Assembly (NCBI GenBank): GCA_937960645.1
Contig: CALGPJ010000006.1
Location: forward strand, 210,868-253,243
DNA from: an uncultured Spirochaetia bacterium
GTDB taxonomy: Bacteria; Spirochaetota; Spirochaetia; JABEVK01
Reading direction: 5' to 3'
Length of the DNA stretch: 42,376 nt
The notes under the pieces were generated by a model that did no database searches, had not been told where the DNA came from, and worked only from the letters and a program-made list of their open reading frames with translations. The position numbers and the translations under genes are program-made. Shown here piece after piece: positions 1-42,376 of this stretch. Positions within the stretch are counted from its first letter, which is position 1. Each line of letters begins with the position of its first letter.

Positions 1-1
1 C

Positions 2-118
2 CGAATCGAATCGATAGAAGACCTGCTGGACCAGATCAGGCCCCAGCGGCGCTATTTAGGTCCGGGGTATTGGCTTCAGCAAATCAAATCCAGGGCCGAC
101 TCCGATGCAGGAACTTAA
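2..118 (+). CDS. C-terminal end of an unidentified protein (partial)
   Basis: An open frame runs in from the left edge for 38 codons and stops with TAA at 116-118, inside the start of the next gene (14-base overlap). The translated tail, which includes IEDLLDQIRPQRRYLGPGYW, has ordinary composition, and the tight overlap matches gene junctions elsewhere in the window. Too little is present to name the protein. It could also be a chance open frame. Confidence 0.45.
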   Translation, partial: RIESIEDLLDQIRPQRRYLGPGYWLQQIKSRADSDAGT

Positions 119-1751
119 TTTTACCTGCGAGGGAAAATCGTTCACCGCAAAGTTCGGATCGACAGCACTCGAAATCTTTGAAAAAATCATCGGGGAACTT
201 CCCGGTGATGTGATCGGTGTCATGTCCGATTTCCAACTCAAAAGTCTGCGAGAACCCCTGTTCTCCGACGCGGAATTGCGACTTGTTCGTTTGAATTCCA
301 GCATCGGCCACAAAATCTACCGCCGAACCCTATGCTTTCTCCTGAGTAAGGCCCTGCGAGAACTCCGCCCCGGGCTCTTGCTGCGGATCAGCCATTCCCT
401 GGGCGGCGCCTATCTTTTTCGGTTTCAAAACCCCGACGACACGATCGATCCCAAAAGTCTCCAGGAGCGAATCGCAACAATGGTTCGCGAGGACCTCCCC
501 ATTCATTACAAAATCCTTTCGTTTGCCGAAGCCAAAAAACGACTGGAGTCGCTCAACAGTCTGGAACAGGTCTTGCTGATTCGTCAAAAAAACGAGCGCC
601 AGGTTCCGATTTACGAATGTGAGGACTTTTGCGAACTGGCCCAGTTTCCACTTGCGCACCGCACCGGCGTTTTTTCGCTGTTTGAAATCTTGCCCGATGA
701 GGACGGATTGCTCCTGAGATTTCCGGAAAAGGCGTGGCCCCTCCAATTCGGGGAGCTTAGCCGCCAACCCATCCTGAATCAAATTTTCAAAGAGTACCGA
801 GGATGGGCGGACATCATCGGCATCAGCAGTGTCGCACGATTAAATCAAATTGCCGAGACACCCGAAATCCAGGAGATCATTCAAGTCAGTGAAACCTTAC
901 ATGAAAAGAAGCTGGGCGAGCTGGCAGATAAAATCGTCCAAAACCCCGAGGTTCGGCTCGTGCTCGTCTCGGGACCCTCGAGCGCCGGTAAGACCACCTT
1001 CACCAAAAAACTCGCCATCCACCTCCGAACTGTCGGTTTGAAACCCAGGATCATCGGCCTCGACGACTACTTCGTCTCCCGAGAGGAAACCCCCCTGGAT
1101 GAGGAAGGAAAACCCGACTTTGAAAGCTTACGGGCCCTCGATATCGATCTGCTGAACGATCACCTTGTCAAACTCCTCGAGGGCCAGGAGGTCCCGATCC
1201 CCATCTTCGATTTCAAATTGGGGCGCCGCAAAGAACAACGACGACCTTTACGACTCGAAAAAAACGAAATCTTGATGATGGAAGGGATTCATGGACTCAA
1301 CGACGAGCTTACTCCCCTGGTTCCCGCAAAGAACAAGTTCCGGATCTATATCAGTGCCCTGACGCAACTCAGCCTCGATCACCATTTTCGTATCTCTACC
1401 ACCGATAACCGGCTGCTGAGGCGGATGGTTCGCGACTACCAATTCCGCGGTTATTCCGCCCTGCACACCCTCCGAATGTGGGCGAGTGTTCGCCGAGGCG
1501 AGGACAAAAACATCTTCCCGTTTCAAAACACCGCCGATGCCGTTTTCAACAGTGCCCTGGATTACGAACTTTCGGTCCTGAAAAATTATGTGGTACCCCT
1601 TCTGAAGCAGGTACCGCCCGATGACCCCCAATCGACCCACTCGTGCCGGCTTTTGGAATTCCTGGAAAACTTCGTCCCGATACCCAGCCACTATGTTCCC
1701 CCCTACTCGATTTTACGGGAATTCATCGGCCAGTCAGGTTTTCGCTATTGA
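105..1751 (+). CDS. Uridine kinase/phosphoribulokinase-family nucleoside kinase with N-terminal TGS-like domain
   Basis: The 548-residue protein probably phosphorylates a nucleoside or related metabolite in the cytoplasm. Residues 1-60 resemble a TGS domain. Residues 60-200 resemble the accessory domain of threonyl-tRNA synthetase (ISHSLGGAYLF, then LPIHYKILSFAEAKKRL). The P-loop kinase domain begins near residue 285 with GPSSAGKTT, followed by the DDYF stretch typical of uridine kinases and a MMEGIHGLN strand. This TGS plus uridine-kinase architecture is known in Firmicutes, Bacteroidetes, Thermotoga and spirochaetes and is usually annotated simply as nucleoside kinase; the substrate cannot be read from sequence. 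The start ATG overlaps the upstream frame and has no clear Shine-Dalgarno, so translation may be coupled. Its stop lies one base from the stop of the convergent DUF445 gene. Confidence 0.85.
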   Translation: MQELNFTCEGKSFTAKFGSTALEIFEKIIGELPGDVIGVMSDFQLKSLREPLFSDAELRLVRLNSSIGHKIYRRTLCFLLSKALRELRPGLLLRISHSLGGAYLFRFQNPDDTIDPKSLQERIATMVREDLPIHYKILSFAEAKKRLESLNSLEQVLLIRQKNERQVPIYECEDFCELAQFPLAHRTGVFSLFEILPDEDGLLLRFPEKAWPLQFGELSRQPILNQIFKEYRGWADIIGISSVARLNQIAETPEIQEIIQVSETLHEKKLGELADKIVQNPEVRLVLVSGPSSAGKTTFTKKLAIHLRTVGLKPRIIGLDDYFVSREETPLDEEGKPDFESLRALDIDLLNDHLVKLLEGQEVPIPIFDFKLGRRKEQRRPLRLEKNEILMMEGIHGLNDELTPLVPAKNKFRIYISALTQLSLDHHFRISTTDNRLLRRMVRDYQFRGYSALHTLRMWASVRRGEDKNIFPFQNTADAVFNSALDYELSVLKNYVVPLLKQVPPDDPQSTHSCRLLEFLENFVPIPSHYVPPYSILREFIGQSGFRY

Positions 1752-1752
1752 A

Positions 1753-3072
1753 TTACTGAAGCCAGGGCAAGAGAACGCGCCACAACCCTTGCAACAAACC
1801 CAGGGCTGCTCCGAGGATGGCTCCAAAAATGTTGATCCACTTGAATTGTTTTTGCATGATTTGAAGGAGCATGGATTCTACCGTTTCCAGATCCATGTCG
1901 TTGACTCTTTTCTCGAGCATCGCGGGAAGATCCAGGCTCGCGAGAATTTCGGGCAAGGCCTCGGCCCCCCGATCCATCAAGCTGCTGCTCACCCTATCGG
2001 CGAACGATTTGAAAAAATCTTCTTGAATTGACAGCAAGGACCCCAGGGGCTTTTGTGCCCATTCTTTATCGATGATTTTTTCGAGGAGTTCGACAATTTG
2101 ATCTACCAGCCCCTTCTTCCAATTCTGGATTCTTTCGAGTAATTCGTTTTCGGGAATGTTCAAAAAAAGCGCTACTGCTTCGAGGATACTTCGATCACGA
2201 TGATCTTCGATCCAGCTTCGGATGCTTGCGCGCAGAAAGCCCTTCCGTGTTTCCTGGAGAAAAAAGCGCGACAGAACAAGGGCAACTCGGCGCGAAAAAT
2301 CTTTTTGTTCTTCCGGGAGATTAAAGTACGCGACAAAGCGGTCAACCACGATTCGAGAAAGCCCCGGCATGCTTTCCGAAAGCTGTTGATCATAGCCCAG
2401 GGTACGCACGAGGACCCTTTGAAGCGGGTTCATTTCCTCGATGGCCTGATCGAGGAGTCGCTGACCGGTTGTGGTCAATTGGCTCAATACCGGCGGGCTT
2501 CGTACCCAGGACTCCATTTCCTGCTTGAAGAGAGGAAACAAAAGGCCTACCAGCGATTCCACAAAGGGATGGGGGTCCTCCAAAACTTGAGGAATCTGGG
2601 TGTCACTTTCCGAAATTTCCTGCCTTGATTGTTCCGGGAAGAGGGACAAGACTTTGGCGAGGGGCGTCTCCCTGAGCCAATCGACACCCCTATCGAAGGC
2701 ACCTGCCATCAATTCGAAAGTGGGACTGAAGAAATCCCGATACCGATGAGAGATCTGATTCAGGTTCAGAGCGAAAAAATCCCGTAGTCCCTTTTCGATC
2801 TCGAAAGAAAGCCTTTGGTTGATTTCCAAACTTTTTAGATGACTCAGGATCACCTCGGGATTCAACAACTCCCGGCTGACCACCCTGCCCAGGCTTTTGG
2901 CCAATTGATGACGCTGCCTGGGAATCACGCCCGGAGTGAAGGGAATGCGAAAGGGACCGATGCGTTTTTCCTCGAGGGGGCGGAATAGCATTTTGATGGC
3001 AATCGCATTGGTGACATAACCGATCAAGGCCCCCACTGCCACGGGCAGCAGCCACTCAATTAGGGGAAACAC
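1753..3072 (-). CDS. DUF445-family membrane protein
   Basis: A 439-residue protein of the DUF445 (YheB-like) family. An N-terminal membrane segment (roughly residues 5-28, ending GYVTNAIAIKMLF) leads into the diagnostic loop with RPLEEKRIGPFRIPFTPGVIPRQR, then a long soluble region rich in amphipathic helices, and a last hydrophobic segment at the C-terminus (IFGAILGAALGLLQGLW). The family is widespread and has no assigned reaction; some members have been linked to envelope or spore physiology. The start is GTG and overlaps the end of the SH3 lipoprotein gene by 17 bases, so it is the last gene of the omptin - SH3 lipoprotein - DUF445 leftward set. I am sure of the family and claim no function. 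Confidence 0.85.
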   Translation of the reverse strand: MFPLIEWLLPVAVGALIGYVTNAIAIKMLFRPLEEKRIGPFRIPFTPGVIPRQRHQLAKSLGRVVSRELLNPEVILSHLKSLEINQRLSFEIEKGLRDFFALNLNQISHRYRDFFSPTFELMAGAFDRGVDWLRETPLAKVLSLFPEQSRQEISESDTQIPQVLEDPHPFVESLVGLLFPLFKQEMESWVRSPPVLSQLTTTGQRLLDQAIEEMNPLQRVLVRTLGYDQQLSESMPGLSRIVVDRFVAYFNLPEEQKDFSRRVALVLSRFFLQETRKGFLRASIRSWIEDHRDRSILEAVALFLNIPENELLERIQNWKKGLVDQIVELLEKIIDKEWAQKPLGSLLSIQEDFFKSFADRVSSSLMDRGAEALPEILASLDLPAMLEKRVNDMDLETVESMLLQIMQKQFKWINIFGAILGAALGLLQGLWRVLLPWLQ

Positions 3073-3448
3073 CAGTTGTCCTCAGTGCTTGAACCCTTTG
3101 GCGAGCCAGGTAGAGATCTTCGAAAACATCGACCGAGGTGCTGAAGACCCAACCCCGTTGCCCCTGATAATGTACCCGGTACCATCTGCCCACAGAGCCT
3201 CGGAAGACCTCTCGTTTGGGTGACACGGATTCAATATCGATGATGGTGCCTCGATAGAGCACGGTAATCACGCTCGCCTCCTCCGAGGGAGCCGACAACA
3301 CCGATAGAATCGGTACGATAACCACCCCGTAGGTTTCCTTGAGAGATCGTAAAGGAGTTGGTACCAGATCGATAAATCTGGTCGACTCCTCGTTCTGACA
3401 ACTGACGAAAAGGATGAAGCTGAGCAGTACTTCCGGAGGTAGGCGCAT
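3056..3448 (-). CDS. Small SH3-domain lipoprotein
   Basis: A 130-residue predicted lipoprotein. The N-terminus MRLPPEVLLSFILFVSC has a short hydrophobic core ending in Cys-17, which fits a loose spirochaete-type lipobox. Residues about 40-110 form a bacterial SH3-like fold: VVIVPILSVLSAPSEEASVI, then a RGTIIDIES strand, then WYRVHYQGQRGWVFS. Such domains often bind cell-wall peptides. The gene starts 5 bases after the omptin stop, with a purine-rich AGGGG just before the ATG, and its 3' end overlaps the DUF445 start, so the three genes probably share one mRNA. The exact ligand and the lipid modification are inferred. Confidence 0.7.
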   Translation of the reverse strand: MRLPPEVLLSFILFVSCQNEESTRFIDLVPTPLRSLKETYGVVIVPILSVLSAPSEEASVITVLYRGTIIDIESVSPKREVFRGSVGRWYRVHYQGQRGWVFSTSVDVFEDLYLARQRVQALRTTGVSPN

Positions 3449-3453
3449 TGCCC

Positions 3454-4383
3454 CTACTTTAACACAAACCCAAAATCCAGGAAAAGCCCCATGGAATGAT
3501 AGGTGCCGCCGATAACCCCCTGGGCCAGACTGAAGGCTGTACTGCTAGAAGTAGAGCCATTATTGGACATGAGGGAATCGCCCCAGCCGCTCCAAAGCCA
3601 CAGGGCTTCGTAGCCCATGCGCACCAGAACACCCTGGGAAATCTCCCACCCGAGTTTCAAACCGAGTTCCAGCCCCTGGCCAAAGGTTGCTGTATCGTAG
3701 TAAGTCTTACCCGTTAAGATATGGATGTCGCGGGAGTAGTAGAGGACCCAGGGATAAAAACGAAACAAAGCGGAGGCACGGAGATCGGTATTGACCCGGT
3801 ACATCAGCTCCCCTCCCAGAGCCAGACCGTGCCAAACCTGACGAAAATCGATGGTATGTCCATAATAGGTGGTCGTACCGGGAATGTTTTTCTGCCCTTG
3901 CACCGAATTCCATCCTTCCCAGGAACTGAGGAGGTAAAGATAACTCAGAAAAACATCGGTTTTCAGCTGGGGGTTGAAATCCCGTCCCCATCCAATATCG
4001 GTACTGGACCGAAACCATCCGACAAGGAAGCTGGTACTGTCGGAGAAAATATCCGGATCCTCCTTGTCGGAACTAGTGATCCAGTCCCAGTCGGTCATGG
4101 TGGTCGAGCCATAGGGAAAGCCCAGAACCGATTCGACGCGAAGGATGAATCCCAGAGGCAAATCCGCCCGCAAATTCATTCGGATCGTTTGTATGACAGG
4201 CAGGTTCCAGATGAGCAGGCTTAACTTCTCGGGTTGATTGGACTGTTTGTAAACAATTTCTTCGGCCCTACCCCAGTTCAAAGAAGTGCCCAGGTTCCAG
4301 GAAAAAGTGAAATCCTGGGCCTTGACCGACGAGCCCACTGTTAAGAGAAAAAAAACAAAAAATCGCCGTGATTCGTTACTCAA
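3454..4383 (-). CDS. Omptin-family outer-membrane aspartyl protease
   Basis: A 309-residue protein with a signal peptide (RRFFVFFLLTVGSSVKA, cleavage before QDF) and alternating aromatic/hydrophobic strands throughout, as in a 10-stranded barrel. The omptin catalytic pairs are present: D98-W-D100-W (TMTDWDWI) corresponds to Asp83/Asp85 of OmpT, and D219-I-H221 (YYSRDIHI) to Asp210/His212. The separation of 123 residues compares with 129 in OmpT, and mature length is similar. Omptins cut exposed peptides next to basic residues at the cell surface and depend on lipopolysaccharide. No ATG is available: a TTG start with AGGA eight bases upstream is used. It leads a leftward operon with an SH3 lipoprotein and a DUF445 protein. 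Family assignment rests on motifs; substrate is unknown. Confidence 0.75.
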   Translation of the reverse strand: MSNESRRFFVFFLLTVGSSVKAQDFTFSWNLGTSLNWGRAEEIVYKQSNQPEKLSLLIWNLPVIQTIRMNLRADLPLGFILRVESVLGFPYGSTTMTDWDWITSSDKEDPDIFSDSTSFLVGWFRSSTDIGWGRDFNPQLKTDVFLSYLYLLSSWEGWNSVQGQKNIPGTTTYYGHTIDFRQVWHGLALGGELMYRVNTDLRASALFRFYPWVLYYSRDIHILTGKTYYDTATFGQGLELGLKLGWEISQGVLVRMGYEALWLWSGWGDSLMSNNGSTSSSTAFSLAQGVIGGTYHSMGLFLDFGFVLK

Positions 4384-4385
4384 TA

Positions 4386-4415
4386 CTTACATCCTGATTG
4401 AAGTTCCACTATAAT
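4386..4415 (+). promoter_or_regulatory. Promoter of the LysM membrane-protein gene, likely leaderless
   Basis: CTTACA (4386-4391), an 18-base spacer and a perfect TATAAT (4410-4415) lie in the 38-base gap between two divergent genes. Only six bases separate the -10 box from the ATG at 4422, so transcription should begin at or next to the start codon. No Shine-Dalgarno is present. The complementary strand of the same box reads TATAGT and may serve the omptin operon, although no good -35 box is seen on that side. Confidence 0.6.
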
Positions 4416-4421
4416 TCTACC

Positions 4422-5282
4422 ATGAATTCTCGTTTCATCCATTTTGCTCTCCAACGTTGGAAGGAGAAACAACTCTCCCAGGCCGATCTTTCCTTCTGGC
4501 AGGAAATTTTGCAAAATTATCCCGATACCGATCCCTCCCAAATCGTTTTTTTGAGAAATCTTCTTCCCACCAGTGTCGAGGCGGAACAGTGGCTGAAGAA
4601 ATCCTTCCCGGTCGATCCATCCAATTTTTTACAAAGGAATTCTGATGGTGAAATTTGGTTCGACAACAAACAGCTCAGCGGCCCTCTCCTGAATGAATGG
4701 AACGGCAAATTGATTCTTTCAGAGGATGCAAAAATCCACCGACGGTTTTTGAGAAAATCCTACCAGGAAGGCCCTGAATCAAACCTCCCCGCGATTGCGG
4801 CAACCTTGGCGTATTTGGAACTCAACTACCCGATGACCAAAAGGGCCGCCCGATTTCTTACACGATGGAGAAAGGAGCTGGAACAATCCGACTCGCAAAA
4901 ACCCCGAAAGTTCCGTTTTCCATGGCGTCCCCTGGTGCTGGGATTGGCACTGGCAGGATTGGTCATTTTCTTGATCTATGTGATTGCGAATCGCCCTAAA
5001 CTGGAAAACACCGTCGAACAACCGCAGGAAGCGCCCTCAAATCCGCCCCTTCGTGTTCCGCCCGAGTCCGATGTACCGAAAGATCCTGTCGTGACTGTCT
5101 CAAAAAGATCTTACTCGGTAAAAGTCGGCGACGTGCTTTGGAAGATAGCCCAGGACCAACTGGGTTCTGCTGCTCGGTGGCCGGATATTTACCGCTTGAA
5201 CCAATCTCTGCTTCCCAATCCCGATTATCTGTTGCCAGGATGGGAATTGGTGCTACCGGAGATTCAGGGGACATCCCAATAA
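4422..5282 (+). CDS. Membrane-anchored LysM-domain protein
   Basis: A 286-residue protein. The first ~165 residues are soluble, mostly helical and presumably cytoplasmic, with no recognised domain. One transmembrane helix follows (PLVLGLALAGLVIFLIYVIA, about residues 170-190), then a proline-rich linker and a C-terminal LysM module (YSVKVGDVLWKIAQDQLGSA to LLPGWELVLP). The LysM should bind peptidoglycan on the outer side of the inner membrane, so the protein may tie a cytoplasmic activity to the wall. I chose ATG 4422 over an in-frame TTG at 4398 because a TATAAT box sits between them. The 3' end overlaps the convergent HD-GYP gene by 19 bases. Confidence 0.8.
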   Translation: MNSRFIHFALQRWKEKQLSQADLSFWQEILQNYPDTDPSQIVFLRNLLPTSVEAEQWLKKSFPVDPSNFLQRNSDGEIWFDNKQLSGPLLNEWNGKLILSEDAKIHRRFLRKSYQEGPESNLPAIAATLAYLELNYPMTKRAARFLTRWRKELEQSDSQKPRKFRFPWRPLVLGLALAGLVIFLIYVIANRPKLENTVEQPQEAPSNPPLRVPPESDVPKDPVVTVSKRSYSVKVGDVLWKIAQDQLGSAARWPDIYRLNQSLLPNPDYLLPGWELVLPEIQGTSQ

Positions 5283-6970
5283 ATTAGTCGTTCGATTTCA
5301 TCGATGCGCGCCTCCAGCATAACCAGATGCTCGGGATTGAACATGCCGGCATGAATGCGACCGTCTCCCTCGCGCAGGATCTTGATAACCTTGTCCGGAG
5401 GGTAGGCATCCTTGTACGATCTCTTCGAACGCAGGGCATCGTAAACATCGGCCAGGCTGACGATCTGGGCCTCGATAGGAATTTCGTTGCCTTTTAGGCC
5501 GTAGGGGTAACCCGACCCATCCCAGCGCTCATGGTGATAGAGGGCAATTTTCTGGGCCGTGGCAAAAAAGGGATCATCCAGCAACTTACCGGCCAGTAGG
5601 GTATGCGTCTTGACAATTTCGTATTCCTGGGGATCGAGGGTATCGTTCTGTTTGAGCAGATTCGAATCGAGAAAGATCTTTCCGATGTCGTGAAGGATGG
5701 CAAAGGTTTCGATATCCTCGGCAAGTTTCTTATCCAATCCGAACTCCCGAGCGAGGTATCCGGAGAGCAGGGAGACCCGTTTGTTGTGGATGGCAGTGTC
5801 GGCATCGTGCGCTTCCGCCAGGAGAGCCAGCTTTTCGGAGAACCTCAAATAGGCTTGTTTGATCGTTTCCGTATGAACCCGTTGGCGAAGGAAACTGTGG
5901 GCAAGCCGCACAAAGGATTCGAAGATGAGAAGGCTGGAATGGGGGAGCTTTTCGTTCAAGCCGAGATCGAGTTCCAGAGTCACCAAAAGATAGACGTCTT
6001 TTTCTACCTCGGACCACCCCACAAGACTCTGCGGCGACCCATTCCAGGCTTTCTGTACTTGCAGAAAAAACTCAGCGGGCATCGACTTTTGAAAATCGGC
6101 GAGAACATTCCGGATGCTGACCGTTTGATGGTAATTGGGTATCCATTTCGAGCTCAAATTCAGAGAGCGCAAAAACTTGGCATCGTGGCCATAAGCGCTC
6201 ATGAAATGCCACCGCCCTTTTTCAATCATACTGATTGATCCACAGCGGGCCTGATCGACACCGTTTCTGGCGGCATCGAGGAGCTTGTCGAAGAAATTGT
6301 TGGTCTCTGCTACGACACCCTGCCCTAAGTCCCATGCAAGGTTGAGCAGGTTGCGCAACTTATCACTGAGTCGAGAGATTTCCTGATAGCTGAGTTCGAT
6401 GCCGTTGGTGCGTTCCTGAAGCTCCTGATAGGCCAGCCTGAGTTTTTTTTCGTCACTGATGAGACGCAGCTGTTTACCGGCCAAATTCAAAAGGGCTTGA
6501 AACACTTTTTTGGATTCCTCGGGAAAAAAAGGTTTGCGCCTCTTCGGGATGTCGACCGAAAGGACGACTTTGTCGCCATCGGGAAGATAATAAGCACCGA
6601 GAAGGGAGGCAGAAGTTTTCTTGGTCGCCTTCTCGAATATTTTCTGGATATCCGGGGGAAATTGATCCTGGTGGCGTTCTTCAATCGAATTCAGCTCGAT
6701 AATATCGTGTCCGGAAAGATCCCATTCCGCCTTGAGATCGAGATTCAACAGGAGATCCAGCCTGTGTCCCACCGCGGCCACGAATTTCCATTCGTCGTTC
6801 GAGATCAGGCTGACGGTACCATACTCCGCGCGGGGGATGAGGGTGATGACTGTTTCCAGGAGTTGATGATAAAAGGACTCGGGGTGTTCCTCGGCCATGT
6901 CCATGTTGGACAAAAAATCCAACAATGCGAGTTTGGGGTCCCTGATTTCTTTATCTTCCGGTTCGTTCAT
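5264..6970 (-). CDS. HD-GYP cyclic-di-GMP phosphodiesterase with two GAF-like domains
   Basis: A 568-residue cytoplasmic signalling protein. Residues about 25-175 and 205-370 resemble two GAF-type sensor domains, each with a TVSLIS- or GSISMIE-like strand, separated by a coiled-coil linker (ERTNGIELSYQEISRLSDKL). The C-terminal HD-GYP domain (about 386-568) has the HD pair in FAILHDIGKIFLD (H427/D428), the metal-binding HH in YHHERWDG and the signature GSGYPYGLKG, then IVSLADVYDALRSKRSYK. Such enzymes hydrolyse cyclic di-GMP. No GGDEF partner is in the window. The start ATG has no clear Shine-Dalgarno. Confidence 0.9.
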   Translation of the reverse strand: MNEPEDKEIRDPKLALLDFLSNMDMAEEHPESFYHQLLETVITLIPRAEYGTVSLISNDEWKFVAAVGHRLDLLLNLDLKAEWDLSGHDIIELNSIEERHQDQFPPDIQKIFEKATKKTSASLLGAYYLPDGDKVVLSVDIPKRRKPFFPEESKKVFQALLNLAGKQLRLISDEKKLRLAYQELQERTNGIELSYQEISRLSDKLRNLLNLAWDLGQGVVAETNNFFDKLLDAARNGVDQARCGSISMIEKGRWHFMSAYGHDAKFLRSLNLSSKWIPNYHQTVSIRNVLADFQKSMPAEFFLQVQKAWNGSPQSLVGWSEVEKDVYLLVTLELDLGLNEKLPHSSLLIFESFVRLAHSFLRQRVHTETIKQAYLRFSEKLALLAEAHDADTAIHNKRVSLLSGYLAREFGLDKKLAEDIETFAILHDIGKIFLDSNLLKQNDTLDPQEYEIVKTHTLLAGKLLDDPFFATAQKIALYHHERWDGSGYPYGLKGNEIPIEAQIVSLADVYDALRSKRSYKDAYPPDKVIKILREGDGRIHAGMFNPEHLVMLEARIDEIERLIYWDVP

Positions 6971-7052
6971 TTTCAGGTATTTCTCATGGTTTTACTGTTT
7001 ATCTTAGCAAACAATCTTTTTTTTAACAACGTGATCCGGGATTTTTCATGGC

Positions 7053-7081
7053 TTGACAAGGTACGGTTGCCGTGAAATAAT
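7053..7081 (+). promoter_or_regulatory. Strong sigma-70-type promoter of the RRM gene
   Basis: A perfect TTGACA (7053-7058), a 17-base spacer and AATAAT (7076-7081, five of six) predict a start near 7088. That leaves a leader of about 130 bases before the RRM start codon, the longest untranslated leader in this otherwise compact window. Confidence 0.75.
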
Positions 7082-7087
7082 ACTCCT

Positions 7088-7220
7088 GTCCTGTTAGGAT
7101 TAAAGTGACCGGCACTTTAGGTTTGGTTTTCTGCCTTGAACCCTTTGCGTTCGGAGTGTGAAAAAAAACCACCGAAAGGCGGTTGAACAATACCGGGAAA
7201 TCCCGGGAGTGAGGTTGGGA
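7088..7220 (+). promoter_or_regulatory. Structured 5' leader of the RRM gene with three hairpins
   Basis: Three inverted repeats lie between the predicted transcription start and the start codon. The first is TAAAGTG/CACTTTA (7101-7119, 5-base loop). The second is AACCACC/GGCGGTT (7167-7184, GAAA tetraloop, one mismatch). The third is CCGGG/CCCGG (7193-7206), ending four bases before the Shine-Dalgarno GAGG at 7211. The structures are read directly from the sequence; a regulatory role such as thermosensing or autoregulation by the RRM protein is inference. No known riboswitch class was recognised. Confidence 0.5.
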
Positions 7221-7517
7221 ATGTCCAACAAAGTTTACGTCGGTAACATGAGTTACCGAACAAGTGAAGAGGGTTTGAGGAATCTTTTCTCAAATTTTGG
7301 AGAAGTCAACTCCGTTACCGTGATCCATGATCGGGAAACCGGCCGGAGCAAGGGGTTTGGTTTCGTGGAAATGGCCGACAGTGGCGCCGCCCAGGCTGCT
7401 ATCGAGGCCCTCAACGACAAGGACTTCGAAGGCCGGCGCTTGAAGGTGAATCTCGCCCTGCCGAAGGGGGAGAGCGCTCCCAGGCAGCGTTCGTATCGGT
7501 CGCGGGATCAGTACTGA
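7221..7517 (+). CDS. Single-RRM RNA-binding protein
   Basis: A 98-residue protein made of one RNA recognition motif. RNP-2 is VYVGNM (residues 5-10) and RNP-1 is KGFGFVEM (44-51), both with the aromatic residues that stack on RNA bases. A short basic, arginine- and serine-rich tail follows (RQRSYRSRDQY). The start ATG has GAGG six bases upstream; the frame is open further upstream, but that part is leader. Bacterial single-RRM proteins are best known from cyanobacteria, where many are cold-induced, and also occur in spirochaetes. Here the gene stands alone, with its own strong promoter, a structured leader and a clean terminator, which implies high and regulated expression. RNA targets are unknown. 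Confidence 0.92.
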   Translation: MSNKVYVGNMSYRTSEEGLRNLFSNFGEVNSVTVIHDRETGRSKGFGFVEMADSGAAQAAIEALNDKDFEGRRLKVNLALPKGESAPRQRSYRSRDQY

Positions 7518-7536
7518 TCCTCGTATCCCGCCATAT

Positions 7537-7562
7537 AAACCGGCCTCACGGCCGGTTTTTTT
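7537..7562 (+). terminator. Intrinsic terminator after the RRM gene
   Basis: A perfect 9-base stem AAACCGGCC/GGCCGGTTT with a TCAC loop runs into seven T residues (7556-7562), 19 bases after the RRM stop. The stop codon of the convergent gene falls in the end of the T tract, so the two genes share this boundary. Confidence 0.9.
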
Positions 7563-9993
7563 ATTTGAGTGTTTCGATCAGCTTTTCGGCATCGCCGGCC
7601 CTTAACATCGAGGTATCCAGGTTTAGGCGCTGTTCCAGGCGAGCGATGGCCAGGGGAAGTTCACCAAGCAACTTCCACTCCCATTTACCGGAATCGAGGC
7701 AGACTCTCAGGCCCTGAGTACTTGCCCAATTCTCCCAAAGGGAGCGTAGTCGAGCCCACAGTCGCAAATAATCGTTTTGCCCCCAGTTCAACAGAAGGCT
7801 GCCGCTGCCTTCCAAAGTTTTTAGGGTCCACACACCGGAGTCAAATTTCCACAGAGATCGCAGAAGAACCAACCCGTTTTTCACTTTGACGACGGTCTTC
7901 CAGGACTGATCGCCGAGTTGATAGTGGATGAGTTCCAAAACTTGGCTGCCCTGCACCTCGGAGGCGCATAGGCTATCCCAGATCTTGGCTCGATCCAGGT
8001 TGATTTCATCGAGTTTGAGAAGTTTACTCAAGCTCTTTACCAAAACCTGGTCCAGCGAACGATCCCCGGGAAAGAACTTTTGTATCATTTCCCGGACTGC
8101 CGGTCGAACATGCCGAAAAATCCTGGCCCATCCGTTTTGTAATCCCAAAATCAGCTCATGAAAGAAGACGACCATGTCCCGATAGTGTTGCAAACTGGGG
8201 CGTTCCAGAGAGGTGTCCTCGATGACGATCTTCCGGTAAGCCCGGTTTTGGTCGTCTTCGAGCAGGTTAAGCAGCAGACAGCCGGCAAGGAGGCTCCAGG
8301 AACTCTCGTCGAATCTTGCGAACAGAACGGAGCAGACCAGGCCGGCCAAATCTGTCTCGTTTTTGTTCAGGAAAGGGATATTCTTGGCCAGGTACCCGGC
8401 GATCCTGAGGTGATTTTGGTGGTGCGGTTGGGGAGACTTTTTCCCCACATCCAGAAACTTTTGGATCAGCGGCAGAAGATTGGCGGGAGGTTGCGGCCCA
8501 TCCTGGAGAATGAGATAGAGCCTCTGCCAGTAATCGAGCCGGATTTTTTGTCGTGCAAGATTCAGCACGGGGAAGCTCAGTGGCCTGCGCGCCGGAATTT
8601 GGCGGTCCCAAATCGAGCGATATTTTGCTTCTGCTGCTGCCTTTTCCTCGTCCGGGGTCAGCGGCAACGGCCAAAGGCTCTCCGGACTTCCCAGCGGGTT
8701 TTCCAGCACCTCGACGTCCGGATGGACGCCGTTATTTGTATAGACATCCTCGAGAAACTTCTCTCGTTGAGAGACGGCGAGCTTTTGAAAGTGTAGAAGA
8801 TGCTTTTTGATTTTGTTAATACCGCCATCGTCCCGAATCAACGCCAAAAGCCTCGCCATCCCCTCGGCGAGATCCGGATCCTTGGCATTGTGTAAAACAG
8901 AAGCCAGCCAGGAGATGAGGTAGGCGCCATTGTTGGTTGCCAACAGCGCAATGGAACTCTGAATAAAAGCTTTGAGCTCTCGAATCATGTCGTAGGGACG
9001 CTGCCCCTTTTCCTGGCGCGCCATCATGTTTTCTTCGAACGATGTGTAAAGGCTAAAACTCAACACCGCTTTGTGGAGGGCTCCCGTGATTTGCGGCAAG
9101 TACTGCTCGATGGCTTTCTCCAATTCCACCACGAGGTTCATGACATAGACCCATTGGATCAAATCGACCTTGCCGGAAAGCCTGTAAAGAAAGGGAAAAA
9201 TATTGACCCTGCAAAACTCGAGAAAGAAGGGAGATTCGAACTTGAGACGTGACCAGGCCGCGAAATACCGCTGAAGCTTGTCGTCCGCCTCGAGTTCACT
9301 GATCCGAAACCTGGCCAAAGGTTTACCGACATATTTGGCGAGGACGTTTTCGATCAAAACCCTGTTCTTTCCCAAAAAAGTCCCGTTAAAAGGAGGTTTC
9401 TGGCGAAGATCGATGAGGCCCAAAGCGATTTTTTCCAGTGCCCAAAAGTTTTTTTCCCTCCAGCTCCGGTAATCGTAATCGAAGTTCATCCTGGGAAGGA
9501 GGACGTACCGTAAGAAGGCCCCTGGGGAAATTTTGGAGCGCGCGAGTTGCACCAATAAAAAAATGAAACTTCGGAGGTGCCGTATCTCGCCTTGAAACTT
9601 CTCGAGGTTATCCATGATCACTTTCAATTCCTCGAGGGGATCGATCCAGAGCTTGTTGCCATTTTTGCAAAAATCTTCGTAAAGTAGGGACATGCCGATT
9701 TTATTGTCCTGACCGCGTAGATCATCGAGTTCTGCTGCGGCCAGGAGTCTGAGCCAAATTTTGCGAGGAATTTTGCTTTGACGCCCAAGCTCTCTCATCT
9801 TGAGCATCCTGGGACTGAGCGCCGAACCCTTGGGGGGCGGAGGATCGGCGCCTTCTTCGGATCGAAACTCCTGGACCTCTTTCCAAGTTTCCGGATCGAT
9901 TTCTTCATCCGGAGACAAGGAGATTTGTTCATCGGCCTCCCTTGGAGAAAACCAGTCGACGAACTCCAGTTCTTCCTGTCTTGAAGCCATCAT
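7561..9993 (-). CDS. Large helical protein of unknown function
   Basis: A protein of about 810 residues with no domain that I recognise. There is no signal peptide or convincing membrane helix. The first ~75 residues are acidic and proline-rich (PDEEIDPETWKE, then PPPPKGSALSP) and look disordered. The rest is leucine- and tryptophan-rich amphipathic helix, like an alpha-solenoid scaffold, with a few predicted strands near the C-terminus. Two start codons sit back to back (MMASRQEEL); the longer upstream frame is unlikely because it runs through the promoter region. No Shine-Dalgarno is visible. It is transcribed divergently from the activase gene, with an inverted repeat over the likely promoter. 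I infer a cytoplasmic, possibly lineage-restricted scaffold protein, without evidence of activity. Confidence 0.75.
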   Translation of the reverse strand: MMASRQEELEFVDWFSPREADEQISLSPDEEIDPETWKEVQEFRSEEGADPPPPKGSALSPRMLKMRELGRQSKIPRKIWLRLLAAAELDDLRGQDNKIGMSLLYEDFCKNGNKLWIDPLEELKVIMDNLEKFQGEIRHLRSFIFLLVQLARSKISPGAFLRYVLLPRMNFDYDYRSWREKNFWALEKIALGLIDLRQKPPFNGTFLGKNRVLIENVLAKYVGKPLARFRISELEADDKLQRYFAAWSRLKFESPFFLEFCRVNIFPFLYRLSGKVDLIQWVYVMNLVVELEKAIEQYLPQITGALHKAVLSFSLYTSFEENMMARQEKGQRPYDMIRELKAFIQSSIALLATNNGAYLISWLASVLHNAKDPDLAEGMARLLALIRDDGGINKIKKHLLHFQKLAVSQREKFLEDVYTNNGVHPDVEVLENPLGSPESLWPLPLTPDEEKAAAEAKYRSIWDRQIPARRPLSFPVLNLARQKIRLDYWQRLYLILQDGPQPPANLLPLIQKFLDVGKKSPQPHHQNHLRIAGYLAKNIPFLNKNETDLAGLVCSVLFARFDESSWSLLAGCLLLNLLEDDQNRAYRKIVIEDTSLERPSLQHYRDMVVFFHELILGLQNGWARIFRHVRPAVREMIQKFFPGDRSLDQVLVKSLSKLLKLDEINLDRAKIWDSLCASEVQGSQVLELIHYQLGDQSWKTVVKVKNGLVLLRSLWKFDSGVWTLKTLEGSGSLLLNWGQNDYLRLWARLRSLWENWASTQGLRVCLDSGKWEWKLLGELPLAIARLEQRLNLDTSMLRAGDAEKLIETLK

Positions 9994-10002
9994 GAAAAGT
10001 TT

Positions 10003-10031
10003 ACGGTTTGTCGCCCAAAAAATCAAACCGT
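10003..10031 (-). promoter_or_regulatory. Inverted repeat over the promoter of the large helical-protein gene
   Basis: ACGGTTTG and CAAACCGT form perfect 8-base arms separated by 13 bases. Read leftward, a TTGATT (-35-like) overlaps one arm, and TAAACT (-10-like) directly follows the other, with 17 bases between them; the -10-like box lies 4-7 bases from the two candidate ATGs. An operator is the simplest reading. An RNA hairpin is possible but would form only in a transcript from upstream. Confidence 0.4.
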
Positions 10032-10118
10032 GGTTTTTACGTGGGATACTCGAGACTCGTAACGATCCTCCATACCAAAATGGTTGCAAAGCCTTTTCAG
10101 TTATGTAATGATTCAAAT

Positions 10119-13100
10119 ATGGAAGAAAAGCTGTTGGGCATCGACATCGGTTCGACAACCGTCAAGGTCGTTGTCTACAATCCCGTCAACGAAAAAGTGG
10201 AATATGCCGATTATCGCCGGCACAATGCCGACCCCCGATCCATCCTGACGAACATTTTGGAAGATGTGGAGCAGTCCTTTCCCGGCACCCGGTTCCGTAC
10301 CGCATTCTGTGGCAGCGCCGGTGAACCTTATGCCCGAAAGACCCGGGCCTTTTTTACCCAGGAGGTCGTCGCGAACACCATCGCCATCAAAAAATTGTTT
10401 CCGTCGGTGCGCACAGCCATCGAGCTTGGGGGCCAGGATGCGAAGGTGATATTTTTCCGGCTGGACGAGAAGAGCGGCAAACCCGTCACCAGCGACATGC
10501 GAATGAACGGTTCCTGCGCAGGAGGCACAGGTGCCTTCATCGACCAAATCGCGGAATTGATCGGCATCCCCTCGGAACGATTCAACGAGCTTGCCGCCCA
10601 GGGAAAACAGGTTTACGAAATTTCGGGCAGATGCGGGGTCTTTGCCAAAACCGATATCCAGCCTCTTCTGAATCAAGGAGTCGCTCTGGAAGACATTGCC
10701 CTGTCGTGTTTCCATGCCGTTGCGAAACAGACCATTGGAGGGCTTGCACAGGGTGTGGACATCCTGGCGCCGGTGATTTTTGAGGGAGGGCCGCTCACCT
10801 TCAACCCGGTACTGATCCATGTGTTTCAGGAGAGGCTCAATCTGAGAGAAGACCAGATATTGATACCCGAAAGGCCCGAACTCATCGTGGCCCTGGGGGC
10901 TGCCCTGTCGACTCAAGTCCTCTACCCCGACCAAAAAAACGAATACATCGGGCTGGCGGGTTTGTTGGCGCAATCCGTTGACGAGCAAAAAACCGATAAC
11001 CCCCGCTCCCAGGTCTTTTTCCATTCCCAGGAGGAACTGCAGACCTTCCTTCGCCGCCATACCCCAAATTGGCAGCCCTTAGTGCTGAAGCCGGGATCGG
11101 TCCTCCAAGCCTGGCTGGGTGTGGACGGGGGCTCGACCACCACCAAGCTCGTCCTCATGACCGACGATGGAACCGTAGCCGATACCTTTTATGCCAACAA
11201 CCAGGGCGAACCCCTGGAGGTATTGCGAAGGGCTCTCCTGGACTTCCAAAAGCGGTGGAAAGAAAAAGGGGTCGATCTGGAAATTCTGGGAGCCGGTACC
11301 ACGGGCTACGCCGAAAATCTTTTTGCAAGGGCCCTCAAAGCCGATTTTCACACCGTGGAGACCGTGGCCCATGCCGAGGCGGCCCGGCAACTGGTTCCCG
11401 ACGTCCAATTCATCCTCGATATCGGCGGTCAGGACATGAAGGCGATTTTTCTCCGCGAGGGTGTGGTAAGCGGGATCACCCTCAACGAGGCCTGTAGCGC
11501 CGGTTGTGGAAGTTTCATCGAAACCTACGCCAAATCCCTCAAGATCCCCGTCCAGCAGGTGGCCCCCCTGGCCTTTCAATCACAAAACCCCAGCCGACTG
11601 GGATCGCGCTGCACCGTGTTCATGAATTCGAGCATCATCACCGAGCAGAAGGCCGGCAAGACGAATGCCGACATCATGGCCGGGTTGTGCCGCTCCGTCA
11701 TCGAAAATGTATTTACCAAGGTGCTGAGGATTTCCAACCTGGAACAGCTCGGTTCGAAAATCGTGGTCCAGGGGGGCACCTTCAAAAACGATGCGGTACT
11801 TCGAGCCTTCGAGCAGTACCTTGGCCATGAAGTGATTCGCCCCCCGCTACCGGGCGAGATGGGAGCCTGGGGAATTGCCCTTCTGACCCGAGATTATGTG
11901 AAAAAACGACGGCAGGAAGACCCCGGCTACGAGACCAGCTTTATCGGCTTGGAAGAGATGGAAAACTTCAGTTATCGGACTACCCCAGGCCAGATTTGCC
12001 AGTTCTGTCAAAACCACTGCAATCGCACCATCGTCACCTTCAACGACGGAACTCATTTCGTTACGGGACATCGTTGCGAAAAAGGCGAAATCCTCGGGGA
12101 CCTTCAGGACCCGCAGGTACGTTCCCGGTTGCTCGAGGCCAACCGGCGATTGCGCGAGGTCCCCGACCTCGTAAAAACCCACCAGGAATTGCTCGTCAAA
12201 GACTGGGATCATCGGGTTTTGTTACCGGAACGCGGACTCACGATTGGCCTGCCCCAGGTGCTGGAATTTTGGCACTCCCTCCCCTTTTGGAAGGCGCTCT
12301 TCGCTTCTTTGGGCTTTGGCGTGCAGCTTTCCCGGACCAGCTCCTATCCCCTGTTTGAAAAAGGTTTGAAGAGCGTCCCTTCAGACACTGCCTGTTTTCC
12401 CGCCAAGATCACCCATGGTCATGTTCAGGACCTCATCGAGAAAAATGTCGACATGATCTTCATGCCGACCTTGATCATGATGCCCAAAGAAAACAAATAC
12501 GCCCAGGGCGGCCACCTCTGTCCCCTGGTCCAGGGCTACCCCACCGTCATCGCCCGACAGGACGAACCTGAAGAGCGGCATGGCATCAAGCTCCTTTCCC
12601 CCACCTTCATCTGGTTCGACACCAGGCAAAAGCAAAAGCAGATCGTGCGTTTCTTAAATGAAACCTTCGGTATCGCTTACGACCTCGGCGTCCGCGCCTA
12701 TCACGAGGCGGAACACGTGAACACGCAGTTCAAAAACCAACTCAAGAAACAGGGCCAGGTAGCTCGAGAATATATTCGAAACAAAAGCGGATTCGGAGTC
12801 ATCCTGGCCGGAAGGCCTTACCACTCCGATCCCCTCATCTCCCACGACGTTTCCAGCCATTTCACAGCCCTGGGCATTCCCGTTCTCACCCTCGATTCTC
12901 TCGAAAACCTTCAAGAGGTGGACATCCGCGAAAGCAGAATGGAATCTTTCAATCCCTTTCATTCCCGAATGCTGGCGGCGGCCCTGGTGTGTTCCGAGAG
13001 CCCTGACCTCGAATTGGTCCAGGTGGTGAGTTTTGGCTGCGGACACGACGCCATCATCAGCGATGAAATCACTCGGATTCTTCGAGAGAAGGCCAGGAAG

Positions 13101-14510
13101 GAGCCTTTGATTCTCAAGCTGGACGAGGGAGAAAACCGAGGCCCCATCGGCATCCGTGTCAAGAGCTTCGTGGAGACGGTACGCTCCCGTCGGGAGAAGT
13201 TTCCCCGACGAGACCCTACGCCGACACGTCTGACCGATTACGCCGTGAAGTTTACCCGGGAAGACAAAAAGCATCGAACCATCCTCATCCCCAACCTTTC
13301 CTATGCCTTCAGCGCCGTCACCCGATCGGTGATCGAACGCGAGGGATACAAGGTTCTCCACATGCCCCTGGCCGATGCACGGGCGATCGAACTGGGCAAG
13401 CGTTACGTGCACAACGATATTTGTTTCCCTGCCCAGGTTAATATCGGGGAAGCCTTAAAGATGCTGGAAAGCGGCACGGTCGACCCCGATACCACCGCCC
13501 TGGGCCTCTCGAAAAATTGCGAGGATTGTCGGGCTGGCCACTACGTTGCCCTGGCGCGCAAGGCCCTGGACGAAGCTGGTTACCCCCAGGTTCCCATCAT
13601 CACCACGGGTAACGATGTCAAAAACATTCATCCCGGTTTTCGGATGAGCATTTGGTTCCAGGTTCGCATGGCCTGGGGCCTGGCCCTCATCGATTCCCTC
13701 GAGGCCATGCTGCATTCGGTCCGTCCATACGAGAAAACGCCGGGGCAGACCGATGAAGTTTTTCATCGGGCGGTAGCAGAGATCTCTCAGGGCATCGGCA
13801 AGGGCATCAAACAGGCAAAGGCGGCCATGCATCGAGCCGTCGAAGCCTTCAACGCCATCGAAGTGGATCGGCAACGGAGAAAACCCCGGGTCGGTATTCT
13901 GGGAGAAATTTTGATCAACTTTCACCCGACAGCCAACGGTGACGTCGAGCGGTATTTGGAAAGCCACGGGATGGAAGTGGTCCTCCCCAGCATGACCGAC
14001 TTTTTTCGACGCTCGTTCCTGGTTCAACAGTGGCAGGCGCGCCAGAAACTTTTACCCAACAATTTTATGGCCCTGGCCATCGGCGGCCTCAACGACAGTA
14101 TCCTCCAGGCCATCGGGAACTCGGTTCACAAGATCATGACGGGATTCCGCTACTACGAGGGAAAACACGATCTGGTGAAGGTCATGAACCACATTCGAGG
14201 AATCATGCCGGAGTCGCTTTTGGTCGGTGAGGGTTGGCTCATGCCGGCCGAAATCATCGAAATGGCCGAGAAGGGAGTCAACAGCTTCGTCATCCTCAGC
14301 CCTTTCGGCTGCCTGCCCAATCATATTTCCGGACGGGGGATGATCAAGACGATCAAAAAGCTTCTTCCCCACGTTCAATTACTGCCCCTGGATTTCGATC
14401 CCGATACCAGTTTTGCCAACGTGGAAAACCGACTTCAGATGCTCGTGATCACCGCGCGGGAGTTGGAAAAAGAGAACGAAGTGGCATCCGAAGCACGATC
14501 ACACTCCTAG
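10119..14510 (+). CDS. Giant acyl-CoA dehydratase activase (two BadF/HgdC-type ATPase domains plus DUF2229 and HgdB-like region)
   Basis: A 1463-residue relative of the ATP-dependent activators of 2-hydroxyacyl-CoA dehydratases and benzoyl-CoA reductases, oxygen-sensitive Fe-S electron donors of anaerobes. Domain 1 (1 to about 285) begins GIDIGSTTVKVVV and has Cys-133 (NGSCAGGTGAF) and Cys-172 (SGRCGVF), matching the two cluster ligands of HgdC. Domain 2 (about 333-620) begins GVDGGSTTTKLVL and repeats the pattern in ACSAGCGSF and GSRCTVF. A Cys-rich segment CQFCQNHCN follows, then a DUF2229-type region and an HgdB-like C-terminus with more cysteines. The start is ATG 10119; no Shine-Dalgarno, and a TGTAAT box nine bases upstream. 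No dehydratase subunits lie nearby, so substrate and partner are unknown. The 3' end overlaps convergent glgX by 62 bases. Confidence 0.85.
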   Translation: MEEKLLGIDIGSTTVKVVVYNPVNEKVEYADYRRHNADPRSILTNILEDVEQSFPGTRFRTAFCGSAGEPYARKTRAFFTQEVVANTIAIKKLFPSVRTAIELGGQDAKVIFFRLDEKSGKPVTSDMRMNGSCAGGTGAFIDQIAELIGIPSERFNELAAQGKQVYEISGRCGVFAKTDIQPLLNQGVALEDIALSCFHAVAKQTIGGLAQGVDILAPVIFEGGPLTFNPVLIHVFQERLNLREDQILIPERPELIVALGAALSTQVLYPDQKNEYIGLAGLLAQSVDEQKTDNPRSQVFFHSQEELQTFLRRHTPNWQPLVLKPGSVLQAWLGVDGGSTTTKLVLMTDDGTVADTFYANNQGEPLEVLRRALLDFQKRWKEKGVDLEILGAGTTGYAENLFARALKADFHTVETVAHAEAARQLVPDVQFILDIGGQDMKAIFLREGVVSGITLNEACSAGCGSFIETYAKSLKIPVQQVAPLAFQSQNPSRLGSRCTVFMNSSIITEQKAGKTNADIMAGLCRSVIENVFTKVLRISNLEQLGSKIVVQGGTFKNDAVLRAFEQYLGHEVIRPPLPGEMGAWGIALLTRDYVKKRRQEDPGYETSFIGLEEMENFSYRTTPGQICQFCQNHCNRTIVTFNDGTHFVTGHRCEKGEILGDLQDPQVRSRLLEANRRLREVPDLVKTHQELLVKDWDHRVLLPERGLTIGLPQVLEFWHSLPFWKALFASLGFGVQLSRTSSYPLFEKGLKSVPSDTACFPAKITHGHVQDLIEKNVDMIFMPTLIMMPKENKYAQGGHLCPLVQGYPTVIARQDEPEERHGIKLLSPTFIWFDTRQKQKQIVRFLNETFGIAYDLGVRAYHEAEHVNTQFKNQLKKQGQVAREYIRNKSGFGVILAGRPYHSDPLISHDVSSHFTALGIPVLTLDSLENLQEVDIRESRMESFNPFHSRMLAAALVCSESPDLELVQVVSFGCGHDAIISDEITRILREKARKEPLILKLDEGENRGPIGIRVKSFVETVRSRREKFPRRDPTPTRLTDYAVKFTREDKKHRTILIPNLSYAFSAVTRSVIEREGYKVLHMPLADARAIELGKRYVHNDICFPAQVNIGEALKMLESGTVDPDTTALGLSKNCEDCRAGHYVALARKALDEAGYPQVPIITTGNDVKNIHPGFRMSIWFQVRMAWGLALIDSLEAMLHSVRPYEKTPGQTDEVFHRAVAEISQGIGKGIKQAKAAMHRAVEAFNAIEVDRQRRKPRVGILGEILINFHPTANGDVERYLESHGMEVVLPSMTDFFRRSFLVQQWQARQKLLPNNFMALAIGGLNDSILQAIGNSVHKIMTGFRYYEGKHDLVKVMNHIRGIMPESLLVGEGWLMPAEIIEMAEKGVNSFVILSPFGCLPNHISGRGMIKTIKKLLPHVQLLPLDFDPDTSFANVENRLQMLVITARELEKENEVASEARSHS

Positions 14511-16605
14511 GCTCCAGGAAATAAGAACTCTGAACCAGGGGCTCCTCCCCAGGGTTCCAAAACCCCGGAGACTTGGCGGTGTCGACACAGAGGTGCCAGG
14601 GGCGTCCTTTTTGGGGGTTGGGAAGGACGAAGGCCTTGGGTTCCCAATAGGTGTTCATCGCCAGGTAGAACAGGTCGTCATCCTTTTCGGCCCCGGTTTC
14701 AAACCGGCTTCCGTCGAGCATACACGCAAGACAGTGGCTATCCCAGGTCCAATCGGGCTCACCGTCAACGCCATACCAAGTAATGTCCTGAATCTGGTTA
14801 CCGGTGTTGTCCCTGCCGTAAAAAAAGGTGGAGCGCCGCAGGGTGGGATGCCGTTTTCGGAGATGAATCAGGTAGCGCACGAACTCGTGATGTTCCCGAT
14901 TTTTTTCGAGAAGTTCCCAGTTTCTCCAGTTGAGCTCGTTATCGTGGCAATAGGTATTGTTGTTGCCTTTCTTGCTGAAGGCCATCTCGTCACCGGAGAG
15001 AAGCATGGGGGTCCCCGCGCTGAAAAGCAGGATGGTCATGAAGTTTTTCATTTGCTTTTTTCGAAGTTCCAGAACATCGGGGTCGTGCGATTCCCCTTCA
15101 ACGCCGCAATTCCAACTCAGGTTGTGATCGGACCCATCCCGTTCGTCCTCGGCATTGCGGATGTTGTGCTTATGGTTGTAGCTCACCAGGTCGTGCAGTG
15201 TAAAACCATCGTGGGCAGTGACGAAATTGATGCTCTGATACGGACGCCGGTACGAATAATGAAACAGATCGGCACTGCCCGTCAACCTCTTGGATATTTC
15301 GGTAACCTTGCCGTTATCCGACTTGACCCAGGCGCGCACATCATCCCGGAATGCGGCGTTCCACTCAGCCCAGCGTTTAGGGAAGCCGCCCACTTGGTAG
15401 AGCCCCGCAGCATCCCAGCCCTCGGCGATGATCTTGGTCGTCGAGAGGATGGGGTCTTTGGCAATGTCGTTCAGGACGGAATGGTTGGGCATCCAGTGAC
15501 CGTTGGCATCCCGTCCCAGAATGGCGGCTAAATCAAATCGAAAGCCATCGACGTGCATGTCCACCACCCAGTAGCGCAGGCTGTCCAGGATCAGGGTCCT
15601 CACCACGGGATGGTTGCAATTGAGGGTGTTGCCACAACCGCTGTAATTTTTGTAGTGTCGCCCATTTTCCAGCATGTAGTAGATGTTGTTGTCCAGTCCT
15701 CGAAAGGAGTGAATGGGACCGTATTCGTTTCCCTCGCCGGTATGATTGTAAACGACATCGAGGATGACCTCGATGCCCGCCTTGTGAAGGGCCTTGACCA
15801 TTTCGCGAAACTCCCTCACGGCCGTGCGCCCATCCTGATCTGAGGCATACCATCGCGCTGGGGCAAAAAAATTGAGCGTGGAGTAGCCCCAAAAATTGAC
15901 CAGCCGTTCTCCGGTGACAGGATCCGTTTTAATGTTTTCCCAGGGATTGAAGTCGTGGATGGGCAGCAGTTCCACCGTGGTGATACCCAACGATTTGAGG
16001 TAGGGGATTTTTTCGACGAGACCCAGGTAGGTGCCGGGAAAACGGACCTTGGACCCGGGATCTTTGGTGAACGCTCGGACGTGCATCTCATAGATGATGC
16101 TGTCCTGCATGGGAATGTTCAGACACTTATCCCCTTCCCAATCGAAGTCCCTGGGATCGGTAACGGCGCTCTTGGCCACGTAGGCGGTATTGTCGAGGTT
16201 GTTAAAACTGGCGTCACCGTTGGGATGGTCCGGCATATGGGCGAAGCTGGACGGATGGGTCCAATCGTATTCCCCAACGATGGCTGTGGCATAGGGGTCC
16301 ATCAGGAGCTTGTTGGCATTGAACCGGTGGCCTTCCCCAAGAGGATCGTAGGGTCCGCCGACGTAGTAGCCATAGAGCTGGCCAGGTTTCACATCGTAGA
16401 TATAAATATGCCAAACATCCCCGGTGCGATTGAGCTCCGGCGATAACACGAATCGGGCACTGGGGGAATCATCCTGGGGTTTTTCGAAAAATACCAGTTC
16501 CACCGAGTGTGCGTGACGGGAGTAGAGGGCAAAATTACAGCCCTGATGGTCCATTCTGGCACCAAATTGATATGGGGATCCCGGCTCCACGCGGAAGGTC
16601 TTCAT
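14449..16605 (-). CDS. glgX: Glycogen debranching enzyme GlgX (GH13 isoamylase type)
   Basis: A 718-residue glycoside hydrolase of family 13 that cleaves alpha-1,6 branches of glycogen or limit dextrin in the cytoplasm. The N-terminal CBM48-like domain starts at PGSPYQFGARMDHQGCNFAL. The catalytic barrel shows the conserved blocks DVVYNHTGEGNEYG, DGFRFDLAAILGRD (nucleophile Asp), IIAEGWDAAG (acid/base Glu) and FVTAHDGFTLHDLVSYNHKHN. Length is typical for GlgX/TreX. ATG 16605 is preferred to an upstream TTG; ten bases before it lies TATAAC, with TTGTCA 15 bases further up inside a palindrome shared with the divergent kinase gene. No other glycogen gene is in the window. Isoamylase is the main alternative name. 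Confidence 0.92.
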   Translation of the reverse strand: MKTFRVEPGSPYQFGARMDHQGCNFALYSRHAHSVELVFFEKPQDDSPSARFVLSPELNRTGDVWHIYIYDVKPGQLYGYYVGGPYDPLGEGHRFNANKLLMDPYATAIVGEYDWTHPSSFAHMPDHPNGDASFNNLDNTAYVAKSAVTDPRDFDWEGDKCLNIPMQDSIIYEMHVRAFTKDPGSKVRFPGTYLGLVEKIPYLKSLGITTVELLPIHDFNPWENIKTDPVTGERLVNFWGYSTLNFFAPARWYASDQDGRTAVREFREMVKALHKAGIEVILDVVYNHTGEGNEYGPIHSFRGLDNNIYYMLENGRHYKNYSGCGNTLNCNHPVVRTLILDSLRYWVVDMHVDGFRFDLAAILGRDANGHWMPNHSVLNDIAKDPILSTTKIIAEGWDAAGLYQVGGFPKRWAEWNAAFRDDVRAWVKSDNGKVTEISKRLTGSADLFHYSYRRPYQSINFVTAHDGFTLHDLVSYNHKHNIRNAEDERDGSDHNLSWNCGVEGESHDPDVLELRKKQMKNFMTILLFSAGTPMLLSGDEMAFSKKGNNNTYCHDNELNWRNWELLEKNREHHEFVRYLIHLRKRHPTLRRSTFFYGRDNTGNQIQDITWYGVDGEPDWTWDSHCLACMLDGSRFETGAEKDDDLFYLAMNTYWEPKAFVLPNPQKGRPWHLCVDTAKSPGFWNPGEEPLVQSSYFLEPRSVIVLRMPLRSLFPTPAR

Positions 16606-16615
16606 TGAGAACAAA

Positions 16616-16642
16616 GTTATACCGTTGTCAAGGAAATGACAA
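16616..16642 (-). promoter_or_regulatory. Candidate glgX promoter
   Basis: On the minus strand, TTGTCA (16642-16637, right arm of the palindrome), a 15-base spacer and TATAAC (16621-16616) precede the glgX ATG by ten bases. The spacer is shorter than ideal, so confidence is modest. Confidence 0.4.
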
Positions 16643-16645
16643 CGG
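16622..16645. promoter_or_regulatory. Perfect 24-base palindrome carrying both divergent -35 boxes
   Basis: CCGTTGTCA, six spacer bases (AGGAAA) and TGACAACGG make perfect 9-base arms in the 53-base gap between glgX and the kinase gene. Each arm contains TTGTCA reading outward, so one symmetric element supplies the -35 hexamer of both promoters. It may be a repressor or activator site that co-controls the two genes, or only the consequence of two back-to-back promoters. Confidence 0.6.
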
Positions 16646-16653
16646 GTTAGAGT
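16625..16653 (+). promoter_or_regulatory. Promoter of the ABC1/UbiB-type kinase gene, likely leaderless
   Basis: TTGTCA (16625-16630), a 17-base spacer and TAGAGT (16648-16653) stand five bases before the ATG at 16659. No Shine-Dalgarno is present. The -35 box lies within the left arm of the palindrome. Confidence 0.5.
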
Positions 16654-16658
16654 GGTTC

Positions 16659-18281
16659 ATGCCCAAGGCCCTACCGATATCGAGGCTGACTCAGATTTCG
16701 AAAATCCTGCTCAAACATGGCTTCAGGTACGCTTTCGGCAAAAAACGGATTACGGCAGATGATGCCCATGGTACCCGGCTTTATCGTCGGGTGAGACTCG
16801 TCCTCGAAGAGCTCGGGCCCACCTTCATCAAATTTGGACAAATCCTCGGCAATCGTGTCGATTTGCTTCCGGCAGGAATGATTCATGAATTGCAACTCCT
16901 GCAGTACCGCGTCCAACCTTTCTCCCCGGATCTGGCCCTGTCCCTTGTCGAGAAGGAATGGAATCGGGACTGGCAAAAGGTTCTCACTTACTGGGATCCG
17001 AATCCCTCCGCTGCCGCCAGCATCAGCCAGGTTCACCGGGCAAGGCTCCACGATGGCAGAGACGTGGCCGTCAAGGTCCAGCGCCCGGACGCAGAAAAAA
17101 CCATCAAACAAGACATCGTCCTCATGTATCGAATCGCCGACTTTTTTCGATTTTTCATTCGCAGCGAGGTCATCGATCCAAAGCAACTCATCAAAGAGTT
17201 CGAGCAAACCATCCTTGCGGAACTGGACTTTCAAACCGAGATGCGCTCCCTGGCCCGCCTCAGCTCCATTTTGAATGCAACCGCAGACGTGCGGGTGCCT
17301 TCGCCCCATCCTGCGCTTTCCACCTCCAGGGTACTGGTGATGGACTGGGTCAACGGAACGCACCCCTCGAGTCCTCAGGAAATCGAGCTTTTGGGCATGA
17401 ATCCCGAATCTTTTCTCCAAAAACTCTCCCAAAGTTATCTGCGGCAGATCTTCATCCACGGCTTCTTTCACGCCGACCCTCACCCCGGAAACATCCTCAT
17501 CACCCCGGATAAAACCATCTATCTTCTCGATGCAGGTCAGACCGGAATACTCTACAAAAAGCAGCGGGACCTCCTGACCGAATTTGCCGTCGGTTTGGCC
17601 ACCGGAGATCGCTTGCTCATCGTGCAAACGATCTGGGAACTCTGCTCCCCGGTCGACGAGTATCCGAGCGCTCAGTTTGAACAGGAGCTGGGCAGGACGG
17701 TCGAATCGTTTTTGGAAATCCCTCTGAAGGATTTGAACCTGATTCATTTCTTGACGGCAGTCATCGACCTCTTTCATCATCACCACCTGGGTATTCCGAC
17801 CCAGTTTTACGCTCTTTTGAAGACCCTGATCAATTTGGATAGCCTTGCTCTCCGGTTCGACCCGAATTTTCAGATTGTCGACTGGCTCGGGAAAAACCTC
17901 TTTTCCCTGGTCTTTAACGCCCAAAATACCCGAGACTCGATTTTTCAGGGGCTGGGGAGTTTGTATGAGAGTTATAAGCTCCTCAAAAACCTTCCCGCCG
18001 ACCTGAGGGGCGTGCTCAAGACCTTCAAGAGTGGTCGGGTTCAATTCAGCCTCAACGAGCGCAACCTCTCCAAAACCATGGTAGAACTGGGGAAGATCAG
18101 CAACCGCCTTTCGGCTTCGCTGATCATCACGGGTCTCATCCTGGCCGGCACCGTCCTGATTCAAACTCCCTCCCAACCGACTCTTTTCGGCATTCCGATT
18201 CTGGCCGCCCCCCTGTTTGGCGGGGCCATCCTCATGGGGCTATGGCTTTTGTGGTCGATCTGGCGTTCTCGAACCTTCTGA
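16659..18281 (+). CDS. ABC1/UbiB-family atypical protein kinase-like membrane protein
   Basis: A 540-residue ABC1/UbiB (ADCK) family protein. Family hallmarks are present: the KxGQ helix in GPTFIKFGQILGNR, the nucleotide-site strand ASISQVHRARL followed by the Lys in VAVKVQRP, the catalytic-loop equivalent FFHADPHPGNILIT and the metal-binding DAG in IYLLDAGQTG. Two C-terminal membrane helices follow (SLIITGLILAGTVLI and PLFGGAILMGLWLLWSIW). Members support isoprenoid quinone synthesis or lipid handling through ATPase activity; which quinone is used cannot be told here, and no ubi or men gene is adjacent. The ATG is chosen over a longer upstream frame that runs through the divergent promoter. 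The gene shares a palindromic control region with glgX. Confidence 0.85.
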   Translation: MPKALPISRLTQISKILLKHGFRYAFGKKRITADDAHGTRLYRRVRLVLEELGPTFIKFGQILGNRVDLLPAGMIHELQLLQYRVQPFSPDLALSLVEKEWNRDWQKVLTYWDPNPSAAASISQVHRARLHDGRDVAVKVQRPDAEKTIKQDIVLMYRIADFFRFFIRSEVIDPKQLIKEFEQTILAELDFQTEMRSLARLSSILNATADVRVPSPHPALSTSRVLVMDWVNGTHPSSPQEIELLGMNPESFLQKLSQSYLRQIFIHGFFHADPHPGNILITPDKTIYLLDAGQTGILYKKQRDLLTEFAVGLATGDRLLIVQTIWELCSPVDEYPSAQFEQELGRTVESFLEIPLKDLNLIHFLTAVIDLFHHHHLGIPTQFYALLKTLINLDSLALRFDPNFQIVDWLGKNLFSLVFNAQNTRDSIFQGLGSLYESYKLLKNLPADLRGVLKTFKSGRVQFSLNERNLSKTMVELGKISNRLSASLIITGLILAGTVLIQTPSQPTLFGIPILAAPLFGGAILMGLWLLWSIWRSRTF

Positions 18282-18337
18282 TCTCTTTCTTATGATGAAA
18301 ACCGGACAAAGACGGGACTCAAACCCTTTATAAGGGT

Positions 18338-19741
18338 ATGGACCTCACCTCAACAATTCTCCAAAAAACAGCTCGCGAGAAACTCGGCGTTCCCCATCTC
18401 TACGACTACCAGGAACGAACCATTCTCGATATCGTCAACCGGCCGCACCATCGTCTGGTGCTCTTTCCGACGGGAGCGGGAAAAAGTCTGATCTTCACCC
18501 TGCCGGCTTTTTTCCTCGAGGGTTTGACCGTCATCGTCTATCCCCTCCTGGCCCTGATGGACGACCAAAAACGACGCTTCAGCCAAGCCGGTTTGGACAG
18601 TGTGGTGTTGCGGGGCGGCCAAACACGGGAACAGAGGAACCAGGTTTGGGAAAAACTGTCGGCTCCCCGGCCTCCCATTTTGATTACCAACCCCGAAATG
18701 CTCCTGCAGCCCCAGGTGTTTCGGCAGTTGGAGAAACTTCGAATCGGCCACCTGGTATTTGACGAGGCCCATTGTATCAGTCAGTGGGGCCGAACCTTTC
18801 GCGAGGCGTACTGGAATTGCGCCCGGAGGGCCCTCGACTTAAATCCCGAAAGGCTCACCGCCCTGACGGCAACGGCGGATGCCAAAATCGAGGAGGACCT
18901 TTCTGTTCATTTGTTCCGAGAACAGGACTACGAACGCATCGCCCGTGTTCCAGACCGACCAAACATCCATTACGAGGTGTGGCGGGGTCTTTCGCGATCT
19001 GTCTTGCTCCACCAAGCCCTACTCGAATCGCAGCGCCCCTTGATCGTGTTCGTGTCCAGCAGGATGGGAACGGTCCAGGTCGCTCGCCTGGCCGCCCGTA
19101 CCCTCGATCCTTCTCGTATTCGCCTCTACCACGCCGGACTGGAAAAACAGGAAAAACATCGAACCGAAAGCTGGTTTTTCGAATCCCACGACGGGGTCCT
19201 GGTGACCACCTGCGCCTATGGCATGGGCGTGGACAAGTCCAATGTCCGAACAGTGGTACACTGGGATCCCAGCGAATCGGTGGTCGCCTACCTTCAGGAG
19301 AGCGGCCGGGCCGGTCGGGATGGTCAACAATCGCGGTCCATCCTCCTGGTTGGACCCGATTCGCGTTTTCGCAGCGAGAGGGACAAACAGTTGGCCTTCG
19401 ACGACACGTCCTGTCGTCGAGCCAGCCTGCTGAAAGAGCTGGGCCCCTGGGAGGTGCCCTGCAAGGGCTGCGATGTTTGCGCCGGCAATCGGCGGAGGGA
19501 CCCTGTTTCCATCGATTTTCACAATATTTTTGAAACCCAAACACACAGGCATCGTCACCCGACGAGCATCCTGAAACAACTATGGGGACGCGCTCAACCC
19601 GAAAGCACCCACCAGAAGCTCCACCTCAGCACCCTCTGGGCCAACATGCCCCTCGATTTGGAAGACCTGGAGGATTTGAAAAATAACTGGCAGGAAGCCC
19701 TTGATCGCGGGATATTATCTGACTATATTTGTCGGGTATAG
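18338..19741 (+). CDS. Compact RecQ-like ATP-dependent DNA helicase
   Basis: A 467-residue superfamily 2 helicase of the RecQ group. Motif I is FPTGAGKSLIF, motif II DEAH in LVFDEAHCISQWG, motif III TALTATA and motif VI QESGRAGRDGQ. The RecQ zinc-binding subdomain is intact: Cys in DDTSCRRASLL, then PCKGCDVC. E. coli RecQ (about 610 residues) continues with winged-helix RQC and HRDC domains; here only about 80 residues follow the zinc module, with no recognisable RQC or HRDC fold. It may be a short RecQ-like enzyme with altered substrate choice. A TATAAG lies just before the ATG. Its stop codon overlaps the putative IscR-type operator of the suf operon. Confidence 0.85.
   Translation: MDLTSTILQKTAREKLGVPHLYDYQERTILDIVNRPHHRLVLFPTGAGKSLIFTLPAFFLEGLTVIVYPLLALMDDQKRRFSQAGLDSVVLRGGQTREQRNQVWEKLSAPRPPILITNPEMLLQPQVFRQLEKLRIGHLVFDEAHCISQWGRTFREAYWNCARRALDLNPERLTALTATADAKIEEDLSVHLFREQDYERIARVPDRPNIHYEVWRGLSRSVLLHQALLESQRPLIVFVSSRMGTVQVARLAARTLDPSRIRLYHAGLEKQEKHRTESWFFESHDGVLVTTCAYGMGVDKSNVRTVVHWDPSESVVAYLQESGRAGRDGQQSRSILLVGPDSRFRSERDKQLAFDDTSCRRASLLKELGPWEVPCKGCDVCAGNRRRDPVSIDFHNIFETQTHRHRHPTSILKQLWGRAQPESTHQKLHLSTLWANMPLDLEDLEDLKNNWQEALDRGILSDYICRV
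19701..19729 (+). promoter_or_regulatory. Promoter of the suf operon
   Basis: TTGATC (19701-19706), a 17-base spacer and TATATT (19724-19729, five of six) lie within the end of the recQ-like gene. The predicted start near 19736 gives a leader of about 14 bases that still includes GGAGG. Confidence 0.65.
19715..19739 (+). promoter_or_regulatory. Putative type-1 IscR/Rrf2-family operator of the suf operon
   Basis: A 25-base imperfect palindrome with half-sites TATCTGACTA and TTGTCGGGTAT covers the -10 box. Compared with the published type-1 IscR consensus (GACT/AGTC cores in an ATA...TAT frame, recalled from memory), I count agreement at 22 of 25 positions. Cluster-bound IscR represses at such sites and apo-IscR releases them, which would switch on Fe-S assembly on demand. 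No Rrf2-family gene is in the window. Confidence 0.6.
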
Positions 19742-19749
19742 GAGGTCCC

Positions 19750-20052
19750 GTGTACACGCAGGATCAGTTGATCGACTTCCTCCGGGATGTCGTTGACCCA
19801 GATCTGGGGTTTCCGATTGTCGATCTCGGCCTCGTTTATCGTGCCGAGGACAAGGGCGAGTGGGTCGAGGTAGATTTTACTCTAACCTCTCCCGCGTGTC
19901 CGGTGGGTGACTTGATTTTGGAAGACATCAAGGCAGCCATTACCAACGCCACCGGTATCGAAGATGTCAGGGCGCAGATCGTATGGAATCCGCCCTGGGA
20001 TAAGGACATGATGAGCGAAGAAATGAAGCTCATGCTCGGCATCCCCATTTAG
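19750..20052 (+). CDS. sufT: SufT-like MIP18/DUF59 iron-sulfur cluster assembly factor
   Basis: A 100-residue MIP18 (DUF59) protein, an auxiliary factor in Fe-S cluster assembly or delivery. The family core is visible: LRDVVDPDLGFPIVDLGLVY, then the conserved Cys in TLTSPACPVGD, then VWNPPWDKDMMSEEMKLMLG. The start is GTG 19750, with GGAGG four bases upstream; an upstream in-frame TTG would lie inside the operator. It is the first gene of the suf operon, ahead of sufC, which supports the role. Confidence 0.85.
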   Translation: MYTQDQLIDFLRDVVDPDLGFPIVDLGLVYRAEDKGEWVEVDFTLTSPACPVGDLILEDIKAAITNATGIEDVRAQIVWNPPWDKDMMSEEMKLMLGIPI

Positions 20053-20066
20053 AAAAAGGAATGACT

Positions 20067-20843
20067 ATGACCGTATTGCGCATCGAAAACCTTAAGGCCG
20101 AAATCGAAGGCAAGCCCATCCTCCGAGGTATCGACCTGGAAATTAAGACCGGAGAAATCGCCGCCTTGATGGGTCCTAATGGATCGGGCAAAAGTACCCT
20201 GGCCCACATCCTGATGGGGCATCCTCGGTACACCGTAACAGAGGGGGGTGTTTTCTGGAATGATGTGAATCTTCTTGAACTCGAGGTGCACGAGAGGGCA
20301 AGGTTGGGTCTGTTTTTGGCCTTTCAATACCCGGTTGAAATCCCCGGTGTCACCGTCGGCAAGTTTCTAAAACGCGCCCTCGAGGTCAAGCTCGAAGCCA
20401 AAGGCGAAAAACTGAATGTTTCTCAATACATCAAGCAGCTGCGGTCCGACATCGACTTTCTGGAAATGGATCAAAACTTCATCAATCGCTACCTCAACGA
20501 GGGTTTCAGTGGGGGTGAAAAAAAGAGAATGGAAATTCTTCAACTCCTCACCCTGCAGCCCCAGATCGCCGTGTTCGACGAAACCGATTCCGGACTGGAT
20601 ATCGATGCCCTGAGGTTGGTGAGCAAGGGAATCAATCGCATGCGCGGTCCGGATTTTGGCGGTCTCATCATCACCCATTATCAACGAATTCTCAACTATG
20701 TCCGTCCTGACGTGGTCCACATCATGTACAAGGGAAAGATCGTGACCTCAGGCAGGGAGGATCTGGTGCAGACCCTGGAAGAGAAGGGCTACGATTGGGT
20801 CAAGGCCCGTTATGGCATCGAGGAGGTTGCAGATGTCGGCTGA
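20067..20843 (+). CDS. sufC: SufC, ATPase of the SufBCD scaffold
   Basis: A 258-residue ABC-type ATPase that drives the SufBC2D complex, in the cytoplasm. Walker A is GPNGSGKST, the Q-loop lies in [12 protein letters not shown], the signature is [12 protein letters not shown] and Walker B with the catalytic Glu reads [16 protein letters not shown], typical of SufC. Two ATGs lie six bases apart. The second (20067) stands at proper distance from AGGA, while the first is directly abutted by it, so I use the second. The end overlaps sufB by 11 bases. Confidence 0.95.
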
Positions 20844-22242
20844 AGCGAATACCCCGGAATTTGACATTGGGGATTATAAATACGGTTTTCACTTTCCGGA
20901 AAGGGCGGTTGTCAAGACCCAAAAGGGACTCAACGAGGATGTCGTCCGCCAGATCAGTGCGAGCAAGGAGGAGCCCGATTGGATGCTCGATTTCCGGCTC
21001 AAGAGCCTGGAAGCCTTTCGACGGCTGCCGATGCCCAACTGGGGGGCCGATCTGAGCGGCATCAACTTCGACGATATCTACTATTACATCAAGCCCACGG
21101 AATCGGTGGAACGTAGCTGGGATGATGTCCCGGATGACATCAAAAAAACCTTCGACCGGATCGGTATCCCCGAGGCCGAACGAAAGTTTCTTGCCGGTGT
21201 CGGCGCCCAGTACGATTCCGAGATGGTCTACCACAACATCCGTGAGGACCTGAAAAAAATGGGGGTGGTCTTCACCGACCCGGAAACAGGGGTCCGTGAA
21301 CATCCGGAAATCATCAAAAAATACTTCGGAACGGTCATTCCGTATAACGACAACAAGTTTGCGGCTCTCAACTCAGCGGTATGGAGCGGCGGCAGCTTCG
21401 TTTACGTGCCGCCTGGCGTCCATGTCGACATCCCCGTCCAGGCGTATTTCCGGATCAATTCCAAGAACTTTGGACAGTTCGAACGGACCCTGATCGTTGC
21501 CGACGAGGGCAGCTTCGTTCACTACATTGAAGGCTGTACCGCCCCGACCTACTCATCGGAATCCCTTCACTCTGCCGTGGTGGAGATCATCGCCCTACCC
21601 GGAGCACGGGTCCGCTACTCGACCATTCAAAACTGGGCCACCAACATTTATAACCTCGTGACCAAACGAGCCCACGCCCACGCTGGGGCCACCGTGGAAT
21701 GGGTGGACGGCAATTTGGGAAGCAAGAGGACCATGAAGTACCCCTCGGTCTTTCTGCTTGGTGAAAGAGCCCACGGCGAGGTATTGAGCATTGCCTTTGC
21801 CGGCAAGGGCCAGGAGCAGGACACCGGAGGCAAGATGATCCACAACGCCCCCAACACGACCAGCGTCATCACTTCCAAATCCATCAGCAAGGGAGGCGGT
21901 ACGAGCAGTTACCGTGGGATGGTCAAGGTGGCACCGGGTTTGAGCGGCATCAAAAGCAAGGTGGAATGCGATGCTCTCATCATCGATGAAGAGAGCGTGA
22001 GCAACACCTACCCCTACATGGAAATCGCCTCCGAGAACGTGAGCATCGAGCACGAAGCAAAGGTCAGCAAGATCAGCGAAGATCAGCTACTCTACCTCAT
22101 GAGTCGCGGTATCGACGAGGAGGAGGCCAGCATGATGATCGTCAACGGTTTCATCGATCCGCTGGTGAAACAGCTCCCGATGGAATACGCCATTGAGCTC
22201 AACCGCCTGATTGAGTTGGAAATGGAGGGGTCGGTAGGGTGA
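20833..22242 (+). CDS. sufB: SufB, Fe-S cluster scaffold subunit
   Basis: A 469-residue scaffold protein on which sulfide and iron are assembled together with SufC and SufD. The beta-helix core is recognisable by [38 protein letters not shown] and the near-terminal [20 protein letters not shown]. The conserved Cys/Glu region ([13 protein letters not shown]) is present. The ATG has AGGAGG six bases upstream, inside the sufC end. It overlaps sufD by four bases (GTGA), implying coupled translation. Length is typical. Confidence 0.95.
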
Positions 22243-23447
22243 GTCCCGTAACACAAACACGTCCCGCCTGGACCCAAGAGCTGCGCGAAAATTCCCTCCA
22301 AAAAATTCAACACCAGGGATGGCCAACCAAAAAGGACGAGGAATGGCGGCGAACCCTGATGAGCCGTCTGCCCTGGGATCACTTCCAGCCGGCGCAGCCC
22401 ACCCCATTCATCGCCGGAGGAACCCCCGACGGGGACTATTCGGCGATTGCAAAAATCAACGACATCGACGGCCTGTCCTTCGCCTCTCTCACGGAAAAGG
22501 TTCGCTTACGCTGGCTGGAGGAATCCGATCGGCCTCGATGGGAAAAACTCCTGGACAGGGTTGAGGACAGATTTTTCTGGGAACAGCTCGGTGATAGCGA
22601 AGAGACCCTCGCCCTCGATATCTCCCAGGGGGCCGTCCTGGAAAAGCCCATTCTTTTTCATTGGAACCAATTGGAAAAGCTCCATCAGCGCCGCTCGCCC
22701 CGACTCCAAATCCAGGCGCATCCCGGGTCGATTGCGGAAATGGTCATCAAGCTCGATTCCCGGGTTGGGGTATTCCTTAACTCCGTGTTGAATATTTCTG
22801 TCGGTGAAGGATCGGTGTTCAAACTCACCCTGATTCAGGCCCTTTCCGAGGAGAGCTACTGGATCGACCACAGTTACGCCGAGCAAGCTCGAGGTTCCAG
22901 CTTCCACTTTACCCTGATTAACCTGGGTGCCGACACGACCAAAACCAAGTTTGTCGATTCCATCAAAGGAGACCACGCCGAGTTTCAGGCCAAGGGTATC
23001 TACCTCTGCCACGGCAAGCAACACAAGGACATGCGCCTGGTGCAACATCATCAGGCACCGGAAAGTCTGTCGAACGCCCTGTTCAAGGGGGCCGTCAGGG
23101 ACAGGGGTCGAAGTGTGTTCCAGGGTCTGATCGAAGTCGACAAGGAAGGGCACAAAACAGACGCCTACCTCTCCAATAAAAACCTCGTCCTCAACGATGG
23201 CGCCCGAGCCGACAGCCTCCCCCAGCTCAAAATCGACCACAACGACCTGCGGTGCACCCATGGCAGTACCACGGGTATGGTCGATCCGGAACAGGTCCAC
23301 TACCTTCAGACCCGAGGGCTGAGCGACCGTGAGGCAAAAGTTTTGATTTCCCTGGGACTGTTCCAGGAGATCATCGATTCCTTGCCTGCTTCCCTGCGTC
23401 TCCCCATCGAGGGTCAGGTCGAGACCTTGCTCCGATCCGATGCTTGA
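22239..23447 (+). CDS. sufD: SufD, Fe-S cluster scaffold subunit
   Basis: A 402-residue SufD-type partner of SufB. The family C-terminal half is clear: [19 protein letters not shown], then [21 protein letters not shown] and the [19 protein letters not shown] helix. The N-terminal half is divergent, as usual for SufD. The GTG start shares four bases with the sufB stop. The end overlaps sufS by eight bases. It probably supplies the His/Cys side of the SufB-SufD interface where the cluster forms. Confidence 0.93.
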
Positions 23448-24660
23448 CCCCCACAAGTTCCGCCAGGATTTTCCCATCCTTGATCAGCGCCTGGGCCCCA
23501 GTCGTGATCGAAAGCTCGTTTACCTGGACAACGCCGCCACTACTCAAAAACCCCTGTCCGTGATCGAGGCGATCACCCATTACTACCGGGAGAGCAATTC
23601 CAACGTCCACCGAGGCATACACACCCTGGGCGAACGGGCTACAGCCCTCTACGAGGACGCGCGCAACAAGGTGCGGTCGTTCATCATGGCGAGACACAGC
23701 CACGAAATCATTTTTACACGCGGAACTACCGAGAGCATCAATCTGGTCGCTTCCAGTCTGACCCGTCTTTTCCAGCCAGGGGACGAGATCGTGCTGACCG
23801 AAATGGAGCATCACTCCAACATGGTCCCCTGGTTCCTGGCAGCCGAACGCCAGAATCTGGTTATCAGGATCTGGCACGTCGAAGACGACGGACAACTCGA
23901 CATCGGAAAGCTGAACGATCTTTTGGGTCCGAAGACGCGCCTCCTGGCGCTGACCTGGATGAGCAACGTTTTGGGAACGATCAATCCCATCAAGAAAATC
24001 ACCCAAATCGCCCACGACAAGGGGGTGAACGTGCTGGTTGACGGGGCTCAGGGGGTCCCCCACCTACCCACGGACGTCCAGGACCTCGATGTGGACTTTT
24101 TAGCCTTTTCCGGCCACAAGATGTGCGGTCCCATGGGGATAGGGGTTCTCTATGGCAAGGAAGACCTTTTGGATCGGATGCCGCCATACCAGGGCGGGGG
24201 CGAAATGATCCGTACCGTACGGTTGGACGGCTTCGAACCCAACGTCCTGCCGTACAAGTTCGAGGCGGGGACCCCCAATGTAGAGGGAGCGGTCGGGCTG
24301 GGGGTAGCCGTGGATTACCTGCGATCGATCGGTCTTGAAAACATTCATGCCCATGACGAGCTTTTGGTTCAAAAAACCCTCGAGGGTCTGAAAGCTCTGC
24401 CCTCTGTTCGGGTGCTGGGTCCGAAAAGCGGCCGCGGCGGACTGGCCGCCTTCAGTGCCGGCTCGCTCCATGCCCACGACGTTGCCGCCTACCTGGACCG
24501 CTTCGGAGTGGCGGTCAGGGCCGGCCACCACTGCGCCCACCCCCTGGCCAAACGCTTCGGGGTTGTCAGCACCGTTCGCGCCAGTTATTATTTTTACAAC
24601 ACCCTGGAAGAGGTTGACCAGTTTTTGGAAACCCTTGGTCGGGCCCTCGATGACCTATGA
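23440..24660 (+). CDS. sufS: SufS, class II cysteine desulfurase
   Basis: A 406-residue pyridoxal-phosphate enzyme that removes sulfur from L-cysteine as a persulfide for Fe-S assembly. It shows YLDNAATTQKP at the start, TRGTTESINLVA, the PLP-binding Lys in AFSGHKMCGPMGIGVLYG and the active-site Cys in VRAGHHCAHPLAKRFG, typical of SufS (class II). It overlaps sufD by eight bases and sufU by four (ATGA). With SufU next to it, the Zn-dependent SufS-SufU sulfur relay is expected rather than SufE. Confidence 0.95.
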   Translation: MLDPHKFRQDFPILDQRLGPSRDRKLVYLDNAATTQKPLSVIEAITHYYRESNSNVHRGIHTLGERATALYEDARNKVRSFIMARHSHEIIFTRGTTESINLVASSLTRLFQPGDEIVLTEMEHHSNMVPWFLAAERQNLVIRIWHVEDDGQLDIGKLNDLLGPKTRLLALTWMSNVLGTINPIKKITQIAHDKGVNVLVDGAQGVPHLPTDVQDLDVDFLAFSGHKMCGPMGIGVLYGKEDLLDRMPPYQGGGEMIRTVRLDGFEPNVLPYKFEAGTPNVEGAVGLGVAVDYLRSIGLENIHAHDELLVQKTLEGLKALPSVRVLGPKSGRGGLAAFSAGSLHAHDVAAYLDRFGVAVRAGHHCAHPLAKRFGVVSTVRASYYFYNTLEEVDQFLETLGRALDDL

Positions 24661-25088
24661 GCGATCAGTTCAACGAGCTTTTTCAGGAAATTATCCGAGA
24701 CCATTTTAAGCACCCAGCCTATCGCGCCATTCTCCATCCTGACGCGCCGGTGTTTGAAAATCCCAGCTGCGGTGACCAGGTGAAACTTCAAATAACGCTT
24801 CAGGGAAACACCATCGAAAGCTGCCGATTCGAGGGGGCGGGATGCTCCATCTCCATGGCCAGCGCCGACATGATGTGTGGCCTTTTGGAAAACAAGTCCA
24901 TTCCGGAAGCTCAAACCATCATCGAAGAGTTTCTCCAGGTGATGCGCGGGGAACTACCCAGCTCTGCACTGGAGAAATACGGGGACATCCAGTCCCTGGG
25001 GGGCGTTGCCCAACTGCCTGTCCGGGTAAAATGCGCCACGCTGGCCTGGAATGCCGCAAAATCGATTATTTTTAAAAAAAATACTTGA
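24657..25088 (+). CDS. sufU: SufU, zinc-dependent sulfurtransferase partner of SufS
   Basis: A 143-residue IscU-fold protein. The Zn ligands and acceptor cysteines of SufU are visible: NPSCGDQ (Cys and Asp), GAGCSISMASADMMCG and RVKCATLAWNA. SufU accepts persulfide from SufS and passes it to the SufBCD scaffold. It closes the sufTCBDSU run, and starts inside the sufS stop. A standalone IscU scaffold is less likely because the SufU-type insertion and SufBCD are both present. Confidence 0.93.
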   Translation: MSDQFNELFQEIIRDHFKHPAYRAILHPDAPVFENPSCGDQVKLQITLQGNTIESCRFEGAGCSISMASADMMCGLLENKSIPEAQTIIEEFLQVMRGELPSSALEKYGDIQSLGGVAQLPVRVKCATLAWNAAKSIIFKKNT

Positions 25089-25114
25089 TATTTTCAAAAA
25101 AGATATTGTATATG
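25085..25114 (+). promoter_or_regulatory. Candidate promoter of the four-helix membrane-protein gene
   Basis: TTGATA (25085-25090), an 18-base spacer and TATATG (25109-25114) stand at the end of sufU, in a markedly AT-rich gap. The gene may also be read through from the suf operon, since no terminator separates them. Confidence 0.4.
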
Positions 25115-25130
25115 CACTTTAAAGCCTCTA

Positions 25131-25145
25131 AACTTAGGATAAGTT
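25131..25145. promoter_or_regulatory. Small inverted repeat before the four-helix membrane-protein gene
   Basis: AACTTA and TAAGTT form perfect 6-base arms around GGA, about 17 bases downstream of the candidate -10 box and eight bases before the Shine-Dalgarno. It could be an operator or a small leader hairpin; chance is also possible. Confidence 0.3.
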
Positions 25146-25166
25146 CAACAAAAGGAGGGACTCACT

Positions 25167-25610
25167 ATGGGTCTAATTGACGGTATCGTGTTGGCAGTGT
25201 TGGGGATTCTTGCAATTCCCTCATTGATCGTCGCAAAGGCACCCAATGCTAAAACACTCATCGATAACCTTACTCCCTATCAGGGATACCTCGGGTTTGG
25301 GGCGGCTCTTTGGGGCATTTGGGGCATCATCAATTCGGTCTTAACTCTGTCCTGGCTGGCGACATGGCCACTATGGTGGGTCACCAATCTGGCGGGTAAC
25401 GTTTTTAACCTGCTTTTAGGTTTTATTCTCGGGTTCGGTCTCATTCAGCAATTCGCCTTGAGCAATGCCACTGCTGATGTCAAGGCTAAGGCCGAGGAAG
25501 CCAGAGCTAAACTGGTCGGTATGCAAGGAATGCTGGGCATCCTCGGTATTATCGTGGGTATTTGGGTGATCGTCTATAACCTGGTACTCTACAGAATCCT
25601 TAACATCTAA
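25167..25610 (+). CDS. Small four-helix inner-membrane protein of unknown function
   Basis: A 147-residue very hydrophobic protein with four probable membrane helices: GIVLAVLGILAIPSLIV, YLGFGAALWGIWGIINSVL, VTNLAGNVFNLLLGFILGFG and MLGILGIIVGIWVIVYNLVL. A short charged stretch (DVKAKAEEARAKLVG) lies between helices 3 and 4. I recognise no family. The start is well supported by AGGAGG eight bases upstream. It lies downstream of the suf operon and is followed by a strong terminator. A role linked to Fe-S metabolism is only suggested by position. Confidence 0.75.
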   Translation: MGLIDGIVLAVLGILAIPSLIVAKAPNAKTLIDNLTPYQGYLGFGAALWGIWGIINSVLTLSWLATWPLWWVTNLAGNVFNLLLGFILGFGLIQQFALSNATADVKAKAEEARAKLVGMQGMLGILGIIVGIWVIVYNLVLYRILNI

Positions 25611-25621
25611 TTTCTTTTGAC

Positions 25622-25661
25622 AAAAAAGTGCTCGGCTCGTACCGAGCACTCGACTTTTTTT
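25622..25661. terminator. Bidirectional intrinsic terminator
   Basis: A perfect 9-base stem AGTGCTCGG/CCGAGCACT with a 6-base loop is flanked by six A residues on the left and seven T residues on the right. It can end transcripts from both sides: the membrane-protein gene (T tract four bases after the stem) and the convergent aroDE operon (T tract directly after the stem). Confidence 0.9.
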
Positions 25662-27145
25662 CAGGTGAACAACTTGGGATCGTGCATTAAATTTTGGGGA
25701 TATTCAAGCCCGGTAAAGAGCTCGAACTGTTCCGAGGCTTGCTCGACAAACATCTCCACCCCCCGAATGATTTGACAGCCCCGAGATTGTGCATGCTCCA
25801 AAAATTTTGTGATTGGGGGATTGTAGATGATATCGTAGGCGATCTCTTTTCCCGACCACGGATAAAAGGAAAACGGATCGACATCGATCTGGTCCGCCAT
25901 CCCCGCGCTGGTCGTCTGAATGACGGCATCCTGATGCTTTTCCACTAAATCCAGCGATTCCGGTGCCAACGGAGCCGCTAGTGCATCGAGGTCCCTGGCG
26001 AGCGCCTCTGCCCTTGCGAAAGTACGTCCGAGAATCAGCACCTGGGCACCGGCTTGCTTCAAAGCCCAGACGACACCGCGAGCGGCCCCGCCACTGCCGA
26101 TCACCGTAATTTTTTTTCCTTTCAGGTCCGAGCATCCCCATTTTTTGAGCAGGGGCCGCAAGAAACCCAAGGTGTCCGTGTTGTGCGCCGCCCAGCCTCC
26201 GGCGGTCAACACCAGGGTGTTGGCCGCTTTACAAGCGCGTACAGATTCCTCCGTAACCGCAGCGAGATGGGCGGCCTGTTCCTTAAAGGGTATCGTGACA
26301 CTCACCCCCCGCAGATTCACATATTCCCGAATCCGCAGCACATCTTCCAAATTGTTTGCCAGAAAGGGCAGATAAACCGAACGTATACCCAAAGCGCGAA
26401 ATCCGGCATTGTGAAAAATCGGACTTTTGGAATGATGAATGGGATTTCCCACCACGCCATAAACGGCATCGTCGGATGTCCATTGATGAACACGGTACAC
26501 TTCCTTCAACGTTTTGGGATCGATTTGCCCCAGGTCGTTGGGGCCTGGATGCGAGGTTGCATACGTCCAGAGAGATCCCAGGGCCGAGCCGAGGACCCTT
26601 GTGGCCAGGCCATACGCTCCCATCCCGATGATGACCCTTGGCAGATTATTTAGCTCCTCGGCCAGTTCGAACACGTTCCCCAGCGTCGAAGAGTCTTTCA
26701 GAGCGACGGCAATTTTTACTGCGTCCGAGCCCCGAAACATGGCTCGCGCTCGCTCAGCGGCATCCGGCGGCAGCCCCTGAAAATCATGGAAACTTCGAAG
26801 GATTTTACCGCCCCGGGAGCGATACTCGCTTTCCAGGTTTTCCGGCAAGGGGTGGCCTTCTTCGATGTCCCACCAATCCCAGCCCTCATCGCAGTGCATC
26901 TGATAAAAGGCCAGGCGGTCTTCGTCATCGCCGCGATAATCACCGCCATCCGTAGTGCGCCGAAGCGTGAGGATGTTGGGAATTTTACCCAGGAGTGGCC
27001 AGGTTCGAAGTTTTGTGCGCTCCTCGGGGCGCAGCTTATCGGCCCGGAGTTCGACCATATCGACCCAGTCCCTGTGCTGCTCGTACACCTCGAGGTCACG
27101 GGCCAGGCTTTCTTCGGCAAGAACAAGGCAGATGTTCAGTGGCAC
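25661..27145 (-). CDS. aroDE: Bifunctional 3-dehydroquinate dehydratase / shikimate dehydrogenase
   Basis: A 494-residue fusion catalysing two consecutive steps of the shikimate pathway. Residues 1 to about 215 are a type I dehydroquinase: VELRADKL, the catalytic His in SFHDFQG (H120) and the Schiff-base Lys in AVKIAVALK (K144). Residues about 226-494 are shikimate dehydrogenase: VVGNPIHHSKSPIFHNAGF, the catalytic Lys in VTIPFKEQA, NTDTLGF and the NADP-binding GSGGAARGV. This fusion order is known from plants, chlamydiae and some spirochaetes and planctomycetes. The start is GTG, overlapping the stop of the upstream secreted-protein gene by one base (TAGTG). It is the last gene of the icd operon. 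Confidence 0.95.
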   Translation of the reverse strand: MPLNICLVLAEESLARDLEVYEQHRDWVDMVELRADKLRPEERTKLRTWPLLGKIPNILTLRRTTDGGDYRGDDEDRLAFYQMHCDEGWDWWDIEEGHPLPENLESEYRSRGGKILRSFHDFQGLPPDAAERARAMFRGSDAVKIAVALKDSSTLGNVFELAEELNNLPRVIIGMGAYGLATRVLGSALGSLWTYATSHPGPNDLGQIDPKTLKEVYRVHQWTSDDAVYGVVGNPIHHSKSPIFHNAGFRALGIRSVYLPFLANNLEDVLRIREYVNLRGVSVTIPFKEQAAHLAAVTEESVRACKAANTLVLTAGGWAAHNTDTLGFLRPLLKKWGCSDLKGKKITVIGSGGAARGVVWALKQAGAQVLILGRTFARAEALARDLDALAAPLAPESLDLVEKHQDAVIQTTSAGMADQIDVDPFSFYPWSGKEIAYDIIYNPPITKFLEHAQSRGCQIIRGVEMFVEQASEQFELFTGLEYPQNLMHDPKLFT

Positions 27146-27633
27146 TAGAGATCGCTCCGGTAATAGTAGAGATCGTTCAATCGGTTATTGGTGAACTTCA
27201 GCCGCAATCGCCGGGGAAAACCCAGAACGGGGAGCTCGTAGGTAAACCAATTCTCGTCCCGATAACGCGGTGGCCCGATCAAGGATTCGACCTGCTCACG
27301 GCTCATTCCCATACTCAATCCCATGAACCTTCCCTGAAACCGTTGGTCCACGCGAATCTGCCACACCCGGTTTTTGTACCAGAAAAGGTAGACGAATTCC
27401 GAATAAAAGTGCACCACTTGAATGATGTCGTCTCCCGTCTTGCTGGCCAGAACTTCCTGGGGTGCTCCTAAAAGATCGTAGGTTTCCGAGGGCAACATAC
27501 CCAGGAAATTGCTGAGATCGACGTTCGCCGTCGATGGGCTTGCGGAGGTACCGGAGGGAAAATCCTGGGCGGTCACACAGGCGACAGGCAGGAAAACCAG
27601 GAGGACCGAAAGCCATAAGTTACCCGTCTTCAC
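27145..27633 (-). CDS. Secreted protein of unknown function
   Basis: A 162-residue protein with a signal peptide (KTGNLWLSVLLVFLPVACVTA, cleavage before QDF). The mature part has two similar-looking segments, LPSETYDLLGAPQEVLAS and MSREQVESLIGPPRYRDEN, each followed by strands such as VYLFWYKNRVWQIRVD. This recalls the small repeat fold of SmpA/BamE-like proteins (helix, GPP turn, strands), although I cannot assign it firmly. The GTG start is supported by AAGGGGG just upstream and overlaps the stop of the preceding gene (GTGA). Alternatively it is a lipoprotein using the Cys in VACVTA. Confidence 0.65.
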   Translation of the reverse strand: MKTGNLWLSVLLVFLPVACVTAQDFPSGTSASPSTANVDLSNFLGMLPSETYDLLGAPQEVLASKTGDDIIQVVHFYSEFVYLFWYKNRVWQIRVDQRFQGRFMGLSMGMSREQVESLIGPPRYRDENWFTYELPVLGFPRRLRLKFTNNRLNDLYYYRSDL

Positions 27634-28181
27634 TGGTCCCCCTTGTTGGAATAACGATGTAACCAGTAGGCCAATACCAAACTTCCCCCGAGAATCAGCA
27701 AAAAGACGGGCCACCAGCGCCCCACAAAGGCGGCAAGACCGATGTTGACCCACTCCAAACTGAAGACCAGGGCCAAAAACGACAAAACCAGAAGAACCCA
27801 GGATGGGATGAGCAAATTGATCCGTTTGCCATGATGGTAATTAAAGGCAACGGGAATAAAACTCAATCCGGTAAACCCGACAAAGAGGGGCCACAACCGA
27901 TCGATCCAGGGGCCATTTTCGTCGGGCCAGAAATTGTTGGCGAGCAGTATCAACGCGGAGACAAAAACCAGCATGTAACCAAGAAACAAAAATCGAGCCT
28001 TGGCCCTGGCACGGTTTCGGTAAAACCGTACGATGAGTACCAAACCCAGGACAAGGGGAATGACACCCCCCAGATCGAACAAAAGTTCCACCCCTCCGAG
28101 ATTCCAGAGAAGGAGGACAAATCCTGCCAAAATGAAGACAATTCCCAAAACAAACATGAGCCGCGTGCCGCTGTGCTTCAT
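27630..28181 (-). CDS. LiaI/LiaF-like polytopic membrane protein
   Basis: A 183-residue protein with about six membrane segments: MFVLGIVFILAGFVLLLW, GGVIPLVLGLVLIVRFY, FLFLGYMLVFVSALILL, LWPLFVGFTGLSFIPVAF, LLIPSWVLLVLSFLALVF and RWWPVFLLILGGSLVLAYW. The repeated W-P-x-F/L-(x)2-G pattern is typical of the LiaI-LiaF-like (DUF5668) group. Such proteins act in envelope-stress sensing in some bacteria, which is only suggestive here. The start overlaps the icd stop by one base (TGATG), so it is cotranslated with icd. No two-component genes are adjacent. Confidence 0.65.
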   Translation of the reverse strand: MKHSGTRLMFVLGIVFILAGFVLLLWNLGGVELLFDLGGVIPLVLGLVLIVRFYRNRARAKARFLFLGYMLVFVSALILLANNFWPDENGPWIDRLWPLFVGFTGLSFIPVAFNYHHGKRINLLIPSWVLLVLSFLALVFSLEWVNIGLAAFVGRWWPVFLLILGGSLVLAYWLHRYSNKGDQ

Positions 28182-29485
28182 CAGCCCCCCATGTGCGCAA
28201 TGATGGCGTCTCCGAAGCGCGAACAGGAAACCTCGGTCGCACCATCCATGAGACGTGCGAAATCGTAGGTGACCGTCCCGGCTTCGATCGCCCCCTGCAG
28301 TCCTGTTTCAATGAGTTGGGCCGCCTCGTTCCACCCCAGGTACTCGAACATCATCACCCCGGAAAGGATGACCGAACTGGGATTGACCTTGTCCAGATTG
28401 GCATACTTGGGTGCGGTACCGTGGGTGGCTTCGAAAATGGCATGGCCGGTCAGGTAGTTGATATTCGCTCCCGGAGCGATGCCGATTCCCCCCACCTGAG
28501 CGGCAAGGGCGTCGCTCAGATAGTCCCCGTTGAGGTTCAAAGTGGCAATCACATCGAAGTCCTCGGGACGGGTCAGGACTTGTTGTAGGGTGATGTCGGC
28601 GATGGCATCCTTGATGATCAAGCCCGCACCGGGCTTCCCTTCGGGTATACGGCACCAGGGGCCATTGTCGATTTCTACCGCTCCAAACACCTCACGGGCC
28701 AAACTATACCCCCAATCCCGAAACGCCCCCTCGGTAAACTTCATGATGTTGCCTTTGTGAACGAGGGTAACGCTCTTTCGTTTATTCCGAATGGCGTAAT
28801 CGATGGCGCTATAAACCAATCGCTCGGTGCCCTGTCGGCTTACCGGTTTGATCCCGAGCCCGACCACCACGTCCTCCGAGCGGGGAGGCAGCCCGACCCG
28901 TCGGCGAAGATCCTCCCAGGTTTTTACCTGGTCTTTTTGACCGAATCGGATCTTTTTGAATTCGTTGGGAAAATGCCCTTCCAAAAAACGAAGTAGGCTT
29001 TCCGACTGTTCGCTTCCGCCCACATATTCGATCCCGGCGTAGATGTCCTCGGTATTTTCCCTAAAAATCACCATATCGACGAGCTGCGGCTTTTTGACAG
29101 GTGAGGGCACGCCGCGATACCACTTAACCGGCCGCAGGCAGACATAGAGATCCAGCATTTGCCGCAGGGCCACGTTGAGACTTCGGATACCACCGCCAAC
29201 CGGAGTCGTCAAGGGTCCCTTGATCCCCACCAGATGCGACTTAAAAATTTCCAGAGTTTCATCGGGAAGCCAGCTGCCCGTGAGTTGAAAAGCCTTCTCC
29301 CCCGCCAGGACCTCCTTCCAATAGACCTTTCGTTTTGACTGGTAAGCCTTTTGGACCGCTGCATCGAATACACGAACGGCACTCCTCCAGATATCGGGCC
29401 CGGTTCCGTCCCCTTCGATGAAGGGAATTACAGGATCGTCGGGAACGGTGAGTCTGCCATCGACCATCGAAATCGTATTTGCCAT
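28181..29485 (-). CDS. icd: NADP-dependent isocitrate dehydrogenase
   Basis: A 434-residue enzyme of the E. coli Icd type that converts isocitrate to 2-oxoglutarate and CO2. Conserved blocks include [39 protein letters not shown] (with the Ser that Icd kinase modifies in enteric bacteria), [20 protein letters not shown] and [17 protein letters not shown]. The Lys-Tyr in that last block marks NADP rather than NAD specificity. I use ATG 29485: a TATATT box sits seven bases upstream, so the longer frame would start before the transcript. It leads the icd - LiaF-like - secreted protein - aroDE operon, whose genes all overlap by one to four bases. Confidence 0.95.
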
Positions 29486-29492
29486 GATCAAG

Positions 29493-29521
29493 AATATACC
29501 GAATGTGCCGAATGACCGCAA
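29493..29521 (-). promoter_or_regulatory. Promoter of icd, likely leaderless
   Basis: On the minus strand, TTGCGG (29521-29516), a 17-base spacer and TATATT (29498-29493) precede the icd ATG by seven bases. No Shine-Dalgarno is present. The divergent lipoprotein promoter starts 16 bases away. Confidence 0.5.
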
Positions 29522-29537
29522 CATGAACGCTCCCGCA

Positions 29538-29565
29538 TTGACAACTTTGAAGCATCGCTTATTGT
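29538..29565 (+). promoter_or_regulatory. Promoter of the TPR-like lipoprotein operon, likely leaderless
   Basis: A perfect TTGACA (29538-29543), a 16-base spacer and TATTGT (29560-29565) stand six bases before the ATG at 29572. There is no Shine-Dalgarno. Confidence 0.6.
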
Positions 29566-29571
29566 AAAATC

Positions 29572-30597
29572 ATGTACGTGTTCCTGATCCTGCTTCTTTG
29601 TGGGTGTTCTCTAACCGAGGGCTGGATCGGGGATTTGCCCGAAACCGAAAAAGAGTTTTACTATCGAATCGGGAGTGATGCCTTTTCGGAGGCTGATTTC
29701 ATCCGAGTTCAAAGAATCGGCGCCTATCTCGCCGCAAAGGATCGTCATCAGGATCTGGTAGGTTTGTTGCGGGAACCCCGGATCCGAGCCGCATGTGCCC
29801 CCTACATCGATTTCCTTGATTACCTGCTGGCGCTGAGCTACAAAGAAACAGGTCAAATATCGCTGTCTTCTCACCTTTTTCAAAAGCTCGCAACGCAACG
29901 AGCGGAGATCGTCTATCAGGGACAACCGCTTCAAAACATAGTTCTGCAGCACCTGGTGGAAACCATCGACGACCCGCTGGAACGATTACCCTTCATGAAA
30001 CGGCTGTTGGCCTACCAGGGCAATACGGAACAAACCCTTTTACGAAGCTTTTTCCTGGGCAAAACTTATCAGGAAATCGGTCTTTGGGATCAGGCCATCG
30101 ATTCTTACCGCTATACGCTGAGTTTTCCAAATGCCACCGAAATCCTGGATCAGGACAGCTACAACAAAATTCGGTCTTTGATCGCCTACCAAAACAGTCC
30201 CGGCAACAGGGTTCAAAAGGACCTCGATCGGCTGATTCAAATGGTCAAGGAGGCACAGGAAAGAGGAAATATCGAAAACCTCGCCAAACTCCAGGCCAGT
30301 TCCGATTTCGTCATCCGCTATTGGGCTCAAAACGAGAATCATCATCCGACGCCCGAACAGGATACTTTCCTTCGAGGATTGATCGAATTTTCCCGAAATT
30401 ATAATGGGGAGAACATTGTTAAATGGGAAAATGGGCTCAGCGAGTTATCGAACTCGAACGAAGCCTACGTGAAAACCACGAACTGGTTTGCAGAATGGGG
30501 CACTGTCCACTTTTATTTTCGCAAGGTTTTCTATCCGCCCAACCCGGAAATTCACGATCATTGGGAATGGGCAGGCGTTCTTTTAGGAGGCAAATGA
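29572..30597 (+). CDS. Helical-repeat (TPR-like) lipoprotein
   Basis: A 341-residue predicted lipoprotein: MYVFLILLLCGC ends in a clear lipobox. The mature part is helical, with TPR-like helix pairs (LLALSYKETGQISLSSHLFQ, FFLGKTYQEIGLWDQAIDSY), and ends in an aromatic-rich segment. It heads a four-gene envelope operon and overlaps the lytic transglycosylase start by four bases. Periplasmic lipoproteins with such repeats often recruit or regulate cell-wall enzymes, which is the inferred role here. I know no specific family. Confidence 0.75.
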   Translation: MYVFLILLLCGCSLTEGWIGDLPETEKEFYYRIGSDAFSEADFIRVQRIGAYLAAKDRHQDLVGLLREPRIRAACAPYIDFLDYLLALSYKETGQISLSSHLFQKLATQRAEIVYQGQPLQNIVLQHLVETIDDPLERLPFMKRLLAYQGNTEQTLLRSFFLGKTYQEIGLWDQAIDSYRYTLSFPNATEILDQDSYNKIRSLIAYQNSPGNRVQKDLDRLIQMVKEAQERGNIENLAKLQASSDFVIRYWAQNENHHPTPEQDTFLRGLIEFSRNYNGENIVKWENGLSELSNSNEAYVKTTNWFAEWGTVHFYFRKVFYPPNPEIHDHWEWAGVLLGGK

Positions 30598-31907
30598 TGA
30601 GGCTTTTGGTTACGATGGTTTTTCTGGGAACACCGCTCTTCGCGCAGTTTGCCACTTCGGACATGGATATTGTTGCAAACCTGCAACCGCCGGAAAGTCA
30701 AATCCTTGCCTTCGAGGGCTCCGCAACCCTTGCCATCGAACCGAACTACTTTACCAATTGGTTCCAATCAATTCCCGACATCGACCATCCCCTCGTCAAT
30801 CACTATGAAAGATTGTATCGAACAACCCAGCTGAACTATATTCGAATTTCCCTGGAACGAGCCCGAAGTTACAAAGATTTGATTTTTCAAATCCTCGATG
30901 AGCTTGGCGCCCCTCGTGAACTTTTTTTTCTTCCCATCATCGAATCGGCTTTCACCAGCAACGCGACCAGCCGGGTGGGCGCCGCCGGTATTTGGCAATT
31001 CATGCCCCGCAGCGCCGTTCCCTACGATATGAACATTACGATGTGGCTCGACGAGCGGCGGGATTTTCTCAAGAGTACCCGGGGAGCGATCAAAAAACTT
31101 TTGGATGAGTACCAAATCTTCAAGGATTGGCACCTGACCCTGGCAGCCTACAACTGCGGTGTCGCGCGGATCCAGCGTATCCTGAACACACATGGCCCCA
31201 TCAGCTTTTGGGAAATGGCGGAACGCCGGCTTTTGCCACGCGAAACAATTCACTACGTTCCGAAATTCCTGGCTGTCGTGCGTGTCGCCAGCCAGGCCGG
31301 CCGTATGGACCTGCCGCTCAGCTGGGAATCGGAGTCGCAGTACGCCATCGTTCATATTCCCTTTCAAGCGGACCTGAGCCAGCTTGCCCGAGTTGCCGGT
31401 GTCGATTACCAGCGCTTGAGGTCCTTCAATCGGGAGCTCCTCTACGGAATTACCCCAGATGGTGGGCATGACCTCAAAGTTCCCCTCGAATGGGAAGAAA
31501 CCATCAAGTCGGCCCTGGCCAATCCTGAGCTCTCCCGCCTGCGCTTTTACATCCATCGTGTGCGTCGGGGTGATACCCTCAGCGCCTTGTCGTCACATTT
31601 CGGTGTACCCACGACCATGATTCAACGGTACAATAACAATGTGGCCCCCAATCGGCTTCGCTTGAACCAGACCCTCATCATTCCGATCGTTCATGGTGGA
31701 AGGTTGACACCCCCGCCCGCTCCGGCGGCTCCGATTGCCAGATCTGTACGCAACCACGAACCCGGAGACTACGTAGTCCAACAGGGAGACACCCTCTGGT
31801 CTTTATCGCGTCAGTGGAACACGAGTGTGGAGGCAATTAAACAGGCCAACAACCTCGGTTCCTCCCATTCGCTGCGGGCAGGACAGGTGCTCAAAAGGCC
31901 TCGATGA
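30594..31907 (+). CDS. MltD-like lytic transglycosylase with two LysM domains
   Basis: A 437-residue secreted enzyme that cleaves peptidoglycan glycan strands. A short signal sequence (RLLVTMVFLGTPLFA) is followed by a family 1 SLT domain (about 80-230) with the catalytic Glu-117 in FFLPIIESAFTS, then SRVGAAGIWQFMPRSA and LAAYNCGVARI. Two LysM modules lie at about 315-362 (RRGDTLSALSSHFGVP) and 390-437 (QQGDTLWSLSRQWNTS). Two ATGs lie three bases apart after GGAGG; the first shares ATGA with the upstream stop. Architecture matches MltD. No lipobox is seen, in contrast to E. coli MltD, so anchoring may come from the neighbouring lipoproteins. Confidence 0.9.
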   Translation: MMRLLVTMVFLGTPLFAQFATSDMDIVANLQPPESQILAFEGSATLAIEPNYFTNWFQSIPDIDHPLVNHYERLYRTTQLNYIRISLERARSYKDLIFQILDELGAPRELFFLPIIESAFTSNATSRVGAAGIWQFMPRSAVPYDMNITMWLDERRDFLKSTRGAIKKLLDEYQIFKDWHLTLAAYNCGVARIQRILNTHGPISFWEMAERRLLPRETIHYVPKFLAVVRVASQAGRMDLPLSWESESQYAIVHIPFQADLSQLARVAGVDYQRLRSFNRELLYGITPDGGHDLKVPLEWEETIKSALANPELSRLRFYIHRVRRGDTLSALSSHFGVPTTMIQRYNNNVAPNRLRLNQTLIIPIVHGGRLTPPPAPAAPIARSVRNHEPGDYVVQQGDTLWSLSRQWNTSVEAIKQANNLGSSHSLRAGQVLKRPR

Positions 31908-32734
31908 AGAGCTCTCACGTTTGCAGTAAGGCATTCATTTTACTTTTGAGCGTTTCAGCTTTTGGACAGAGTTTCGAAACGAATTTCGAGATTTTCTGGC
32001 CGGAGAACTTGCTGGTGATCGACGTTCAAGCCCCCCTGGTCAGCGGCCAGATCCTACCTGTACGCAGGCTTCAGACCGAGAATCTCGTCAAACAAAACCT
32101 TTCCGAAATTACACTTGCGGCCGTTTCGAACATCGTCGTCGACTATCGAGGAACCATCCGTGATTACGCCATAGAATCGCCGGCCCTGTACTCCTACCTC
32201 TTGAGTCTCAGTGAAAAACTCGTCCTGGACTTTAGCCGTTCCAACACCGAGTTCACCCGCTTGCTTTCCCGCTACAGTCTTCCCTTGACCCACCTGATCA
32301 CCCCCTTTGTCCGCCACGATCGACCCCTGAGCGTTCGTGGCAGCTTCGACCTCAGGGGTGCCGATGACATTACAGGACTGGTGATCTACGCGGCAGGACA
32401 GTACCCTGTTCACGGAGAAAACACCCTGGCCCGCCTGCGACCCAGCCTGTTTCCTCGAATCCTCAGTCAAAGAACGGAAGTCATCTTTTCCAGGGAAACC
32501 CTGGAACCGAACCTTCTGCAACGCCAGCCACCGGTTCTCTTCTCCAACAATCTAGCCGAGGCCCCTTTTCGACAGCGAATCGGGAACCGCCCCTTTCGAA
32601 TTACCCTTCACTCCATCTATGGTGTGTTGCGCAATGACTTGATCCTTCTCGATGAAGACGTTGAACGCTTACTCTCATCCGAAAACGGACTGAATATCTT
32701 GACCGAGGGGCGGATCGTTATCATCATCGACTAA
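31904..32734 (+). CDS. Secreted protein of unknown function
   Basis: A 276-residue protein with a signal peptide (KAFILLLSVSAFGQ, cleavage before SFE). The mature part is beta-rich, with many short hydrophobic strands (NLLVIDVQAPLVSG, ITGLVIYAAGQYPVHG) and an acidic C-terminus ending in VIIID. I recognise no domain. It is the third gene of the transglycosylase operon, overlapping the upstream stop by four bases (ATGA), which argues for a periplasmic or outer-membrane role with the wall enzyme. A link to a spirochaete-restricted family is possible but not shown. Confidence 0.7.
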   Translation: MKSSHVCSKAFILLLSVSAFGQSFETNFEIFWPENLLVIDVQAPLVSGQILPVRRLQTENLVKQNLSEITLAAVSNIVVDYRGTIRDYAIESPALYSYLLSLSEKLVLDFSRSNTEFTRLLSRYSLPLTHLITPFVRHDRPLSVRGSFDLRGADDITGLVIYAAGQYPVHGENTLARLRPSLFPRILSQRTEVIFSRETLEPNLLQRQPPVLFSNNLAEAPFRQRIGNRPFRITLHSIYGVLRNDLILLDEDVERLLSSENGLNILTEGRIVIIID

Positions 32735-32745
32735 GAGGAACTGAA

Positions 32746-34206
32746 TTGATCAAATATATCCAACTGTTTTTCATCACATCGATTATCATATCTTGCGGAC
32801 AACAACCCGATTACGCTGTACTGATTTTTTCACCCAACGATTGGTCGGAAACGGAAGTCTACGTCGTCACAGGCGAGAAGTCCGTCGATGGCATATTTTT
32901 TCTCGAATTGGAGTCCTCGGGGGGCCAGAAACTCTGGGTGGAAGCCTGGAGGGTGGAAAGGGCCAAATCACGCGCTGCAGCCGAAGAGCTCGCATCTCGA
33001 CCTACCCAACGCTACAAAACCCTGTCCCAGGGGGCCCGACTCTGGTCCAAACCCGAGTCTTCATCCCCAATGGTCAGTCATCTGGGTAAGAACATGGAGG
33101 TTCGATTACTCGGGGAGGTTCCCAACGACGGTCGGTCTTCCGTGCGATGGGTCGAGGTTGTCAGCCGAAACGGTTTTCGAGGCTATATTCCCCGCTACAT
33201 GCTCGGAAATTTGGCGCAGTCCGATGAAGTGTTGACACTCGCAGGACTGCTGGAAAAATCACCCTGGAGGCCGGCCGATTTCGAGGAGATGATCCAATCG
33301 GGAAGGATCAGTATCCATTTGCTCTCCCAGGACATGGGATTGAAAATCTCTCCTGAGGAAGGCATCCTGAATTTCAGCACCCTTTCCCCTGCAAGGGATA
33401 TCATACAGGAAAGTATCAAGTTTTCAGCCATCTCCGAAATCGCCGACAGCCAGAGAGAATTTCTGATTCAGGGTCCTGTTCAAGCACGCTTGAAATGGCT
33501 GTCTCCCAAACAGCTGCGCTTGTTTATCACACGATCGACCCAGGAAGAAACTTTCGACTTTATCAGCTTCCAGGGCGAGGCCCAGGATAGACTCGTCGCT
33601 GCCATCTCCGCGGAAAGAGCCAAACGTGAAGAATACCTGAGAACTCTGGTATCGGTGTCGACTCGGTGGCAAAGCGAGGCTTACGGCAGTCTCGTCATTT
33701 CTGACCAGGCCCAATACGAATGGGGAGGCATGGATCGCCTCATTCCCTACCTCAAAATAGAGCTCGAGTCAGAGATGGAAAGACTGTCACTCTCTGTTGG
33801 CGACAATTTCAATGAACAAACCGAGGGAACCGGTGTCGAACCTGACACCTCCCGGTTGAAACCCTACTTGAAATGGTTAGGCGCTGTCACCCATGGTGGC
33901 TATCAGGTCCTCGATGTGGCTTCGTACGAATGGCGCGGACAAATGGCCTTCGATTTTTACGCTCCTCTGCCGCCCCAAACCCTGCCTCTGGTACCCAACT
34001 CCGGATTTCCGATGGGGCTCTTTCTCTACCTGGATGAGGGAGATGCCGCCCCCCTCCCCTTTGCGGTTGGCCTGGACAAAGAGCAGGAAGTCGTCAAGGG
34101 CCTGGTGCTCATTCCCATCCCCAACATGGAGCTTCAAGGGGAGGGCCAATTCATCGAAACTCTGCCCAGAAATCCCATCATCCTATATTTTAGACCGGTG
34201 TATTGA
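32746..34206 (+). CDS. SH3-domain lipoprotein of unknown function
   Basis: A 486-residue predicted lipoprotein. The TTG start is supported by GAGGA six bases upstream; no ATG fits. The leader MIKYIQLFFITSIIISC ends in Cys-17. An SH3-like domain spans about residues 85-155 (GARLWSKPESSSPMVSHL, then RWVEVVSRNGFRGYIPRYML). The remaining ~330 residues are mixed alpha/beta with no known fold, including YFRPVY at the very C-terminus. As last gene of the transglycosylase operon it may help place the enzyme at the wall. Its stop lies 24 bases from the convergent coiled-coil gene, with no terminator between. Confidence 0.7.
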   Translation: MIKYIQLFFITSIIISCGQQPDYAVLIFSPNDWSETEVYVVTGEKSVDGIFFLELESSGGQKLWVEAWRVERAKSRAAAEELASRPTQRYKTLSQGARLWSKPESSSPMVSHLGKNMEVRLLGEVPNDGRSSVRWVEVVSRNGFRGYIPRYMLGNLAQSDEVLTLAGLLEKSPWRPADFEEMIQSGRISIHLLSQDMGLKISPEEGILNFSTLSPARDIIQESIKFSAISEIADSQREFLIQGPVQARLKWLSPKQLRLFITRSTQEETFDFISFQGEAQDRLVAAISAERAKREEYLRTLVSVSTRWQSEAYGSLVISDQAQYEWGGMDRLIPYLKIELESEMERLSLSVGDNFNEQTEGTGVEPDTSRLKPYLKWLGAVTHGGYQVLDVASYEWRGQMAFDFYAPLPPQTLPLVPNSGFPMGLFLYLDEGDAAPLPFAVGLDKEQEVVKGLVLIPIPNMELQGEGQFIETLPRNPIILYFRPVY

Positions 34207-34230
34207 CCGACTGACCCAGTCAAAATGTCA

Positions 34231-36429
34231 TCAAGGATTCCTCGTTTCCTGAACATATTTCTGAAGAGTGTCTAAAAAATCGAGCATTCCTGGATCATTG
34301 CGGTAGCGAGTTCTTAAACTGTTAAAATAGGATTGCCGAGCATTTTCCGTGGTCAAAACCCGAGTTCCTTCCAAAATATCGGAAGCATAGAAAAAGCTCT
34401 CTTTTTGACCGGCATTCCTGGCTGCTGCAAGGGAGGCGTCGATCCGGTTTTTCAACTGGGGAAAATTGTCGTTTTGGGAGAGCTGTACCAGGAATGTATT
34501 GAGCAATTGCTGGCGCTCGAGATCCTTGTTGGCACCGAGGGCATCATAGGACTGGCTGAAGGAACTGTAACTGTCGATCAAACCTCTCATTCGCAAAGCA
34601 AGAGGCTGATCCTGCTGAAGCTTTTGAAGCTCCTGCCGGGTTTGATCCCTTTCCGAGCGCGTCCTGTTGAGATCGGCCTCCAGCTGGGTGATCTTTTGCC
34701 GCAAACTTGCCGTTTCCTCCGCTGTTGCGGTGTTTGTTGGCGTTTGCGGTGTTGCGGCTGCCTGCGGACGTTCCCGCGCCTGCTGTTGGGCGCTGGACAG
34801 CTGCCTTTCCAGATCGGTAATTTGCAGCTGTAGTTTTTTGTTCTGCTCCTGCAACTGGAGCATTTCGTTTTTCGATCGCTCCAACTCGCCGGAAGTCGAC
34901 GGGGAACTGGCCCCCTGCGCTACTTGCTGTTCCAGTTCTCGGATTCGTGCATTCAAAGTATTTTCGGATGATTGGCCAATCTGTTGGAACAGCTGCAAGG
35001 CGTCGCGGCGCTGTTCGGCCATCGGGTAATTAATCAAAAGGTCAATGAGAAGGTTTTTGGCGCGCTGAGGATCGGAGTTCCTTAGAGCGTTCGCTTGCTG
35101 AAAAACAACCTGCGCCTGCTGGGTGTCAGCCTTGGTTTTTTCTTCAAACGCTCGGTTTGTTCCCAGTTCGATCCACCGCCGGTAAAAACTTTCACCGCCT
35201 GGATTGAGCCGGATGATGTTTTGAGCGCGGAGAGACTTGTCGAGGGCCGCATCGTAGTTCCCCTGACGCCAATCGTTTTCGGCCGCACGCAAGAGGGATT
35301 CCGCCTCCACCCAGGATTGCTGGAGAGCCATGGCCTGAGCGACAGATCCTGAGCTGCCATCCTGAGATTTCGCCGCTTCCTGCTGTGCCAGGCGCGTATC
35401 GGCGATGTTGCTCAACGTCTGAGCCAGCAGGCTGTGGCCCTGTCGGCGGTTCAGAGCCTGGGCGTCCTGTTCATAGGCGGGCAAACGTATCACCTGATTG
35501 ATCGCTTCGCTAGTATCCTTGAGTTCCCGCCATTCGCCCTTAGTAAACTGGTCGCGAGCCCGAGCAATCAGACCCGCCACTTGATTGTCGAGGGCGGCCA
35601 GTTGTTCGGAGCGGGCACGTAAGGCAGCGATCTGGGATTGAGCTTCCTGAAGCTCGGTGGAAATAACCTGGGTTCGGGACTGGATTTCCTGTTCCCGGCG
35701 CTGCGTTTCCTCCAAAATCTTTTGCCGTTCCGCAGCGGCCGCGTTCAAGGTCGATCGATAATTTTCCTGAGCTTCGTTCAAGGCCCGCTCCAGGCGCCGT
35801 CTTTCGTTTTCTGTTTGGACCTTGAAGGCTTGCAGTTCGGCATCGATTTCACGGCGTCGACGTTCGGTCAATTCCCGTATACGGCGCTCGATCTCGTCTT
35901 GACCCAAACCCTGTGCAAGAAGCCGCTCGCGTTCTCGTTGAATTTCCACTTGTAGACGCTGTTCCAGTTCTCGTTCCTTGGCAAGGATCCTTGCTTCGGT
36001 TTCGCTGACAAGGGTTCGTTTTTCCTGGTCGATGTTGGCCAGTCGAGCTTGAATCTCCGCAATTTCACGATCCTTTTCACCAAGCGCCAGATCGGACTCT
36101 TTCTTGATTTCTTCCAAAAGACGCGCCTCGGCCGTCTGAAGTTGTTGCGAGTCCTCCACCAGGGCCGTCCGCGAAGGCTGAAAAAAGGTGAGGACGGACC
36201 ACAACCCACCAACGATGACTGCAATGACAAGGGCATTGAGGCTGAGCGTCAGGCTCAAGCCCGATGATGCCTTCGTTGCGTTCCAACTCTCCGAACTGTA
36301 AGAGATTTTGCTTTCCTGAACTGCCTGATTGATTTTATCGAGGATTTCCGTTTGTTCTTCGGGAGAAACCTGGTTTTTGATCTCATCCAGGATTCCATCG
36401 CTCGGTGATACCTGCGCTGAATTACTCAT
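34231..36429 (-). CDS. Membrane-anchored coiled-coil protein of unknown function
   Basis: A 732-residue protein. A short acidic cytoplasmic N-terminus is followed by one membrane helix (about residues 59-83, LSLNALVIAVIVGGLWSVLTFF). Then comes a long Glu/Arg/Gln-rich coiled coil (about 95-330), a helical TPR-like part (about 340-480: WRQGNYDAALDKSLRAQNII), a second coiled coil (about 500-640) with an Ala/Pro/Thr linker, and a helical C-terminal domain. It could span the periplasm or organise a membrane-proximal scaffold. Orientation cannot be fixed from sequence. It is monocistronic, with its own promoter. No enzymatic motif is seen. Confidence 0.8.
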   Translation of the reverse strand: MSNSAQVSPSDGILDEIKNQVSPEEQTEILDKINQAVQESKISYSSESWNATKASSGLSLTLSLNALVIAVIVGGLWSVLTFFQPSRTALVEDSQQLQTAEARLLEEIKKESDLALGEKDREIAEIQARLANIDQEKRTLVSETEARILAKERELEQRLQVEIQRERERLLAQGLGQDEIERRIRELTERRRREIDAELQAFKVQTENERRRLERALNEAQENYRSTLNAAAAERQKILEETQRREQEIQSRTQVISTELQEAQSQIAALRARSEQLAALDNQVAGLIARARDQFTKGEWRELKDTSEAINQVIRLPAYEQDAQALNRRQGHSLLAQTLSNIADTRLAQQEAAKSQDGSSGSVAQAMALQQSWVEAESLLRAAENDWRQGNYDAALDKSLRAQNIIRLNPGGESFYRRWIELGTNRAFEEKTKADTQQAQVVFQQANALRNSDPQRAKNLLIDLLINYPMAEQRRDALQLFQQIGQSSENTLNARIRELEQQVAQGASSPSTSGELERSKNEMLQLQEQNKKLQLQITDLERQLSSAQQQARERPQAAATPQTPTNTATAEETASLRQKITQLEADLNRTRSERDQTRQELQKLQQDQPLALRMRGLIDSYSSFSQSYDALGANKDLERQQLLNTFLVQLSQNDNFPQLKNRIDASLAAARNAGQKESFFYASDILEGTRVLTTENARQSYFNSLRTRYRNDPGMLDFLDTLQKYVQETRNP

Positions 36430-36434
36430 ACTTC

Positions 36435-36464
36435 AGTATATGATATTTTTCTGAACTATTTCAA
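36435..36464 (-). promoter_or_regulatory. Promoter of the coiled-coil protein gene, likely leaderless
   Basis: On the minus strand, TTGAAA (36464-36459), an 18-base spacer and TATACT (36440-36435) stand five bases before the ATG at 36429. No Shine-Dalgarno is present. The rest of the 100-base divergent gap is AT-rich; for the cyclase gene only weak boxes (such as TAAACT at 36518-36523) are visible. Confidence 0.55.
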
Positions 36465-36529
36465 TGAAATTCATCATCAATAACCCTTTTTAACAAGAAA
36501 AAAAAACGGTTTTGAATTAAACTACAATC

Positions 36530-38197
36530 ATGAAAATACGCCCGAAGCTTTTGTTCATCATTTTACCCGTCCTGGCTGGAAGTCTGGTCCTGGTGGGTGC
36601 GACGGCTTACACCCTCGCAACCCGGGCTGTCACACGCATTGCCTCCGATTTTTTGGATTTCAAGGCCTTTGAAATTCGGAAGTACGCAGAGAGCCAATGG
36701 AACTTGTTGCTGGAAAACAACCTCGTGGACCGGTTGGACCTGGTGAAGGCCGCTCAGGCAGGAGTGGCCAGTTTTGCCCAAACAGTGACCCGCAAAACAA
36801 CGGAAAGCGTGTTTGCCCTGGGACCCACCGGTTCCCTGGAGTTCCAGACCTTGCCTTCGTGGGAACCGGCTCCTGCAGATCCCACAACCCTTCAAAACCT
36901 TGTAGAGCAAGAGCAAATGCCCGGTCTTTTTTCCCTGAACGTTGGCGGTAAGGAACGCATGGCGGTGGCCTTCGACTTCGCACCTTTCAACTGGAGGGTC
37001 TTCGTCACCGAGGAGCGTGCCGCCTTTTTTGCGGATGTGGAGAACATTACCCTCGCCACCCTGATTATCTTTGCCGCAGCCATCCTTCTGGGCTCTTCGC
37101 TCATCTTGTTCTTCGTCGGTAAAGTGACCCGTCCCATCGTCCAAGTTTCCAGGGTCATGCAAAAAGTGATCGAGACAGGCGACCTCGACATCCAGGCCCC
37201 CGTGACCTTCAACGACGAGGTAGGCCACATGAGCCACACCTTTAACCTCATGACCAAGGAACTCAACCGTGCCTACTCCCGCATCAAAACCTACGCTTTG
37301 GATGCGGTCCTCTCCCAAAGGCGCGAACGCAAACTTCGGCAGGTATTTCAAAAGTTCGTCCCACAAGAGGTGATCGATCGCTTCATTCAGAACCCCGAAT
37401 CCATGCTGGTGGGCGAAAACCGCGAGCTGTCGGTGCTGTTTTCGGATATTCGCAGCTTTACCTCCATTTCCGAGGCCATGAAGCCCGATGAGTTGGTACA
37501 ATCCCTCAACCGCTATTTCGACACCATGGTGGAGCTCATCTACACCCGTGGCGGCGTAATCGACAAGTACATCGGGGACGCCATCATGGCCTTCTTCGGG
37601 GCCCCCGTGAAACACGACAACGACGCTCAGCAATCCCTGGAGGCCGCCCTAGATATGGTCGAGGCCCTGGAGATTTTCAACCAGGGGCAACGAGAGCGCG
37701 GCGCCCCAGAATTCAAAATCGGCATCGGCATCAATTATGGTCTGGTGACCGTGGGCAACATTGGTAGTGAGCGAAAGATGGACTATACTGTAATAGGAGA
37801 TATGGTGAACCTGGCATCCCGACTGGAGGGCCAAACCAAGCCCTACCACGAACAGATCATTTTCTCGGAATTTCTGCAGGAAAAAGTCGGTCCCTCCATT
37901 CCCACGCGACTTTTGGATTGTATTGCGGTCAAGGGTAAGAAAAAAGGGGTACGCATTTACACAGCGGGTAGAAATCTTTCGGAAATGACGCTCAAGGCGT
38001 GGAAGGCCCACAACCAAGCAATGGAGCTCTATTACCAGCGCCGGTTCGAGGAGGCCCTGCATTTGTTCACCAGGGTACGGGAAGTTTTGGGGGAACAGGA
38101 CTACCACACCGCCGAGATGATTGGGCGCTGCCAGCACTACCTGGCCCACCCGCCTGCGGAGGACTGGAATGGTGTCGAGGTGAAGACCGAAAAATGA
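36530..38197 (+). CDS. Membrane-bound class IIIb adenylyl cyclase with HAMP domain
   Basis: A 555-residue cyclase. Membrane helix 1 (about 7-28) and helix 2 (about 175-197) enclose an extracytoplasmic sensor region of about 145 residues. A HAMP linker (about 198-250) leads to the class III catalytic domain (about 298-475). Metal-binding aspartates are D306 (FSDIRSF) and D350 (YIGDAIMAFFG). K346 and T420 are the adenine-selecting pair expected in class IIIb enzymes, and N427 and R431 (VNLASR) are the transition-state residues, so all catalytic positions are filled. The product should be cAMP. Class IIIb enzymes are often bicarbonate-responsive. A short helical tail with a TPR-like pair follows. 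It leads the downstream envelope gene run by a 4-base overlap. Confidence 0.92.
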   Translation: MKIRPKLLFIILPVLAGSLVLVGATAYTLATRAVTRIASDFLDFKAFEIRKYAESQWNLLLENNLVDRLDLVKAAQAGVASFAQTVTRKTTESVFALGPTGSLEFQTLPSWEPAPADPTTLQNLVEQEQMPGLFSLNVGGKERMAVAFDFAPFNWRVFVTEERAAFFADVENITLATLIIFAAAILLGSSLILFFVGKVTRPIVQVSRVMQKVIETGDLDIQAPVTFNDEVGHMSHTFNLMTKELNRAYSRIKTYALDAVLSQRRERKLRQVFQKFVPQEVIDRFIQNPESMLVGENRELSVLFSDIRSFTSISEAMKPDELVQSLNRYFDTMVELIYTRGGVIDKYIGDAIMAFFGAPVKHDNDAQQSLEAALDMVEALEIFNQGQRERGAPEFKIGIGINYGLVTVGNIGSERKMDYTVIGDMVNLASRLEGQTKPYHEQIIFSEFLQEKVGPSIPTRLLDCIAVKGKKKGVRIYTAGRNLSEMTLKAWKAHNQAMELYYQRRFEEALHLFTRVREVLGEQDYHTAEMIGRCQHYLAHPPAEDWNGVEVKTEK

Positions 38198-39312
38198 GGT
38201 GTTTCCTCGCTGTTTTCATCATTTTGCTGACGATTCCGGGCCTCCGCTCGAATGCCCAGGGCAAGTTGGCCCGCTCGAGGGTTTATCTGGGTGTGCGCCT
38301 CGAGGAACAAGCCACATCCGGTGATCGAGAGATCCTCAATTATCTGCGTACGTATTTGATCGGGCTCCTGGACGCGAACGGATTGACATCCGCACCGGTT
38401 GAGGACGCCGATTTTCTTGTCCAGGTCGATGCGCGCACAGCTAACAATCGTGTGGATTTCGGAATCGAGGTACGGGACAATTTGGACAAATCCGTGGTCT
38501 TCGCCAGGCGGGCACTGGTATTTCCGGGTCTTCTGGCCCAGGAACCATTGCAGGACAGTGCAGAGCAAGCCATTAAAACCATCCTTAACTCCCAAAGCCG
38601 TTATGTGATGGTTGGCTCCATTGACTACGCGCTGACATTCGAAGGTCCTGAAGATGGAGTACAGTTATGGTTGGGGGAGGGATCGGGCCGTTTTTTTTGG
38701 GGCAGCATTCAGGAAGGGAAATACCAGGCCAGCTATTATCCTTTTGAACTGGGTAAAACTCTTTGGGTTTCAGCGGAAAAAGAGGGATACTGGCCCAGGT
38801 CTATCGGCATCCCATTGACGGAGGAACCCAGCCCTGTGCGTATTGACCCTCTTTATAAGGTTTCCCATCATCAGTTACTTTTCAGCCTGGTCGGGGGTCG
38901 GCTGGGCTATCGCCAGGGATACCGCTACTTTTTGCTGCCCGACAAGTTTATGATCGGCGCCGATTTCAGTCTCTGGATACAATCCAACTTCAAGACCAAC
39001 GCCACGCCTTTTTACAATCAGGAAATCCGTTTGAATACCGGATCCTACCTATTTTTTCCCGAGGATCACTGGTTTCGCTTTATGGCGGGCACGGCCTGGT
39101 CCTGGTATCTCGCCCTTCTTCCTCTTGATGCAGAACTACTCCAGATTCATACTTTTACGCTGGAACCGATGTGGATCTGGCTGGAGTGGAACCAGCCCTG
39201 GTTTTTGATGTTCCTCGAGGCGCGTTTCCCCTTTATTTTACCCGGATCGACCCTTCTCACCCCTCAGTGGGGAAACTTTATTTTTTCCATAGGAGTAGGA
39301 TTCAAATGGTGA
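38194..39312 (+). CDS. Secreted TolB-N/PEGA-like protein with a C-terminal barrel-like region
   Basis: A 372-residue protein with a signal peptide (CFLAVFIILLTIPGLRSNA, cleavage before QGK). The first ~150 mature residues (VYLGVRLEEQATSGDREILN, then ADFLVQVDARTANNRVDFGI) resemble periplasmic assembly domains of the TolB-N/CsgG kind. A short PEGA-like beta segment follows (YYPFELGKTLWVSAEKEGYWPRS). The last ~130 residues are aromatic, alternating strands typical of an outer-membrane barrel and end in IGVGFKW, with a terminal aromatic residue. The start shares ATGA with the cyclase stop. Domain names are fold-level guesses. The gene two positions downstream has the same layout. Confidence 0.7.
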   Translation: MRCFLAVFIILLTIPGLRSNAQGKLARSRVYLGVRLEEQATSGDREILNYLRTYLIGLLDANGLTSAPVEDADFLVQVDARTANNRVDFGIEVRDNLDKSVVFARRALVFPGLLAQEPLQDSAEQAIKTILNSQSRYVMVGSIDYALTFEGPEDGVQLWLGEGSGRFFWGSIQEGKYQASYYPFELGKTLWVSAEKEGYWPRSIGIPLTEEPSPVRIDPLYKVSHHQLLFSLVGGRLGYRQGYRYFLLPDKFMIGADFSLWIQSNFKTNATPFYNQEIRLNTGSYLFFPEDHWFRFMAGTAWSWYLALLPLDAELLQIHTFTLEPMWIWLEWNQPWFLMFLEARFPFILPGSTLLTPQWGNFIFSIGVGFKW

Positions 39313-40310
39313 AACGCTATATGTGGGCAATCATTCCGTTTTTTGCGCTTTCCTGCATGCTCTTCCTCCCTCCTCTTCCGTCGTATTTGCCCCACGTTGT
39401 GGCTGTCGCGGACCTGGACAAGCTCCTGGATGCAAAACAGGCAAGAGGGGCAACCCCCCTGAGTGCCAACATCCTTTCGCCTCACTTAAACGTGGACAGG
39501 GTCACCATCCTCCTCAGCCAGGGGACGACCAAAAGCCTTCTCACTCTGAACCGTACCAGCCTCACCGACCCCTTGCGAATTATTCCATCAACGTCCGGAT
39601 ACATTACCGCTTACCTCGGCACCTATTCCCAGGGATGGAAGAGCGGTAATCAAGGATTTCGAATAGACTCAGAAAATTACCTCGTCAACGAATCGACTTT
39701 GGATTCAGTTGAAATCTCACATGGCCCTCCTGGTATCCGGAATGTCTACTATGACCTTCCCTCCATGAGAATATTTAACTTCATATTTTACGACAATTCT
39801 GTTTTTTACATCTTAAATATTCAATCTTTTGATAATTCTCTAAGTCCTTTAAATTTTAAGTCAACTACATTTAGTTATGATTCCCTGGGATTACCCTATT
39901 CTGGCAGTGCCAGCGATTCTCTCCGTTTTTTACAAGTTATTCGCTATGGATCTCCCGATCGCATCGCTCTCCTGGTGATCAACAAAGTGACGAATGTCGG
40001 TTCAGTGGCCCTTTTCGGTTTCGATTATCCTAACCTCTCTCTTAACCATACCTTTATCAAGGTTTTGCGAAAAGGCTTTCCAGCGCGATTTGACAATCCC
40101 GACAGGCGATATACCTGGCTCACCGAGGCCGGTGTTGTTCACTTCGATCAAGCCGCGAAAACAGTGACCTTTTATCCCTTCGAGGATACGGCGATCCTAC
40201 CTTTTGAGATCGACGACCTGGAACCTCTGGGATTTTCGGAAAAGGGAACCGAATGGTTAGGATACGACCGGGTTAACAGAAAGCTATATTTGTTGAGAAG
40301 TTGGTGGTAG
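39306..40310 (+). CDS. Predicted lipoprotein of unknown function
   Basis: A 334-residue protein beginning MVKRYMWAIIPFFALSC, a hydrophobic leader ending in Cys-17 that fits a loose spirochaete lipobox. The rest is beta-rich with regular short strands (RIALLVINKVTNVGSVALFG, RYTWLTEAGVVHFDQAAKTV), which suggests a beta-propeller-like fold. Bases about 39700-39900 are noticeably AT-richer than the surroundings. AGGA five bases before the ATG supports the start, which overlaps the upstream stop by seven bases. It sits between two secreted barrel-like proteins. Confidence 0.65.
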   Translation: MVKRYMWAIIPFFALSCMLFLPPLPSYLPHVVAVADLDKLLDAKQARGATPLSANILSPHLNVDRVTILLSQGTTKSLLTLNRTSLTDPLRIIPSTSGYITAYLGTYSQGWKSGNQGFRIDSENYLVNESTLDSVEISHGPPGIRNVYYDLPSMRIFNFIFYDNSVFYILNIQSFDNSLSPLNFKSTTFSYDSLGLPYSGSASDSLRFLQVIRYGSPDRIALLVINKVTNVGSVALFGFDYPNLSLNHTFIKVLRKGFPARFDNPDRRYTWLTEAGVVHFDQAAKTVTFYPFEDTAILPFEIDDLEPLGFSEKGTEWLGYDRVNRKLYLLRSWW

Positions 40311-40311
40311 C

Positions 40312-41427
40312 ATGATTTGGCTCTTGACACTTTTGAATCTCAGCAGCCCTTACCAGGACCAGATGCGCATCGGATTGGATTGGCAGGGAGATCCATCATG
40401 GTATTCCTACTGGGTTGGAGCCATCGGAGATCTGGGCTTTGCCCTGTTCCGTGTTCCGGAGGGTGTCGCCGACCCCTTGGACTGGGGACGACAAAACCAG
40501 ATCGATGGTATCGTCTGGATGGAAGCCCGCACTTCGGGGTCCACGGTGACGGTGCGCTACAAGATCATCGAAGTTGTCTATAACATCATCGTTGCCGAGG
40601 GGAGTTGGTCCTCGCCCATTCCTAATGAGAGATCCTTGATAGAGGCTTTTTGGGTCCCTATCAAACAAGACATGAAAGACAAGATTCCCAGCCTGCGGGG
40701 ATCCGCCGTGATCATCAAAGCTCATCCAGGAACCAGCCTGGTCAATTTAACCAGCGAACTTCTCACTGTAGACGAAAGCGGCGAGATTGCTGTCGCTCTG
40801 CGAACACCGGGCGTCTATCGTTTCCGGGCCATCCATCCTGAATACCGAACACAAACCATCACCTGGTCCACCCTGAAAAATGGTGAGACCCTGGAAATCC
40901 GCCAGGACCCCAACAGAATGGTCTCTTTGACTGTATCGACAAAATACTTCGCCTTCTTACAGCCAGAATTCCGATACCATTTTTTTTACGATCGTTGGTG
41001 GGCGAGTTTTGGGTTCGAACAGTATGTGTTCGGCATTTTCCTCAGTATTGACAAAGAATACGTCCAGAAAAAAGGGGTGATCGCCAGTTTCCCGATGATT
41101 GTTCCCTATATGGGCCTCGGTTTTTACCTGGATGATTCAGACTCGCCCCTTCGAAGTTTTATCAGCGCCCATCTTGGCCTGAGGCTGCTCACTGACCCCT
41201 GGGCCCTGGATCCCCTTGGTTTTTTTCATGTCGGTTTGGGTGGCGGTTGGGAGTACACCCATTCTTCCAATTTGAGCCTATCCTTCCGTCTTGGGAATGA
41301 TTTCATCTTTCCTGCCCCTACGGAGGCATCTTTTATGAATAGAGAAAAACGTTTACTCATCCTAAACCTTGGCCCCGTGCTGATGCAGACTCCCGTTTTT
41401 CATGGAGGTATTTCGTGGTCTTTTTGA
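40312..41427 (+). CDS. Second secreted TolB-N/PEGA-like protein with a C-terminal barrel-like region
   Basis: A 371-residue protein with a weak, short N-terminal signal (MIWLLTLLNLSS). The first ~110 residues (MRIGLDWQGDPSWYSYWVGA, then QIDGIVWMEARTSGSTVTVR) resemble a TolB-N-type domain that gauges a value from a set of inputs. A PEGA-like module follows (GSAVIIKAHPGTSLVNLT, then GVYRFRAIHPEYRTQT), then about 140 residues of alternating aromatic strands ending in a terminal Phe (HGGISWSF), the classical mark of a barrel. The layout is that of the gene two positions upstream. It starts one base after the preceding stop. Confidence 0.7.
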   Translation: MIWLLTLLNLSSPYQDQMRIGLDWQGDPSWYSYWVGAIGDLGFALFRVPEGVADPLDWGRQNQIDGIVWMEARTSGSTVTVRYKIIEVVYNIIVAEGSWSSPIPNERSLIEAFWVPIKQDMKDKIPSLRGSAVIIKAHPGTSLVNLTSELLTVDESGEIAVALRTPGVYRFRAIHPEYRTQTITWSTLKNGETLEIRQDPNRMVSLTVSTKYFAFLQPEFRYHFFYDRWWASFGFEQYVFGIFLSIDKEYVQKKGVIASFPMIVPYMGLGFYLDDSDSPLRSFISAHLGLRLLTDPWALDPLGFFHVGLGGGWEYTHSSNLSLSFRLGNDFIFPAPTEASFMNREKRLLILNLGPVLMQTPVFHGGISWSF

Positions 41428-42376
41428 AACGTTTTGGCATGCTCTTTGCCTTGATGGTGTTAAGCGGATGCGCCCTTCCCCTCGTGGATCCGGAGTTATC
41501 CCTGACCTTAATAACGAAATCTAAACTGGGATCCCCGCTGATTTCTTTTGTATACACTGGAAACATTCCCGATTCGTTTGCTTTATCCCAGAACAATTCG
41601 GAAAGTGAACTGATCTTTTTGCCCGAGAACGATCCTCATCCTGCCAAAGGTGTCGTGGTGCATAGGAAACCCAATCAGTTCGAACTATATTTTCTCGATA
41701 GTCAGAACCTCACAGGTCCTAAATTCGCCTACGATTTGATGGCACAAGATGGGGCTTATTTTCAGCCCTCGATGTTACCCAACACCACGACACAAACAAA
41801 CAGGGTATACTTCTTATACGAAATAAGTTATTTTTTTATGAGTACCAAGATCAGGCATGGAGATCTAAGCAATCAAAGTAATGCAGATTCTTTAAGTATG
41901 TATGATCCCAATTCTTTCTTGGCAGCAGGAGCGGTTCAGTGTAGTTACCCAACGGGAAAATTCCATAATTCTTTTGTCTCTGTGGAAAACGGATCCGATT
42001 TAAAATTTCGGGGTATTTACACCTCCAATCCCCAGGTAGACGCTCCTTCATTTTCACAATTGGACTCATCGTTTGAATCACCTCAAGACATTCTTTCAAA
42101 AAATTATAAAATAGGTCGGAATACTGTGTTTTTCCTGGGAAAATCAAGCAGTGATTTGTACTTCGTATTATCGCTGGAAAAGGATCAGCTTTTCGACAAC
42201 TACTTGTATAAATATGATACCCCCACTATGAAAATGATTAAACTGAAAGAATACTCCTTTAAGGGCCGCATCGAGTCCACCATCAACAATGCCACTCAAA
42301 TACTTGTCCGGAATGCCAATTATTATGAAGTGTACGACTCCGACGGCGGCCTCGTGTACCGCTTTCCTGCAGGCAG
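41415..42376 (+). CDS. Predicted lipoprotein, cut by the window edge (partial)
   Basis: An open frame of 320 codons runs from a GTG at 41415 to the end of the window without a stop. GGAGG six bases upstream supports the start, inside the end of the preceding gene (13-base overlap). The leader KRFGMLFALMVLSGC is a textbook lipoprotein signal with lipobox LSGC. The mature part is rich in Ser, Asn, Tyr and short strands (DLYFVLSLEKDQL, ILVRNANYYEVYDSDGGLVY), like the beta-rich lipoprotein two genes upstream. From about 41,500 onward base use is clearly AT-richer than in most of the window. The C-terminus and function are unknown. Confidence 0.8.
   Translation, partial: MVFLKRFGMLFALMVLSGCALPLVDPELSLTLITKSKLGSPLISFVYTGNIPDSFALSQNNSESELIFLPENDPHPAKGVVVHRKPNQFELYFLDSQNLTGPKFAYDLMAQDGAYFQPSMLPNTTTQTNRVYFLYEISYFFMSTKIRHGDLSNQSNADSLSMYDPNSFLAAGAVQCSYPTGKFHNSFVSVENGSDLKFRGIYTSNPQVDAPSFSQLDSSFESPQDILSKNYKIGRNTVFFLGKSSSDLYFVLSLEKDQLFDNYLYKYDTPTMKMIKLKEYSFKGRIESTINNATQILVRNANYYEVYDSDGGLVYRFPAG

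Follow-up and report, generated by a model that had tools for sequence, protein, structure and literature searches.

The E. coli regulator IscR acts in its holo form on type-1 sites (PMC8593673), 25-bp palindromes which cover the promoter of the Fe–S assembly operon iscRSUA, and contacts DNA through S40, E43, Q44 and R59 (PMC9338935). In M. xanthus, RisR, an Rrf2 protein of group IS6, represses both isc and suf via the operator TkGAC-N7-GTCCw lying over the -10 and -35 elements (PMC9973013), while IscR of Rhodobacter controls Fe–S assembly jointly with iron uptake (PMC4618611). Rrf2 control of suf outside the classical isc operons is thus already known from these two systems. An IscR-named Fe–S sensor outside the Proteobacteria is the Thermincola potens protein of Santos et al. 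2014, as far as it is presented in later papers (PMC9338935, PMC4618611). Regulation of suf in the absence of SufR has been called largely unknown in a review, where this is said of Gram-positives (PMC8593673), and in the open-licence literature we found no earlier description of IscR-type control in spirochaetes.

Here, we analysed a stretch of 42,376 nt (the window) from the 2.23-Mb genome of an uncultured Spirochaetia bacterium, in which an IscR-type operator had been predicted upstream of a suf operon. The host had been taken for a probable spirochaete, in agreement with the SufB relatives and contig matches, which lie within Spirochaetia. Profile searches returned six genes on the forward strand in the predicted order sufTCBDSU, namely sufT (19750–20052, GTG start, MIP18/SUF-associated family; TIGR02945 at 6e-25, below the curated cut-off), sufC (20061–20843; TIGR01978), sufB (20812–22242; TIGR01980), which may in fact start at a later ATG, sufD (22239–23447; TIGR01981, 213.5 bits vs a cut-off of 222), sufS (23440–24660; TIGR01979) and sufU (24657–25088; TIGR01994), with sufC, sufB, sufS and sufU scoring above their cut-offs. 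A Shine-Dalgarno sequence of sufT, AGGAGG, can be read at 19740–19745. Neither an IscU above cut-off nor an isc operon was seen in the genome. On the 3' side of sufU, positions 25167–25610 of the forward strand encode a hydrophobic protein of 147 aa with no Pfam or NCBIfam match. We additionally observed a suf operon with a SufB 84% identical to that of the window in DYOB01000001.1 (L006), a record titled Borreliella garinii, a name which is probably misassigned.

The operator itself is a 25-bp palindrome, TTATCTGACTATATTTGTCGGGTAT, at 19715–19739 of the forward strand, with the core CTGAC-N7-GTCGG. Sequence and coordinates had been given correctly in the original prediction, and our recount against the published type-1 IscR consensus ATASYYGACTRWWWYAGTCRRSTAT, as printed in papers on Pseudomonas aeruginosa IscR (PMC3899308, PMC6599224), reproduced the agreement at 22 of 25 positions. 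As a yardstick, the iscR promoter of E. coli K-12 contains two sites, which reach 24/25 and 22/25 on the same consensus. Allowing up to three mismatches, 19715–19739 is the sole match in the window, none of 100 dinucleotide shuffles of the window contained any, and a pattern scan of the whole genome returned only two such sites, with none for the reversed pattern. The promoter expected at this position was recovered by a promoter scan (9/12 with 17-bp spacing), comprising a -35 hexamer TTGATC at 19701–19706 and a -10 hexamer TATATT at 19724–19729, the latter coinciding with operator positions 10–15. The -10 box occupies the same operator register in four further genomes (G001, G003, G004 and G068).

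As had been noted from the start, the site overlaps the end of a helicase gene: the RecQ-family ORF (18338–19741, forward strand) stops at 19741, so that the operator lies within its last codons. This overlap could suggest that the palindrome arose by chance from an A/T-rich -10 box and the C-terminal codons of RecQ. In the sister species (G001), however, the same helicase gene stops 10 bases upstream of the palindrome TATTCTGACTAAATTAGTCGGAATT, which is kept before sufT together with a promoter TTGACC-17-TAAATT in the same register; the site is therefore not a by-product of helicase codons. Since the palindrome is in addition conserved across families in non-coding DNA, and next to no occurrences are expected by chance in the window or the genome, a chance origin is in effect already refuted by the conservation data, and we give it a negligible probability. 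Among the 98 nearest genomes, the window's own species included, 48 have a sufC match above threshold, and in the loci examined among them the suf operon begins with sufT. The anticipated conservation in close relatives was found in the sister species and in the family members G004 (ATACATGACTATGGTTGTCAGGTAT) and G003 (ATACCTGATTATGGTAATAAGGTAT), with degenerate forms in two other members of the family, G002 and G006; G082 likewise carries only a degenerate version. We consider 19715–19739 confirmed as a real, conserved type-1 IscR-like site on the suf promoter.

A symmetric expectation-maximisation search without any IscR input, performed on 25 non-redundant Spirochaetia sufT upstream regions, yielded the motif ATACCTkACTAAATTAGTmAGGTAT with a log-likelihood ratio of 141.6, compared to 33–45 for block-shuffled inputs. 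Applied to the E. coli isc region, the matrix built from all families ranked sites A and B of PiscR as the top two, at 22.3 and 17.0 bits. After training without the window's family, the window site still scored 21.5 bits, a value reached by 0 of 200 shuffles, and leave-one-family-out significance was obtained in eight other families (f6, f25, f26, f28, f31, f35 and f36, and more weakly f27). Two suf promoters outside the training set reached 25.8 bits (G027) and 18.6 bits (G047). Scores did not exceed 11.7 bits in four suf-bearing genomes which lack an IscR-like protein at E <= 1e-6 (G019, G029, G049 and G079), and four genomes possess such a protein with no site found before suf (G013, G018, G020 and G044). 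The motif thus tracks the IscR-like protein across genomes, although the association is not perfect. In the window's own genome, the other weak candidates of the de novo matrix remained at 10.3 bits at most.

Several further matches were seen during these scans. Searching the core pattern with two mismatches gave near-background counts and was set aside. The same applies to TGGACTATAATAGACAA, a recurrent match in four genomes of the family, which turned out to be an ordinary promoter (TTGACA/TATAAT) in front of an HTH gene. Single three-mismatch matches in distant genomes were distrusted, because outside the nearest genomes the reversed control returned comparable numbers. Type-1-like sites precede a gene of the dienelactone-hydrolase family in two genomes from different families (L163:1501-1525 in G004 and L086:514-538 in G020), which may represent a further target, and G035, a genome without sufC match, carries a 22/25 site (L088:1501-1525) directly upstream of a Fur-family gene. 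Perfect or near-perfect palindromes of the type AAATACGACYAGAAAAGTCGTATTT are located about 15–25 bases before an Rrf2 gene heading the suf operon (L203, reverse complement 264–288, and L204:587-611); they share the GAC-N7-GTC core, have other flanks, and probably belong to a second, autoregulated type of suf regulator.

A regulator gene could be identified in the same genome. Three Rrf2 proteins are encoded, one of which is IscR-like (G000:C7:48948-49373; L001:1495-1923) and provides the Rrf2-family protein with three cysteines that had been named as the component to look for, here C92, C102 and C108. Its assignment to the Rrf2 family follows from 118.1 bits against PF02082, with a Pfam gathering score of 30; the nearest solved relatives are IscR structures. 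The gene resides between acnA and lipA, both encoding Fe–S enzymes, rather than at the head of an isc operon, and a matrix scan upstream of it found no operator. The other two Rrf2 proteins are NsrR-like, encoded beside hcp, and CymR-like, the latter without cysteines in the sensor region. The NsrR-like gene and the nearby gene for an hcp-like hybrid-cluster protein (L002) would form a plausible nitric-oxide response pair.

The similarity of this protein to E. coli IscR is extensive at the DNA-contacting residues, with E43, Q44, R59 and the wing RGPGGGY retained in a gapless alignment, while S40 is replaced by E40 in the protein and its spirochaete relatives. In the cluster-binding region, the four cysteines C92, C95, C102 and C108 include a C92-X9-C102-X5-C108-X2-H111 arrangement, a C-X9-C-X5-C spacing unlike the C-X5-C-X5-C-X2-H of E. 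coli IscR. The cysteine triad is kept across the orthologues extracted; the histidine following the last cysteine is absent in the sister species. C92, C102 and C108 coincide exactly with the cluster ligands described for RisR of M. xanthus (PMC9973013), and the best NCBIfam match, TIGR02010 (IscR), reaches 124.7 bits against a curated cut-off of 207.55. Together with the class-wide tolerance of TTAC beside TGAC in the inner half-sites, these features would fit an operator bound by an Rrf2 protein of the RisR (IS6) or another Rrf2 subgroup, perhaps carrying a [4Fe-4S] cluster, with the likeness to type-1 sites being convergent. We regard this as a serious contender, if somewhat short of an even chance, since flanks of the form ATAcC...GgTAT as in the E. 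coli type-1 consensus, a motif that recovers the E. coli sites, and the wing RGPGGGY with E43/Q44 all speak for an IscR-like mode of recognition. Such an assignment refines the best explanation and is not its opposite. A tree with references of solved structure, which contained no RisR sequence, had too poor a resolution to place the spirochaete clade relative to E. coli IscR; in it, the Thermincola potens IscR, like the spirochaete protein an Rrf2 protein from outside the Proteobacteria, groups with CymR proteins and differs by its wing RGAQGGY.

The second of the two genomic sites, TTAACTGACTATTTTAGTCAGGTAT, agrees with the consensus at 23/25 positions and abuts a TTGACA box upstream of the operon G000:C41:5273-8839, which encodes an iron-binding protein, a permease and an ATPase; the binding protein matches ferric-iron-binding proteins of the PDB with E 2.9e-75. 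The sister species carries ATAACCGACTATTTTAGTCGGTTAT, a perfect palindrome except for the central bases, before the orthologous gene and next to the same TTGACA, and in G068 a one-mismatch site is located upstream of a siderophore-type binding protein and permease. An iron transporter is a classical Fur target and the genome encodes two Fur-family proteins, one DtxR-type protein and two Rrf2 proteins besides the IscR-like one, any of which could in principle bind the palindrome; a search of the genome for a cyanobacterial-type SufR was negative. However, the palindrome follows the pattern of IscR/RisR sites, with A/T flanks around a GAC-N7-GTC core, and the distribution of the motif across genomes follows that of the IscR-like protein, which renders binding by one of these other factors unlikely.

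We therefore propose that 19715–19739 is the predicted operator of the bacterium's own IscR-like Rrf2 repressor, exerting feedback on suf and on ferric-iron uptake, a reading to which we attach considerable confidence. By analogy with E. coli IscR and RisR, when clusters are plentiful a cluster on C92, C102 and C108 would allow the dimer to bind GAC-N7-GTC with its A/T flanks, covering the -10 box and blocking transcription of sufTCBDSU; upon shortage of iron or clusters, the cluster would be lost and the apo form would release the DNA. From the site beside the -35 element of the ferric-iron ABC transporter operon, the regulator would repress this operon as well. What the computations show is a conserved site, its position on the promoter, a candidate regulator and a second target; direct binding, cluster type and sign of regulation are transferred from the two described repressors. 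The originally proposed IscR-type feedback on a SufU-type suf operon was borne out with respect to site, regulator gene and conservation, and is qualified by two features of the regulator, a score below the IscR cut-off and a cysteine spacing like that of RisR. The GAC-N7-GTC core is common to other Rrf2 proteins, so that the operator by itself does not identify its binder.

In comparison to the described systems, the spirochaete arrangement resembles E. coli in having a 25-bp palindrome of the type-1 class which covers the promoter of an Fe–S assembly operon, but the target is SUF, no isc operon is seen, the regulator gene is unlinked and no autoregulatory site was found. With M. xanthus RisR it shares the C92/C102/C108 set and a GAC-N7-GTC operator on promoter elements of suf; CTGAC-N7-GTCGG fits the core of TkGAC-N7-GTCCw while differing in the outer base, and, in contrast to RisR, the flanks follow the type-1 consensus, no isc operon was seen and an iron transporter is added as target. 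The use of one Rrf2 Fe–S regulator for both Fe–S assembly and iron uptake is shared with Rhodobacter sphaeroides IscR (PMC4618611) and rhizobial RirA, although the operator differs from the Iron-Rhodo-box and Rhodobacter IscR relies on one cysteine and is encoded within the isc-suf operon.

New in this respect are the spirochaete case itself, a class-wide operator near the E. coli type-1 pattern and a small regulon of suf and ferric-iron genes. For a whole class of spirochaetes, this provides a concrete candidate regulator, an operator and a small regulon comprising suf and ferric-iron uptake. The spirochaete case also makes it possible to test directly if type-1 DNA recognition predates the isc system. 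Tentatively, and as a possibility rather than an expectation, type-1 recognition may be an old code shared across phyla, such that, in spirochaetes which have SUF and in which no isc operon was detected, an IscR/RisR-type protein ties Fe–S assembly to ferric-iron import through what is essentially the type-1 operator of E. coli. If this is true, the type-1 operator would be older than the isc operon, or would have been passed on independently of it.
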